A DNA stretch of 64,000 nucleotides from positions 351,762,203-351,826,202 of the forward strand of contig NC_081824.1 of the NCBI RefSeq assembly GCF_030867095.1, written 5' to 3'. The notes below the pieces were generated by a model. It was not told the origin of the DNA. It searched no databases and was given only the letters and a program-made list of their open reading frames with translations. This stretch comes from Alligator mississippiensis. Lineage: Eukaryota; Chordata; Crocodylia; Alligatoridae. Below, piece by piece: positions 1 to 64,000 of the stretch. The translations under genes were made by a program, and so were the position numbers. Positions within the stretch are counted from its first letter, which is position 1, and each line of letters opens with the position of its first letter.

Positions 1-363
1 CACATGACTTCTTTGGCATTTGATGCATGAGAAGTGAGGGGAATGTTTTCAAGACACTGATTTCTAGTGACATCCAAAAGGAGACAGACATGCCTCTAAG
101 TTTCTTTTGTGGACTACTTGTGACACACCAAGGGAAAAAACAAAATAAAACACACATTTATGACTGGTTTGTACTTGTTCTACAGTCTCTGAATACTTGG
201 ACTATTCCATTTTTAGTTCATAGTACAACTGAACTGAAACATAACCATGATTAAATACTACAGTTCTGTCTACAAATGAAGTATAGGGCACCTAAAATAA
301 TTATACTGGCTCTCCATATAAGAAAGAATTTTAGGTTTGAAGGCAAGAATAAAGAACACATAC
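1..363 (-). other. LAMP1 intron 5 (partial), no feature seen
   Basis: AT-rich intronic sequence left of the exon 5 donor. No repeat, motif or RNA gene recognised. Confidence 0.5.
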
Positions 364-581
364 CTTTCCATCTTTCCTTTCATAGGATACATTAAGCTGC
401 AGCCCCATAGAAGCAAGTACACAGGTCCCGTTTTTACCAGTCACATTGTATTTACCAACTGTTGGGTTTTGCGGCAGTGTGGTTGGTGCTGGACTAGTAG
501 TGGTAGGCACCTGGCTAGTAGTCTGCCTGGCAGTTGTAGTAGCAATGGTAGTCATCGGTTTATCTCTGGTACATTCAGATT
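364..581 (-). CDS. LAMP1: LAMP1 coding exon 5 (hinge and start of second domain)
   Basis: 218 nt, acceptor TCTCCAG and donor GTATGT. It encodes ESECTRDKP (fourth cysteine of domain 1; human ETRCEQDRP), then a Thr/Ser/Pro-rich hinge of about 28 residues, then the start of domain 2 (KYNVTGKNGTCVLASMGLQL, YERKDGK). The hinge is Thr-rich whereas human LAMP1 is Pro/Ser-rich, but its position is the same. It ends in phase 0; the next exon is outside the window. Confidence 0.95.
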
Positions 582-3500
582 CTGGAGAAAGGAAAAAGAA
601 AAAGTGGCAAACAGCAAGTAGAATGGCACAAACTACAGACTAAGTGGTTTAAGTTCCTCTTTCTTTCCAACATTCTATTAGGAACCAAAAGATTTTAAAT
701 CAAAATTCTAGCTAATTTTATCCCTAATAACATAAAAGTGCCATACTGCATCAGACTAATGGTCCATCTAGCCCAGTATCCAGTCTCCAACAGTAGCAGG
801 ACTAGATGCTATACAGCAGCATTTCTCAACCCATGGGTCGTGACCCAGAAGTGGGTTGCAAGAATATATGAAAGGGCTGCAAACAAAATCAATTCTCCTT
901 TAAAGGAGAAACATGTGGGAAACTGTGGCTTTTTCCTTGCAGGCTGGCAGAGTTCCAGCCTGCAAGGGGCTGCTTGGGGCTCCCCCTGCCCCACATACCC
1001 ACTCTCTGCACCATGTACCTACCCCCCTGCCCCATACACTGGGAGCTGGGACCTGGGGGCAAGAGGCAGCAGGTCGGGTGTGAGGGGCACCAGGTCAGGA
1101 CTGGCCAATGTTTACAAATGAGTCCTGGTATAAAAAAGGTTGGGAACCACTGCTATAGAGGGAAAGCATTGAACTAGATATCGCTAGAATGATCCATCAA
1201 TAGCTGCCCTGGCATCCGTCATTTATTTAGAGAAGCTACAAGAAACATCTCCAACCACAAAACACAGCCATTCTGTTCAGTAGCCAACAACAGATCTAAC
1301 ATCCACGAATTTATCCAGGCCCTTTTTGAACCTGGCTATGCTCTCTACCTCTACCACCTCCCATGATAATGAATTCCACAAATTAACTATGCTTTTCATT
1401 TTAAAAAGTTCTCTCTTGTTCTTTTTCATGTCAGTACAAAGCTGCTCAGTGTCACTTCTTTTTTTCCCCTAAGCACTCAGTTTTGCAGCTTCTCAAAGCA
1501 TAACTTAAAGAGGACCCCCATGTCCTTTTTATGTTCTGAAAACCAGCTCATGGTAAAACAGAAGCTATCTAGCCATTAGTTTGTATTTTCACCAAGCAGT
1601 GGATAAGAGTAAGCTCTATTTGCGTACTGCAGCCAGCTCTCTCTGCTTGCAGATCACAACAAGGCTAATCTGTTGGCTGCCTGCCCAATGGAGATCAGCC
1701 TGTAAGGACCACCTCCTCTATCTGGAAGCCAGCCTTCAAGGAGCTTCTTCCTAATCTTTCCCTTCAGGTAGAAACCAGTTGTGACCAGGGCCTTATTTAA
1801 TGGTTGCAAGGAGCCCTCCATTGCCTTGAAACAGTGGAGGCTTGAAGAGCTTCCAGACAAGTACCAGGCTAAGATTCAATTCCAAGCTCCAAGATAATCC
1901 AGAGGCTGCTCTGTATTACTGGGTACTCATTAGTGGGAGCAACTCTTTATCAGCTCCATCCTGTTCCTTTCTTTCGGTTCCAACAAACAGGCCTACATAC
2001 AGAAGTGGGTTATCCCAAGTCCAAAACAGTTCCTGCTTTAGGCATCATCAGTAAACTGCTCTTCTTTCTTTTCATTCAGGTCAGTAACAAAAGGGAAGGA
2101 AAGGTCTCAGGATGTGTGTGTGTGTGTGGGGGGGGTGGGAAATGCGTGTGCATGTGAGTGTGCATGTGTGTGGGGGGGAGGCAGGGGCAGGGAGAGGGGG
2201 CAGTGACTGCAGCTCCATACCGTTTGCCAAGAGCATTCAGAGACTCCTGGCAGCAAGTTCCTGGCTTTTAGAAGTTATTCTGCCAAGCTTCCCACACTGT
2301 ATCCTTTTAAACCAGCAATAGAAGTCCCAGCAAGGAAAGTGCCACTATGCAGAATTATGTTTCAAAGCAAGATCAATGGGTAATGTTTGCAAAGAAGAAC
2401 AAAAAGCACCATTATTTATCCATTTTATGTGGATAAGTGAGACTTGCAGATACAGTTGCATTACTGTATTTGTTTCATTACTCAGCTCCACAGGAACTAC
2501 TTCTAGAGCTTAGTCTATATGCTTTGCAGGTTACTGCTGGTTATGTGAACCAAACAAAGATTTTAGAAATATATGCCGTAAAATTTCTCCCTCCATAACT
2601 TTTATTGTGGGTTAGAGATAGAGAGGGACTCTCCCATGCTCATAGTTAGGGGTGCACCAATAACTGATTATTAACCAGCCATATTGGCCAATACTGATCT
2701 GATAGCTGATATGCAGTCCGGCAGCCTGGAGAGCAGCAGCTGGCTGGTAAGTCTGTGGTGGGGGGAAGGGGCATGAGAAGACCAACTGAGGCCCCCATGG
2801 TGATGGAGGGAATGGGGCTGGGGCAGGCGCTGCCCAGCTGGGGCAGGCTAGGATGAAGGATGGAGCCATAGGCAGCTCATATGGGTGGTGTGGCTCCCTA
2901 CCTCTGCATGGACCCCCAGGGGAGCCATGGGTGGCATGTGTCCCACGGATTTGTGCGTGGGGTGAGCGTGGGCTGCACCGGACTCCTCCCATTGGGGGTG
3001 GGGGAAGAGGGGGGGAGAAAGGGGCTGGGCCAGGGCTGCATTCAGGGTAGCTTGGGACAGGGGTTGGTAGCTACAAGATGAGCTACAACCACCCCAAAAT
3101 TCTCTATAGCCCTCCCCCTCCCAGTGCCACTGCTGTCCACCCTAGCCCCACCCTGCACAGCCCACAGCAGGCAGCCTGCCCTAGCCCAGTGCACAAGTCT
3201 GGGGGGCACATGCCCCTCATGCCTCCCCCAGGGGTATGCACAGCCACAGAGAGCCGCAATTAATTGGTGCACCTCTACTCATAGTTCATCTACAATAACC
3301 TCAGAATACATACAAAATGCAGGGACGTCATCTTAGGTATCTCTTTCCATTTCAGGGGGAAATGTGGGCAAGGAAGCTTGTTCTTCAAGTGGAAGAATGG
3401 GTTGTTCCCCTCCCTGGCCCACAGCGCTTCATGGAAGGCCTGCTGGGTCTTGGCTCAGAGCAGCTAATCATTCCCTCAAAGCATAAGGGCATGCCATTGT

Positions 3501-6500
3501 GTTCTTCCATCTGCTGATCAATCCCCAAGGCTACAATTACTGCCACTACTAACAACTCTGTGTGTTGCAACCTTGTAAGTTTAGGGAAGAATCTTACTTC
3601 TCAGCAGTCAGCCCCTAGATAGAATCCAGATATGCATTTTCATGGAGGTCATTTTAAGTTTTCTGTAATATCTAAGAATATATTCAAACCAGGATGCAGA
3701 GTTGTATCTGGCCAGCAGAGACCAGTACTGAAATTAAGCACTACATGTCACATTGATTCTTCAGTAGGGCAAAAGCTGAGCTGACTTTTTCCTGCAGACT
3801 TCCCTTCTAGGAGAATAATAGATTGCCATGAGGAGGTACTCTAGGTCTCCCTTTCTACAGTGGCAGCTTTCATTTGTAAAGTTGGGAGAAGGCAGCCTGC
3901 CCAAGCTAAAAAAGATGCATGAGAAGTAGAATGTCATGTATTAAACATTAACTGTGCTATCAGAATTGCACACTGCTGACAAGGAGCATCAGGAATAGAA
4001 GTGGCTGAACCAGTCAAGTCACTCAATGCTTAAATAAAGGAAAACCGTACCTAGATGTTACAAAAGGTGGGTATGACCCAGAATTTCTTTAACATGCAAA
4101 AACATCTGGAAAGGCAAGAGAGAAAAAACTAATAGGGGAAAGAGGAGGCAATACTATGTGGAAAGGATGGGATAGACTGGAGGTATAGAAATGGATACTG
4201 ATCACCCTTATCCTGAAAGTTGGTCCTACTTATCTCCACTAAATACTTGTCTTATGACCTGTAGAGAGACTCAAATAATATTTTTACAATAGTCTTGTTG
4301 ATATATTGCCAGTTTCTTCTGTCGAGACATTTTCAGGCAGGAGAACTGAACTGAGACTATAAACCCATTTCACAAAAGGCCACTTTACAGCTATTACACC
4401 AAATCGCTTTTATTACTGATTTCAGGTTATGCAAATCACTAAAAATCTAGCATAAAGACAGACTGAAGATTTGCTTGCTAGTGTTTTTTTGTTTTGTTTT
4501 TTAAAGGAAATACTTACCATTTACACTTAAGGTATTATTCACAAGATATGCTTCAAGCGTAACATTGCTAAGAGTAACATTGACATTCTTCATATTGACC
4601 TGGTCTGTACTGATGCATCGGTATCTTGTACCCAAGTTTGCCTGAATATCAGTTTTTTGTGATACTTCCATTGTTCCTGTAACAGAACATTTACATTTGT
4701 TGTAACTATAATCTCTAGACAACATTTAATAGAAAAGAGTATTATACATGTATGCATTTAGAATAAACAGTGGAAAGAACCTTGAATTTTCACCTCACCT
4801 CCAGCTGAGGAACTGGGGAAGAAAGCTGCATCAGACAAATTGTAACTGAAGGTTAACTCTTCAACTCTGTACTGGTTTGAGGTCTTCATGAATTTCAGGC
4901 TTAAGGACTGTCCCATTCCAAATCCAATCACGAGAACTGGAGTAGGTGCATCCCCTTTACCACAAGTGCTGTTGTGCAGTACAGTAGCAGTTTGTGGAAG
5001 TGCAAAATTTGCCATCTAAAGATGGTAAGATGAAACACACTTAAGAATTAGTAAACGCCTCTTTTAGTACTACTGCCCCCAACTTCCTTTCAATTACAGT
5101 AAAATCTCTGTTAACCTTACAAGCCAGCATGCACTGTTAACCGACATGCCGGCTTGTAAGGAAAAATGAAACTGGAAGTGCCCACTGTGGCACTTCTGGT
5201 TTCTCTGAGCCCCCACGGCCTGGGGCAAAGCAGCCTGCGCTGCTGAGTCCCCATGGCCTGGGGGCATAACAGGCTGCACGGGGCCCGCCTCCTGGTTCCA
5301 TGGGAGGGTCGGCGGTGCCCTGGACATGGCAGGAGAAGCAGTGCCCCAAACAGGCAAGGACACCTGTTCCTGCATTCCTGGGGGATGCCAGATAACAGAG
5401 CTTTTACTGTATATCAGTGCAGAGCCAGACTCAGTTACTACAAGTTGAAATGTTCAAAAATATCAATATTTCAAAATTAGTTGCCTGGCTTGAGTACCAT
5501 CTTATCTGAGGTAGTCCAAACATGGGCCATATCATTTGCTGCTCCCTTTTAGTTTTCACCATTGGAAATGTGTAGTACTTGCTCAGATCCTCTCCTTCAG
5601 CAGGTGGAATGCCATTCACCAGTTGAAGTAACAACTGCAGCATTTTTAATTATATTCTCTGCCTTGAGCTACTCAGCAGCTTCTAATGAGACATCCCATG
5701 GTGGGGAGTGAGGGCATGAGAGGGCAGACAAGATCATTAACATCCCACCAATTACACCTTTATAACGACTTAAAGACAGCGATGCCAAGGGTTCCAGGTC
5801 CAACTACAAATTGTTTTGAAGTAAAATTGCTTGTCTAACATTATCCATGCGGTTTTTCCAATAAAAAGTTAATCACTCAAAGAATTCTCGTCTCTTGCAT
5901 GATCCCTGGACCAACATCGCCACAACATCACTTCAACACTACCAAAACATGAAAGACATCAAAATCCTCTACTGACACCCCGTGACAGTTGCCCCGACCC
6001 CTGGTCGCTATCTTGGGACCAGAAGTCCCACCCCTTGCCCCCAGAAATACTCCTTTTGGGAGAGGAAGGGGGTGCTACTTTAAAACCAGAAAAAAACCCC
6101 AAATCATATACTAGAAGTCAAACACCTGCTATAACATACCTTAATTTTATTACAAAAAATGTTTTTTTTGTCATGATTTGTGTTTGCATTGTGTATATAG
6201 AAGTGCTTACATAATAACTAAAAATAAGTTCTTAGTCTTGTATATTTGGGGAAGTTGTGTGCGCATATGGTGGGGTGCAGGTGTATGGTGGGGTGTGGGT
6301 GTGTGAGAGGGACACAGGATATGTTGGGGGGTTGTGTATATGTGGGGGGTTATGGGGTCAGGGTTTGGGTGTGCGGCCTTTGTAGGGTGTGGGGACCCCC
6401 TACACTCCCCCCGTGGCATAGCAGCAGGCAGGGGTGCTCAAGGCACTCGTGCTCAGTGCAGGGGCTGGTGCCTGGCGGGACGCAGCTCCGGCTAGTGCTG

Positions 6501-9500
6501 CACATTGTGTTGAGGGGCGCAGCCTCTGCTGGGCAGACTGTATCACTGGCGCTCCCAGCACTTGCTGGGCATGGGAGGGAAGACCCAGGTGCTGGAGCCG
6601 GTTGCCTTCCTCGCCCCCCCGGGGGAAGGCGCCTGGAGCTTCTCTTGTGCCGTGCAGTGCTGGTGGGGAGAGCCACCAGCTCCAGTGCATAGGGCTTCCC
6701 TCCCATGCTGTGCAAGTATGGAGACTGCACGTGTGCAGCAGGCAGCACTGGCTATAGAAACTGCCCAGCAGAGGCTGTGCCTCTCGCCCCGATGTGCAGT
6801 GCTGGCCAGATCTGTGCCCCGCTGGGCACCTGTGCCAGGCATGAGCACCTCCACCTGCTGAGGCTGCATGCCATGGGAAAAAGTGTGTGGGGGAAAGGCA
6901 GGGGTTCCCACACCCTGCCCTACACCCACACCCTGCCCATCTGAGTTCTGCGCTGCTGGCGCCAGCCCCACATTCTGCACTCCCACCCACCTGCAGTCTT
7001 GCCCCCACCACTTCCCCACCTGCTGCCCAGAGCAACCTGGAGGCAGGGGAAGCTGAGCAAGGGCAGCAGCAGCCCTGCCCAGAAGCTGTGTGGTGGCTGG
7101 GCCAGACCCTTCTGCCCACAAGGGTGGGATCGAGGTGCAATAGGGTGTTTTGGGGGAGTGTGTACATGTGGGTGCTGTGCTCCCACCATTGTGGGTGGAA
7201 GGGCTGTGTGGGGCACAGTCTGTTGATGGGTGCTGCAGGGTGGATGAAAGTGCTTGGTGGGTCGGATCTAGCCAGTAGACCGTATTTTGCTTACCCCTGC
7301 CATACAAGCTTTTCTTTTGGTAACTGACACCCCTGGGAATTTCTCTCTTCTCCAGTATCACAGCTCTACCCTCTATTCTTAATCATGGATGGGCATGCTT
7401 CCCTCAGGCCTGATGAAGAACACCTTGCATTGAAAAGCTTGTCTAACTTTATCCCAACCATGTAGTCAGTCCAGCAAAAAGATCACCCCCAAAATGCCCT
7501 TGCCATTAGACTTAAAAATGCAATTTCAAACACAAGTGAGGTGGACATGAAACACCAGTACCTCTGGCTACCCACACTGTTTTTCTTTTTTAATCAGAAA
7601 AAGCAGCAGGTGTGATAACAAACCCTAGTCCTTACCCAAGTTAAAGCAAGGACAAGTGCACTTCAAGAGAATAATCACAAGTCTGTTGCAGACAACTGAA
7701 AAATTCAGGGGTGCCAAACTCACCTGGTGCCCAGGCCAGAACCAGACAGACCATGGGGCTCCTTCTGGGCTGGATCTGGCCTGAGGCTGGAGGCCTGCTG
7801 CAGCAGCAGCATGGTGGAGCAAATCCAGAAGGAGCCAAGCTCGCTGTCAATGGCCATGCCCAGCAGGGTAAGTGTCCTGGATTTTGTAACAGGCCACACC
7901 CTCCCCAACTTCTGAGCGAGATAAAGAGGCTCCATGAGCCTAACACTTGACATCTTTGGTATAAGCGATTAGTTACTGACAAGTACAGACACAGGGAGAA
8001 CTGTCAAACTCAACTGAAGACCTAAATGTACTTAACCTGATTTGGACTGATCAGCATGCAGCCAGCTATAGGAATAGCATACCTGACAGTGTATAACATC
8101 TGTATGATATGACACCACCTAGGCTACTTGTGACCTAATGTAACAAGTGTGACCTACAAGTGCACTAATAGCAAAGTAGTGAATAATGTTTTTCTATCTA
8201 GCAGAGCCTAACATGAGATTTGGAAATCCTGCAGGCTTAAAAAAAAAAAATACAACTCTCAGCTACAGTGAGATAACAAGCTATCCAGAAAAGCCCATCC
8301 AGAAGACATAGTAATCAAGGCAGAGATTTCCAAGTGGCAAAACAGTATATTAGGAAACAATGCACAGACCTAATGTCAAAGCAATTCTTTTCCAGAGGTC
8401 ATTTAGGTGAAACCTAACTATTCAGCATCATGAAGGAGAGGTCCTGCAGCATACAAAGTCAAGGCTTCAGATTTGCAACTAGCGTATGTAAGGAGTCTCT
8501 TCAGAGCCAGTGGCAGGACTGGGTCTTGGTGCCACATAGGCAGGCTGCAAGGACCAAGTCCTGTGCTCACTACAATGAAGGTCCCTTCCATTCCTGATAG
8601 AAGCACCTGGATTACTTAAGCCTCCACAGGCAGTAATGTACTACTGTAGGCATATTCCTTTGTGTGTCAGTCTTCTGACATTTATTTCCTGATTAATTTA
8701 AGAAAGCAGCATGATTTTAAAGAGGGCTGTTTGCACAGCAGGTTTTCTTGGCTTAATGATTGTTCAGACTTTCACTAGAGACTCCTCACCCCTGTAAAAA
8801 TGCCACACAGAATTTGAGCTACTGTTCTTACCTCTTGGTGAGCCTTGGCAGGGTATTCCACTGAGAAGTTTACCAACAGATCAGCAACTATGCAGATTTT
8901 ACCACTCTCTTTCACTTCAAATGAGAAGGAAGTCTGTAGAAAACCTGTTAACAATGGCAAGTGGTTAGCGTCAAACTGAAAAAATGTGTCACAAAGAAAG
9001 AGATGGTGTTCACTTTAGACCCCAAGCAAGAAACACTGGCAGGAACAACTCTGAAACAGGGATAAGAAAGAGCTCTGGCATGGGAAACTGACAACAAGAT
9101 ACAATTCACAGAGGCTAGGAATAGAAATTATGCATAAACGGGTTTAAATAATCAGAAACTGGTTTAAACCTGTAACAAAATGGAAGCTCAGTGCACATAA
9201 GCCAGTTTCAAAATGGCTAAAACTGGTTTAAAATAACCTGGTTGAATGTAGGATCAGATGCAACTGATTTGGGTCAAGCCAGTTTATGAAACTTCTGTCC
9301 CAGACCCCTTCCTGATTCAAGTTAAATCAGAGTCCCTCAGCATCCCAGCATACTTTGCAGCCCTGGGCTGTGATGTGCTGTCTGCTCCAGAGAGCAGGGC
9401 TGGCCCCACCCCTCTGCTCCCTAGCTGGAGCAGTGAGGGCTGGCCGACAAAGGGGAGGGGGGAGGGGCAAGCCCATCTGAGGATGCAGCCCAGTCTGCAG

Positions 9501-12500
9501 GGTGGGAAGTGGGGGGGTCAACAGAGGGTGGGGGAGCAGTTAAACACTCCTTCCCCACTCAAACTTACTGCTGGTTGCTACTGTGGACTACAAATCCCAG
9601 AGGCACCTGGAAGCAAGAAAAGGAAGTGATGAACAACCCTGCAGAGTACCGCTGCTGTGATTCTGGACTGCAAATCCCAGAGACCTCAGGGGCAGCAGGA
9701 ACAGGAAGCAAACACACAGCCCATGCTGGCTATGTGCCAGAGAGATGTGCTTTAGTGCCCCCTGGCTTCTGGCCTGAGCCACTGCCAGCATGTGGCTACA
9801 TTTCTTGAATTGAAGGTAAATGTCTGTTTACTTCTGTTTCAATTTAATTTCTGCATCTTAGACTAACCTGCAACAATTCAGCCTCAGGCTTTTTGACTGT
9901 CTGTACTTAAGCAGAAAGCCTGTTGTGGCATAATTTCACAAACCACTCTGCAGATATTGACTGACACACCAGTTTGTCCCCCCCCCCCAAACTACCCCAT
10001 AAATACATAAAATCTTCAAGTCTTCCATGGGGAAAACCTTTTCTCCACAGGACTGTCAGCCTAGGTTGCATCTTTTAGCTTTGTAGGAGTCCCTTCCCTT
10101 CCTTTCCATTCACTAGCAAAGGAAAAAAAAAAAAAAAAAAGGATTTTTTTCCCCACCAATACACCTGCCTGACCTCCATCATTTGCAGCTTACCATCAGC
10201 CAGTCACAGAGGCAGAGAGGTTTTAGTTAAGTAGCAACAAGACAGGATAAGATGGATAAGAATATCACCCTGTTATAAATAAAACACTACCTCCCTTCCC
10301 TCAGTAGGGAAGTAATAAAAGGGAACTCCCATTCGCCAAGGGACTGCTGACAGAAATTCTTTTTTCCATTACTCTCCATGGGAAAAACAGTTGTGTGTAA
10401 GGTGACCTGCCTTCTCCCCACAACCAAACAGCAATTTCATTCCACCTCACCAGAACGCCAAAGTATTTAAAAGATCACCTAAAAGGTTCAAGGTTGACAG
10501 GCATGGTTGAAAAAGCTCCTCAGATGCAATGGGATTCATAAATAAGGGTTTATGCAAAGATTCTGGAATAGAATCAAGGGCTAGTCTGCCTCAAGCATCT
10601 ACAACAATTACATACTAACAGAAACATTTATGAAGACAGACCTTTCCTCTGTCAGCTGCACACACTCCTCTCTACCTCAAAGACAGGAAACCACAAAAGC
10701 CAAGAATAACCCACATGAGATTTAAAAATGTTATTGAAAGGTAAATCACAGATTACTCAAGCATGATATTCTGGTTATAAACAGACGTCATCCTTGGAGT
10801 TGGACCAGTTGTTCCCAGATGTGCTCCTGTACAGCTGATCCACTTCACTGGACAACAAAGACATTGCCTGTTGTCCTGCAGATGAAGGCCCTTGCTGCTC
10901 CCAGGGCTTTAGGGGCCCGATCCTGCAGGACAACTGAGAAACGAAGGAGCCAACTCAAGAAGCGCATCTGCAAGTAGGGGAACCACAGGTTTCTCCCATT
11001 TGCAAAGACATGCCCTGAGTTAGGGTTTTTCCCCAGACACGCACATTGCACTGCCACAACTCAACCAGGGGACCCCCAGGGCGTACCTCTGTAAGCAGAG
11101 AACCCAGACAAGCACTCCTAGGGCTTCAGAAGCCTGATCCTGCATGCCCCAGGAACACCCTTGCAGGGGAATTCCTGAAATGCGCAGGATTAGCCTTCTA
11201 AAGTGACCAGAGAGGCAGGTCTGGGCTGCTTGTGCTCTTCTTTCAAAGTCAACAGACATCCACTGCAAAAAAGCTACATAAGTTTTTACTACCTATTGTC
11301 ATGATCACAATTTTGGGCAACTGTGGCACAAGAAAGGGCATCTGTTTGCTTGGACTTTGTGCTGCCAACAGCCACACTCAACACAGCTATAGGAAGAATT
11401 TGTTGGTCAATTAATGAGTGCCATTTAGATATCTTGGATCACATCTAAGATTAATCATTAAAAAAAAAAAAAGAGTCAATACTTGTGTTTCAGTTTTCCA
11501 TGATTCTAGTTAGAATTAGACCTAAAATGACACTTGCTGTGGAATCTAAAGAAGTGAATTTGAAGCCCTTACAGTTTTGACCATTACTCTGCAATCATTT
11601 GTGTTTGAAAGGTTCCTTTCCCAACACTGCAGAAAGCCTGAGGAAAGTAGCTGTAAGATATGGCATCCCTTTATATCATGGGTAGAGGGATAAGACCAGA
11701 GAAGATGCAAAACATTCAGCTGCTCATTTTGATGGAAATACCCACCTGGTGTTCTTGCATATTTGAAGGAGTGGCCAAAGGATTTCTACCAAAAGGAGAT
11801 GAGACTAAAGAATATAGACTTAAAACTTTTAGTTACCTGGCACGAATGTCAAGAACTAAATCCTTTTTGACGTTTTTCCAGGCGTGGGTCAGAAGTCGTA
11901 TGCTAGCTACACTCAAGATCTTGGTGAGGGGAAAGGGATGGGGGTGCAAGACTGAAGAAGCTCAATGGCTGAGCTTTGATCCCAAGAGAAGGGAGGGTGG
12001 AACTATATGCTCATGGACAAGACGGCAAAGGACAATTAAGGACACCCAAGGAAGACAACAAAACAAACCCCTGGGTCTGACAAGGAAGAAGGTATTACTG
12101 GATTTGTGAAGCCAGTTTTAGGCAACGCTAATTTTTTAGGGTATTTAACAATCCCAACTCATCTACCAGAAAAAAAGCATTTAGACCAGTGGTTTTCAAC
12201 TGTCACAATGCCGAAGAATCTGTGCACAAACTGTGATAAAAATACCACATTGACTTGTTCAGTTTAAGTAAGTTACTTTAAGGAGGGCTCAAATAATGGG
12301 TATTACACACTGCTGGAATGTTGCTTTCATTTGTTAACTGCAGACTTATTTCAGCACACCTCTTTTTCTGCTTATTTAAACAAACAGTGACGTGATCTTC
12401 AACTATAAGCTTAACGGATGACTGCTTCAGCAAAGACTGTTGCAATTCGTCAGGACCGAAGTACTGATTCCACGAAGTGAGGAGGTTATTTCTCCAAAGG

Positions 12501-15500
12501 GTGCCTGACAGTGAAGATTAGGTCCTTCTGGAAAGACAAAATGTCCAGGGAGTGTGGCTTTCCAGGAGACAGTCTGCAAAAGGCAGCAAGAACTTTCTGG
12601 TATAGCAGTACAAGGTTGGGCCCTGGACCCTTGCAAGGGCAGTAGCAAGTATTACTTTTTTTTTTTTTAAACAGTATTGTTATTTATAGGAACTAGTATA
12701 AAGAATTAAGTGTCATTCTCAAGCCACATTAAGATACTACAGACTGCGTGCAGCAGCTCACTTGCTCTGAGCCAGCTGAACTGCTACTTCACGTGCAAGT
12801 TACATGTACACCCAATAGGTACTGCAAATTACAACTGTCTATTAAACAATGGACTCTGCCCCTTCTGCTTGCTGGGCCACAGAGAAGTGGCAACCATTTG
12901 ATGCCATTTCTCTGTGGCATCTGCATGTTTCTATTCCAGGAAGCATCAAATTCCCTCCTTAAGATGCACACCTCAATTTTTGAGGAAAAAGATGTGCATG
13001 GTATATGAATAAATATAGTAATCTTGCAATCTGAAGCAGGGAGCTAATGCCAACAATCAGTTTTCCAGGTGCAGTTTAGTTACATTCAACATGGTTTTTA
13101 CACATGCTCATTATGGGTATATCTGTATTAAATTTCCACCCTGAGTTAACTCAAGATACAATCAAATCTGCAAGAGCTACTTGTACCAAGTGTAGGTGTA
13201 GACTGTAGAGGAGATCCAAGCGCTATGAATGCTCTATTGCTCCTGAGAAATGGCAGTCAATTAACTGCAGGCAAAAGAGTTGAATTTTGTGTTGGCAAGC
13301 TCAGACGTGTGCATCAGTTGGACTTTATGGAGCCGATAATCTTTATGCTTCAGAAAGTGCTCTAGGGAAATATTCTCACCACATAAGTGCATGAATTCCT
13401 TCCTGTCATTTATGCAAAAATAACCCCCACACAATGCAATATCAGAAAAATATCCATTTTAATTTTGTTGACTCATGTATGTGGAAGTGTTTTATATGGG
13501 CTCTTCCATGAAATATTTCAATAAAAATCTTCCCCCAGGTTTATAAAGAGATCAACTTAAACAAACCAACCAACCCTATTTAGGCATCTCTCTTCTATTT
13601 AAAAATTTGGAAACAGTTATTTAGTGGCTGCATACTTGTAGTCTGACAAGTCACCGGGTAACTGCATCATGTTTTGTTATCTGAAACTTTTGAATCAGGA
13701 GCTTAGACTGGGATTTTCTTACTCTGGATAGGTCTAAATTGCAGTGAGTAAATTAGCTTAGACAGAGCTTTATGCTACCACAGTTAGGCTGCTTCCAGAT
13801 CTAGCTCAGGTACCTTTACACTGCATCAGAAGCATGCAATGTACGCGTACCTCCTAAGATAACAGAACACGTGCTTTTCTCATGGATAGCCAACATTTTG
13901 GAAATAAAAATTAGAGGGGGAGGGGAAATCTGAGGGTAGTCTAAAACAGCTAACAGGAAACATGTGGGACAACAAACAAAAATCAGTGAACCACTTCCAA
14001 CTTCTCATCCAGAACAGGGAGCACCTTCAGTCTTCATTCAGAAACTGTTCATGTTTTCCTAGCAGCTAATTTGCTATGCTGAAGCTTCTTTCTGAGAAGG
14101 CTGTATAGAAATTTGAAGTGCAAACTACTGTGCCCAAAGCCTTAATGCCAAAGACTGGTGTAACTGTTTCTTATGAGTTCCTCATTGTATAAAGCTTCAT
14201 CACATTTTAAGTTGAATGTTCTAGGACCAAAAGAAAGGAGTGTCACTACCCTGTTACGTTTTGCATTGAGAGAGGCTCAGTACTGTGTACTATGCAGCTT
14301 TCATTGTCAAAGGGTAGAGAAAGCTGAGCAAGGGGGGAAAAAAAAAGGTTGTTCTCAGCATGTGACCTGTATTACAACTAAGACTATTTAAACTATAAAC
14401 ATGCTTTCTCAGGTTAGCAAAAAAAAAAAATCATGAAAACTTGACAAGTACGTATGCTTGGCGCAGTCAAGTTTTGCTGTTACAATATATGAGTTTTAAG
14501 TAATCATGTATTTTTCTGTATGAAAACAGTGCAATAAAATACACAGATAGCTGTTCTAATGAATTCCTTTTAAGTATGCAAAGGACATGAAGCTTTCAAA
14601 AGCAATGATGGCACTAAGCAATCTCTGAAATTGTTGTTTAGTAATTATATTTCCCATCATTTCAAACATACCACTAACTGGCTAAAATTAAAATAACTAC
14701 TGGAAAGATGTGCCAGCTTAATACCAGAGGCAAGGGAAACTGCACATAATGCTATCAGATTTCTGGCATTAGACTTAAGAAGGAAAAGAAAAGAGCTAGT
14801 TTCATTAGAAATGTCATTTTCTATAGCTTTAGGCATTCTGTCCTTTCTACAATTTAGTTGTAACTTCTAGAACTGGCATCATAGCCAGAGAAACAATTCT
14901 TACTAAATCAGGTTGCTGGCAGAACACGAGGTACTAGTTACAATGAGCACCAGCCTGTGCAAAGCGGCAAGTATTTGATTTGGATTCAGCCTATGCGGAG
15001 GGAGAGTGATTTAATTAGGTGATTCGAGTCACCGTCTTGATTTGATCCAGCTGAATTGGATTTGAAGATTTGGCCGTAGACTAAACAGGCAACAGTCCTC
15101 AACCATGCTGGACATAGCTGCCTCCAGCTGCTAAGTCTGTTGTGGTGGGCAAAGAGGGGAGGGGGGTGGGTGGGTGTGTGTGTGTGTGTGTGTGTAAGTA
15201 ACACTCCCACAGCGAGGGAGGGATTGGGGCTGGGACAAGCTGCCCAGCTGAGGGCGGGATGCGGGGCTCCCACCACTGCATGCCACGGGGCTCCCACCAC
15301 TGCATGCCACTGGTCTGGGAGGGAATGAGAGTGGGTGTGTGCCCCCAGACCTGTGCAGAGTGGGCTGGGCCAGGCTACGCTCCAGGAGGCTATCCCCAGT
15401 CACCTGACACCGGGCTGCACTCTGCAGGGCAGGTGGAGCCAGGGCTGCGCTCCACCCACCCCACAGAGTGAGGTGGAGTAGGGGGTGGCTGCAGCCAATC

Positions 15501-18500
15501 TAAAATTCCCCATAGCTCCTGCTGTCGGCTCCGCTCTGATCCGGGTGCACGCACCCGCACCCATGCCCTGCCGCTGCTTGCAAGTCGGCTTGTCTGGGAG
15601 GTGTGGGGAGATTGGGCAAGCAGCAGGGAGGGAATAGCCCCCACTCCCAGTGCCTTCTGTCACCCATCTGGAGCAAAGCCTGGCCCAGCCTGCCTCACGC
15701 AGATCTGGGGGCACCCTTGCCCTCCCGGACTGGCCACACACAGTGCTGCCGAATCTCCTTCGAATTGAATTGGCTATTGAAGCTTTGCACAGCCCTAGTA
15801 GTTAGCTGTGTTAGTCTGAAGTCAGGCAGAAGGCAGGGAAGATATGCATCTTATAAATTAGATAAGATATACAGAGCACCAGCTTTTGTGAGCTCAAGTT
15901 CATCAGATTCATTGGATGCATCACTGTTTTTGCCATCTTCGTGCTCTTTAGATGCATCTGATTAAATGAATTCGAGCTCACAAAAAGCTGGTGCTCTGTA
16001 TCTCTCTGTTAATTTATGAAGATGCATATCTACCCTGCCTTCTGCTATTAGCTGTATCCTCTCCAGTACAATTTAGCAAGGCTATTTTACCAAGGGGCCA
16101 GTCCTTAAGTCCACTGTCAACTCACAAGTTTGAACCTAAGAAGCCCACCTCAAATTGAAAATAAGGATTAATGATCTACTTAGCAACTGCATGGCTACTT
16201 ATTACACCTTCAGGAGTTTTCAGCATGCAAATACACCACATTTCTTCCAAAGCCAGAAAAGCTGCAGACCATGCCAAATGATTTGACATACTAAGGATTT
16301 GACAGCTGAGATGATACTGTATAGTAGAAGCCCTTTGCGACTGCATTAAAAGGAACATGCCTGAGTAAGCAATTGTGCCAATATCAGGGGCTTCTATGAT
16401 GCATTGTTTGAAACACAGCATGCTACTTAAGGTTTTTTTATTTTTGTTTTTAAAAAGTCAAGAGCTTAAGATTCAGATAACAAGATTTCACAACAAAGTT
16501 CCATGAGGTTCAGACTGAGGTCCTATACAAAGTGTTACTGATTTCTGATAATTGCTTTCCAAACAAAACTAAATAAATAAATCGCTGCTATCCCTCAATA
16601 TGGCCTGTAACAGGGACTCAAGCAGGAGCCCTGTTACTTAGACAAGGTCTGGTCAGACTGACCCAATGATGACCCCTATCAGGTGGGAGGAATTACACAT
16701 TCGAGACAAGATTGGGTGATTAGCCTGTGAAAAACCGGCATAAAACCGGTGGTGGGAGACCGACCGATTGCCTTTGGGCACAAGAAAAAGGTGAGAGAGA
16801 CAAGAAGCCCATTTGACAACCTGGGAAAAGATGTCGGGACTACAGGACCCAAGATGAAAGATGTCAGGCAAGCTTTTTACCTTACTACTCAGGCAATCCC
16901 AGTGAGTGTGAGGAGAGCCAAGACATGGCATAGCAGCTCGGCAGGGGAATCCCAAATAGTGATAAAAACCCTGGGACCCTTGGGTGGGCAAGAGGGTCCC
17001 AGGCTGGACTAAACCCTGACCCCATATCCACAGCTTTGCCATGTGCGGTGGTGCAGAGAGCAAGAGGATAACCTAGACTGCTCCCGGCACTCAATAGAAG
17101 CTAGAGGCATGGGAAACGCACTTTGCTAATAAGACAATCAGCACTTAGACGGTGCTACGTCCTAACTGGAGAGGCATCCAGTGTTGCAAGATCTGCTCGG
17201 CAACTCAGACATGTCTCGCTAATGAGGTAATTGGTGAGACTTCTGCTTCTGTTCTACTTTTCTTTGGGAAATAAACTTGCATAAAGTATGTACCATCTGG
17301 GCAGTTTTATTTGATCCTTAGCCATAAAAGACCACTGATCTCCTTCTTTTTCCTTTGATCTAAATTGTGGCAGGCAAGTACAGCGGGGAGACGCAGCTAG
17401 GCTCACCCTCCCGCTCACAAAGTGGTGCATTGGCCGGGAAACCAGTCATTAACAAACCCCGGCAACATGGAGTCCATGGACACGCATGTCCCAATGGACT
17501 GGCAGCAGGGGCACAGTATTACTCTCTGGCTCCTGCAGGGGCAACAAGCGCAGCTGGAGGAGATTGTAAGGGTGCATGCCCAAGAAGCAGAGGCACGAAT
17601 CCGTCTTTTCTCTCAGCAGCAGGATTTATGTGAGGAAAATTGAGGTGCAGGTGTCACTGGGGAGAGAGGGTGACAGGGCCAGACTTCCCTAGATGACGAT
17701 GTGGAAGCGTATCTAGAAGCCTTTGAAAGGACGGCCACGGCTGCAAAATGGGACCCCAGCAGCTGGGCAGCACGGATTGGACTCCTTCTCATCGGGCCAG
17801 CACATGCTGCTTATTGGGCTCTTAGCAGGGTAGAGACCCGAGATTACAGGAAGGTAAAGGAAACCATATTATACCGGCTAGAGTTTTCCACAGAAACCTA
17901 CCGTCAAAAGTTTTGGGCCCGGAAGGGAACGGAGGGGGCTCATCCCTGCCTGCTAGCACAAATGATAAGGGATTTGGCAAACAGTGGTTACAGCCAGAGA
18001 CTCATACCCTATAGGAAGTGGTGGATCTCATCGTCCTGGAGCAATTCCTGACTGATCTCAGTAATAGCTCTCAGCAGTGGGTGCGACACCACCAGCCCAA
18101 GACAGTGGAAGAAGCTTTGCAGCTCACTGAGGATTATGCCACTGCTGAAGGGGATGGTGAAGCTCCTAGGAGAGACCGACCAGAAGGTCCAGCACTAGGA
18201 ACTCGACAAGGAACACCTAAGCCAGTCGCAGTGGGTGAGAATACCCAAAATGCAGGAAGGGAACTTCGAATTTGGGACTCTAGAAAAGTTACACGCTACA
18301 GATGTGGAGAAAAAAAAAGACATCTCCCGGTTCTGCCCACAGAAAACCGAGACCAAAACTTCTGTCGATATTACACATGATGAGAAAATGGATTGTAGTT
18401 TTGGACAACATAAGGGCCCAGGCTGTCAGAACAAACTGGTGGTCGAGGTAAAAGTCAGAGACACCATCATACCAACGGTGGCTGATACTGGTTGCTCCCA

Positions 18501-21500
18501 GTCAATGATTTGGGTGGATCTTTTCCCCTCTTATCTAGGGGGTCCGGAGAGTCTGGTAAGCATGATCTGCATCCACGGGGCTTCCTATACCTATGAACGC
18601 AAGGTGGTTCTGCTTACTGTACTCAGTCGCACAGAAGACACTGCCGTGGGTCTAGCCAAAACCCTACCCTGCCCCATGCTTCTGGGAGTAGATTAGCCCT
18701 ATCTCAAGGAAGTCATTGCTCGAGTCATCACTAAGAAAGGTGGAGACTGGGACCAAGACTCTGGAATGGTCTGCTCTGGAGATCCTAAGGAAGGCAAGCA
18801 AGATGATCTGGATATAGAACAACTTATAGGCAAGGGGTATTTTTGGGATGAGCAAAGACAAGAGCCCCTGTTCCAGAATATCTAGTGGTCTCAACTGGCA
18901 AAAGATGAAGGAGAGGTAGTGGATCATCAGAAGGCTGAGCAAAATCCACGGTATGAGGCAAGGAGGGGCATCCTCTAGTGGGTGAAGAGCCAAGAAGATG
19001 GGGAGGAGAGGAGCCAAATCCTTATTCCCCACATGTATTGGGAGACCCTGTTGAAGGTTGCCCGCACACTCCCTATGGGAGGGCATCTAGGACGGGATAA
19101 GACGGAAGCACATCTGAAATGGTGCGTCTTCTGGCCCGGCCTTTACAAAATGGTAGAGAGATTCTGTGCGGAATGCCCCCAGTGTCAAATGACCGGAAGG
19201 GTGAAACCTGGGACGGTACCCTTGATATCAATGCCCCTGGCAGCACGGCTATTTGCTCGTATTGCCCTGGATGTGGTATGGCCATTTCCTCGGAGCAGAT
19301 CAGGGTATCAATTTATTTTAGTAATAATTGATTATGCAACCCACTTTCCTGAAGCAGTACCCCTGAGATCAGTAATGGTTACGGCCATAGCTGGGGCTCC
19401 GCTGAAGTACATTGCGTGGGTGGGCATTCCCCATGAAATTCTTACTGATCAAGGAAAGAAATTTATGTCCAAAATCCTAAAAAGGGTCTGCCAGGTTTTG
19501 AGGATTAAGCAATTGCACACCTCCATCTATTACCCTCAGACTGATAGCCTAGTGGAGCATTTTAATCGCACCTTGAAAGGGATGATTTGGGCCTGTATTC
19601 AGGGGGATCCCCGGGAGTAGGACGCCATGATACCTCCACCAGGATCGGCTTTATTTGATCCTTAGCCATAAAAGACCACTGATCTCCTTCTTTTTCCTTT
19701 TGATCTAAATTGTGGCAGGCAAGTACAGTGGGGGAGACGCAGTTAGGATCACCCTCCCGCTCACATGACCGAACACCCCAACAGAGAAAGCCAAATACAG
19801 ATTGCTATGTATTTCACGCAGCTATTGTGTTAAGTGTGTACTTTAAATCTGGGTTAGGCAAATTCCCCTGCCCACAATCACTCTTGCAAGTCAGTGATTT
19901 CCAGAAAGTGTGTGAGAGAGGACAGTGGTTAAGCAACATATGCAAAGCAAGCACTGAGAACCAATACACCACTGACAAGGTTCAAAACTGCTAGACCAAA
20001 GTTGTAAAAAAGGAATGTCTGAACATTGCATCAAGCACTCCGAGAAACCCATATTCCTCATTTTGTTCTCAAGTCCAATTACTAAATATACTCTTACTAA
20101 TGGAGAATTTATTCTCTAAAAATTCAGATTTTTGCAATTGAGTCTTTCAATACAAGAATATACATGAATGTATCCTTCTGCATGTTTCAGCAGCAGCAAC
20201 CAAGAGAAAAAAGTAAGTTCTTCATCCTTCACTGCACCATGCCCCAATGTCTACCATACAACTAACATGCTCACTGATGCTGTAGGTTTCTGCTACAAGT
20301 GCTCAGTAGGAAATACTTACCAAATGTGTAAAATGTCACCAGATTAAACAAGCCACTAAGTTTGAGTGAAAAGTTTTCCATGCCTTGGGCTTACTGTTTT
20401 AAGTTATCTATGCAATCAAGGAGATAGTGTGCTGACTGATATTCTTTGAGTTTGTTAAAATGTGATACTGGCCATGTGTATCCTGTCTATATTTTACTAT
20501 TCAGTATTGCGTCACTTGATTGAGGTTCACAGCTATGTTTAAAGGGTGGCATTCTGTATTGTAGACAAACCCTAGAGATTTAGTTTTAAAAAGTCTTCAA
20601 ATCAGATTTTTTGTGATCTTATGGTCTCTTGGGCAACGTTAAAAAAAAAGGCTGAAATTTGAGAGCAGATGTCTAGAGAATTCACTTGATGAAAGGGAGT
20701 TCTCCAGCCTGCAGGCAGATAAAGGGAGAGGACATGTTAGAGCATCTACTATAGCCATTTCCCACCAACATAAGATCCACGTATCCCAAGCAAGGCTGTG
20801 ACACAGAAAAGACTCTCCCCTTCCCCCACAAAGTTCTACAATTAAGTAGCTAATTCAAGGATGACAATTATGTAAATAATTACACATCTATATGGCAACG
20901 ATTGGCCAATGATCCCACAACTAAAAAGATTAGTCAGTTTTATCTTTCTTCCTCTCTGTTTTGTAACACCAATCTGACCAGCGAGATACTGCCAAGAACC
21001 AGTCCAATGGCTATGTCAAAGCTACAAGTAAAGTGCAGCAGGCATTCACAACCAATGACTGCTAAATAAAGCCAGAAAAGTCTCCATTCAGTCCATAAGA
21101 CATCACTAGAAGGTCCAGCTGAAGACTCCACAGAGGCTCCCAATGCAGAATACAGAACATCTTAGTGAATTAAGCCCTAGACAGGATACAGAAGCCATAC
21201 AGATAACTGCTATCATTAATACCACCAGCTCAGCTCTCCTTCCTGGTCAGGGAGAAACTTTAAGGAAATTTGTTATTTTAGTAAAGTAGTATGAGAGTTA
21301 AAGTGTCTGAAGGCAAAGTTAGGTATGAGTAGGTGCTTAAGCTACTGACAGTAGCCAGCACTCCATCTCCACTACAGCTTCTAACTTTGATTACACTAGG
21401 GAAGCTGAACTGGTGTCAGTGATAACACGTCTTTGCACAGTTTTGCTCTTATTGACAAGGCTTCACAATAGTTCCTGCGCTACTACTGTGCTATACAGTA

Positions 21501-24500
21501 TTTCACCTTAACTGGGGCTTCATCCAGAAGCAGTGTAGAAGAATTACAAGTTTCTTTCAATGCCAGGGCCACATTTTTGTCTTGTGCATTGTGTTATTTA
21601 ATAAGACCTATTCCTCTTGGCTTTCTTACCAACTCATGCATACATTTTCCTGTCCAACCCTACTGTTCCAAATGTGATACTGCAATGATATCACTTTTCA
21701 CAGAAGCTAGCGATATTTTATGAAGAGGCTTTGTTAAGAAGCACAGGTCTTGAAATATTTACAAGACGTCAAAAGATTAAAACTGACTTGCTGTGGGCTC
21801 ATGTAAGCCCTAAAAGCAAAACATGAAAACAACTGCCTAGAGCTAAGGCAAGTAACCTACTCCCTTCCGCAAACTGCCAAGTCTCAGAACAATTATTATG
21901 GTGGCATCCCTGGACCCTAACCAGAAATTCAGGTTTTAATTAGTAACCTCTGTCACTGGGGCTCGAAGAGAAAGCCCTTATTGACCCCATCTAGCTTGCT
22001 TGGAAGGCAACAGGAACTATTCCTACTATATACCCAGACACCTTAGTGGAAGAAGGGAACTGTTGTGTTTTTATCCTCTTCTCCCATCCTTCATTGCTGG
22101 TTTCTCTCCTTACATGCTTCAGTCATGTTCAAACATAAGAATATATAGGAACTGCCATTTACTGGTCAGACTGTAGGTCCATCTTGCCTGGTTTCCTGTG
22201 TCACATGGTGGCAGAGAGCAGATGCTGAAAGGGAGAGTGAATAGGAGATGACCAGGTTTTTCCCTGCTACCATTCCTCTCACTCGCAGGCTCCAGCATTT
22301 AGTCTAGGAAGTGCTGACTCAGAAGCTGTGCCCCTAATTCTCACTAGCTCAATAGCTAGTGATGCACCTTTCCTTCAAGAATTTGTCTAATCCCTCTTTT
22401 GAATCTGGCTAAACAATCAGCTCCCATAAAATCTTGTGGCAATGACCTCCACACTTTTAATTACATGTTGTGTGAAAAAAATCCTTTCATTAATGTTAAA
22501 ATTACTGCCTACTAGGCACCATGGGACTCCAGAAAGATAAAGTGAAAACAAGAACTGTAACTTTGCTAGTGCTGAGGAAGCCACCTACACACTCCCAATG
22601 ACACCACCAAAATCAGATCATACTGGTAGGTCTTCTGCAACCATAACAGCTTGCAGGCTTTAAAAGTGAAAGATGCCTAAAGAAGCTGATACAAGCCCTA
22701 TACACCTCCCATGAAGCAGATCTTAACAGACACTGAGCTCACCCAGGCACACCTCAAAACACTCAGCAGCCACATCTCCAGGACAGTTTGCCACCAGGCT
22801 GGCACAGTTCAAGCCAGGTGTGTGTTGTACCAGCACCTGCACAGAAGCCCCAGCTTGGAGAGCTACAGCAGCATTTTCAATCTTTTTAGATTCAAGGCCC
22901 CCCCTCATAAAATACCAACTCTTCACTTTCACTCTACTTTTGACTACAGAAAACCAACACAACAATTCTTGTGGCAAAAAACTCGGAAAGACCACAACCA
23001 GTCAGAACAGCTCAGGCACTGGTGGATTCCTAGTTGAAATCTCAGGGTGGGATTTGGTGAACTGTGGCTGCTCATTGCTACTGTGCAGTAGCATGGGGAG
23101 GCACTAACTGTGATGCAATACTACTGTGCAGTAGTGTCAGAAAAAAAGAAACGTGGGCATGCGACTGCGTAGTAATGCTGGTTACTGCGCAGTCATTTAG
23201 TACTTGATTATGCGAGTACTAAATGCACAGTGACAACTGCACAGTCCACCACTCGTGTAGATGTGGCCTGTGTGTAGGGTGCACCTCTAAGGCTAAAAAC
23301 GGACTTTGTTTGCCTGGAAACTGATTTTCCTGGGTTTCGATTCATAGTTCGTAGGGTCGGAAGGGACCTGAGCAGATCATCAAGTCTGACCCCCTGCCAT
23401 GGGCAGGAAAGAATGCTGGGGTCAAATGACCCCGGCTAGGTGATTATCTAGCCTCCAAACAGACCAGGGAACAGTAATTTAGGCTAAAAACAGACAAGGA
23501 AAAATGTTAACTTGAATAAGTCACAAGTACATAGTGCGAGTCCAGTTGAACCATTCACAGATACTTAGAGCATGGAGCTGGGCTGTCTGCAAGGTTTGGA
23601 TTTGATGCAGCACAAAACCCTCAGATGAGAATCAAACCCAGCAGTCTGTTAGCAGGGGTATTCGGAGGTGCACTTGTACTCCCCTCTGATTTCAGCTCCA
23701 TCCCAAGTTTAAAACCAACTGCCCCACAGCAACATTTCTAGTCAGGCAGCGCTGAGGAAACCACCTGACTTCATGGCTCATTAACAGGGATCCTGGTTTT
23801 CTCTGATTAAAAAAAAAACTCCCCAGTCTTCAGATTAAAGAAAAGTAACCCCAAATCCACATTTCTCCAAGATTAAAATGAAACAACACTAATCTATAGA
23901 TATCTATAAATAGATAGAGATAATGCCATTTCATTTTAATCACAGAAAAATGTGGATTTGGGGTTACTTTTTTTTACCTGAAAATTGGGGATTTTTCTTT
24001 TAAATCAGAGAAAGCCAGGATCCCTGCTCATTAATAATCTACCTGCTTCCTTTTAAGCTCTTCAATCCATGGGTGTGAAGGCCTCTTTCTCCTTTTTAAC
24101 GGCCTTCACGTTTCACCCCTCCAGCCCAGGCCTGAAACGTGGTAGCCCGGCGAGCTGGATGGAACAGCTCTGAGCCCATACGCTGGAAACCCCTGATTTT
24201 TGAGAAGCGAGGTAGGTCTGCGACAGTCTGGGCAATTACACCGTCTCAGTCGCTCTGCCATTGGCTACAAGGGAATTTAGCTGTGGGTGCCCGGGGCATT
24301 TTCAGACAGCAGAATTTGAGCAGAGCAGAGGCACTGCCCTGTCTTAGCCCCTAGGTGCCCTCCCTCATGGACGCTGATCCTGGCCCAGCCTTTCTTTTAC
24401 CAGCTGGCCGTGCCCTGCTCCTGGGAACAGCAGCTCCCCCCTCCCTGCCTCGCAGGCAGCTTTTACCTCCTTCCAAGCAAGCAACACTCCTAGTTTTTGG

Positions 24501-25121
24501 CTTGGCTCCTAAATGAGTGAGTGAGCAAAGCTGCTTATTTCTCCCCCAAAGGAGAAAATTGCGCTGTGGCAGCGTTTCTCAAGCCATGGGTCACGACTCA
24601 CAAGTGGGTTGCAAATATACATATACGGAAGGGTGGGGAACAAGCTTTAAGACCAGATTCCCCTTTAAAGGAGGGAAGAAACTGTGGGTTTTCCCTTGTC
24701 AGCTGGCAGAGCTCCAGCCTGCCAGGCGGTGCTTGGGGACCGTTGCCTGGGGGTGGGGGGGGGGTGAGGGGCACTGGGTCGGGACTGGCCACGGATGTTT
24801 ACAAGTGGGTCCTGGTACATAAAAGGCTGAGAGCTGCTGCTCTGTGGGACGAGGTCTCCCCTTCAGCACGCCCCGCTTCGCAGCCCCAGATCCGGCCAGC
24901 GGGGCACGGGCTAATAAAACCGGCCCTTCGTGGGGGGCGGCTGGAGCGCGGGGGGAGCCTCCCCCAGCCCAACGGCCCCTCCCCTCGCACCCCCATTGGC
25001 TCCCGGGCGCGGGCATGGAACCCCCAGCAAGGCCCCCCCGGCCGGGAGTGGGGAGAACCCGCCTCTTACCGAGCAGCGCGGCAGCAGCGGCCAGGAGCAC
25101 GGGAGCGCGGGGCCGGGCCAT
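364..25121 (-). CDS. LAMP1: LAMP1, lysosome-associated membrane protein 1 (5' part, exons 1-5)
   Basis: Major glycoprotein of the lysosomal limiting membrane. Coding exons on the minus strand are 25070-25121, 8832-8944, 4799-5015, 4518-4676 and 364-581 (759 nt, 253 codons), all with GT/AG sites and matching phases. Visible in order: a short Ala/Leu-rich signal peptide, the first luminal LAMP domain with four cysteines (in CIVADL, STCGK, RYRC, SEC), many N-glycosylation sequons, a Thr/Pro/Ser hinge that is probably O-glycosylated, and the start of the second LAMP domain (NGTCVLASMGLQLN, YERKD). Human LAMP1 is about 417 aa, so the rest of domain 2, the membrane span and the tail sorting signal lie left of position 1. 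ASMGLQLN and YERKD favour LAMP1 over LAMP2. CUL4A lies upstream in the same orientation, as in human. Confidence 0.95.
731..1470 (-). mobile_element. CR1 LINE fragment, split by a hAT insertion
   Basis: 731-816 and 1153-1470 are the two halves of a CR1-type LINE copy in minus orientation. The first half has the typical run ending CCATCTAGCCCAGTATCC. The second half corresponds to the antisense of the RT C-terminus and the start of the 3' UTR. They were continuous before the hAT element at 817-1152 inserted. It is a 5'-truncated, old copy. Confidence 0.7.
817..1152 (+). mobile_element. hAT-like nonautonomous element, family A copy 1
   Basis: Ends CAGCATTTCTCAACCC and GGTTGGGAACCACTG form imperfect terminal inverted repeats. 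The flanks are CTATACAG (809-816) and CTATAGAG (1153-1160), an 8-bp duplication with one mismatch. It shares with copies at 24570, 40879 and 58035 the core palindrome CTCCTTTAAAGGAG (895-908) and a GC-rich second half. No transposase is encoded. Confidence 0.8.
1471..2111. other. LAMP1 intron 4, no feature seen
   Basis: Intronic sequence with short open frames on both strands but no recognisable protein, repeat or RNA. Nothing to report. Confidence 0.4.
2112..2205. repeat. GT/G-rich microsatellite
   Basis: Interrupted (TG)n followed by G runs: GATGTGTGTGTGTGTGTGGG and further TGTGTGTGGGGGGG. Simple sequence in LAMP1 intron 4. Confidence 0.85.
2647..3277 (+). mobile_element. hAT-like element with perfect 8-bp target duplication
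   Basis: Terminal inverted repeats TAGGGGTGCACCAATAA and TTAATTGGTGCACCTCTA, flanked by CTCATAGT at 2639-2646 and again at 3278-3285. It is 631 bp, GC-rich inside, with no transposase frame. TIR, duplication length and size fit a nonautonomous hAT. Confidence 0.85.
3286..4517. other. LAMP1 intron 4, no feature seen
   Basis: Unique-looking intronic sequence from the hAT element to exon 4. No repeat or conserved motif recognised. Confidence 0.4.
4518..4676 (-). CDS. LAMP1: LAMP1 coding exon 4
   Basis: 159 nt, acceptor TTACAG and donor GTAAGT. The encoded TDIQANLGTRYRC and VNMKNVNVTLSNVTLEAYL match human TDIRADIDKKYRC and VHMNNVTVTLHDATIQAYL, the end of the first luminal domain. It contains one domain cysteine and several N-glycosylation sequons. 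Intron 3, between exons 3 and 4, is only 122 bp. Confidence 0.95.
4799..5015 (-). CDS. LAMP1: LAMP1 coding exon 3
   Basis: 217 nt between a TTTAG acceptor and a GTGAGG donor. It encodes the core of the first LAMP domain, from MANFALPQTATVL through NSTCGKGD, LVIGFGMGQSLSL and YNLSDAAFFP. These align with LPSDATVVL, SSCGK, LVIAFGRGHTLTL and YNLSDTHLFP of human LAMP1. It holds one conserved cysteine and NST and NLS sequons, and ends in phase 1. Confidence 0.95.
5097..5409 (+). mobile_element. Tigger-like (TcMar) nonautonomous element
   Basis: Terminal inverted repeats CAGTAAAATCTCTGTTAACC and the complement of AACAGAGCTTTTACTG, flanked by TA on both sides (5095-5096, 5410-5411), the target duplication of Tc1/mariner elements. 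313 bp, no transposase. An inner inverted repeat follows the left end (ACAAGCCAGCATG / CATGCCGGCTTGT). Confidence 0.75.
6240..7300. mobile_element. GC-rich repeat block with long hairpin, probable hAT remnant
   Basis: G/T-rich left part, then a long inverted repeat, then a right edge whose complement begins GGCAGGGGTAAGCAAAATAC followed by TCTACTGGCTAGATCCGACC, a hAT-like terminus. The left terminus was not found. The many long open frames here on both strands follow from GC content and the hairpin, not from genes. Confidence 0.5.
6449..6848. repeat. long GC-rich inverted repeat (hairpin)
   Basis: Arms about 6449-6601 and 6676-6848 are imperfect reverse complements (for example CAGCCTCTGCTGGGCAG against CTGCCCAGCAGAGGCTG, GCATGGGAGGGAAG against CTTCCCTCCCATGC) around a 75-bp loop. 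In the LAMP1 pre-mRNA it would fold into a long double-stranded stem. Confidence 0.8.
7395..7480 (+). repeat. interspersed repeat fragment (CTGATGAAGAA.. type)
   Basis: CCTGATGAAGAACACCTTGC, AAAAGCTTGTCTAACTTTAT and the following bases resemble the tail unit also seen at 61530-61690. Reptile genomes carry many copies of such units; the element class is not known to me. Confidence 0.5.
7708..7951 (+). mobile_element. hAT-like element (CAGGGGTGCCAAACTC type)
   Basis: Left end CAGGGGTGCCAAACTCACCT and right end whose complement is ATGTCAAGTGTTAGGCTCAT form imperfect TIRs. Inner GGGCTGGATCTGGCC recurs near 55770 and 56260. No clean target duplication was found. Confidence 0.6.
7952..8831. other. 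LAMP1 intron 2, no feature seen
   Basis: No repeat or conserved element recognised between the hAT element and exon 2. Confidence 0.4.
8832..8944 (-). CDS. LAMP1: LAMP1 coding exon 2
   Basis: The acceptor TTAACAG and the donor GTAAGA bound 113 nt. It completes the split Gly codon of exon 1, finishes the signal region (GFLQTS) and starts the mature luminal domain (FEVKESGKICIVADLLVNFS). It contains the first domain cysteine and an NFS sequon, and ends in phase 0 after AHQE. Confidence 0.93.
9100..9800. repeat. unclassified interspersed repeat (AAACTGGTTTAAA-rich)
   Basis: The left part repeats AAACTGGTTTAAA-like words (9151-9165, 9218-9233) with related GCCAGTTT words. The right part has two copies of a CTACAAATCCCAGAG-like unit (9588-9603, 9669-9683). 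This looks like a nonautonomous DNA element in LAMP1 intron 1; the ends are not defined. Confidence 0.4.
9801..14952. other. LAMP1 intron 1, mostly unique sequence
   Basis: Simple tracts only: poly-C at 9979-9989, a long poly-A near 10122-10140, poly-A at 11459-11472. There is an inverted pair GTCCTGCAG / CTGCAGGAC at 10872-10932 and a lone hAT-like end (CCAGTGGTTTTCAACTG) at 12186-12202. No gene or RNA recognised. Confidence 0.4.
15166..15195. repeat. (TG)n microsatellite
   Basis: GGGTGGGTGGGTGTGTGTGT continuing to TGTGTAAG, inside the element at 14953-15794. Confidence 0.9.
15263..15310. repeat. 24-bp perfect tandem duplication
   Basis: The unit beginning GGGGCTCCCACCACTGCATG is repeated twice without a mismatch (15263-15286, 15287-15310), suggesting a recent local duplication inside an old repeat. 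Confidence 0.9.
15803..16056. repeat. large palindromic repeat (head-to-head tail units)
   Basis: The left arm from TAGCTGTGTTAGTCTGAAGT through ACAGAGCACCAGCTTTTGTG is mirrored by a right arm CACAAAAAGCTGGTGCTCTG through TACCCTGCCTTCTGCTATTA. The arms are about 110-120 bp with a loop near 15922-15946. The unit resembles 26975-27066, so two copies may have joined head to head. Confidence 0.75.
16057..16605. other. LAMP1 intron 1, no feature seen
   Basis: Unique intronic sequence between the palindrome and the LTR element. Confidence 0.4.
16606..17419 (+). repeat. left LTR of the Gypsy fossil
   Basis: 814 bp starting TGTAACAGGG and ending CCGCTCACA. The first bases form a 9-bp inverted repeat (GTAACAGGG 16607-16615, CCCTGTTAC 16629-16637). 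A poly(A) signal AATAAA is at 17270-17275. The end is fixed by the direct repeat at 19650-19765. Confidence 0.7.
17465..18240 (+). pseudogene. gag-like region with SCAN-like capsid part (fossil)
   Basis: The encoded residues include the SCAN hallmark VLEQFLT followed by a WVR motif and an EEAL.L.EDY-like end, the helix pattern shared by vertebrate SCAN domains and the capsid C-terminus of Gmr1-like Gypsy elements. An upstream region (YLEAFERTA.A) resembles the gag N-terminal part. It is a relic within the LTR element and not a host SCAN-zinc-finger gene: no KRAB or zinc finger follows. Confidence 0.7.
18400..18696 (+). pseudogene. retroelement protease-like part (fossil)
   Basis: Contains the aspartic-protease signature VADTGCSQS and a downstream hydrophobic stretch ending LLGVD, typical of retropepsins of the Gypsy group. 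It sits between the gag-like and integrase-like parts. Confidence 0.65.
18982..19620 (+). pseudogene. retroelement integrase-like part (fossil)
   Basis: Shows a zinc-binding region (GGHLGRDKT ... FCAECPQCQ) and a catalytic core with Asp in ALDVVWPF, Asp in LTDQGKKF and Glu in SLVEHFNRTL. The latter order and the ITDYATHFPEA-like stretch identify a Gypsy-type integrase. It follows the protease part directly. Confidence 0.8.
19766..22132. other. LAMP1 intron 1, no feature seen
   Basis: Unique intronic sequence. A minus-strand open frame at 20940-21161 has a hydrophobic stretch but no support as an exon. Confidence 0.4.
22133..22525 (-). mobile_element. CR1 LINE 3' fragment
   Basis: Starts CATAAGAATATATAGGAACT and continues with the ..CTGGTCAGAC..GGTCCATCTTGCC run and the antisense of the RT C-terminus, as in the copy at 731-1470. 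Minus orientation, truncated, old. Confidence 0.65.
22868..23000. mobile_element. hAT-like remnant (family B)
   Basis: The end CAGCATTTTCAATCTTTTTA and following TAGATTCAAGGCCC are the complement of the right end of the copy at 28118-28399. Only one terminus is clear. Confidence 0.45.
23030..23290. repeat. fold-back repeat (CTGCGCAGT-rich)
   Basis: Many CTGTGCAGT/CTGCGCAGT words and a perfect inverted pair CATTTAGTACT / AGTACTAAATG (23197-23228). It ends GTGTAGATGTGGCC, an edge similar to the fold-back elements at 32996 and 38275. Class unknown. Confidence 0.5.
23339..23462 (-). mobile_element. CR1 LINE 3' end
   Basis: TTCATAGTTCGTAGGGTCGG, then GGAAGGGACC and TCTGACCCCCTGCCATGGGC, then GGGGTCAAATGACCCC: the terminal CR1 3' UTR in minus orientation, like 34309-34420. 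Confidence 0.75.
23785..24026. mobile_element. palindromic hAT-like fold-back element, copy 1
   Basis: Nearly fully self-complementary: CAGGGATCCTGGTTTTCTCT at the left, AGAGAAAGCCAGGATCCCTG at the right. Flanked by perfect 8-bp duplications CTCATTAA (23777-23784, 24027-24034). A related copy lies at 25704-25935 on the other side of LAMP1 exon 1. Confidence 0.85.
24570..24839 (+). mobile_element. hAT-like nonautonomous element, family A copy 2
   Basis: Ends CAGCGTTTCTCAAGCC and GGCTGAGAGCTGCTG, flanks CGCTGTGG (24562-24569) and CTCTGTGG (24840-24847), 8 bp with one mismatch. Carries the CCTTTAAAGGAG core. It lies only about 230 bp into LAMP1 intron 1 at the CpG-island edge. Confidence 0.8.
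25070..25121 (-). CDS. LAMP1: LAMP1 coding exon 1 (signal peptide)
   Basis: The ATG at 25121-25119 opens MARPRAPVLLAAAAALL and the exon ends one base into the next codon before a GTAAG donor (69-65 of 25 kb). The start is chosen because it is the only ATG in frame with a hydrophobic signal peptide, it lies inside the CpG island, and human exon 1 likewise encodes the signal peptide. The next intron is about 16.1 kb. Confidence 0.93.
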
Positions 25122-25212
25122 GACGCAGGGAACAGAGCGCAGGAAGCAGTCGAGCAGAACAGAAAGCCCACCCACCCCCCGCCTCTGGAAGCCGGGCCGG
25201 TCATATGATCGC

Positions 25213-25220
25213 TGACGTCA
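25213..25220. promoter_or_regulatory. CRE-like site (CREB/ATF)
   Basis: TGACGTCA, the full palindromic cAMP-response element, 16 bp from the CLEAR box and 92 to 99 bp upstream of the LAMP1 ATG. Its position in the proximal CpG island supports a functional CREB/ATF site. Use in vivo is inferred. Confidence 0.6.
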
Positions 25221-25235
25221 CCGCTCCGCGCCATC

Positions 25236-25245
25236 GTCACGTGAC
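25236..25245. promoter_or_regulatory. CLEAR box (TFEB/TFE3/MITF site) of LAMP1
   Basis: GTCACGTGAC, a perfect palindrome and an exact match to the CLEAR consensus bound by TFEB-family bHLH factors. It lies 115 to 124 bp upstream of the LAMP1 ATG. LAMP1 is an established member of the CLEAR lysosomal gene network, so function is likely; binding here is inferred. Confidence 0.8.
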
Positions 25246-25258
25246 CCGCCCCCTTCTT

Positions 25259-25263
25259 ATTGG
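25259..25263 (-). promoter_or_regulatory. CCAAT box (NF-Y)
   Basis: ATTGG on the plus strand, so CCAAT in the direction of LAMP1, about 140 bp upstream of the ATG and next to the GC box at 25245-25253. The spacing is typical of NF-Y/Sp1-driven TATA-less promoters. Confidence 0.5.
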
Positions 25264-25703
25264 AAGGGGGGACCATTAAGGAGGCAATAGCGCGAGAGTG
25301 GCGCTGTTTCTCACAGTAGCCCCGCACTAGGGATTAACGCAAACCTTGGGAAGACGGGTTAGAGCTCCCCGAGCGAGGTACCCCAAAGCCGGTAGCACCA
25401 GCGCTCCCATCGCTCCTGAGCGTGCGCACATGCCGCCTCTCATTGGCCGCCGCAGGGTTCGAGCGACCAATCAGAGCTGCCCTTGGGAGCCTTTAACCCC
25501 GCCTCCCCCTCCCTCCTTCTCAGGTGGGACTGAAGGGGAGGACAGACCCTCCGGTTCGGGGTGGCCCCGCCCCCTGTGCGTCACGGCCGGCGGAGGGGGG
25601 AGCGCGCGGCCTTCGACATCGGGAAACATGGCAACGCGCTCGGCAACTTTGTGGCGTCACAGAGCAGGGAAGGAAGTCATGGTACCTTGTTAGCGCAATG
25701 AGC

Positions 25704-25935
25704 CGGGATCCTCGTTTTCTCCGATTAAAAAAAAAAAATTCCCATTTTTCGGATATAAAAAAGTAACCCAACATGCACATTTTTCCATGATTATAATGAA
25801 ATACCACTGGAATATATATGTATATACTTATTTATTAGTGGCATTTAATTTCAATTATGGAAAAATGTGGATGTTGAGTTATTTTTTATATCTAAAAAAT
25901 GGTAACTTTTATCAGAGAAATCTAGGATCCCTGAT
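25704..25935. mobile_element. palindromic hAT-like fold-back element, copy 2
   Basis: CGGGATCCTCGTTTTCTCCG at the left is mirrored by AGAGAAATCTAGGATCCCTG at the right; inner words (AAGTAACCCAACATGCACAT, ATGGAAAAATGTGGATG) match copy 1. Target duplications are not clear. It starts about 580 bp upstream of the LAMP1 ATG. Confidence 0.75.
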
Positions 25936-28110
25936 GATGTTTGCAAGGCAGTGGCTGGGGAGCCACTGCCTGGGTCTGCAGCCTGCCATGACCTGTGTTC
26001 AGTGTGATGTTCTCCGCGGTGCCTGCCCAGGTGACTAGATCAAGTCGCTATGGAGAATTTTGGACTTTACTTGTAGGGCTCTTTTGGGCCATGTCACCAC
26101 TTGTTGCTTGTTACCTGATGCTAAGGGCATAGTGCAATGATCGACCCGGGTGCTGCAGCATCCCAGGTTGCTGAGATCCATTCAAAGGTGTTGTGGAGCG
26201 GCCCTTCTCCCCCATCCTAGCACTGCTACATGTGGGTTCATCCTGTGGCTCAGGTTTGCACAGGTTTCACAAAGGAACCCATTGCATTAAGAAGGTTCTG
26301 TCCTGCTGGGATTGAGTTGTCTGCAGCAGACAAATTCTTATTTTTCCATAGTAAAAAACCCCATACAAAAATCAAACAAACAAGGGAAAACTAGGAGCTG
26401 GGTTTCTCTGAGCTAGGCCTTGAGTCTAAAAAGGCCGAGAACCACTGGGTTTAGCATCTGTCCAAAGCCAGTGGCTGGGAGTAGGGAATAAGTGAGAAAA
26501 GGAGAAGAATGTGTGGATCAACTCATGAACATTATGGAAAAGGTCTACCTGGTCAACATAAGGGAAATACTCATAAGACTATAAACTGGCTATACATTTC
26601 TGCAGGGAGCTGAATTTTGGACACTTAATAGAGACTGGCTTTTGCACAGCAGGGGTTAAGGACAGGCATGGGGAGGCAGCAGCATTCAGCTACAAGACTG
26701 GCCAAGGTCAAAGACAAGGCACAAGCTAGCTGCCTGCCTACAGTCAGACCCTGAGGAAGGGGCTGAGCTAGATTGCAGGGTATTGCATTCAGCAATTTTG
26801 TGTTTCACTTGCATTTTCTCATGCTTGGTCTTTCATATAAAAAACAATGGCATGCTCAGAAACTCTGTGTAAAGTCTATCTGCCATGCCTGCTCTGGAAA
26901 CAGATTGCAAACTAGAAAGCTCATAACCTTTGCTGTGGCTCTCAGAAAGGCAATGCTTCAGCCCTAGCGAGTCCCTTCACTGCATCTGATGAAGCTTGCA
27001 AGTCCTCTGCTTACCAAAGCTTATACTATGAGTCTATAAAGGTGCAAATCTACCCTGCCTTTTGCCTGAGCTCTAGCAACTGAAGTCAGTACTAGAACTA
27101 AGTATAGGTAGGCTTCAGCTCTCAGGTGTTGTCAATGCTAGGGCATGGATCAGCATCTATGATGGCAGCTACAGACTCTTAAGATGGGGCAGTGCCTTGG
27201 CTCCACTCAGATTCTTAAGTCTTAAGACGCTCAGGACATCCATTAACTAAATTCCCCGGTACCAAATTGCAAAGTGATTGAGATGATGTAATTGTCCCAA
27301 CTGTTACAAATGTAACTCATTTTACATAGACCAGGGTTTTTAAACACAAGTGGGTTGCAAATATATATATGCAACATATATATATGTTCCATCCAGCTCA
27401 CTGGGCTACTAGCATTTGGGGGGCAGGGGTAGAGGTTGTGGCCTCCACAGAATTTGGGGTCACTAGGCATCAGTGGCACTGGGGGTAGAACAAGGGCTGT
27501 GTAGATACAGCTCTTGCTCACCCTGCTGCTGGGCCCTGCTACTACCACCTGGACCTCTGCCACCACTGCCCATAGAACTACACCAGAGCTCCCAGACATG
27601 CCACAGCTACTGCTGGCCCCTTGGATCTAGCTCAGGAGGAGCCCGGAGGTCCAGATCCAGAGTTTGATACTCCTATCATAGATCAAATGACAATGGTTTT
27701 GGTCACCAATGACATGGTTGAAAGTGTAGCTGAAAAATTGCTTACTCATTTGTTCAGCATGCAAACAGTCTAGCAAAAAGTAGAATTCATAAATCTTAAT
27801 TTCTTTATTACTGTACCAGTGAGAGTAACTTGACTAACAAATTCCAGTCCACTGGTATGTTTTTCTAATTACACAGATGAGAATTACCTGTTGATTACAT
27901 CGCTTCCTCAGGCAGACATAATTCACTGGCTGATGAAAATGTTTCTAGAGAATACTGTCAGTTTTTGTAAACTACTGTTTTTGTTCATCAAAACACTAGT
28001 TAAGAGTTTCATTTGTTGGAGTGAATGAGTGAGGGGAAGGAGAAGTAGTAGTGATATGCACCATTGTTTAACATGTATCACTGGACTTCTGTTTGTTACT
28101 GCCAACTCCT
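25936..28110. other. CUL4A-LAMP1 intergenic region, repeat remnants
   Basis: Holds a hAT remnant near 26300-26455 (right end AAAAAGGCCGAGAACCACTG), a tail-type repeat at 26975-27066, and a composite at 27330-27680. The composite has a family A left end, an ATATAT tract and a hAT-like right end whose complement begins TAGGAGTATCAAACTCTGGA. No gene recognised. Confidence 0.45.
26975..27066 (+). repeat. interspersed tail-type repeat
   Basis: TGCATCTGATGAAGCTTGCA followed by CCAAAGCTTATACTATGAGT and CTACCCTGCCTTTTGCC, the same unit as the arms of the palindrome at 15803-16056. Confidence 0.6.
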
Positions 28111-28117
28111 TAGTCTA

Positions 28118-28399
28118 ATGATTCTCAGCTGTGGTGTTGCAAGATCCTTTGAACATTGACAAACAGTATTATCTCTGTTAGGTGTGCAAACATGTATGCA
28201 GGATTCCCAGGACAAACCCAGAGATTTCTAACAGAAATCCATAGTGTCAAAAACATTCTGACCTGTTGTGGTCTTCCTGAGTTCTTTGCAACAGAAGGAT
28301 TTACTCTTATTTTCTGTAGTAAAAAAAAAACAAGTGAAAGCTAAGAATACGCATTTTCTGAGGCATGTCTCAAGTCCAAAAAGATTGAGAAGCATTGCT
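28118..28399. mobile_element. hAT-like element (family B)
   Basis: Ends TAATGATTCTCAGCTGTGGT and AAAAAGATTGAGAAGCATTG form imperfect TIRs. The interior (GTTGTGGTCTTCCTGAGTTC) recurs in reverse near 22960-23000. No clean 8-bp duplication. Lies just past the inferred CUL4A 3' end. Confidence 0.55.
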
Positions 28400-28619
28400 T
28401 TAATTTGAAGAATCTTCTGCTTCATTAGCCTTATTATATATACCTTTTTCTTTCTTTCTTTTTACTTTTAATATTTTTGCAGATGGACTGGATGGATGTG
28501 ATATGAACAGAAAATAGATCAATCAGTCAGCAAACCTGCCTTTAAACTAACACTAAACTGCAGATTGAAAAATTGATTTAAGTGCCACAGTCGCATTGTG
28601 GCCAAGAAATTCATATTTA

Positions 28620-30081
28620 ATATGCAACAAAAATGTTTTATTTGAATTAACGGAAGATTCAAATATTAAAACAAGTCTACATTAAATTACAATGTTAAAT
28701 AACTTTTAAATACATTTATTATACTAAAGATATGTGAGGTTTATCTTCTAACCATAGCGGAAAGGGAACAAAAATAATTCAAAGAATGCAATACAATGAA
28801 TGATAGTAGATGAGAGGAGGAGGACTTTAACAAAGAAACTCAAGAGATATCTGTGTTTAACAATGTATTCTTAAGGGATAGTGATCTTTTAATTTATGCA
28901 CAAAATTACATTACATAAATTTAGTAAGGTACTTTTCAAGAAAATATTGCTTAGTTTAAATTCTCATTATACCATGATCAAAACTCCTTTGGTAGTTTTT
29001 AATTAGAATCAAACACACCATTACGCAACTCCTGTAAAATAAACAGAGGCTTGTAAATATTACCACAAAAAGTATCTTCCTTATAGTTACAATCATCTAA
29101 CAGAGCTACAAGTCTTTCATTCTTCAATTCAAATCAACTTACATATATACAATATGTAACAAGGTACTCACAAAATCCTTAATCTCTCAAGACAAAAAGC
29201 TATGCTTTCACAACTTCAAGACTAAAAGTCTTTAAGAAAACTTTTTTCTTTTTAGTGTAGAGCACACTGTACAGTAATTACACTGTATGCGACTCTAAAG
29301 GCAAAACTAGGTTTTACTGCAGTTTTACATAAACAGTGATAAAAAATTGTTGTCCAAAAGCAAGATAGGATCTGTTGGATTCAATCTTCATTACCCCCAA
29401 AAGCAGGATCCCCCCACCCCCCAACCAAATATCTTAGCTAAATTATCATACAGTTCTCTACAGACATTAACACAGTTGTCCCCTTGGCACTTCAAAGATC
29501 TCACTTCAAAATCTGATTTATCCAAACCAGAGAGAAGTTTAGAATTATTTGAAAGAAAATTAAAATGTGAAGATACTAGTATTCATGGTGCAAAATTTCA
29601 GAAATGTAGTGTATTTCAACAACACTGTTTGTTTGTACATAAGTATTCATGAATTAAGGGTTTTTAAAAAGATACCCAAACAATCCTTGTAGCTAAAGAA
29701 TGCAGCATTAAGGGTCTGTATGAATGTGCAGTGAATAAACCTGACTTGTATCTCAGAGAAAGTTACACAGAAAAATGTTATCTTCCCATCCAACTTCAAA
29801 GATATTTTTAAACAAAATAGTAGAAACGCATTTGGAAGAACCCAAAATAACAAAAGGCATAACTAAAAGAAATAAAAATGTGCCATTTAAAATCACTAAG
29901 GAGAGTCTTGACAAGGTTGATCCAATTACCATCTCCTTTGCTTCTCTTCCACAGCAGTGCATGCAGCTAGTTGAATAATATGTATCAACCAGATATCTGC
30001 TAAAAGTAGAGTCTGGAAACAGCATAGTTATTCATTGTCCTGAAGATATATTTGTGTATTTAAAAAGGGATTCTCTCTTCA
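28620..30081 (-). promoter_or_regulatory. CUL4A: CUL4A 3' UTR (extent inferred)
   Basis: AT-rich sequence after the CUL4A stop, without recognised transposons. The first AATAAA motifs in the transcript direction are at 28720-28715 and 28642-28637. The UTR is therefore placed at about 1.35 to 1.46 kb. The end point is an inference from these motifs only. Confidence 0.5.
28715..28720 (-). terminator. candidate CUL4A poly(A) signal
   Basis: AATAAA on the minus strand, 1.36 kb after the CUL4A stop; a second AATAAA lies at 28642-28637. Either could direct cleavage 10 to 30 nt further left. No other AATAAA was seen in the UTR before these. Confidence 0.45.
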
Positions 30082-30177
30082 TTATGCAACATAGTGATAC
30101 TGATTGGGGTTGTCTTTGTCTCTCTCCATATAGTCTCTATCTATGAGAGATTCAATCCTCTTTTTCAAGTCTCCAGG
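30082..30177 (-). CDS. CUL4A: CUL4A last coding exon
   Basis: Acceptor TTGTAG, then [31 protein letters not shown] and the stop TAA at 30084-30082. It is the winged-helix B end of the cullin and is identical to human CUL4A. The 3' UTR follows to lower coordinates. Confidence 0.96.
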
Positions 30178-33100
30178 CTACAAGAAAAAGATATAATGGG
30201 CATTGTATTTAATAATGTAAGTGAAATATATATGGAAGTAAATGTTTATCTTTATTTTCAAACTAACAGCAGTAAAATAATGATAACAACCTTTATTTTC
30301 AAAGTTGGGGCAGCTATAAACTGTATAACAAAATACACCATTAAATTAAACATCTATTTCTAAATATAAACTCCTGGCATAAAGCTGCTGACATTTTTGT
30401 TCCTTCCTATTAACAGGGTTGTCAGCCAGGGGTACGCAGTGATGGAACGCTGCCATCCCGCACTATTGCCTCACAGAAGCAAGGGCCGCACAGACGCCAC
30501 ATTACCGCTGCTCGCCACCCCCATCTCCCCACTCCACGTCTGGCTGTTCGCCACCCCGCTGCATCCAGCTACTCACCTCCCTCCCCCCCACCCCAGGAGG
30601 TTTAATACACTTATTAAAACAGAGGTTGTTGGGGGTACACTTATTAAAAAAAGGTTGAAAACCCCTGTATTAACATATACACTTTAATATCTGAATTGGT
30701 GATTCGGCTATAACATTCTGTACTATTCTTCTTCAACATCTAACAAGGTTCAAGATAAATGGAAAAACTAAGCAACACTTTCTAGTATTTTGAAATAGTT
30801 TTAAGATGGTTCAAAGTTTACTTACCTTAACTGGAAATTTCAGCTGATTATACAATTCAGAAACAAGAAGGTTATGACCAAGCGTCTTTCTTATCTTCAT
30901 TATTCGTACAATAGCAGCATCAATCTGATATTGTCTGTCTTGAAAGACTCTTTCAGTTGTGCTCACCTGTTCCTCAACCTGAAGGACAATCAGAAAAGAT
31001 GTATCAAGCCATCTTTCATCTTTATTTCCTCTGAGAATTTGGTTAAGCTTTAGAGAAGAATATACAGCTAAGACATTAATCAGAAGCTACGTACATTCAT
31101 GCTTTACCCGAGAGAGATGGACAGACATAAACCACTGTGCATCTAAAACTAGGTTTCTGGGATACCCGGGTGTTAGAGGAAACAGAATGCATAAGCACGG
31201 TAAATTAAAATACTGTATGTACTCAAATCCAAGATGAGTTTTATTCCTCCCGTTCAACATATGGGAAAAAAGCCCCTTATCTTGGATTTGAGTACAGAGC
31301 AGGGGGAGGTGCTACTGCTGCAGTTCCCACACTGGCTCTGATCTGGGCTCGGGTCAGAGCTCTAGCTGCTGCCCCTCCCCCTCCCCCATCTGCCTCCCAC
31401 TTTCCCCCGCCCTGCCACCTCTGCTTGGCCTCCCTACCCCTGCCCTACTTAACCTCAGTCATGGCTCTAAGCCTCCTCCAGCCTGGGGAACACAGCACAT
31501 GGCGACTGCAGCCCCTGCCCAGCCAGGCAGCAGCTCTGGCCCCAGCTCTGACCCAGTCCTGGGGCCAGGTCTGGAGCTACCACCACTACAATCACTGCTG
31601 CATAGCTGGGCAGGGGTCAGAGTCACCATGTCCTTGTTGTCCCTGGCAAGAGCAGGGCTGGAGTTGGAGCCAGAGCTGTGACAGAGTAAGGGGGGGGGGG
31701 GCCGGGTGGCACACAGGCACCATAGGGGGGACAGAGGGTAGGCAGTGAGAGAGTGGGATACATGGCAGGAAACAAGATACAGGGAGGCACACTGTGCAGG
31801 AGGGCAGACTCCAGGGAAGTAAGTGGGGGTGGGGGAGGAGGAAGGCAACAGGAGGCAGGGGTTAGGCCACTTAACTTTTCTAACCACTTGTCCCCCCATT
31901 GCCTGTGCTTTTCTCACTGCATTTAGGGCGGGGGTGAGGGGGAGATGAACTTAACCCTACAATAATTACATTCTATACATGCAAAATTATAATAAATTAA
32001 TAATTTTTCATGAAAATAATCTAATTATTAGGGGGGCCATCTTAAATTGGAAGTCATCTTGGAATCAGGTAAATATAGTTTTATAAAAACTGAGCTTGGT
32101 AAATCAAACTAGTTTAAAAATAATTTAAAATTGTTTAAAGAAATAACAAATACAGATGAATTTTGCATAGAACTCTGACAAACAAAGGCCTTCTGAAATA
32201 CAGAGTCATTTCAAGGTTATGCATTTCAAGGACCTGCCTGAACAGAAAGCAAGATAAATAACTAGTCATGCTAACCAAAGCGTGCTGAATTACTGAGCTG
32301 GGACTCAATCCTGACAGACAGCTACAGCAACAGCAACCACCACAATAGAAATAACACTGGCTTGTTAGTAACCTCTCACCCTTCAGGTAAAAAACAAAAC
32401 AGCTCATCTGTTAATGGCATTTCTTCTGATTTGTTTATTAAGAATAGAGGCAATGCCTTAACTGCTTTAGGAAACATTAAAGATGTACTGAAAGGCATGC
32501 AAGATCATATTAGTGTAGGACACATGCTAGCAGACAGATTAGAATGCAGTCTCCCTTCCTAAAAGGAAAACAACCTACTGTATCAGTTCTGCCAGATGTG
32601 GATAAGCAAGTCAGTGACAGTTTAATCAGAAAGCATGCAAACAAGAACAATTTTAATACATACTGTTTCTTTCATCTGTATCTGGTTAATCTTGATTCTA
32701 AACAATCTATGCTTGAAATCACCATTAAAAATGAATTTGTCTTCATCTTCTACATCCTTGCCCTTTGGATTTTTAATCAATACTCGTGCTTTACCACAGG
32801 CCAAAGACTGCAAGGTTCTTCGCAATTCACCGTCCTCTGTAAACAAGTAAAAAAATACAAGAAAAACTCATTAGAATGTTGAAAAATTACCTTTTTAATG
32901 TATAGAAGCAATTTAAAAAAATTCTCCCTTTCTTGAAATAGGCTGGCATTAATTTATTTTAGCTCATTCCCAATTATACAACATTTACAACTCTAAGGCC
33001 CCTTCTACACATGCAGGGAAAGGCGCAATGGGATCTAATGCATGATTGACACAATTGCACCTACTGCCATGCCACAAGTGCATGGTAGGAGGAGTAACTG

Positions 33101-36100
33101 TGGTATTGCACATTAGATCCCATTGCACCTTATTGCCAGTGAAAAGGAACCTGATCCCGAGCTTCCCCTGCGCTGGCAAGAAGCAAGCTCCCACAGCTGG
33201 GAGCCCCATGCACCCCAGTTGATCCTCAGGTCCTAGGGATCATGGCAGCTGCAATCCCCAGGGTCCAGAAGTTTCATGTACTCCCAAAGCCCTAAGGCAG
33301 CCATGACACCAAGGGCTCTGGGGTGCATGAAACCCATGGATCCTGGCGATCGTGGCTGTTAGGATCCCTAGGGCTCAGGTGTTTTACATTGGGCACAGTG
33401 CACCCCTACCGCTAGCAGCCCCATCAGCTGATGGGGCTTCCAGCTGCAGGGGAGACCCTGCTACATGTGTATATTAAAGCTTGATAGCAACTAGCTATAA
33501 AATTAGTACACATTTTTGAGGTCTAACTTTATAGCTGGTTGGTGCTTTTTATTGTGTGACAGCTATTTTGCATGTGTAGATGGCCTCCAAGTAATTTTGC
33601 AATTAGCTAGTTAATTGCACAGTACCTGTACCATGTCAATGGGTTCTAAAGGCCCACCCTGCAACTCTTAAATGTAATTCTGGACTGTAGTTTCAGCATT
33701 GTACAAGACATGAATAAACCCAGTCTCAACCTTGGAGGCCATATCCAGAGAAGCACGGCCGTATGGTATGTGGTGCTGCAAACATGTCTGCGGCGCCACA
33801 CACTGCACATTCAGATGTTCTCCATGCTGCAAGGGAACATTTCCCATGTGTGAGCTGCTCTGCTTTTTTTTTTTCTCTACAGGTTTTTTTTTTTTTGACC
33901 TCTCAGGGGTCAAAAAAACACCCCCCGAAAAAAAGCAGAGCTGGGCTGCCCAGAGCTGTGCTCTGGCTGCTGGCCAGGCTCTGCACGGCAGAATCACTAA
34001 TGCTGCAGCCCCAGGAGGCCTCCAGGACAGGCTGCTGGGGCCAACCCAGTGCTGGCCCCAGCCTCCCCTACCCAACCCGGGGTAACTTACTGCACGCCAA
34101 AGCGCACATGCACAGGAGTTTCCTGGGGACCAGTAGCAGCAGTGCAAGGTGTGCCACCACTACTTGTCCCCAGGGATCCAAATGTCCACACGTGTGGACA
34201 TGCCCAAAGAGTTTAAAATCCAAAGACAAAGGTAAAACAAGAACGCATTCAGACAATTGGTAACTGGGGGTAATATAGCTATTTGGAAACAAAGTAATAT
34301 AATGCATTCATAGTTTCATAGATGTTAGGGTTGGAAGGGACCTATTACATCTTCGAGTCTGACCCCCTGCCCTGGGCAGGAATGAATATTGGAGTCAGAT
34401 GACCCCAGCCAGGTGTCTGTTCAATCTCCTTTTAAACACCTCCAAGGAAGGGGACAGCACCACCTCCCTTGGAAGCTTATTCCATGTTTTGACAACCCTC
34501 ACTGTAAAGAATTTTTTCCTGATGTCCAATCTGAATTTGCTCTCTTCCAGTTTGTTGCCATTATTTCTAGTTAGCCCGACAGGCGCCCTGATAAACATTG
34601 TATTCCCTATTTCTTGCTGGCCCCCCCGATGAGTTTGTAGGCGGCCACGAGATCACCTCTCAGCCTCCTCTTGCGGAGGCTGAAGAGGTTCAGGTCTCCC
34701 AATCGGTCCACGTAGGGGTTTTTCTGTAGGCCTTTAACCAGACGAGTGTCCCTCCTCTGAACCTTCTCCAGGCCATCCACATCCCTCTCGAAGTGCGGTG
34801 CCCAAAACTGGATGCAGTACTCCAGCTGTGGCCTGACCATGCCGCATAGAGGGGAAGTATCACCTCACTAGACCTGTTTGTGATGCACCTACTTATGCAA
34901 GAAAGGATGCAGTTAGCCTTACTTATTACTTCATCACACTGGTGACTCATGTTCATTTTGGAGTCGTCTATGACTCCGAGATCCCTTTCTGCAGTTGTGC
35001 TACTTAGAGTGGTACCTCCCAGGCTGTAGGAGTGTCTTCCTCCCCAGGTGCAACAAATGACACTTATCCTTGGTAAACTGCATGCTATTCTGTTCAGCCC
35101 ATTTGCCCAGCCTGTCCAAATCAGTTCCTTACAATCTAGTTTGTGTACCTCCCCCAATAGTTTGGTGTTGTCAGCAAACTTGGACAGGGTGCTTTCTACC
35201 CCCTCATCCAAGTCATTAACGAAGGTATTGAATAGTACCGGTCCCAGGACAGAGCCTTGGGGGACTCCGCTGCCCACATTTCTCCAGGTAGAAACCGACC
35301 CACGCACCACTACTCTCTGGGTGCGTCCCAGAAGCCAATTTTCTACCCACCGGACTGTGTAATAATCTACATTGCAATTGTTTAGCTTATTTATAAGACT
35401 TGGGCGTGACACTGTGTGAAAGGCCTTTTTAAAATCCAAGTAAATAACATCTACCTCTGCTCCTTTGTCCAAGCCTTTTGTGACACGGTCGTAAAATGAA
35501 ACCAGGTTAGTCAGGCAGGATCTGCCTGCTATGAACCCATGCTGATTACCCCTTAGCATCATTTTACCTGCTGGTCCCCCACAAATGTGATCCTTAATAA
35601 TTTTCTCAAAGGTCTTGCCAAGGATAGAGGTGAGACTAACCGGCCTATAGTTACCGGGTTCCTCCTTCCTCCCCTTCTTGAAAATAGGAACCACATTGGC
35701 CCTTTTCCAATCCTCTGGGACCTGTTCTGAGCACCATGAATGCTCAAACAGTTGTGCCAGCGGCTCTGCTATGACTCCAGCTAATTCCCTAAGTACTCTA
35801 GGATGAAGATCATCAGGACCTGTTGACTTAAATACATTCAACCCCTCCAGGTGTCCCTTTACTAGGTCAGCTCGAACAGTTGGTGGGTTGGTATCTATAC
35901 TGGTCTTACCCAAGGTCCCAATGGGATGCGTATTTGTATTCATGTCCAGGAACACAGATGCAAAGAAATCATTTAGAAGCTCCTCTTTGGCCATCCTGTG
36001 TTACCAGTTGCCCTAGTTCATCCTGAGATAGCCCTAAGTTACCCTCTACCTTCTTTTAGCTTCCTATGTACTTAAAGAATGACTTTTTGTTATCCTTAAT

Positions 36101-39100
36101 TTTTGTTTCCAGCCTAAGCTCCATTTCCACTTTGGCTTTCCTCACTGCTTTCCTGCAAGCTCGAGCCAAGCAGGTATACTCCTTCTTGGTGTCAGCCCTC
36201 TGCTTCCACAGCCTGTAGGCCTCTTTTTTTCCCCTCCAGGCTCTCCTGGATTTCCCTGCTCTACCAAGAGGGTTTCTTTGCTTTTTTGCCCCCTTTTATG
36301 TGTACTGGGATGGTCTGTGCCTGCAGGATTAGTCCCCTGAGAAATGCCCACCCTTCCTGGACTTCAGGAAACTTCAGCCAAGTTGTATATGAGCATGTAT
36401 GACAGTGGACAAAAGGGGAATGTTTTACTGGACAAGCACCTGGCTGGGGTCATATGACCCCAGCGCTCTTTCCTGCCCAGGGCAGGGGGTCAGACTCAAT
36501 GATCTATTGAGGTCCCTTCCAATCCTAACCAATATGAAACTATAAAACTATGCAAAGAGCACCAGCTAGTAATTTCTAAATTGTTGTGCGTGAATCAGCT
36601 GAAAAACCTCCAATAAGCCTGCTCTAACCTTAAACCTAGATGAAGAAGCATTAGATTTCCAGTGGGTTTGCTGCATTTGTGTCCATACCTTTACTGATTT
36701 GGACTTCTACTGAATTGGATATGTAACCTGTTTTAGGTGAACACTGTGTTGAAGAGATAGCAAAAAGTTATTTATTCTACCAGAAAAAAAACCATTTATG
36801 CAATAAATTTACAGCATGATAACTTACCGGAAATAAAAATTATACAGGATGGTAAAGACAGTGGATTATAAGAATCTTGTAATATGTAAAATGCAAAGTT
36901 GAAAGCAACTTGCAGGGTAGCTAGAACAAAATGCCAATGTACTGACCACTATCTATGGAAAAGCTTAAAATGTGAAGATATGTTTCTGCCTAGTCTCTGG
37001 AATCCTTTTTTTCCCCTAACACTATAAAACTTCACAAAGTTCACTAGACTTGAGCTCTGCAAGAGACCTACATACTGAAATAGGAAAGATTCTGAAAACG
37101 ACTGTTAAAGTGCCCTGAAAGCTTGAGTAGCAGGCTAACTTACTTATGTCTACTGTTAACTCTAATAGCTATAAAACAGTTTAGTGATCACATCTCTGCA
37201 GAGCTACTATTTAAAAATTCCATGGTATTCCCCGATTCGATATCCTTCTGTTCCCTTATTACAATTTACAAAAATATCAATCACAGTAATCAAACAAAGG
37301 TGGAATTTTTTAAACATTAATCTCAGTAACTCTGTTTCTTTGAGATTATACAACAACATTTACAACACTAAAGGCCCATCCTACAGCTCTTAACTGTAAG
37401 CCTGGACAGTAGTTTCAACATTGCTGCTTCTTTGAGATGGGTCGTCACATTTGTTTTAGTCTCATTGTGCATATGATTTGCATGAGCAAGATGGAAATGT
37501 CCACTGGAGCCACATTTGTGCTCTGCATGCCCTCTGGCGCTCTGCAGCAGAAGGAATAAAGGGCAAAGAGGCTGCTGCTCATCAGTCCCTGAACCATCAA
37601 TATCCAGCTGGTAAATGACTCCATAGTAGCAGGGAAGATAGGTCACAGGTTATGAATGAGCAACTCATCTTAAAGAACCACATCTACTACATGATGATTC
37701 TTTCTTTAAATGATCTGTCAACAAGTTTCCCACTTCTAATGACTCACAAGCAGTAATCTCGTGTCCTGGATATGGGTACCTGGAGTCTAATAAAATGGGT
37801 ATACTACAGCTCTGTCAAAGTGGGCCTTGTACCTGAAGCCCTCTTATCTAGTAGTAAAGGTTCTGGGTGAAGTATGAACTGAACTCCAGACACCGGTTCT
37901 GCAAATCTCAGATCACTTCTTAGAAGAGCTTCATAGACTGCTTGAGCTGTAATGGAACAAGCCTTAATCTATATCGATGAGTCTGAAAATAGTACCATGC
38001 TACCAAGTTTGAATACAGTCCATTTAAAAAGCTTTTGTGCAAACATAGTTTGGACTTTCTTCTTGTCAGAAAAGACCAGGAGCAGAAGATACGAGTAGTC
38101 TCAATCAACTGAGTCCTTGACTCACTGCTTGTGTCTCATGATTATTAGGATATCCTGCAAGCTTGGGAGATATGCCAACAAGTTATACTGGCAGTGTCAC
38201 ATATATCAGTCACAGAAACCAACTGCTTCCTAGCAGAAACACTGCAAGTTTGCCCTTCTCTGGTTACTGATGTAGCACATTGCTCCCCCTGCACCAGCAA
38301 CAAGGAGTGATGGGATCTAAAGTGCAATCCCACAATTACATCTCCTGCCATGAACGTGTGGTATGGCAGGGGGCACGACTGTGTGAATCCCACATTAGAT
38401 TTCATCGCATCTTTATCTGCACGTGTAGTGGAGGTCTATAAAACAACATTTAGTCTTCATTCACAAATTCGTATTTAGTCAGGAACATTTCCTATTTAGA
38501 TACATGGATCTGTAAGCTGATTGTGGAATATGCCTTTAGTTTTCTTGAGCATCCTTATTACATGGTACACATTTGTGTCATCTCACTGCTTGGGCCTCCT
38601 GTGAACAGTTGCAATCACTAAGGAATGAGGAATAGGCAAATCCCTTTGAAAGGGCTTGACCTATCCACTTTTATTGGTGCCCATATCAAATAAGATGTGG
38701 TTTAACACAGACCTCTTGTTGGTTCCAACAAATTTTCATTTATTGGCAGTACAAAGCTACTGGGGACTGGGGAGTACAGGATATCCAGAAGTTAGTTATT
38801 CTTCCTGCACTGTCTCTACTGAAATTCCTAACCTTTTAGCTATTTACTGGAAGAGTTCCTGGAAGATTCAGGAGTCATCTGAAAGACTTGGAACAGGAGC
38901 GAGTGACAGTTTCACCAGGTGAAGAGGAGGCTGTCATTTCTGGGATAGGCAGAACTTTCCACTTGAATTGTATCCTTCAGTGGGTCTCTAAGAGCCAGGA
39001 GTGAACAGGGATACTGTACCATGGAGAATACAGAAAAGGTGATATTATTAGGCTCCTGATATTTTCCCCAGTAAAAGTATCCGCCTGAATCTTCCTGCAT

Positions 39101-42100
39101 ACAGAGGAGAGTGCAATAACTATGGGCCAACTTCCCTCCACGACACTTGGATGCAGATGAGAAGACATTACCTCCCTTCCATAATCTGAACTTTTCTCTT
39201 AACAATTCTAAAGTGTCTCCAAGCATCTTGCACAGGAACTCACATAGCAGATACAGATGACAGATTTTAAGAACAGCCTCTTTTGGCCACCAATATGGAT
39301 TTCAGCAGACTAGTTGCTGCTAAGACACTGGTCATCAAGAAAGCTGGTTTTGCGATCATAACCTCCATGTCAGCTGGTAGTGTGGTAGATGCTGCAGATG
39401 ACAACACAGGTTACAATGAGGCTACTCCTAGGTGCTTCAGGGCTGTGTGTTTGGGTGTCAATACCAGCTGACTCTAAGCAACAGATAGAACTTTTTAAAA
39501 AAAATGTGACAACCCTGGAACTCCAGGTAGATGGAAAGCTGAGAGAGGGTAAGGGCCAGTTTACTGGTCATCTTCTTGTCAGGGTCAGAGAAAGCCTTTA
39601 CAACTCTTTCTCAAAGGAAGTTTTAGTGCATAGTTTCCTTGTTTTTTGCCCTCTGAGTACTGTTCTGGTATATGCACTCCACTGGACAGAAGAGGCATTC
39701 AGTTTCCCTCATTATAGAAACAGCTGCCACATAGGAGGGATAGGATTCGAGTCCTGGGTACTTAAACTACGCCATGTCCATGGAGTTCAAATACTCCTAC
39801 TTCAAGTTTGTTTCATTTCTTTAAATGCTCATAGGTTTAACTATACCATCTTAAACAAAAAAACCCCCCAATAAAAATTAGAAAAGACAAGTACATACTG
39901 CAGAACTACAGAAACAGCAGGATTCTGTCTTGTTCCCCAGGTGGTAAGGAAGAACTGAGGGATAGGTAACATCTGTTCTGCCTTTTATGCCTACAGCTAC
40001 AGAGCACCCAAAAAGCATATTGGGGGGAGGTGGTGTGAAGTATACTGATATTCAAGACCAATCCAATCTAAAGCCACATATATCAGAAGTGCATGTGGAT
40101 AATCATTTCAATATACTAAATTAAGAACACACTCCCCAAACATCCATAAGTAATTGAGTTGATTTAGAAAGACCACTTTTAAATTATGATACTTGAAACT
40201 ACAATGGAACTTTGATTATCTGCTCAGAACAACTACGGCTTATTTTATTACTTCTCAAGAGGATTAAAAAAATTAAATGAGGTTTTTACAAGATGTACCA
40301 CAGGCAGTCTATATATATAATTGTCTATATATGCACACCTAAAGGCAGTATGTATGCATGCATGCAGTGTTAATGTTATCTACACTACAAGGTTGGACCT
40401 GTGAATCTGTTTGTGTGTTTAAATACTCACTGATTCATAACCAACTGACCATTGTAAATTACTGAAATTAACAAAATTATGCTGATCTAAAATGAAACCT
40501 TCACATCCACATAAAACATAGATAGAGTAGAAAGAATCCAGGACAGCATGACAAAAAATTAATAGAGGCATAGAAAAAAAAAAGATCTATGAGGAAAGGC
40601 CTAAAGAACTAGGATTACTAATCTGGAGAAGACAAAACTGAATGGATATTTGATAATAGTCTTCAAATACCTGAAGGGTATTTTGAGGATGGAGTTAAGA
40701 GTTTTCTTTGTTTTGGTAGGCGACAAGACTAGGAGCAATGGCCTCACACTTCAGCAGAGGAAACTTGGTTTAGAGATTAGGAAGAATTTACTGACTATGA
40801 GGGTTGTTAAACATTGGACCAGGCTGCCTAGAGAAGCTGTGGAATCTGTATGCTTGGAAATATAATAACAGGTTAGACCAGTGGTTCTCAACTGGTTTTG
40901 TACCGGGACCTATTTGTAAACATCAATGGAGATTCCCAACCCAGTGCCCCTCACTCCCCTACCCCAGCCCCCCGGGGTGTGGGGCATGGGGGGCCCCCAA
41001 GCAGCTCTTTGTAGGCCGAAACTCTGACAGCTTGCAAGGGAAAAGCCACCGTTTCCCACATTTTTCTCCTTTAAAGGAGAATCCATTTTAAAAGTTTGTT
41101 GATCCATTTTTAAAGTTTGTTTGCAACCCTTTCATATATTCTTTTGACCCAGTTTTGGGTTGTAGCCCAGGGGTTGAGAAATGCTGGGTTAGACCAGTGG
41201 TGACTAAATCACCCAACTCCATGGCCATGATCTGGCATGTGGGGCTGGTTCATGGGTGTAATCCAGCATGTGCTACTGCATCATCTGGCCCACAGACATC
41301 CCAATCAGTCCGGAAACTTGGCAGCAGAATGAGCAGTAGCAGTGATAATTACCACAGCTCCTGGAGCTCCAGCAATTAAGACTTCCACTGCTCTCGCACT
41401 ACCAAGAACTTCTGGTCATTTCATCTGTGGGCTGGATAAAAATTCTGTGCGCCACATCTTGGGCACCTTTGGGCTGGACAGACTTGTGTCAGAAGCCAGA
41501 GCAGCAGGTAGGCAGGCAAGCCCCCAGATCCCCCTGGTTGCCTCTGTGGGACTGGCTATCAGCTGTTTGAGTGCCTTCAGCTGGCCCTGTTAATGTGCTT
41601 GGTTGTGGCTGCTACATACAAGTAGCAGCCCCTACAATGCTCTGGGGGCTGTCGACCCAGACTTCCTCTTCTGTTTAGCTTCAGAACTCTTGTTTCTTGA
41701 TTCCTATTCCTAGTTCCTGATCCTGGAGTGTCCCAGTCTGGTTCCTGATCACCAGTTCCTGCTGCCCCCTTCCTAGCCTGAACCTGTGCCTTGCTTTGCC
41801 TAAATTGTACCTAATCCTTGCCTAACCTGCACCTGTCCCTTTTCCCTGCCTCAATTATGATCCCTTCAGCTCATGATCCCATTTAGTTCTTGGACTCCTA
41901 GTTTGTTGACCCTTGGTTTCACCTCTTAGATTCACAGTATTGTGACCTTTTGTTCTTGGGCTTCCCAGGCTTGTGCCCTTAATTTTGACATCTCACATCT
42001 AGGTTGTGCCTGTGACAACTTGACTGGGATGGTTTAGTCAGGGATGATGCAGTCTGAAGCAGGGAGTTGGACTACATTACCTCATGAGGTCCCTTTCAGC

Positions 42101-45100
42101 CCTATTTTCCTATGATCCTGAATCATACACAGAAACTAGTATGAAAGTTATGAAGAAACAAAATATATTTTTTCATACCTACACCAGTAGCCATTTTAAT
42201 TTCTTCAAAACTGAATTCATCTCCTTCATTAAACATAAGCAGTACTAATGTCTGGAAGAGTGAGACTTGAAACTCTTTCTTTCCCTACAAATGAAATAAA
42301 AACAATCCAAGTAACATTCAGACTATGCATTTTTAATCTATACAATGCCAAACATTAAAAAACTCTGAGTTGTAGAAATAATATAACAAATACCTTCTAG
42401 ATGAGGAAAAATGAATGTTATCATGAAGCATATGCTTCCCTGGAAACACACAGCCATAGCAATAATATAGAAATTCCTAATCTCTACATTGGTAGTGCAG
42501 TGAAAATCCAACAGGTTACTATGGACTCAGTATTCCCTTAACAGTCCATTATGTCTTGTTTTCAGATGTAATAGGTAAATTGCTGACTCCCCTGAAGTAA
42601 ATAGAAGTAATATTACTAACTTCAATGGGGGCCAGTATTTCACCCTGTGTGTTTTAACAGAGATAAGCAATTTAGCACAAAGGATCTCAGTAGAAAGCAT
42701 CTAGTTTAAGTTTAAGACTTTTTTTGGATTTTTTTTTTTAATTTAGGCCAATGGTCACCAACCAATCGATCTTGATTGACTGGCTGATCATAAAGCCTCT
42801 GATAGTCAATCTCAGTCTGTTAGAGGCTCCATGATTGGGAGCAGCAGGATGCACATGACTAGGCTGATCCACGCCCCCTGCCACCTGGGCCTGGGTGGGT
42901 GAGTGGAGTCAGAGCCCGGGCAGCTTGTCTGGGAAGGGGGGGTGGGAAAGGGGCAGAGCAGGGGGCGATAGATCCTGGGGTGCCTTTGACTTACAAAAAG
43001 TGATTTTCACCATAAAAAGGTTGAAGATCACTGATTTAGGCAATTTTGCAGCTAGAGTAAATTTAATAGAAGCAAGATACAGCTAAAATAGGCAAGGCAG
43101 ATTAATAGGAGATCTACAAATAGATACAAACTTTGTATGTCAGCTATCAACTGAAACTGATCTAAAAGTTGCATTTATAACTAGTTACTACTGACAGAGT
43201 GAATTTTGCTTTTGCTCTGGTACAATGAAATTCTGTTGCTAGTGATCCCATCAGACAGAACAAAAGCTAATGTTAACCAACATTTCAGTTATTTGATACC
43301 TTAGAAATTCAACCAGCATTTAAATTTTAAACACATTTATTAGGTTACACCACTGATACCTTTCAGTACAGGTTTGAAATGACAGAAGGCTTCACTGTTA
43401 TATCAGTGAGCCTCCAAAATACATTTTGAAAAAAATCCCCACCCCCTTCTGTTGGTTTCCAACCTGTTATAATTTTCTCTTATCATCACAAAATGACACT
43501 TCCTGTTGACACAGTCTATGCTGAAAGATGTTACATACTGTTGCTATATAGTAATGTGGCTAGAGAAAACTCATATTACAAGAACATACAACAGAAAACC
43601 ATAGCTGGATTTTAGTTTCCTCTGCAAATGGTGCTTTATTAATTAAAAATAAGACAAAGCAAATACATTATTTAAATTTAGAAGCAGCAGGTAAAGCATT
43701 AAATAAGTGAACATACTTCCTTAAACTCTGCTTTCAGGACAGCTTGTCCTAAAGTGGTTTGCCACTGAAGTTTTCGACCGCTGTGTTTTCCAAGGTAAAA
43801 GGTCTTAAACACCTCCTGAAGCTTAACCATCTGTAAGCAAAGAAGTAACAAAAAAGGTTTATTTATGCTGTACCAATGTAATTTAGCAGATCGGTTTTCA
43901 CAGAAACAGTTTGCTAGGTTCATGTAAGTAGTATTTCAAGATTCAAGTTCACGTAAAACTAAATATCAAAGGCCAAACTGTAGTTTCCTTGGTACCTGTT
44001 TAAATAGATAAAACTCGATTTCTAACACAGCCACTTGCAATTCATATAGTTTCCCTAAAACTAAATATATTTTAATGAAGTTGAAACAAAATTTCTACCA
44101 AAAGAGTAAAAAGCACACTAAAAGGACAGTTCTCTGCCTAAGCCCTGCTATAGTCTGTCCCCATACCTAAAGATTCAGAGGAAAAAAGCATGCTTTAAGG
44201 CCTCACTCCAATCTTGCACTGATTACTATTTGCCCTAGTCCAAAGTCTTAAATTTGATTTGTTTTCCTAATAGGAGCCCTGGCTGTTTCCAAAACTTTGC
44301 ATTTCTCCACCTCTCCAAGGAGAAGTCAGTGGAGAGATAAAGGTCTTTTAGTTCCATCAAGTATCTGACACCAATGGACAACTGATGAAAAGATCCAGAA
44401 GAATGGAGATAAGAATGCTTTTCCATCCTGTAAATCAAATGCCAATACTACAGTCACTTTTGGGCTCAGATTATCTACCTGCCTCTCTTTAGGGGTAAAA
44501 AATAAAAATAAAAAGGCCCTTTACCATATTGTCTGGCATATAGCATGCACCGTTTTTCCTCCAAAAATCAGCTGCTGGAAATTGGGATGTGCATTGTAAG
44601 TAAGGAAATATAGTAACAGCAGTTTCTACCATACAAAGCCTCTGCTGGGGTGGGGGGGTGGGAAGAGAAAGTAATGTTGTACATGCTGCATGGGGGGCTT
44701 CTTAGCTGCTGGCTGTGGGCACACTCTTTTTCCCTGGCTGCCCATCCAGCCCAGCTCAACAAGAAAAGGAGTTTGTCTGAGTGGGCTAATAGACAGCCAC
44801 AATGTTTTGCTTCATTGCAAATGCAGCTACCTGTGTTTTCCCTGAAAAATACCATAGTTACCAGTATTAAGGAAAGATGTTTTATTCTTCATTCTGCCTT
44901 ACAAAAACAAGAGGGGTACCTTATTTGGGGAAGTTTTGTATGCAATAAAACATGGTATTGTAGGGTTGAAATTTAATGCTGTTAATTACTCCAAACCACA
45001 CCAACTTGAAAACATCATCTTTTTAGGATAAGCAACACCTTTATATACATTGCCTTTTTTTAAGAGCTATTGCACGGAATGAGGTAAGGATCTCAAGGGG

Positions 45101-48100
45101 AAAAATGGCATGTCATCCTCGTCTCCTTTACAAATGGTATCAAAATTCATAATCATCAGGTGGACAGAATTAAGATTAGACAGACAACCTCCATTTTTTC
45201 ATTTTCTAACAACCAAATGCTTCACTTTGCAACTTAAAAAAATTCTTTAATCTGTTTTTGGAACACAATTTTGTATATACAACTATTTTTTTTAAATAAC
45301 CAAACATACCACACCACATATATAATGTCACATAAAATTAATTTCCTTGTTTAGGTAGGTCACCAGGATTTGAGCCCAAGCCCTACAGAGCCTCAATGCA
45401 TTCCTCTGCCATTTGAATTTAAAATGGCAACTGGCAGCAATAGTAGTGGGTAGTTACACTACATGGACCAGGCAGTAGAAGGAAAGGTTTACATGTCCAG
45501 GCATAACTCTACTACACACACCACATAATAAAATTCATTTCTGGCAGATGCTGAGAGGCACTACGGTTAAGTGGATGAACCCTAGAGGTCTGTCATATTG
45601 CAAACCCACGTTCATTTCTAGTGCCAGACGTGACTTTGTGCTCTCTGTCACAAATAATGGCTTATACTTGGTTCCCTCTCTACAGTTACCAATAGACTTC
45701 TTAGTACAAGATAACAATAAAGTGTAAACGATTTTTAACACCAGCCAAAAGAATTTAAACTCATTGTTTCCCACTTCCCAAACCCATAAACACCTTCCCT
45801 AAGGGCTCAAGTATTTTGAGATTTGCAAACAGCAGCTTCAGCAGCCATTTTGTTTATACTGTGTCCAAAGACTGCGTTTTGTGCAACTTCCTCAGACTAT
45901 GCAAGATGTTCAGCAAGGTCTGGAAGAATAATCAGTGCAACTGAAACGTTTAGAAATTTCAAGGAACAAATCAGTTTTAACCACTTTACATATATGCAGT
46001 AGAATTTGATTTCTGGAGTGTAACGTGGTCAAACCTAGCCAGTAAAAGGCAGTATAACTCCCCTAACCCTATGATCATCTCTCTGCTCAATTAAAAGTTT
46101 GTGCTCCAAACCAGACACACCAGCACTACTCAAAAACTGATGGAAAAATATTAATGTCAGCCCATATTACTATTTATTTTACACCAACCTTAGTCTAGGG
46201 AGTAGCTGTACTGTTTTAGTTTATATTAAAACAAAACCCACACATGGGATGTTTCATTGAAAAAAACTAGTATTTGCCAATATTCAAGAATGTTTAAAGA
46301 AAAAGGAGAGGAAGAGGGAATATATGTTGTGACACCCTGCCCTCCCAAAGTTCTATCCCTTACTTTTTGTAATTTTCCAATTTACTTCCAAAAAAAGAGT
46401 AACAAAGTATGTAACAGCAACCTTAGTAGAGGTAATACTATTTTCCCCTCATAATACATTTTAGAAGAAGAATTCAAAGACTCACCTCTGAAGTTAAGTG
46501 AACTTCCATGGGGGTATAAGTTGGCCAATATCCCATAGTTAGTATATTTACTGTCAGGTCTATACTGCCTGGATCACTCTGGTTCTGTACATACTAAAAT
46601 GGAAAACCAAATGACCATAAAAAATCTTGCTAAAAATTCTTTTATTATTTATTCCCAACAGCAAACAAACACAGAAGTAGTAAATCAACATGTCTTTTTG
46701 GTTACTTAGTGATCCTTGTAGTTTTTGAACAGTGAATCATTTTGGTAATTCGTTATAGAAATAGATCTAACTGTAAGATGAAACTGAATTTATTAATGTT
46801 CCTTATAAAAAGTGTCTCTGAACACAATTCCCACCCTGGAAACATATAGCTCTGAATCTATTTAAAGTTGACTTCAGCAAGAGGTCATGGATAGTAGCAA
46901 GAAGAGTTTTCTGTAGGTGATGGCTTCACCCAGAAAACCTGCAGTTACTACTCTCTCAGAGCATCCAAGAAACACTTTATATAGCTAGCCAATTCAGAAC
47001 ACAGAGAACAGCTTGGAACAAAAAGACAAGAAAACTAACAATAAAAGTGCATGCTGGAGAATTTTCGTTAAGTGACTCTGAAGTCAAAAGAGTTTAAAGA
47101 AACCAAAAAAATCCCTCTCTAAGTCAGGGCAAACACAGCAGCATCAAAATCTGGACTATTTTATTCCACATGTGTGTTAAGAAGCTACATATTGCCATGA
47201 TTTTGAAAGACATATGCACAGAAGGAGCTTGGGCTATATAGTCAGAGATCATAAATAAAATTGAAACATTTTGTCAACAGATGCAGGTCACTCACACTCA
47301 GAACTGGTCAGCGCACAGCAATAATTATCACATGAAAAAACATGGTGTTAAAATGATCTTACATATTGCTCCAATAAAATGGGTGTTACATGTTGCTCCA
47401 AAAATATGATCTTACATATTGCTCAAATAATACATACAGGCTTTGTTAACAGAACTGAAGCAAAAATCAAATGAAACTACCTCTCATGATTTCTCAGGAG
47501 ATGCACTGAACTATGAACAGAATCTGCTCAAAACCTGTTTTGTCAAAGTTTAAGTTCAGACTATATATCATCCTCACTATTGCAAAACTGATCGTGCATA
47601 CGCAACCAAAGTGAAACATACCTGCTTAAAATGAACCATGACATCTTTTGACAGTTCCATATCCTTGAACATGCCTTCCAGTTTGCTGGTGAAAGCAGCA
47701 CCGCATTCTGTCACAAAATAAAAGCAAAGATTCCAGAGAGGGCATCTATACACATAATTTTTTCCAGAGACACGCTGGAGATGTGCCACTCTGTACGCAA
47801 GCTAAGGTGAACTGCACTGCACTGTGCGCAGTTGTATAAGTGGCGAAATGAGTGTCAGTGTGCAGAAAATGGTGACTGTGCACTTTTGAACTAAACTACC
47901 TCCAAAGTGTTTTAGTTCAAAAGCACGATGCTGCCATTTTCTCAGCGCTGATGTGCATTTTGCCACTTATACAACTACATGAAATTGCAGCACCGGGCGC
48001 TTTTCAGAGCACCCGGCACTGTAACACCCCCCCCCCCAAGCAATTAAGGTTTAAACTTTAAGCAGACTGTTAAGTGAGATTTTAAGAAGTGCTTAACCCC

Positions 48101-51100
48101 CACTCTGATTTTGAAATGGGTACCTAAATGACCTGGCCACATTTCCAGAAGCACAGCAATCAGCAGCTTCTAAAGAGAACTGTGGAGCCATAGGGTGCTC
48201 AACTCTTATCTATCTTGTCACTTTTTAAATACAGAATAAGGGCTCAGATTTGCAAATTACAGGTAGAAAAAAAACAACAACACATTTGCTGATGCCCACC
48301 ATGTTTAAGCTTTGACAGCATTGACTTCTCAGCATCTACTGAAGCACTTTTTCCAACCAGCAGTCTTTTGGCCAAATCTTTCTTATAAAAGGCCTCAAAC
48401 ACATCTTTGCCTGTATGGAAACAAAAAACAGAAACAAGGAATCAAGCATATTCACTTCTACAGAAGCATCCTTTTGTTTTACTTCCTGATCAATGGAACA
48501 ATGCTCACTATAGAGCTGCAAAGAAAAGTATGCTTACAATGGTTTTTTTTATTTATTTGGATTTTCTTTTTAATGTATTGGGTTTTTTATTTTTTTTCCA
48601 GTGTCCAGATGCAGCTGCTGCCTTTGTTTTTCCTCAGGTCATCAGCAATCAGCCACAATCATCCAAAAACAGAATCTTTCCCTCTGGGTTCTGATACATT
48701 ATTATACAAATTGCTCTCCTGCACATTATGGGGAAACCCCTTTTGTTCACGCTTTTTCAGGCTTCTACACCCTTCTCACCAGGTCCTGAAAATGGTTCTA
48801 CAAAACAGATATGTAAAACAAATGCCCACGCCTTGCATAAGGGCTTCCTCAAATCTTTCCCCCTTGATACCACCAGGGTTTATTTAGCCTTTGGTTCAGA
48901 GATGCTATGATGTAATTTCAACTCTCAGACAGCAGGGGTTCTCACTCTCAGGATAGTCCCTGGTTGCTCAAAATATTCCTGTCTGAGACCCTTTTATATT
49001 TCTTCCCTGGATCTTGTCAAGAAGAACATAACATTGACACAGCTCCTTATCTCCTGCCCAAGAGTCTTCCAAACTGTTTCTGGTCTATTCCAGGACCTTT
49101 TTCCCATTGGAAAAGAAGTCTGGCAGTAAATGTTAGGCTATTTTAATTTAGACACTATCAGTAGAACAGAGGATTAAAAATTGCAGGAAATGTTTAGAAG
49201 CCTCTCAGTTTGTACATTATAAGCAGAACACCTGTTGAATACAAGCCCATGTATGTCCATTCTTAAAGGTCCCAGGCCCAGAGATTGAGTACTGAGAAAC
49301 ATGTGTCCTTAAAGGTCAATGTCCTGTTACCATCTATGTACTAGATTTCATATAAGAATATTAGTTTAACTAAAAAAAAATCAAAATTCTAAGTACAAAA
49401 AAATAACGTAAAACAGCAGAATTGGTGACATCTTCATATTTAACATTTCAGAATTGCAGAGATCAAATCTCTTAGCCAGACAAAGCCCCAGTCATGCACT
49501 TTATTCATTGCTTTTACTAGGATTCTGCTGTTTTTCAAGCACAAAGAATCATTTTGCAAATGGTGCTATTCTATGACCAATGACTGTTGTGTAAATCCTG
49601 TAATACTGTAATCCTTCTAGATTCTGAGGGAATAGCTCTACCACATGAGCAAATAAAGGTAAAAGAGGACAGTCCTGCTTACTTCCCCCACCTGTATGAA
49701 GTGTTTGATATTGACATATTTTAGGGAAGTGCACTACAATAAGCTGTGAAATGCTTTAGTGTTATCCTCTCAGTGCCACTACCCACCCTCTTCTGGCACT
49801 CTTGTCTAAGGGTGGAGTTGGGGAAGAAAAAATCAAGCCACTCCATGTAGGACTCTGATATACTCTGTCCAGGAAGTAAGAAGAAACGTATCAGTGAAAG
49901 ACAGGAAGGAAATCTACCAATGAGCTTTGTGCGTCCCTCCTTAGGGGTCAATCTTTGATTACTGTACAGAATTACCACTGGCATCATTTTTAGTCCCAAG
50001 CCAGAGACTCTAAACAAACATGTAACTGGGGCCATACTAATGGAATATACACGAAATCTATGGGCAATGCTGTGAGCAGCAAGGAACATCACATTCTCAT
50101 TACATGTATTTTTAAATGTGTATTCTTACCATGAATGAATCGAAATATTATCATGATTTTGTCAAGTATCCTTTCCAGCTCTTCATCTGTTGCTTCTTTA
50201 TTGCCAGCTCTCAACTTTGAATCCACGTATTTTGCTACAATAAATAAAAAGTTGAAGAGCTTAAAAACAAAATCACTTTAAAGGCACCGTTTTAAGTATT
50301 TTCATTCCCAATATTGCTATATATATTTAAAATATTGGTAAAGTGCCAAAAGTTTATATTTTATCCCTCCCCCACATTCAGTGGAATTATACTGAAATAT
50401 TGCGTTACTAGTGGAAAAATGTCACTGAACTGACCAAGAAAAAGATGAATACAACAAAAGCTTTAAAATTAATACACTAAATCTCTCAAATTGTTATGTT
50501 ATGTTCACTACAAGAGTGCAAGAGTGTTACTTGTTGAGACACAATGCTTTGGAATTGTACAAATGTATATGAATGTATTATATGAGACACAAAAAACAAA
50601 CAACATGAAGAGGACTGTATTTTTGTAGACCTTTACCGTACACCTCTCGCTCTGGCCAAAACTTAAACAGAAGCGATGCTTTCAAGTTAGTAGCTTGATA
50701 ATGGCAGAAAGAAATAGGAGTAAGCCATGATCTTACTTGAGGATCTAAAAAGTCAAACAAATCTCTCTCTACTAATTCCTACCAAATCATATGACAGTGG
50801 GATGGAGAAAGAAACCATTGTAACAGCAGAGGCTACAGAACCCACAAATAGCAGCAAATCCATATTGCTGCTTTGCATATAGCAAATGGTATAAGCTTAT
50901 TCTTTCTATATAAGGTTGCTTTTAACAGAAATCATTACTCCTATTGAGCAGGCAAAAACAAAAGAATATACTACAGAGAAAAATAGGAGGTCTGCCCCCA
51001 CCCCAGCCAGTGTAAACTGTCATAGCTCCACGGAATGGAAATCAATATAGCTAAAACAATGTATGTCACCCTTATATTACTGCCCTTATATTAGTTATTT

Positions 51101-54100
51101 CAAAACATGTTCCAGTACATTAATAGGGCAGTGTGGCACTTATAACCTAACTCCTTCTGCATAATTTCAGACTAACATGGCTAACTACTTCTCTCAAGTA
51201 CATTAATAGATACTAAATGATGAAGGCTTTCCTTTTCCTAATTTCTGAGGTCCTTAACAACTGTCTTCTATATAAAGATAATCTCCCTATAATTTAATGC
51301 TTTTATAATTACTGGTCTCCAAACTTCAGCTCTGAGGTGAGATGGGGAGGTACTACTTCCTTTGAAGGGATGTTGGTCTTATCACCAATCTGGGCTGCCA
51401 CTCTATGTAGCAAGTGGAGAATTTATTAACAATATAAGCCTCATCCATAAAGCATCTAGACTGTTCTTAAGAAATAGTTATAATTCTTTTTGTACTAGCT
51501 ATTCCATTCCTTTAGCTACTTCCTCCATTTCTGGAAAGTAGTCATGTGGTTTTCTAAGCAACTGTTAGCACCACTTGCAATGTAATAAGCAGGATGAAGG
51601 AGTTGACAGGCTCCTTCAGGAGAATGAACATACACCTGACACAACACACCCAGCCTTTTTCCTGGATCCTGTGACACATCCAGATTAGCCTGGTATCCCA
51701 AAAGCAAGCCTTGTAATAGGCTAAATACTGCACTGCTATTACACTAGCATACCCAGTAACTTTATCTTACCATACTTTCTATAGGTCTTAGAAATATTTT
51801 ACAGAAAAATATTTTTGTACCTATCAATTCTGCAGGCTTATTTGGTCTCTTGTTGATAAATGTTTCAAAGGATTCCTTCATCAAGTTTATAAATTTTTCA
51901 TTTTTCTGAAAGCACACTTCTATGATATGGTCCACTTTATCCTTAAAATCTAGTAGCTCTTGCACCATATCCTTGTCCTTTTCAGGATTAACCACTATTG
52001 TTGTCCCAAAATTCTGTAAAAACAAACACTTTTGATAATCAAATACTTCAGTGCTACCTATCTCCCCCAACAGACACGCACATCTTTACAAAAGTTTGCA
52101 ATTAGAAAAATAAATATCATAGAGCTGCTTGATAACTGAAATCATAAGAAAGTTTTCAAAAATGATGAGATGCATTGAAATTTAAAATAAAACCTGGACA
52201 CACATTCATGGATTTCAAACAGCAGTGTTTAAAATTTACATTAAAACACAAACTAAAAAAAATTACATAGTAGACATGGATTGTATGACACATGCACTTA
52301 CAGTTAAATACAAAGCTACATGACCATGTAAAAGAAATTATGTGGAAAGAGTTGCAAGAATGTTCAGTGTAATGGAAAAATCTGCATGACCTTTTAAAAA
52401 TCCACTGAACTTCTACTTATTGGCAGAAATAGCCAGTTATGATTAGCTGTTTCTGATTGATCCAAGTTTCCTGTGTGTCAATGAAAGCTACAAAAGTGAA
52501 AAAAAAATTGTCACCAGGTTTTTAAAAAGCTGCTGCTTTGCAGGGACAAAACTCTCACTTTATCTTCTTTTAATCCCATCTTGTTTCTACTTTGCCTATG
52601 TGTCCAGTTGAGTTATAATACCATTGTCTACCAAATCAGTCCATATGACAATATTTTGACTGACTGTGAATTTAAAAAGTAGCAACATTAGTACCTGGCT
52701 TCTGTCACAAGTATAGAGACAAGTATAATTTCTCAAGTAAAAACATGGGTTATCTGCACAGTGTCAGCAGAAAGACAGATCATTATTTCTCCAATAACTG
52801 TGGCTAAGATATTTAGCAGTGACAAGAGAATAAACAAAAAAGGCAAAACAACTCAGACTTTGCCCTTACTACTAAATTATCCACAGTAGTACTTCATAGA
52901 CAGTCCTTCATGCACTGCATGCTACTTCCCCTGCCCCCCAACAATCTCCCTGGCTTGGTTACAGCTACCTCTCTCTCATACTTACATGGGTCCTCCTATT
53001 ACCGTGGAATCTTGGACACCTCACAGTCTTTCCTGGCTTACCCTCACATTTACCTATGCTAGGGAAGTGAGACTAGTCCATTTTATGGGTGGAGAACTAT
53101 GGTACAAAGAGACTAAGCAACTTGCTTAAATAGCATAGTCAGTCTATGGTAGACCATGGACCTGATTTCCTTTAGCACATCCCCTAGTCTTTAGCACAAA
53201 AGACTCCTTTTGACTCTCTCTGCCCTAATACTCCTCAAGGGGCTAGTCCTTCTCCCTCCACAAACATTCACTCGATCTTCTAACCACAGGACTTATTTCC
53301 TTCTGGTGCAAGTATTAAGTGTCATCAGGGACCTTATCTATATAGAAATCTTCCACACTATTCAATCTTTCCCCCATCTGGGAAGAGACTGTAGAGTGGT
53401 TACAACCAGTAATAATGTAAGTTTTGTTTCTAAAATGCTAGATTTCTGATCCGTCTTTCCATACACTGACTCACAAGATAAGACATACGAGTTCCAAGAG
53501 TTTCAATGCAACATTTTCCCATCATACACTCAACCTCCAGTTTAAAGCTACAATGTAAAAGGTCTACAAAGAAGGCTGGACAGGAGATTTTTTTAACTGT
53601 AAAAACAATTCTACTAAGCAAGGCTAATATGCAATCACAGTTAGTTATAGAACTGAACTATTGAATTCACGAGAAAGTTGTGCTTTCATATCTCTTGTAT
53701 AAAACTTGATTGCTAGCAGCTTCTAAGTGAAGTAGCTGGCAAGCTCTTTGGGAAAGATACCTTGTTTGGGACATACATTTGTCCAGTGCCTGGCAAAATG
53801 GAACCAATACCTCATTTTAGTTGGTTTAATTTTTTTTTTAATAACTCATTTAATTTTTCAGAACAACAGGGTAAGAATCTAGCCTGTTAACTGCTGCTTT
53901 TTATTTCAGTAAAACAAAGCACAACATGATCTACATTAAACACTGCTGAAGGATGTACCAACTACATACTGATATTTCACTGGTTTTCTACAAATGTGAC
54001 TGGTGTATATGACACAAAGTTAGGCTGAGGCCTAACTTTAAGTAGATAGTTGTATATTTTGCACAAAACTTAGCTAACTTAATAGCTCAGCATTTTCTAA

Positions 54101-57100
54101 CATCCCATGCAGCTCTATTTTTTTCAAAATAAAATTTCATTTTCAGTTCTGAAAAGAAAGTATTTCCTAAATATGAATGTCAAATCAAAATGTATGTGCT
54201 GTAGTTTTTCATCACATGAGCTTTCAGGATACTGCTCAGCAAAATGGGTGCACTGACAAACCGAAACACCCACAGACTTGTTTAAAATAGTTTTGATGAA
54301 CACAGCTGAGTGTTTTATTGCTCCTGCCTACTTGTTCAACACTCAAACACTCATTCTACTGCAGACATCATAAATGAGACCACTGAGAGGCATTATTTTG
54401 TAATACCTTGATGTATTCACTCCAGTGTTGCAACAGGATCTGCTGCCCACCTTTTACCCGGCTGAACAGCTGGTATGTCTGTGTAAGTTCAGATATTCTG
54501 TTTTCATCAAGCAGGTTATCAAGCCCTAAAAAACCAGAACAATAAATAGATTTTATTTGCGTAGTAAGAATGAAATTAAAGAGACAATTAGAGGATCTGT
54601 GAGCTCTATGAAATAATCAAAATTAATACATTATAGTCAATATACTAGACTTTCTTTTGTATATAAGGGCTATGTTCAGCACTGATAAATGTCTATGCTT
54701 ACACTACCTGAAATGATTCGTGGCATATTTTTAAAAAGAGAAATTATTGTAAATTGAAGTACTTCCATTTTCCAACCATGTTCTGCCTACTACAGGCTTG
54801 CCGTGAAGTATTTTATTATTAATGACAGTTCTAGTAAAGCTTTTCCATCTGTGGATCTAACAATTTTCTAAAGGAAGCCAGAAACTGACCCACCTAAGTT
54901 TTCAAGCAGTAAAAAAATGTACACTGTGAAAGTTTCTTCTGTGGTTAACCTTGTTTTTCTGTTAAGGATATGTTATGAACAGAGAAAGTATCTGCTATAA
55001 AGTAGTATCAATACGTACCATCACAAATTCTTTCTTAGAGTTCACCACTACCTTTGTTAATACTCCCCATGACAACACAATTTCAACATTGCAGATGCTA
55101 TTCCATTCATAAATTATATTATGTTAACATATTACAAATATTTCTACTTGCCAATTTGCTTTCATCCAATTAAATTTCAAGATTCACAATTACTTTAAAT
55201 TACTGCTAACTTGCATTTTCAGATTAGCTGCTGAAAGCACAAAGCATCCTAATCTTACCAATACTGCCATTGTGTGTTATACCTTATTATACTTATATTA
55301 AGGCGAGGAACATCCAAATAAGACAGAGGAAAACAATTCAAGGATGATGTCAGCCAAGAAAGCATAAGTGAAATTGGCTCTCAGTCTTTAGTGTTTCTTC
55401 CACACTCTCAAATACTCAGCAAAATGCACAGTATCCAGGTAACTAAAAAAGGTAAATTATAGTCTCTTGAAAATATATCAGTTGGGGTTTCTTTTGATGA
55501 GATATGAGAAATGAAGAAAAGTATGCTCTGCCACATCACAATAGTTTCCAGTTAGTTCAAAGAGAACAAATGACTAAGCAGTATGAGAAAATCAGTTTCA
55601 TACTCACCTGTTCACTCTCATTTAACATCGTTATAGTTTGCAGTACTCTCTTCAATATTATTGGTTAAAAGTAAAGCATTAAATATAATAACAGCATCCC
55701 TTTTACGCTCTGGCCCATGCAGCGGTGTCAGACATAAGGCCCAAGGGCTGAATCTGGCCTGTGGAACTGTTGTGTCTGGATCACTGGTAGTCTGGTGCCC
55801 TCAGCTCTGCACTCCCACATGCCCTGGGCACTGTTGATCAGCCAGAGCTGCATGCTGCTATGCAGAGGTATGGAGTTGGGGGCCGGTGGCTATACCAATC
55901 CACGTTCAGATGGCTGCATGGAACAGCAGCTGGTCAGTAGTGCCCGAGGCCTGCAGCAGTGCAAAGCCAAAGGCAGGCAGCAGCAAGCAGTCACATTCGG
56001 GCAGCACAGGTGAGGGGGCATGCAGTGGTAAAGAGCCAGGGGCATGCATTGGCATGATTCTCTCTGGCTGTACATGGCTCTGTGCTATTGCATACCCCCA
56101 TCTCTGTGCCATTGTCCAGCCATAGTTCTGTATCACCTCACAGCTATGGCTCTTTACTGCTCGAATGAAGTTCCTTGCAGCTGCATGCTCCTGGACTCGC
56201 ACTGCTGCCCAAACGTGGCTGCACAGATCCGGCCTGGGAGGAGCCCTGAGGTCCAGATCCAGCTCAGGGCCTGGCACCCCTTGCTTTAGCTAGTATAGCT
56301 TCCCCTTCCTTTTTCATCTCTCTTTCATATACCTGGACCAAGCCCACACTGGTGTGGATATTCTATTGCAAGTTTGATAGGCAAAGGAAAGGTATGGGAA
56401 TTTCCTTTAGAACAAGAAGACTTCGCACAACTTCTCGAAAGCATTGCTGTGGCCCTGGAATGCTTTGTTATACTTGCAATAAAAACAACCAACATCTAGT
56501 CAGTGGCAGTTGTAAAAATACAAGAAGAAAAGTTTCTCATACATACCCTGCACTTGTAAGCTTTTTTTTTCCTTTATCAAACTGACTACATCACATGCCT
56601 TCTCCTAAGGAACAAAACCTACAAAAGGCAGTGTCTTCTTCTACTTGCACTGCACACTAGGATGTTATAAGTGGATTACAATGTGCTCCTAGATCAAATG
56701 AATGCAGAAAGTTATGTAAGTCAATAGATGTTAGACTTACTCAATTTAAGCGCAGATACAGAAAGTGAAAGCTGATCTAAAATATAACAATCTCAAAATA
56801 TAAACATAAAAACTATATAATATACATATCCATATGTTTATGGACAGTGAATCTATATTATGAATGCAGAAAGAGTTTAGAAGGAAACAAAAAACCCCCA
56901 TATTTTTTCTGACCCAATTGTCTGCAACAAACATAATTGTGAAAGTTCATTAAGCAGTGCTTTAACAAGACAGGCTTGTAATTACATGGGTTCTGCTGAT
57001 GTTTATCAACAAAATTATTAGTTATCCATACCCCTTTTGAAAAACGCAGATGGATTGACTCTATTTATTCACTTAAATATGCTGAAGTTAAAAAGTAAAA

Positions 57101-60100
57101 AAACCCTAACACCTCAGGGAAGACAGAAGACTACAGAATGATCTATCCTTAAAAGCAAACAAAAGAGTAAGTAAAGGAATAAGATATAGTGCAAGACTAT
57201 TACACAAACCTGTCTAGCAGCATCACACACTGACAGGGATTGGAATGACAGGAAAAGTGCTGGAAAGTAACATGTCAGGGGCATATTTTAACAGAAGTTT
57301 GGGGGCGGAAGCCTTCTGCACAGAGAACAAGACTGATACAGAAGGAACAGTTTCTGGAAATGTGTGTGGCAGCTGGTCACTTCCAGGTTAACTAACAGTT
57401 AGTAGTACTTAAAGGTCTAAATGAGAAAGTTGTTGAAATCTGAAGCAATTAGAGAGAGAGTGAGAGAGCGAGAGGCAGACTGATCGCACAGAATCAAATC
57501 AAATAACTGGCCCTCAGACCAGGTACAGAAGCCAAAAAAAGTCAACGTCAGACATTCTGAGAAAGGTATATCTGTATTTTGAGGAAGCTAAGGAAAGAAC
57601 AAAAGGGGAGGAAGAAAGAGGAGGGGAGAGAAGCAAGAAAACAAGAGGCATGACATTAGCTTCCCAGAAGATCCAGAACCTAAAAACTATCCAGAGCCAC
57701 AGACAGAAAGGGAGACTGAGAACAAAGCATTTATAAGATCTGGGAATATCAATCAAGCCCAGAAATCCAGTGAAACAAAGAAAAAGACTGTTCCTATAAA
57801 CTTTTTAAATGCAAGAGGACATTGCAGGCACTGATGTCCCAACAAATCTGATTGCCAGAGATACACAACAATGTATGGAAAATATATTTTGCATTACTTC
57901 AAACAGATATCCCCACTGGGATGTTGCTCTCTTTGATAGTATATAGTTGTTTAAATATATAACCACAAATACATGGGAAACTGTCACCTGCACTGTGTAA
58001 TTATTATAATGCATGAAAACCTACTGCTTTAGGATAGCATTTTTCAACCCACATAAAAGTGTTGAGAACAAACTTTAAAAATGGATTCTCCTTTAAAGGA
58101 GAAAAACCGTGGGAAACCGTGGTTTTTCCCTTGCAGGCTGCCAGAATTACAGCCTGCAAGGAGCTGCTTAGGGCCCACCCCATGTCCCACACAACCCCCC
58201 ACTGTCCCACACCCTGGGGGCAGGAGGCAGTGGGTTGGGAGTGAGGGGCACTGGGTCGGGACTGGCCATCAATGTTTACAAATGGGTCCTGGAACAAAAA
58301 AGGTTGAGAAGCACTGCTAGTCCCAGGACACATTAATTTAGGAGACTGCTAATCCCAGGACCATACACATTAAGAAATTTTATTACGAGACAATTATACT
58401 TAACCAAATCCTCCATAAAACTAAAATTAAAAACATGTGCATGTTTTCCTACATATGATCTGCTTGCCCAATTTTACTTGGCTTTCTTTTTGTGGCAGTG
58501 TTGGCTATGGCCTATGTTCTTTATTAAAGAAACAGTTGTGCAATCCACAGTTATTCCAGACTCTGAGAATCTGTCATTAATGGTAAATTACAAGAGCCAA
58601 ATAACAGATACCTTTTTGCAAAATAGCAGTTAAGTGTTCTCCTAGTAGTTGCTTCTCCACACAAGCAATTAGTGGTTTCCTATGTAGGGCAAAAAAGGTA
58701 TATTAGAAATACTGTACACAGTTCAAGCCAAATAACTTTCCTACCATTACACAGGTATGAATATTCCCATTTTTACAGGAGAAAGATGCCTGTAACTGTG
58801 CAATCTGTATTTTAAATAAATCCAAAGACCACAAAATGTATGCTATTAAAAATGAAATACAGATTCAGGTATATTTTTTTAAAAAGCAAGATTGTGTAAT
58901 TCTTAACAACTTCTTAGATTTAGATGTTTTGAAAAGTTAGTACAGTTTCAAAAAGTACAATACTCTTCTTAAAAGCACAAACTCTTCTAAAATGGAACTT
59001 CCAAACTAAACACTACACATGGGATTCAAAATTCAAATTAATTCAAAATTCAAATTTTAATCCAAAATTCATTATTTTCAACTTCAGAGGTACTGCTTCT
59101 TAAAGTAGAGAATAGGAAATCAATGATGTTTGAAAAGCAAGGTCTTCTTGTTAGGTTAAACAGGTTGTGTTAGCAGAGCTTCTTGTCCCTTAATGTTTCA
59201 CAGAGGGCCAACATTCATTATATGTGTAGAAAGAAATCACTGATACCAGGTTACTCTATATAAACTGAAAATATTTATGCATGGGCTTAATAGAACTACT
59301 CATGTACACGAAGCTGGTATCAGCAGGAATAATTGTGGAATTAAACATTAATCATCCTGCAAATAAAAATGTATAGAACCAAGGCCTAGTGTTATGCAGC
59401 AACATATAATGCAAGTGAAACATTTTATATGTCCTACAATAAAGGCTGTGAGGAATAAGTTTGTCATGTGAATTGAGAAAAGTTTATTTTAAAATTGCCA
59501 TTATAACAACCAGTAAATTAGAGTATATAGGCTAGAAGACAGGTAAAAAGATGGACTGCTATTTTAAGTAAAAAACTTGAAAAACGTTAACGAGAGATTC
59601 AATAGACAAACAGACAATTCTCTGCCCTCCGGCAGTTTGAGCTACAATGTTATTATCAGTGCACAAATGTTAATTGCAACTATTCTGATAACTCATGTAA
59701 TATATTAAATAACTAATATTTAGCAGTATAAAATGAAATTATTGAAATACAACTCAAAATGTCCTTCCCTCCTATTTTTATCATTAAAAAAACAGACTTT
59801 AGAAAGCAAAATTTATGACAGGTGATGTCAGTTATCAGACACCATCAATATAATTCAGCTCTCTTTGCAAAAATGACACTGCTTTATGAACAGATGGGAA
59901 GTTGGTTGACCTACAGTGAAAATGAGATAACTTGTACTCACTGTGTACTGTGGTCTAAATAAGTTATAACTCTGTCACCTTCTTCTTCTAAACGCTTGCT
60001 AACATGGTGAAGATATTCTGGGACCTAGCAAGACAAATAATGCCATGGCTCAATAATTAAAGAAATTAAGGATGAAATTTTTATCATGATGATTATTGTA

Positions 60101-61815
60101 AACTGTACATTCAAGAGTGCTGATCTCACAATGATAAGAGAATAAAGGAGAAAGAATAATTCTAGGAGTCAATTAAGCAATATACAGTGTCAAAATTATT
60201 TGATACCGAGAGTAAAAGCGGCACACAGCATGAATGCTCATAAAATTATAAATAAGTATATATTGGAATAAACTTAAAATTGCCGCTATTTGGGCTGAAA
60301 TGACATTGACCTAAGATAAGGGATTTATTTGACCTATACAACAGGGGTCCAAATGAGGGCCATTTAGTCTTAAATGGCCAGCTACATAGACTAATTTGGA
60401 AGACACTATGGTATAGACCCTGAGGGGGTTGTCATCATCATATCTGTTTCAGGGAAACTACAACAATTTCCACAACCTATCTGCCCCCATGCAGTGAAGG
60501 TGCACTTTTGACACAAGTGTGTTACTTAAGCCCCAAATAAACAGTTTAAACCATGCATGCATAAATTTGCAGAGTAATGGTTCAGTCCTTTAGTTTTCTT
60601 CATACCTTCCCATCAGGTATTGAAAAATCAGTAAGAGACCTGTTCTCAAATTCCATAATTGTCAGACCAGTTTCTCCCACCCAGAAGTTTTTGAAGATGA
60701 AGTCAGCAAGAAACAGGGTGAAAAATGGCAACCTACACCACATTAAGGACACAGCATAGTTGTGGTGAGTCAGTTTTGATGTAGAAGTATTTTCTGCACT
60801 CCCCATACTGACTCTCTAAAATATTTTATATTAATATCTTTTGTTATACAATTTAGGGCTTACTTATATGACTGTAACTTGACAAAGAAAAACAATACTG
60901 CCTTAGTCTATTGAGTGATTATACCTTTTTTAACATTAAACAACTTAATTCAGAATTCAGCACAGAGATAAGAATGATATTAAACACATTAATTTTATTG
61001 GTGAAGTAATACTGACTATATCATTTAAGTTTTTATTATTGTGATTTCTAGTGTTTGATTTTATGCAGACAACATTTTTCCATGCTTCCTCCCTTCTAAT
61101 TGCATGCTTAAAGGTATGTAAATTAACTGGGATCCAATTCTTGCCCCAGATGCACCAAAGCAGCACTCACTGAAGTATCCAGAGGTTTATGGGCATATCT
61201 GAAGGCAGAACTAGGTCCCACTGTTCTTTAACATTAACATATCTCTTATCTTCTTATGCACTACAATGATTTGACATAAAAAGTTCAGTTCTTCCCACAG
61301 CACTTTAAATAATGTGAAAGTGCTCATTTACATAGTAGGCAAGGTTCTTTGAGTAGATGTGGGAGGAGGGGAAGCCAAAGGTGAGTAAGGGAGACTATAC
61401 AGACTCTACTTTGCTCCCACCCTGCTTTCTTCCCCTCTCCCTTCCCTGCTCTACCTTTTGTTTTCCTAATTTCTACCTATTTACATTCTTACTGACATCC
61501 TGCCATACTTTTAGCTTCTCTCATTCCTTGGAGTCTCAGAACAGCAGAGGCTTCCTATGCCTGCAGAAGGGTGATTGTGCCAGAAAGCTTGCTAAGAACT
61601 TTTTTCCAACTACTCGGTTGGTCTAATAAAAGATATCACATCTACACAAAGAACTATGCCTGCCTATTTCCTTAGACCAACACAGCTACCACCAAAAACC
61701 TAGCATTTACACAGTTCGCATTTACCTCTCTTTCTTGCATTAACCTTTGGCCCTCTGCAGCATATAAACAATTTGTCTCTTCCAAAAACTTCTGTTCAAA
61801 TGACTCCTTGTAAAC
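30082..61815 (-). CDS. CUL4A: CUL4A, cullin-4A (3' part, last 14 coding exons)
   Basis: Scaffold of CRL4 E3 ubiquitin ligases: the N-terminal part binds DDB1 and the C-terminal part binds RBX1. Fourteen minus-strand exons (1605 nt, 534 aa plus stop) join in phase and align without length change to human CUL4A from about residue 226 to 759. Seen in order: the last cullin repeats (61.8-54.4 kb), the cullin homology domain (from [15 protein letters not shown], with [46 protein letters not shown]), the winged-helix region and the neddylation site (RIMK, Lys codon 30897-30895), ending [34 protein letters not shown] and YHYVA mark CUL4A rather than CUL4B. The 5' exons are right of the window. LAMP1 follows downstream. 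Confidence 0.96.
30415..30666. mobile_element. hAT-like element in the last CUL4A intron
   Basis: Left AGGGTTGTCAGCCAGGGGTA, right GGTTGAAAACCCCT. Flanks CTATTAAC (30407-30414) and GTATTAAC (30667-30674) are an 8-bp duplication with one mismatch. 252 bp, no transposase, about 160 bp from the neddylation exon. Confidence 0.75.
30826..30978 (-). CDS. CUL4A: CUL4A coding exon 13 of 14 in window (neddylation site)
   Basis: 153 nt, phase 0 to 0, acceptor CTTCAG and donor GTAAGT. It encodes [51 protein letters not shown]. The Lys of RIMK (codon 30897-30895) is the NEDD8 acceptor by family homology. The next residue is Ile (ATA) where human CUL4A has Met. Confidence 0.96.
31209..32080. mobile_element. 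DNA-transposon-like element with TIRs
   Basis: Left AAATACTGTATGTACTCAAA then TCCAAGATGAG; the complement of the right end is AAACTATATTTACCTGATTC then CAAGATGAC. A second inverted copy of the left end (CTTATCTTGGATTTGAGTAC) lies at 31277-31296. GC-rich interior, no transposase. Confidence 0.55.
32664..32836 (-). CDS. CUL4A: CUL4A coding exon 12 of 14 in window
   Basis: 173 nt, acceptor TTTACAG and donor GTATGT. It encodes [58 protein letters not shown], a winged-helix region next to the RBX1-binding part. ED replaces the human GD in VEDGDKF. Confidence 0.96.
32996..33585. mobile_element. fold-back DNA element (CTACACATG type), copy 1
   Basis: Terminal inverted repeats AGGCCCCTTCTACACATGCA and TGCATGTGTAGATGGCCT, and an inner inverted pair GCAATGGGATCTAATG / CATTAGATCCCATTGC (33027-33127). 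Related to 38275-38440. The interior is GC-rich without coding potential. Confidence 0.65.
33630..34300. repeat. composite repeat region with poly-T hairpin
   Basis: 33640-33710 shares a block (AAAGGCCCACCCTGCAACTC ...) with 37370-37430. 33847-33950 is a hairpin (GCTCTGCTTTTTTT against AAAAAAAGCAGAGC). 34182-34201 is the perfect palindrome ATGTCCACACGTGTGGACAT. The family is not known to me. Confidence 0.45.
34309..36378 (-). mobile_element. CR1 LINE, 5'-truncated, RT-coding, inactive
   Basis: The largest LINE copy, in CUL4A intron sequence, same strand as the host gene. The 3' end at low coordinates has the CR1 hallmark GGTTGGAAGGGACC. The RT frame 35994-34690 shows [58 protein letters not shown] and [13 protein letters not shown]. 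The catalytic motif is FADNTKL instead of FADDTKL, and the FDTVSH-like motif reads FHTVSR, so RT is dead. The C-terminal part continues in other frames (34840-34607, 34598-34395), indicating frameshifts. The 5' part with endonuclease is missing. Confidence 0.85.
36395..36550 (+). mobile_element. CR1 LINE 3' end, plus orientation
   Basis: CACCTGGCTGGGGTCATATG then ACCCCAGC, GGCAGGGGGTCAGACTCAAT and GGTCCCTTCCAATCCTAA: a short CR1 3' tail in the opposite orientation to, and next to, the large copy. Confidence 0.75.
36551..37750. other. CUL4A intron, no gene seen
   Basis: AT-rich intronic sequence. The only recognised item is the block at 37370-37430 shared with 33640-33710. Confidence 0.4.
37750..39880 (-). 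mobile_element. DIRS-like retroelement gag fossil (tentative)
   Basis: Very decayed minus-strand sequence. Short translated words (for example AKRLGIS, LLDIL, VLPINE) occur in the order expected for the gag-like protein of DIRS-type tyrosine-recombinase retroelements that I recall from turtle genomes. It has many breaks. No recombinase or reverse transcriptase part is recognised. A fold-back DNA element (38275-38440) has inserted. Family assignment is from memory, and the age must be great. Confidence 0.45.
38275..38440. mobile_element. fold-back DNA element (CTACACATG type), copy 2
   Basis: Shares TGATGGGATCTAA..GTGCAAT, CTGCCATGAACGTGTGGTAT and CACATTAGATTTCATCGCAT with the element at 32996-33585 and ends CTGCACGTGTAGTGGAGG. 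It sits inside the DIRS-like fossil and so is younger. Confidence 0.6.
39881..40544. other. CUL4A intron, no gene seen
   Basis: Only an alternating TATATA tract (40312-40345) was noted. Confidence 0.4.
40545..42124 (+). mobile_element. CR1 LINE fragment with nested insertions
   Basis: 40545-40878 encodes the end of CR1 RT on the plus strand ([24 protein letters not shown]). The 3' tail is at 42036-42124 (GAGGTCCCTTTCAGCCCTAT). Between them lie a family A hAT element (40879-41186), a hAT-like stretch from about 41195 (CAGTGGTGACTAAATCACCC) and a pyrimidine-rich stretch (41680-41990) with TTCCTGATC words. Confidence 0.65.
40879..41186 (-). mobile_element. hAT-like nonautonomous element, family A copy 3
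   Basis: Reverse orientation: starts CAGTGGTTCTCAACTGG, ends GGGTTGAGAAATGCTG, and is flanked by perfect 8-bp duplications GGTTAGAC (40871-40878, 41187-41194). It carries the CTCCTTTAAAGGAG core. This is the best-preserved copy of the family in the window. Confidence 0.88.
42179..42284 (-). CDS. CUL4A: CUL4A coding exon 11 of 14 in window
   Basis: 106 nt, acceptor TTGTAG and donor GTATGA. It encodes [39 protein letters not shown] and FEEIKMATG separate it from CUL4B. It is followed by a 9.3-kb intron loaded with retroelements. Confidence 0.95.
42749..43033. mobile_element. hAT-like element with perfect 8-bp duplication
   Basis: CAATGGTCACCAACCAATCG at the left, AAAAGGTTGAAGATCACTG at the right, flanked by ATTTAGGC at 42741-42748 and 43034-43041. 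285 bp, no transposase, a different family from A and B. Confidence 0.88.
43042..43716. other. CUL4A intron, no feature seen
   Basis: Unique intronic sequence up to the exon encoding [11 protein letters not shown]. Confidence 0.4.
43717..43830 (-). CDS. CUL4A: CUL4A coding exon 10 of 14 in window
   Basis: 114 nt, phase 0 to 0, acceptor TTACAG and donor GTATGT. It encodes [51 protein letters not shown] is the CUL4A form. Confidence 0.96.
44521..44960. mobile_element. DNA-transposon-like element with TIRs
   Basis: Left TTACCATATTGTCTGGCATA then TAGCATGCACC; the complement of the right end reads TACCATGTTTTATTGCATAC. Matching inner words GGAAATATAGTAAC and GTTACCAGTATT also suggest a fold. Superfamily not assigned. 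Confidence 0.5.
44961..46485. other. CUL4A intron, no feature seen
   Basis: No repeat, exon or RNA recognised. Confidence 0.4.
46486..46593 (-). CDS. CUL4A: CUL4A coding exon 9 of 14 in window
   Basis: 108 nt, phase 0 to 0, acceptor TTTTAG and donor GTGAGT. It encodes [40 protein letters not shown] and YTPMEVHLT are 4A-type (4B has QNQN and YVPMEVHLP). Confidence 0.96.
47345..47435. repeat. short imperfect tandem repeat
   Basis: Three copies of a unit like CTTACATATTGCTCCAATAA, the middle one reading GTTACATGTTGCTCCAAAAA, at a spacing of about 34 bp in a CUL4A intron. Confidence 0.7.
47622..47707 (-). CDS. CUL4A: CUL4A coding exon 8 of 14 in window
   Basis: 86 nt, acceptor GTGACAG and donor GTATGT. 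It encodes [30 protein letters not shown] fold-back element begins only about 35 bp upstream of its acceptor. Confidence 0.95.
47743..48015. repeat. fold-back element next to a CUL4A exon
   Basis: Arms GTTGTATAAGTGGCGAAATG and AGAAAATGG..TTTTGAACTAAA are mirrored by TTTAGTTCAAAAGCACGATG, CCATTTTCTCAGCGC and TTTGCCACTTATACAACTAC. The outer edge (GGGCATCTATACACAT) resembles the CTACACATG family. It starts about 35 bp upstream of a CUL4A acceptor. Confidence 0.7.
48300..48410 (-). CDS. CUL4A: CUL4A coding exon 7 of 14 in window
   Basis: 111 nt, acceptor ATACAG and donor GTGGGC. It encodes [36 protein letters not shown], the most conserved cullin signature. The donor GTGGGC is weaker than the other donors of the gene. 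Confidence 0.96.
48411..50129. other. CUL4A intron, no feature seen
   Basis: No repeat, exon or RNA recognised apart from T-rich tracts near 48541-48600. Confidence 0.4.
50130..50234 (-). CDS. CUL4A: CUL4A coding exon 6 of 14 in window
   Basis: 105 nt, acceptor TTGTAG and donor GTAAGA. It encodes [34 protein letters not shown]. The phases (2 in, 1 out) fit both neighbours. Confidence 0.96.
50235..51820. other. CUL4A intron, one short repeat tail
   Basis: A tail-type repeat end (CAGACTAACATGGCTAACTA, 51168-51187) is the only recognised item. Confidence 0.4.
51821..52013 (-). CDS. CUL4A: CUL4A coding exon 5 of 14 in window
   Basis: 193 nt, acceptor TTACAG and donor GTACAA. It encodes [20 protein letters not shown] through [17 protein letters not shown], the entry to the cullin homology domain. 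It ends one base into the next codon. The first residue is Asn where human has Thr. Confidence 0.96.
52014..53029. other. CUL4A intron, no feature seen
   Basis: No repeat, exon or RNA recognised. Confidence 0.4.
53030..53165 (+). mobile_element. MIR-like (CORE-SINE) fragment
   Basis: CCATTTTATGGGTGGAGAAC, then TATGGTACAAAGAGACTAAG, CAACTTGCTTAAATAGCA and GTCAGTCTATGGTAGA line up with the MIR core (ATTTTACAGATGAGGAAACT, GAGGCACAGAGAGGTTAAGT, ACTTGCCCAAGGTCACAC). Very diverged, as expected for an ancient amniote SINE. Confidence 0.6.
53166..54406. other. CUL4A intron, no feature seen
   Basis: No repeat, exon or RNA recognised. Confidence 0.4.
54407..54525 (-). CDS. CUL4A: CUL4A coding exon 4 of 14 in window
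   Basis: 119 nt, acceptor TTTTAG and donor GTATTA. It encodes [39 protein letters not shown], the end of the cullin repeats. It is more diverged from human (HLLDENRVPDLAQM) than other exons, but GQQ and [10 protein letters not shown] are 4A-like. Confidence 0.94.
54526..55719. other. CUL4A intron, no feature seen
   Basis: AT-rich intronic sequence without a recognised element. Confidence 0.4.
55720..56283. mobile_element. hAT-like element (CAGGGGTGTCAAAC type)
   Basis: Left CAGCGGTGTCAGACATAAGG; the complement of the right end is CAAGGGGTGCCAGGCCCTGA then GCTGGATCTGG, mirroring GCTGAATCTGGCC inside the left end. 564 bp, GC-richer than the flanks. Related to 7708-7951. No clear target duplication. 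Confidence 0.6.
56284..58034. other. CUL4A intron, simple repeat only
   Basis: A (GA)n tract at 57451-57475 and purine-rich sequence to about 57650. No gene recognised. Confidence 0.4.
58035..58316 (+). mobile_element. hAT-like nonautonomous element, family A copy 4
   Basis: Starts TAGCATTTTTCAACCC, ends GGTTGAGAAGCACTG, with the CTCCTTTAAAGGAG core (58089-58102) and TTCCCTTGCAGGCTG block of the family. Target duplications are worn. Directly after it, CTGCTAGTCCCAGGACACAT is followed by a near copy CTGCTAATCCCAGGACCATA. Confidence 0.75.
58612..58679 (-). CDS. CUL4A: CUL4A coding exon 3 of 14 in window
   Basis: 68 nt, acceptor ACATAG and donor GTATCT. It encodes [22 protein letters not shown] split by phases 2 and 1, identical to human CUL4A over these residues. 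A hAT element starts about 300 bp downstream in the next intron. Confidence 0.94.
59027..59072. repeat. short AT-rich tandem repeat
   Basis: Repeated TTCAAAATTCAAATT-like words, about three copies, in a CUL4A intron. Confidence 0.7.
59942..60024 (-). CDS. CUL4A: CUL4A coding exon 2 of 14 in window
   Basis: 83 nt, acceptor GCTAG and donor GTGAGT. It encodes [20 protein letters not shown] and TYLDHST and ends two bases into the next codon. Human has NHVS where this has HHVS. Confidence 0.95.
60025..61529. other. CUL4A intron, no clear feature
   Basis: Only a short hAT-like end (CAGGGGTCCAAATGAGGGCC, 60342-60361) was noted. Confidence 0.4.
61530..61692 (+). repeat. interspersed tail-type repeat
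   Basis: CCTGCAGAAGGGTGATTGTG, CCAGAAAGCTTGCTAAGAAC, then TTGGTCTAATAAAAGATATC and CCTTAGACCAACACAGCTAC. It ends some 35 bp before the CUL4A exon end at 61726. Related to 7395-7480. Confidence 0.6.
61726..61815 (-). CDS. CUL4A: CUL4A coding exon 1 of 14 in window
   Basis: 90 nt, phase 0 to 0, acceptor CATAG and donor GTAAAT. It encodes [20 protein letters not shown] and GQRLMQERE, matching human [20 protein letters not shown]. No earlier exon is recognisable between here and the right edge. Confidence 0.95.
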
Positions 61816-62950
61816 CTATGCAAGGCATAAATTACAATTGTAGTTATTCAGAAAGCTCATCAGTTGCCATGATGAACAAATAAAATATGTGATACTTTTA
61901 ATGATTCTGCCAGATTAACCCCACCAGACAATAAAATTCTTTGTTTATTCTCTTAACAGGCACAGAATGAGCAAGAGCAATGCAAGCTTCTCTGGTGCAC
62001 CAGTATTGTGTTTTGATCATGGATTTGTTGTCTAATTCTTTTAAAATCAATCGGCTCACTTGCCAATATAATAGCACAGTAATGGAACCCTACGTCAGGT
62101 TAGTTCAAACCTCCTGCCAGCAGTCCTGTAGCAAAGGTAACTGCTACAAATGAGGACAACTTCAGCACATAAACAGGCAATCCTCTTCAGTCAACTGCTT
62201 GAACTGATCAGAAGCATGTTAACAAAAATATTTTTCATCTGAGAAATCTAGCAATCTGTCAGGCTGATCACAATGACAAGGTGAGGTATAGCAGGAAAGG
62301 TGGATTTTCCTTTTCCTCTTCCCTGGAAGCAATTCCTATTGTTGAATGAGACAGGGTTCAAGAAGGGCAACAAGCTAGTCCTCTACTATGGAATTCACTG
62401 CCTAACAAAAGCAGATGAGCAGGAATCTCATTATGTTCAAACAAAATATAAACTTCTAACTCATCTTTCACACAATAAGCAAGTACAACTGCTGGCATGA
62501 GGAGTGAGAAACAACAATCACTGTATGTATTTACTGAATAATTTGTAAAACACTCAAGTGCCTGGCATGAAAAAAAACCTAGATCAGATTAGGGTTCCTA
62601 ATATAGAGGTTGAAGTACTGTTTCTGAAACAGTCTGAGTCATATCTAAACATACATGTTAGCAGAAGGATCTAAGAAAAGAATAATATCCAGCTTTGGTT
62701 AGTAGAGCAGATCACTAATCCTAAAACAAACAAACAAACCCCTAGACTCTTTAAAAACGTGGGAAGTATGAAAAAGGTGATATGGCAATAAAGACTTTAA
62801 TAACAAAGAGAGCTTGGGGAGTGGGAGGAGGGAGGGAATGAACACACAAGCTAGACCCATAGCCAGGGAATTCATTGAACATGATGTGATCCAAAGCAAG
62901 TAACTGACAGAAGCTTACTTTATACACTAGAAACTGAGACTAACAAGGGG
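61816..62950. other. CUL4A intron (partial), no feature seen
   Basis: Upstream CUL4A exons were looked for and not found; they lie right of the window. Confidence 0.4.
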
Positions 62951-62998
62951 ATTATTTATTTTCCCCTTGATTATTTATTTTCCCCTATTATTTATTTT
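62951..62998. repeat. tandem repeat, 17-19 bp unit
   Basis: About 2.7 copies of ATTATTTATTTTCCCC plus 1-3 bases. Confidence 0.85.
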
Positions 62999-63865
62999 CA
63001 GACACAATATGGAGAATTTCGAGTGACAGTTAAGATGTTTAGCAAGAACTGTAAGAACCAGGTTGGGTTTGTACTACCTGCCTCTCCCCTTAGTCTTCTC
63101 TAGCATCTTATCTTTCCCCAGCCATGTTAAACACCAATTAAATTAAACTAAGAAGACCAATGCTAAATGATTTACTAAAAGACTGAATGACTTCAGTGGT
63201 GCCCCACACAGAGCACACAGCATGACTGGATGCTAACAGATGAATCACATTTACCCGAATCAAAAGTGCAAAATTTATTTCAAGCTTGTTCTAATTAAAT
63301 CCATTAAGTTACAGACAAACCACATTTAGTTAGAGATCGCTCAGAATTTGTGTCCTAATCTGTCCCTAGAGCCTCTGCTAAGAAGCTGTTTAAATGTGGC
63401 AATGGTTTTTATGTTAGAGGCTCTTATCCATCAGGATCTAGACTAAGAGGAAATGCTACACTTGATGTTAGGATAAGACAAGTGACTGACTAAATTAAGG
63501 CAAAAATAGAAAAATATCTCCTGTAATGAGTACCAGGTTTAAAAACACCAACTTGAAGTCAGACCAGTAACTGGAAAACACTGGAAGGTGCTGTTATGCT
63601 ACAAACCTCAAGCCTGGTAGTAAAGTCAAGTCAACCTTCTCCCAGCCAGGGTAGAAACCCAGTATAGGGAACAGCAAGAAAAATTCCCATTGTGAACTTT
63701 GTCTCACCTCCAGCAATTTACAATGACAATTTAATACAAGGATGCTGCCTCCCTATCATTTAAGAGGTACATCAAACTTCTGCTGACAATACAAAAACAA
63801 ATGAATAAGAAATTAACAGGCCAGGATATATTTAAGTCAGTCTATAAAAAGGGTTTTAGAGATAG
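62999..63865. other. CUL4A intron, no feature seen
   Basis: No repeat, exon or RNA recognised. Confidence 0.4.
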
Positions 63866-64000
63866 AAGTAGACAAAATAGGTTGTTGCCTATGAAAGCTC
63901 ATGTCTCTCTGAACTAGTTAGTCTCTAAGGGCGCCTATACATGAGCGTGGCGGCTGCTCGGATGTATTGGAATTCAATTAATCAAGTCTGCTGGAGTGTG
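63866..64000. repeat. repeat tail and edge of a fold-back element
   Basis: 63875-63928 is a tail-type repeat (GTTGCCTATGAAAGCTCATG, GTTAGTCTCTAAG). From 63929, GGCGCCTATACATGAGCGTG resembles the left edge of the CTACACATG fold-back family and runs off the window. Confidence 0.4.

Follow-up and report, generated by a model that had tools for sequence, protein, structure and literature searches.

A decayed Ty3/Gypsy retrotransposon of the Gmr1-like kind, with a SCAN-like end to its capsid, in or directly upstream of a LAMP1-like gene

In the yeast retrotransposon Ty3 the reverse transcriptase precedes the integrase. Gmr1-like elements are defined by the reverse order, with integrase upstream of reverse transcriptase, according to the accessible parts of PMC3587641 and PMC2774666, and in frogs SCAN occurs in over 50% of Gmr elements, as stated in the accessible part of PMC4131045. 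The SCAN domain of host proteins has been derived from a Gmr1-like gag in those portions of PMC4592553 and PMC3424704 that were available, and the work of Emerson and Thomas (2011) is taken here as partly relayed by these two papers, PMC6525542 and PMC11011659.

We identified a broken and shortened copy of an LTR retrotransposon on the + strand of the window, the 64-kb stretch of DNA that was analysed. The copy consists of a full 5' LTR, a primer site, gag, protease, integrase and a 3' LTR stub, in that order. Its limits, 16606-19765, are those of the initial annotation, which had read it as a Gypsy fossil with a SCAN-like capsid; the LTRs, the primer site, integrase matches and a PF02023 score over the cut-off all agree with that reading. 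We give a probability of about 0.9 to the copy being a dead Gmr1-like Ty3/Gypsy retrotransposon, in or directly upstream of a minus-strand LAMP1-like gene, that lost sequence by deletion after insertion and decayed without selection, its 3' stub probably having been homogenised. It is a new representative of an already known type of element, real but ordinary, and no present function is visible.

The 5' LTR (16606-17419) is 814 nt long with TG...CA ends. A primer-binding site at 17423-17439 has 17 bases complementary to the tRNA 3' fragment TCCCGGCCAATGCACCA, which we take to be tRNA-Gly. The 3' LTR is reduced to its last 114-116 bases (~19650 to 19765). Flanking the copy are a 5' target-site duplicate, TGGCC (16601-16605), and its partner TGACC (19766-19770), which match at only 4/5 positions, a point against our reading; the 5-bp duplicates match at 5/5 in two near relatives, L032 and L033, and at 4-5/5 in six other LTRs examined. 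The LTRs, the tRNA primer site and the target duplication together mark an LTR retrotransposon. The fragment TCCCGGCCAATGCACCA is printed in the accessible text of PMC7330628 and lies within longer fragments in that of PMC12025293.

The gag starts with an N-terminal piece (17467-17640) that ends at a frame change. The N-terminal part of the capsid and the start of the SCAN-like part follow at 17674-17991, bounded by frame changes and with 68% identity to the L032 gag; the N-terminal capsid piece alone gave no significant Pfam or PDB match. The SCAN-like capsid end (18015-18149), preceded by a stop at 18012, covers positions 43-87 of PF02023, in the second half of the profile, with 46.2 bits (E 4e-12) on the shorter piece and 43.4 bits (E 2.9e-11) on a longer one. 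The curated cut-off is 27 bits, so the profile match that the initial annotation anticipated is significant. The first half of the domain is spread over other frames in pieces without a Pfam match, and in L032 positions 3-65 lie in one natural frame (41.6 bits). Among SCAN proteins in the PDB, the window capsid end matches ZNF24 (E 1.6e-5) and PEG3 (E 5.3e-4), and the L032 capsid matches ZNF24 at E 3.8e-7. The host-SCAN profile is matched by 19 of 29 related loci (domain E <=0.01), with L077 marginal. A degraded nucleocapsid zinc knuckle with a frame change inside was read from the sequence at 18290-18345; its counterpart in L032 scores 20.7 bits for zf-CCHC, 0.1 short of the cut-off.

The protease (18331-18720, DTG at 18484-18492) contains a stop at 18694 and was located by using the protease piece of L033 as a tblastn query (74%). 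The window piece gave no significant match in profile searches, and the L033 protease scores 29.1 bits for RVP (cut-off 20.7). A linker and the N-terminal extension of the integrase (18697-18978, stops at 18883 and 18976) follow immediately, with no reverse transcriptase between; an open 290-aa frame of L033 repeats this adjacency. The integrase (18979-19617) retains its H2C2 finger and the greater part of the catalytic core, and ends at a stop at 19618. Gypsy integrase profiles, also suggested beforehand, bear out the finger (H2C2, 51.5 bits, cut-off 25.5), while the core falls slightly under its cut-off (rve, 31.5 bits against 32.6). The integrase matches those of PFV (E 1.4e-16) and Ty3 (E 1.2e-11), and NCBIfam gave only transposase matches far below the cut-off.

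The order of genes was counted in 29 related loci of the same genome, within 1.5 kb on each side of the integrase; one of these loci, L055, supplied the protease and reverse transcriptase queries. Reverse transcriptase lies downstream of integrase in 25 and upstream in none, and protease lies upstream of integrase in 27. Downstream of the L033 integrase, RT_RNaseH_2 scores 82.3 bits (cut-off 29.8) and RVT_1 27.8 bits, just below its cut-off of 29.6. No reverse transcriptase remains in the window copy, and of its gene order only the adjacency of protease and integrase is visible. Taken by itself, this lack would also suit a canonical Gypsy element, with reverse transcriptase ahead of integrase, that had lost it by deletion between protease and integrase. 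However, the counts in the related loci make such an origin almost inconceivable. Because reverse transcriptase follows integrase in its relatives, the element is assigned to the Gmr1-like kind, as the initial annotation had proposed, by the published gene-order definition and its SCAN-like capsid end; it differs from other Gmr1-like elements in being broken and shortened after the integrase. With Ty3 it shares the integrase match, whereas the capsid end reaches only 17.9 bits for Ty3_capsid, below the cut-off, and the order of reverse transcriptase and integrase differs.

Within its own genome, 47 LTR rows were found among the best 40 of 195 candidates scored, two of them being the window copy itself. 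No relatives were found in the collection of genome contigs outside this genome or in phage records. In viral contigs the integrase query gave a single 22% match and two gag pieces gave none, and scanning the window for Rfam families and for tRNAs found nothing.

Judging by its kind, the element would have replicated through an RNA intermediate, with a tRNA as primer, inside a shell built of a capsid with a SCAN-like end, and its integrase would have made the 5-bp target duplication. A deletion then removed everything from the end of the integrase into the 3' LTR, that is, the remaining pol and about 700 LTR bases. We place this deletion after insertion because the 5' LTR is complete and the target duplicate remains next to the 3' stub. 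Stops and frame changes also accumulated after insertion, without selection. L032 also lacks everything after the integrase and also has the stop at 19618. A single inherited deletion was considered for the two copies, but the break points differ by ~17 bases at one end and ~150 at the other and each copy keeps a whole 5' LTR, so the LTR losses are taken as separate events. The parent may already have been short of reverse transcriptase.

Aligned over 114 bases, the LTR pieces show 3 substitutions, besides two one-base length changes in runs, so the "about 3%" of the initial annotation is correct as a count. This divergence (K2P 0.027) corresponds to 34 My at the published rate of 3.9e-10. However, dating the copy from it conflicts with the pattern over codon positions, with the copy's own branch length and with the LTR pairs of relatives; after an insertion ~34 My ago, branch length and codon pattern should agree with the LTRs, and they do not. 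Changes private to the window copy number 144 (6.7%) and are evenly spread over codon positions (48/41/51; equal shares, P 0.57), compared with 53/51/132 in the class that combines L033 and ancestral changes. At the published rate, the copy has been decaying free of selection for much more than 34 My. At third positions 51 private changes are seen, against ~72 expected if only the decay dated by the LTRs had been neutral.

The window copy carries four stops of its own and four frame-shifting length changes, all absent from both near relatives; a fifth in-frame stop, at 19618, is common to it and L032. Set against the LTR clock, five stops give P 0.012, rising to 0.35 at the upper LTR limit, which makes this a weak test. 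We dropped a clock based on seven stops (P 0.0005), as two lie in frame-shifted stretches, one is common to L032 and only four are private. Hypermutation by a deaminase was likewise unsupported (39 window-specific G>A against 25 C>T, with 13 of the 39 G>A before G).

Only 3 LTR substitutions are seen where ~15 are expected (P 0.0002). This shortfall points to probable homogenisation of the 3' stub with the 5' LTR, which would make the copy look younger than it is. Either such homogenisation or descent from a parent that was itself dead when copied would account for the low divergence. In the second case the LTR clock would be right, with insertion ~34 My ago, and most of the neutral decay would predate it, in a defective parent that working relatives mobilised in trans; such a history escapes the comparison of branch length with LTRs. 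The 3/114 difference fits it directly, related elements with uninterrupted frames of more than 1000 aa exist (at least eight rows), and the stop at 19618, shared with L032 at a position that is tryptophan in 26 of 29 other related loci, would fit a common parent that was itself defective. However, the same stop also arose in L068, L074 and L079, and its presence in L032 may be parallel. A defective parent that moved recently would also be expected to have produced close siblings, and the nearest LTR elsewhere stands at 87% (best 40 of 195 candidates), and the best other integrase at 77%, with one partial row at 79% (best 150 of 6739 candidates). We consider transport of a defective parent unlikely and favour homogenisation of the stub. 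The age of this copy is poorly read from its end repeats, and it serves as a worked example of how dating by a short LTR remnant can make a fossil seem several times younger than it is.

The initial annotation had further described the copy as a relic of the lineage that gave vertebrates the SCAN domain. The capsid end does fit SCAN far better than Ty3_capsid (46.2 against 17.9 bits) and is 45% identical to ZNF24 over shared columns, and an origin of SCAN from Gmr1-like gag is published in the accessible parts of the two papers cited above. However, an unrooted tree of 32 host SCANs and 22 element capsids (all elements and 30 of the hosts from this one genome, besides two PDB sequences) places hosts and elements on opposite sides of a 100/100 branch of length 0.93. 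In this tree host SCANs are neither nested within nor sister to the element's own lineage as against Gmr1-like elements as a whole, and the two element groups are about equally distant from them (mean identity 0.327 and 0.316). Descent from the particular Gmr1-like lineage that donated the domain is thus very improbable. Because hosts and elements separate so cleanly, the element capsid is better described, from these alignments, as a cousin of the host domain, which occurs in many gene regulators of vertebrates. It shares the PF02023 profile with ZNF24 and PEG3, and differs from the SCAN domain of zinc-finger proteins in lying inside gag, beside protease and integrase, and from host SCANs in general in forming a group of its own. 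The related claim that the family was active after the SCAN domain arose stands, on better evidence than LTR divergence.

One dead copy among many, the window copy alone carries little weight. However, a genome in which SCAN-capsid elements coexist with expanded host SCAN genes is a good setting for testing how the SCAN domain was co-opted. It is a speculative suggestion, and a doubtful one, that such elements were active into recent times beside the large clusters of host SCAN genes and that host SCAN proteins may still bind and restrain element capsids; if true, an arms race between SCAN proteins and capsids could be tested within one living animal.

The copy is antisense to the LAMP1-like gene (minus strand), a gene for a lysosomal protein, inside it or just upstream, at a locus where LAMP1-like exons adjoin a Cullin-4-like gene. 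An intronic location is likely, and presupposes that the LAMP1-like gene has its first exon at about 25.1 kb; a candidate for this exon was read by eye, and Pfam gave it no support. The joint presence of SCAN and integrase could suggest a host gene domesticated from a SCAN-integrase element. Five stops, four frame-shifting length changes, the LTR, the primer site and the even distribution of changes over codon positions leave domestication with practically no likelihood, and we retain the reading as a dead element. The genome that carries it is a 2.35-Gb vertebrate genome, likely that of a reptile and perhaps of a crocodilian. The names LAMP1-like and Cullin-4-like follow the PDB matches: LAMP2 was dropped for the host gene, as LAMP1 is preferred (E 1.5e-14 against 8.5e-7), and CUL4B for its neighbour, as Cullin-4A (2.7e-26) and Cullin-4B (1.4e-25) are barely separated.

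The stretch contains a truncated LTR retrotransposon at 16606–19765 on the forward strand, a dead Gypsy fossil with a SCAN-like capsid, as the initial annotation had proposed. Its coding remnants begin with the start of gag and continue through the capsid, a degraded zinc knuckle and a protease with a DTG motif to the integrase. The SCAN-like part (18015–18149) matches PF02023 at 46.2 bits (cut-off 27) and Ty3_capsid at 17.9 bits, below that profile's cut-off; the first-half SCAN pieces gave no match when profile-searched separately. In L032, the nearer of two close relatives in the alligator genome (the other is L033), PF02023 positions 3–65 are covered in a single natural frame (41.6 bits), and the SCAN-like part matches ZNF24 at 3.8e-7. 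The proposed Gypsy integrase is recovered with the H2C2 profile (51.5 bits) and falls just short with rve (31.5 bits, cut-off 32.6); its PDB matches are the PFV and Ty3 integrases.

Relative to L032 and L033, the window copy carries four frame-shifting length changes and stops at 18012, 18694, 18883 and 18976, where both relatives encode an amino acid. A fifth stop, at 19618, is common to the window copy and L032. This codon is tryptophan in 26 of 29 other related loci and a stop in three (L068, L074, L079), with L033 and L055, which are the same copy, counted once.

The 5' LTR is 814 bases long with TG...CA ends, and only the last 114–116 bases of the 3' LTR are left; the bordering 5-mers are TGGCC and TGACC. 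The primer site shows 17-base pairing with TCCCGGCCAATGCACCA, a tRNA 3' fragment that we take to be from tRNA-Gly. The fragment is printed in a table of PMC7330628, and longer tRNA fragments containing it appear in a portion of PMC12025293. The copy aligns with L033 up to approximately 19641 and continues as LTR sequence thereafter, the post-integrase region being missing. Because the 5' LTR is intact and the 3' stub adjoins the target duplicate, the LTR loss is later than the insertion. Both this copy and L032 stop at the integrase end (19618–19650) with everything downstream lost, their internal break points being about 17 bases apart and their LTR entry points different. A short way 5' of the retrotransposon is a palindromic element (15826–16045) whose inverted arms, 27 and 35 nt long, are 96% and 86% complementary.

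The window also contains minus-strand exons matching LAMP1 (334–639, E 4.4e-18; 4761–5015, E 1.5e-14) and Cullin-4 (E 2.7e-26). An exon near 25.1 kb, read by eye together with its splice donor, is likely to be the first of the LAMP1-like gene; this candidate has no Pfam match. If it is real the element is intronic, and otherwise the element lies between the LAMP1-like and Cullin-4-like genes. A minus-strand LINE at 34398–36000, presumably CR1 from its sequence style, retains a 436-aa open frame that matches RVT_1 at 89.1 bits.

We searched the alligator assembly (2.35 Gb, 195 contigs) for relatives. The LTR search gave at least 47 rows, two of them the window copy, with the nearest other copy at 87% among the 40 of 195 candidates scored. 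The integrase search gave at least 151 matches including the window copy, with the best other at 77% among the 150 of 6739 candidates scored. Uninterrupted frames of more than 1000 aa occur in at least eight rows among the integrase matches listed, which indicates activity of related elements at a far later time than the decay of the window copy. L033 has two LTRs; downstream of its integrase, RT_RNaseH_2 matches at 82.3 bits, and RVT_1 falls slightly under its cut-off at 27.8 bits. Among 29 related loci (L055–L083), taken with 1.5 kb on each side and with L055 as the source of the protease and reverse transcriptase queries, protease lies 5' of integrase in 27; reverse transcriptase lies 3' of integrase in 25 and 5' of it in none. 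Integrase upstream of reverse transcriptase is described as a mark of Gmr1-like elements in parts of PMC3587641 and PMC2774666, and the suggested membership of the window copy in this family is thus supported. Of these 29 loci, 19 match the host-SCAN profile, one of them marginally. The SCAN-Gmr1 link and the SCAN-bearing Gmr1 elements of frogs (extracts of PMC4131045) are already known; among the titles listed in our literature search for prior descriptions, none was on the window copy itself, as expected for a single dead insertion.

Within 1.5 kb of the family LTRs at six loci (L014, L015, L017, L018, L021, L028), no internal sequence matched; these are probably solo LTRs, and their 5-bp duplicates match at 4–5 of 5 positions. 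Many LTR matches, L029 and L030 among them, are confined to roughly the first 181 bases of the window LTR, some also including the last 200, and look as if subfamilies had swapped LTR middles.

The copy had also been read as a relic of the lineage that donated the SCAN domain to vertebrate gene regulators. We built a tree from 30 host SCAN exons of the alligator genome (the ten best rows and 20 hand-picked from the 150 rows of the SCAN search), ZNF24 and PEG3, together with 22 of the 32 element capsids that gave any match. These 22 are the window copy, L059 and the capsids in which a single frame covers more than 60 profile positions. Ten shorter capsids were left out, and nine of the 22 came from ten stretches chosen for matching the capsid query. 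The branch between elements and hosts has a length of 0.93 and support of 100/100; the label 83.5/94 was displaced by rerooting and does not belong to this branch. The window copy clusters with L066, L059 and L032 (88.9/99). Mean identity to host SCANs is 0.327 and 0.316 for the two element groups, neither being closer, and the donor claim is not borne out. As the tree is unrooted, it shows a cousin relation and no direction. For the derivation of SCAN from gag we rely on passages of PMC4592553 and PMC3424704.

All 150 candidates scored in the SCAN search (of 2002) were above cut-off. Match clusters occur on contigs C1 (448–453, 465–466 and 482–486 Mb), C5 (220 Mb), C7 (0.4–2.3 Mb), C15 (5.6 and 20–28 Mb) and C16 (11–18 Mb). 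The 30 matches inspected are host-type exons without gag neighbours; gag or protease traces around them amounted to one chance-like CCHC, with the DTG motif absent.

The LTR pieces of the window copy differ at 3 of 114 positions (K2P 0.027). With 3.9e-10 substitutions per site per year, called rough by its authors in part of PMC4299795, this corresponds to 34 My. The initial annotation had based its dating on this difference of about 3%, but the LTR date is not supported and conflicts with the 144 private changes in 2149 sites (6.7%): at 6.7% per copy, approximately 15 differences would be expected in the 114 bases, against the 3 found (P 0.0002). The same rate converts 6.7% to about 170 My, which dates the split from L032 and is therefore an upper bound for the insertion. 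The LTR pairs of L032 and L033 (K2P 0.118 and 0.117) give about 150 My. Private changes in the coding pieces are evenly spread over codon positions (48/41/51; equal shares P 0.57), indicating accumulation without selection; the counts are 43/43/29 for L032 (P 0.18) and 53/51/132 for the L033-plus-ancestral class. Approximately 72 third-position changes would be expected if the LTR-dated part alone were neutral, compared with the 51 observed.

Two causes fit the LTR shortfall. The LTRs may have been homogenised, or an already dead parent may have been copied late in trans, to which the stop at 19618 common to the window copy and L032 gives some weight. The five stops exceed the 1.3 predicted by the LTR clock only mildly (P 0.012, rising to 0.35 if the upper limit of the LTR estimate is used). 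Both candidate dates postdate the acquisition of the SCAN domain, placed near the amniote root in a portion of PMC4592553.
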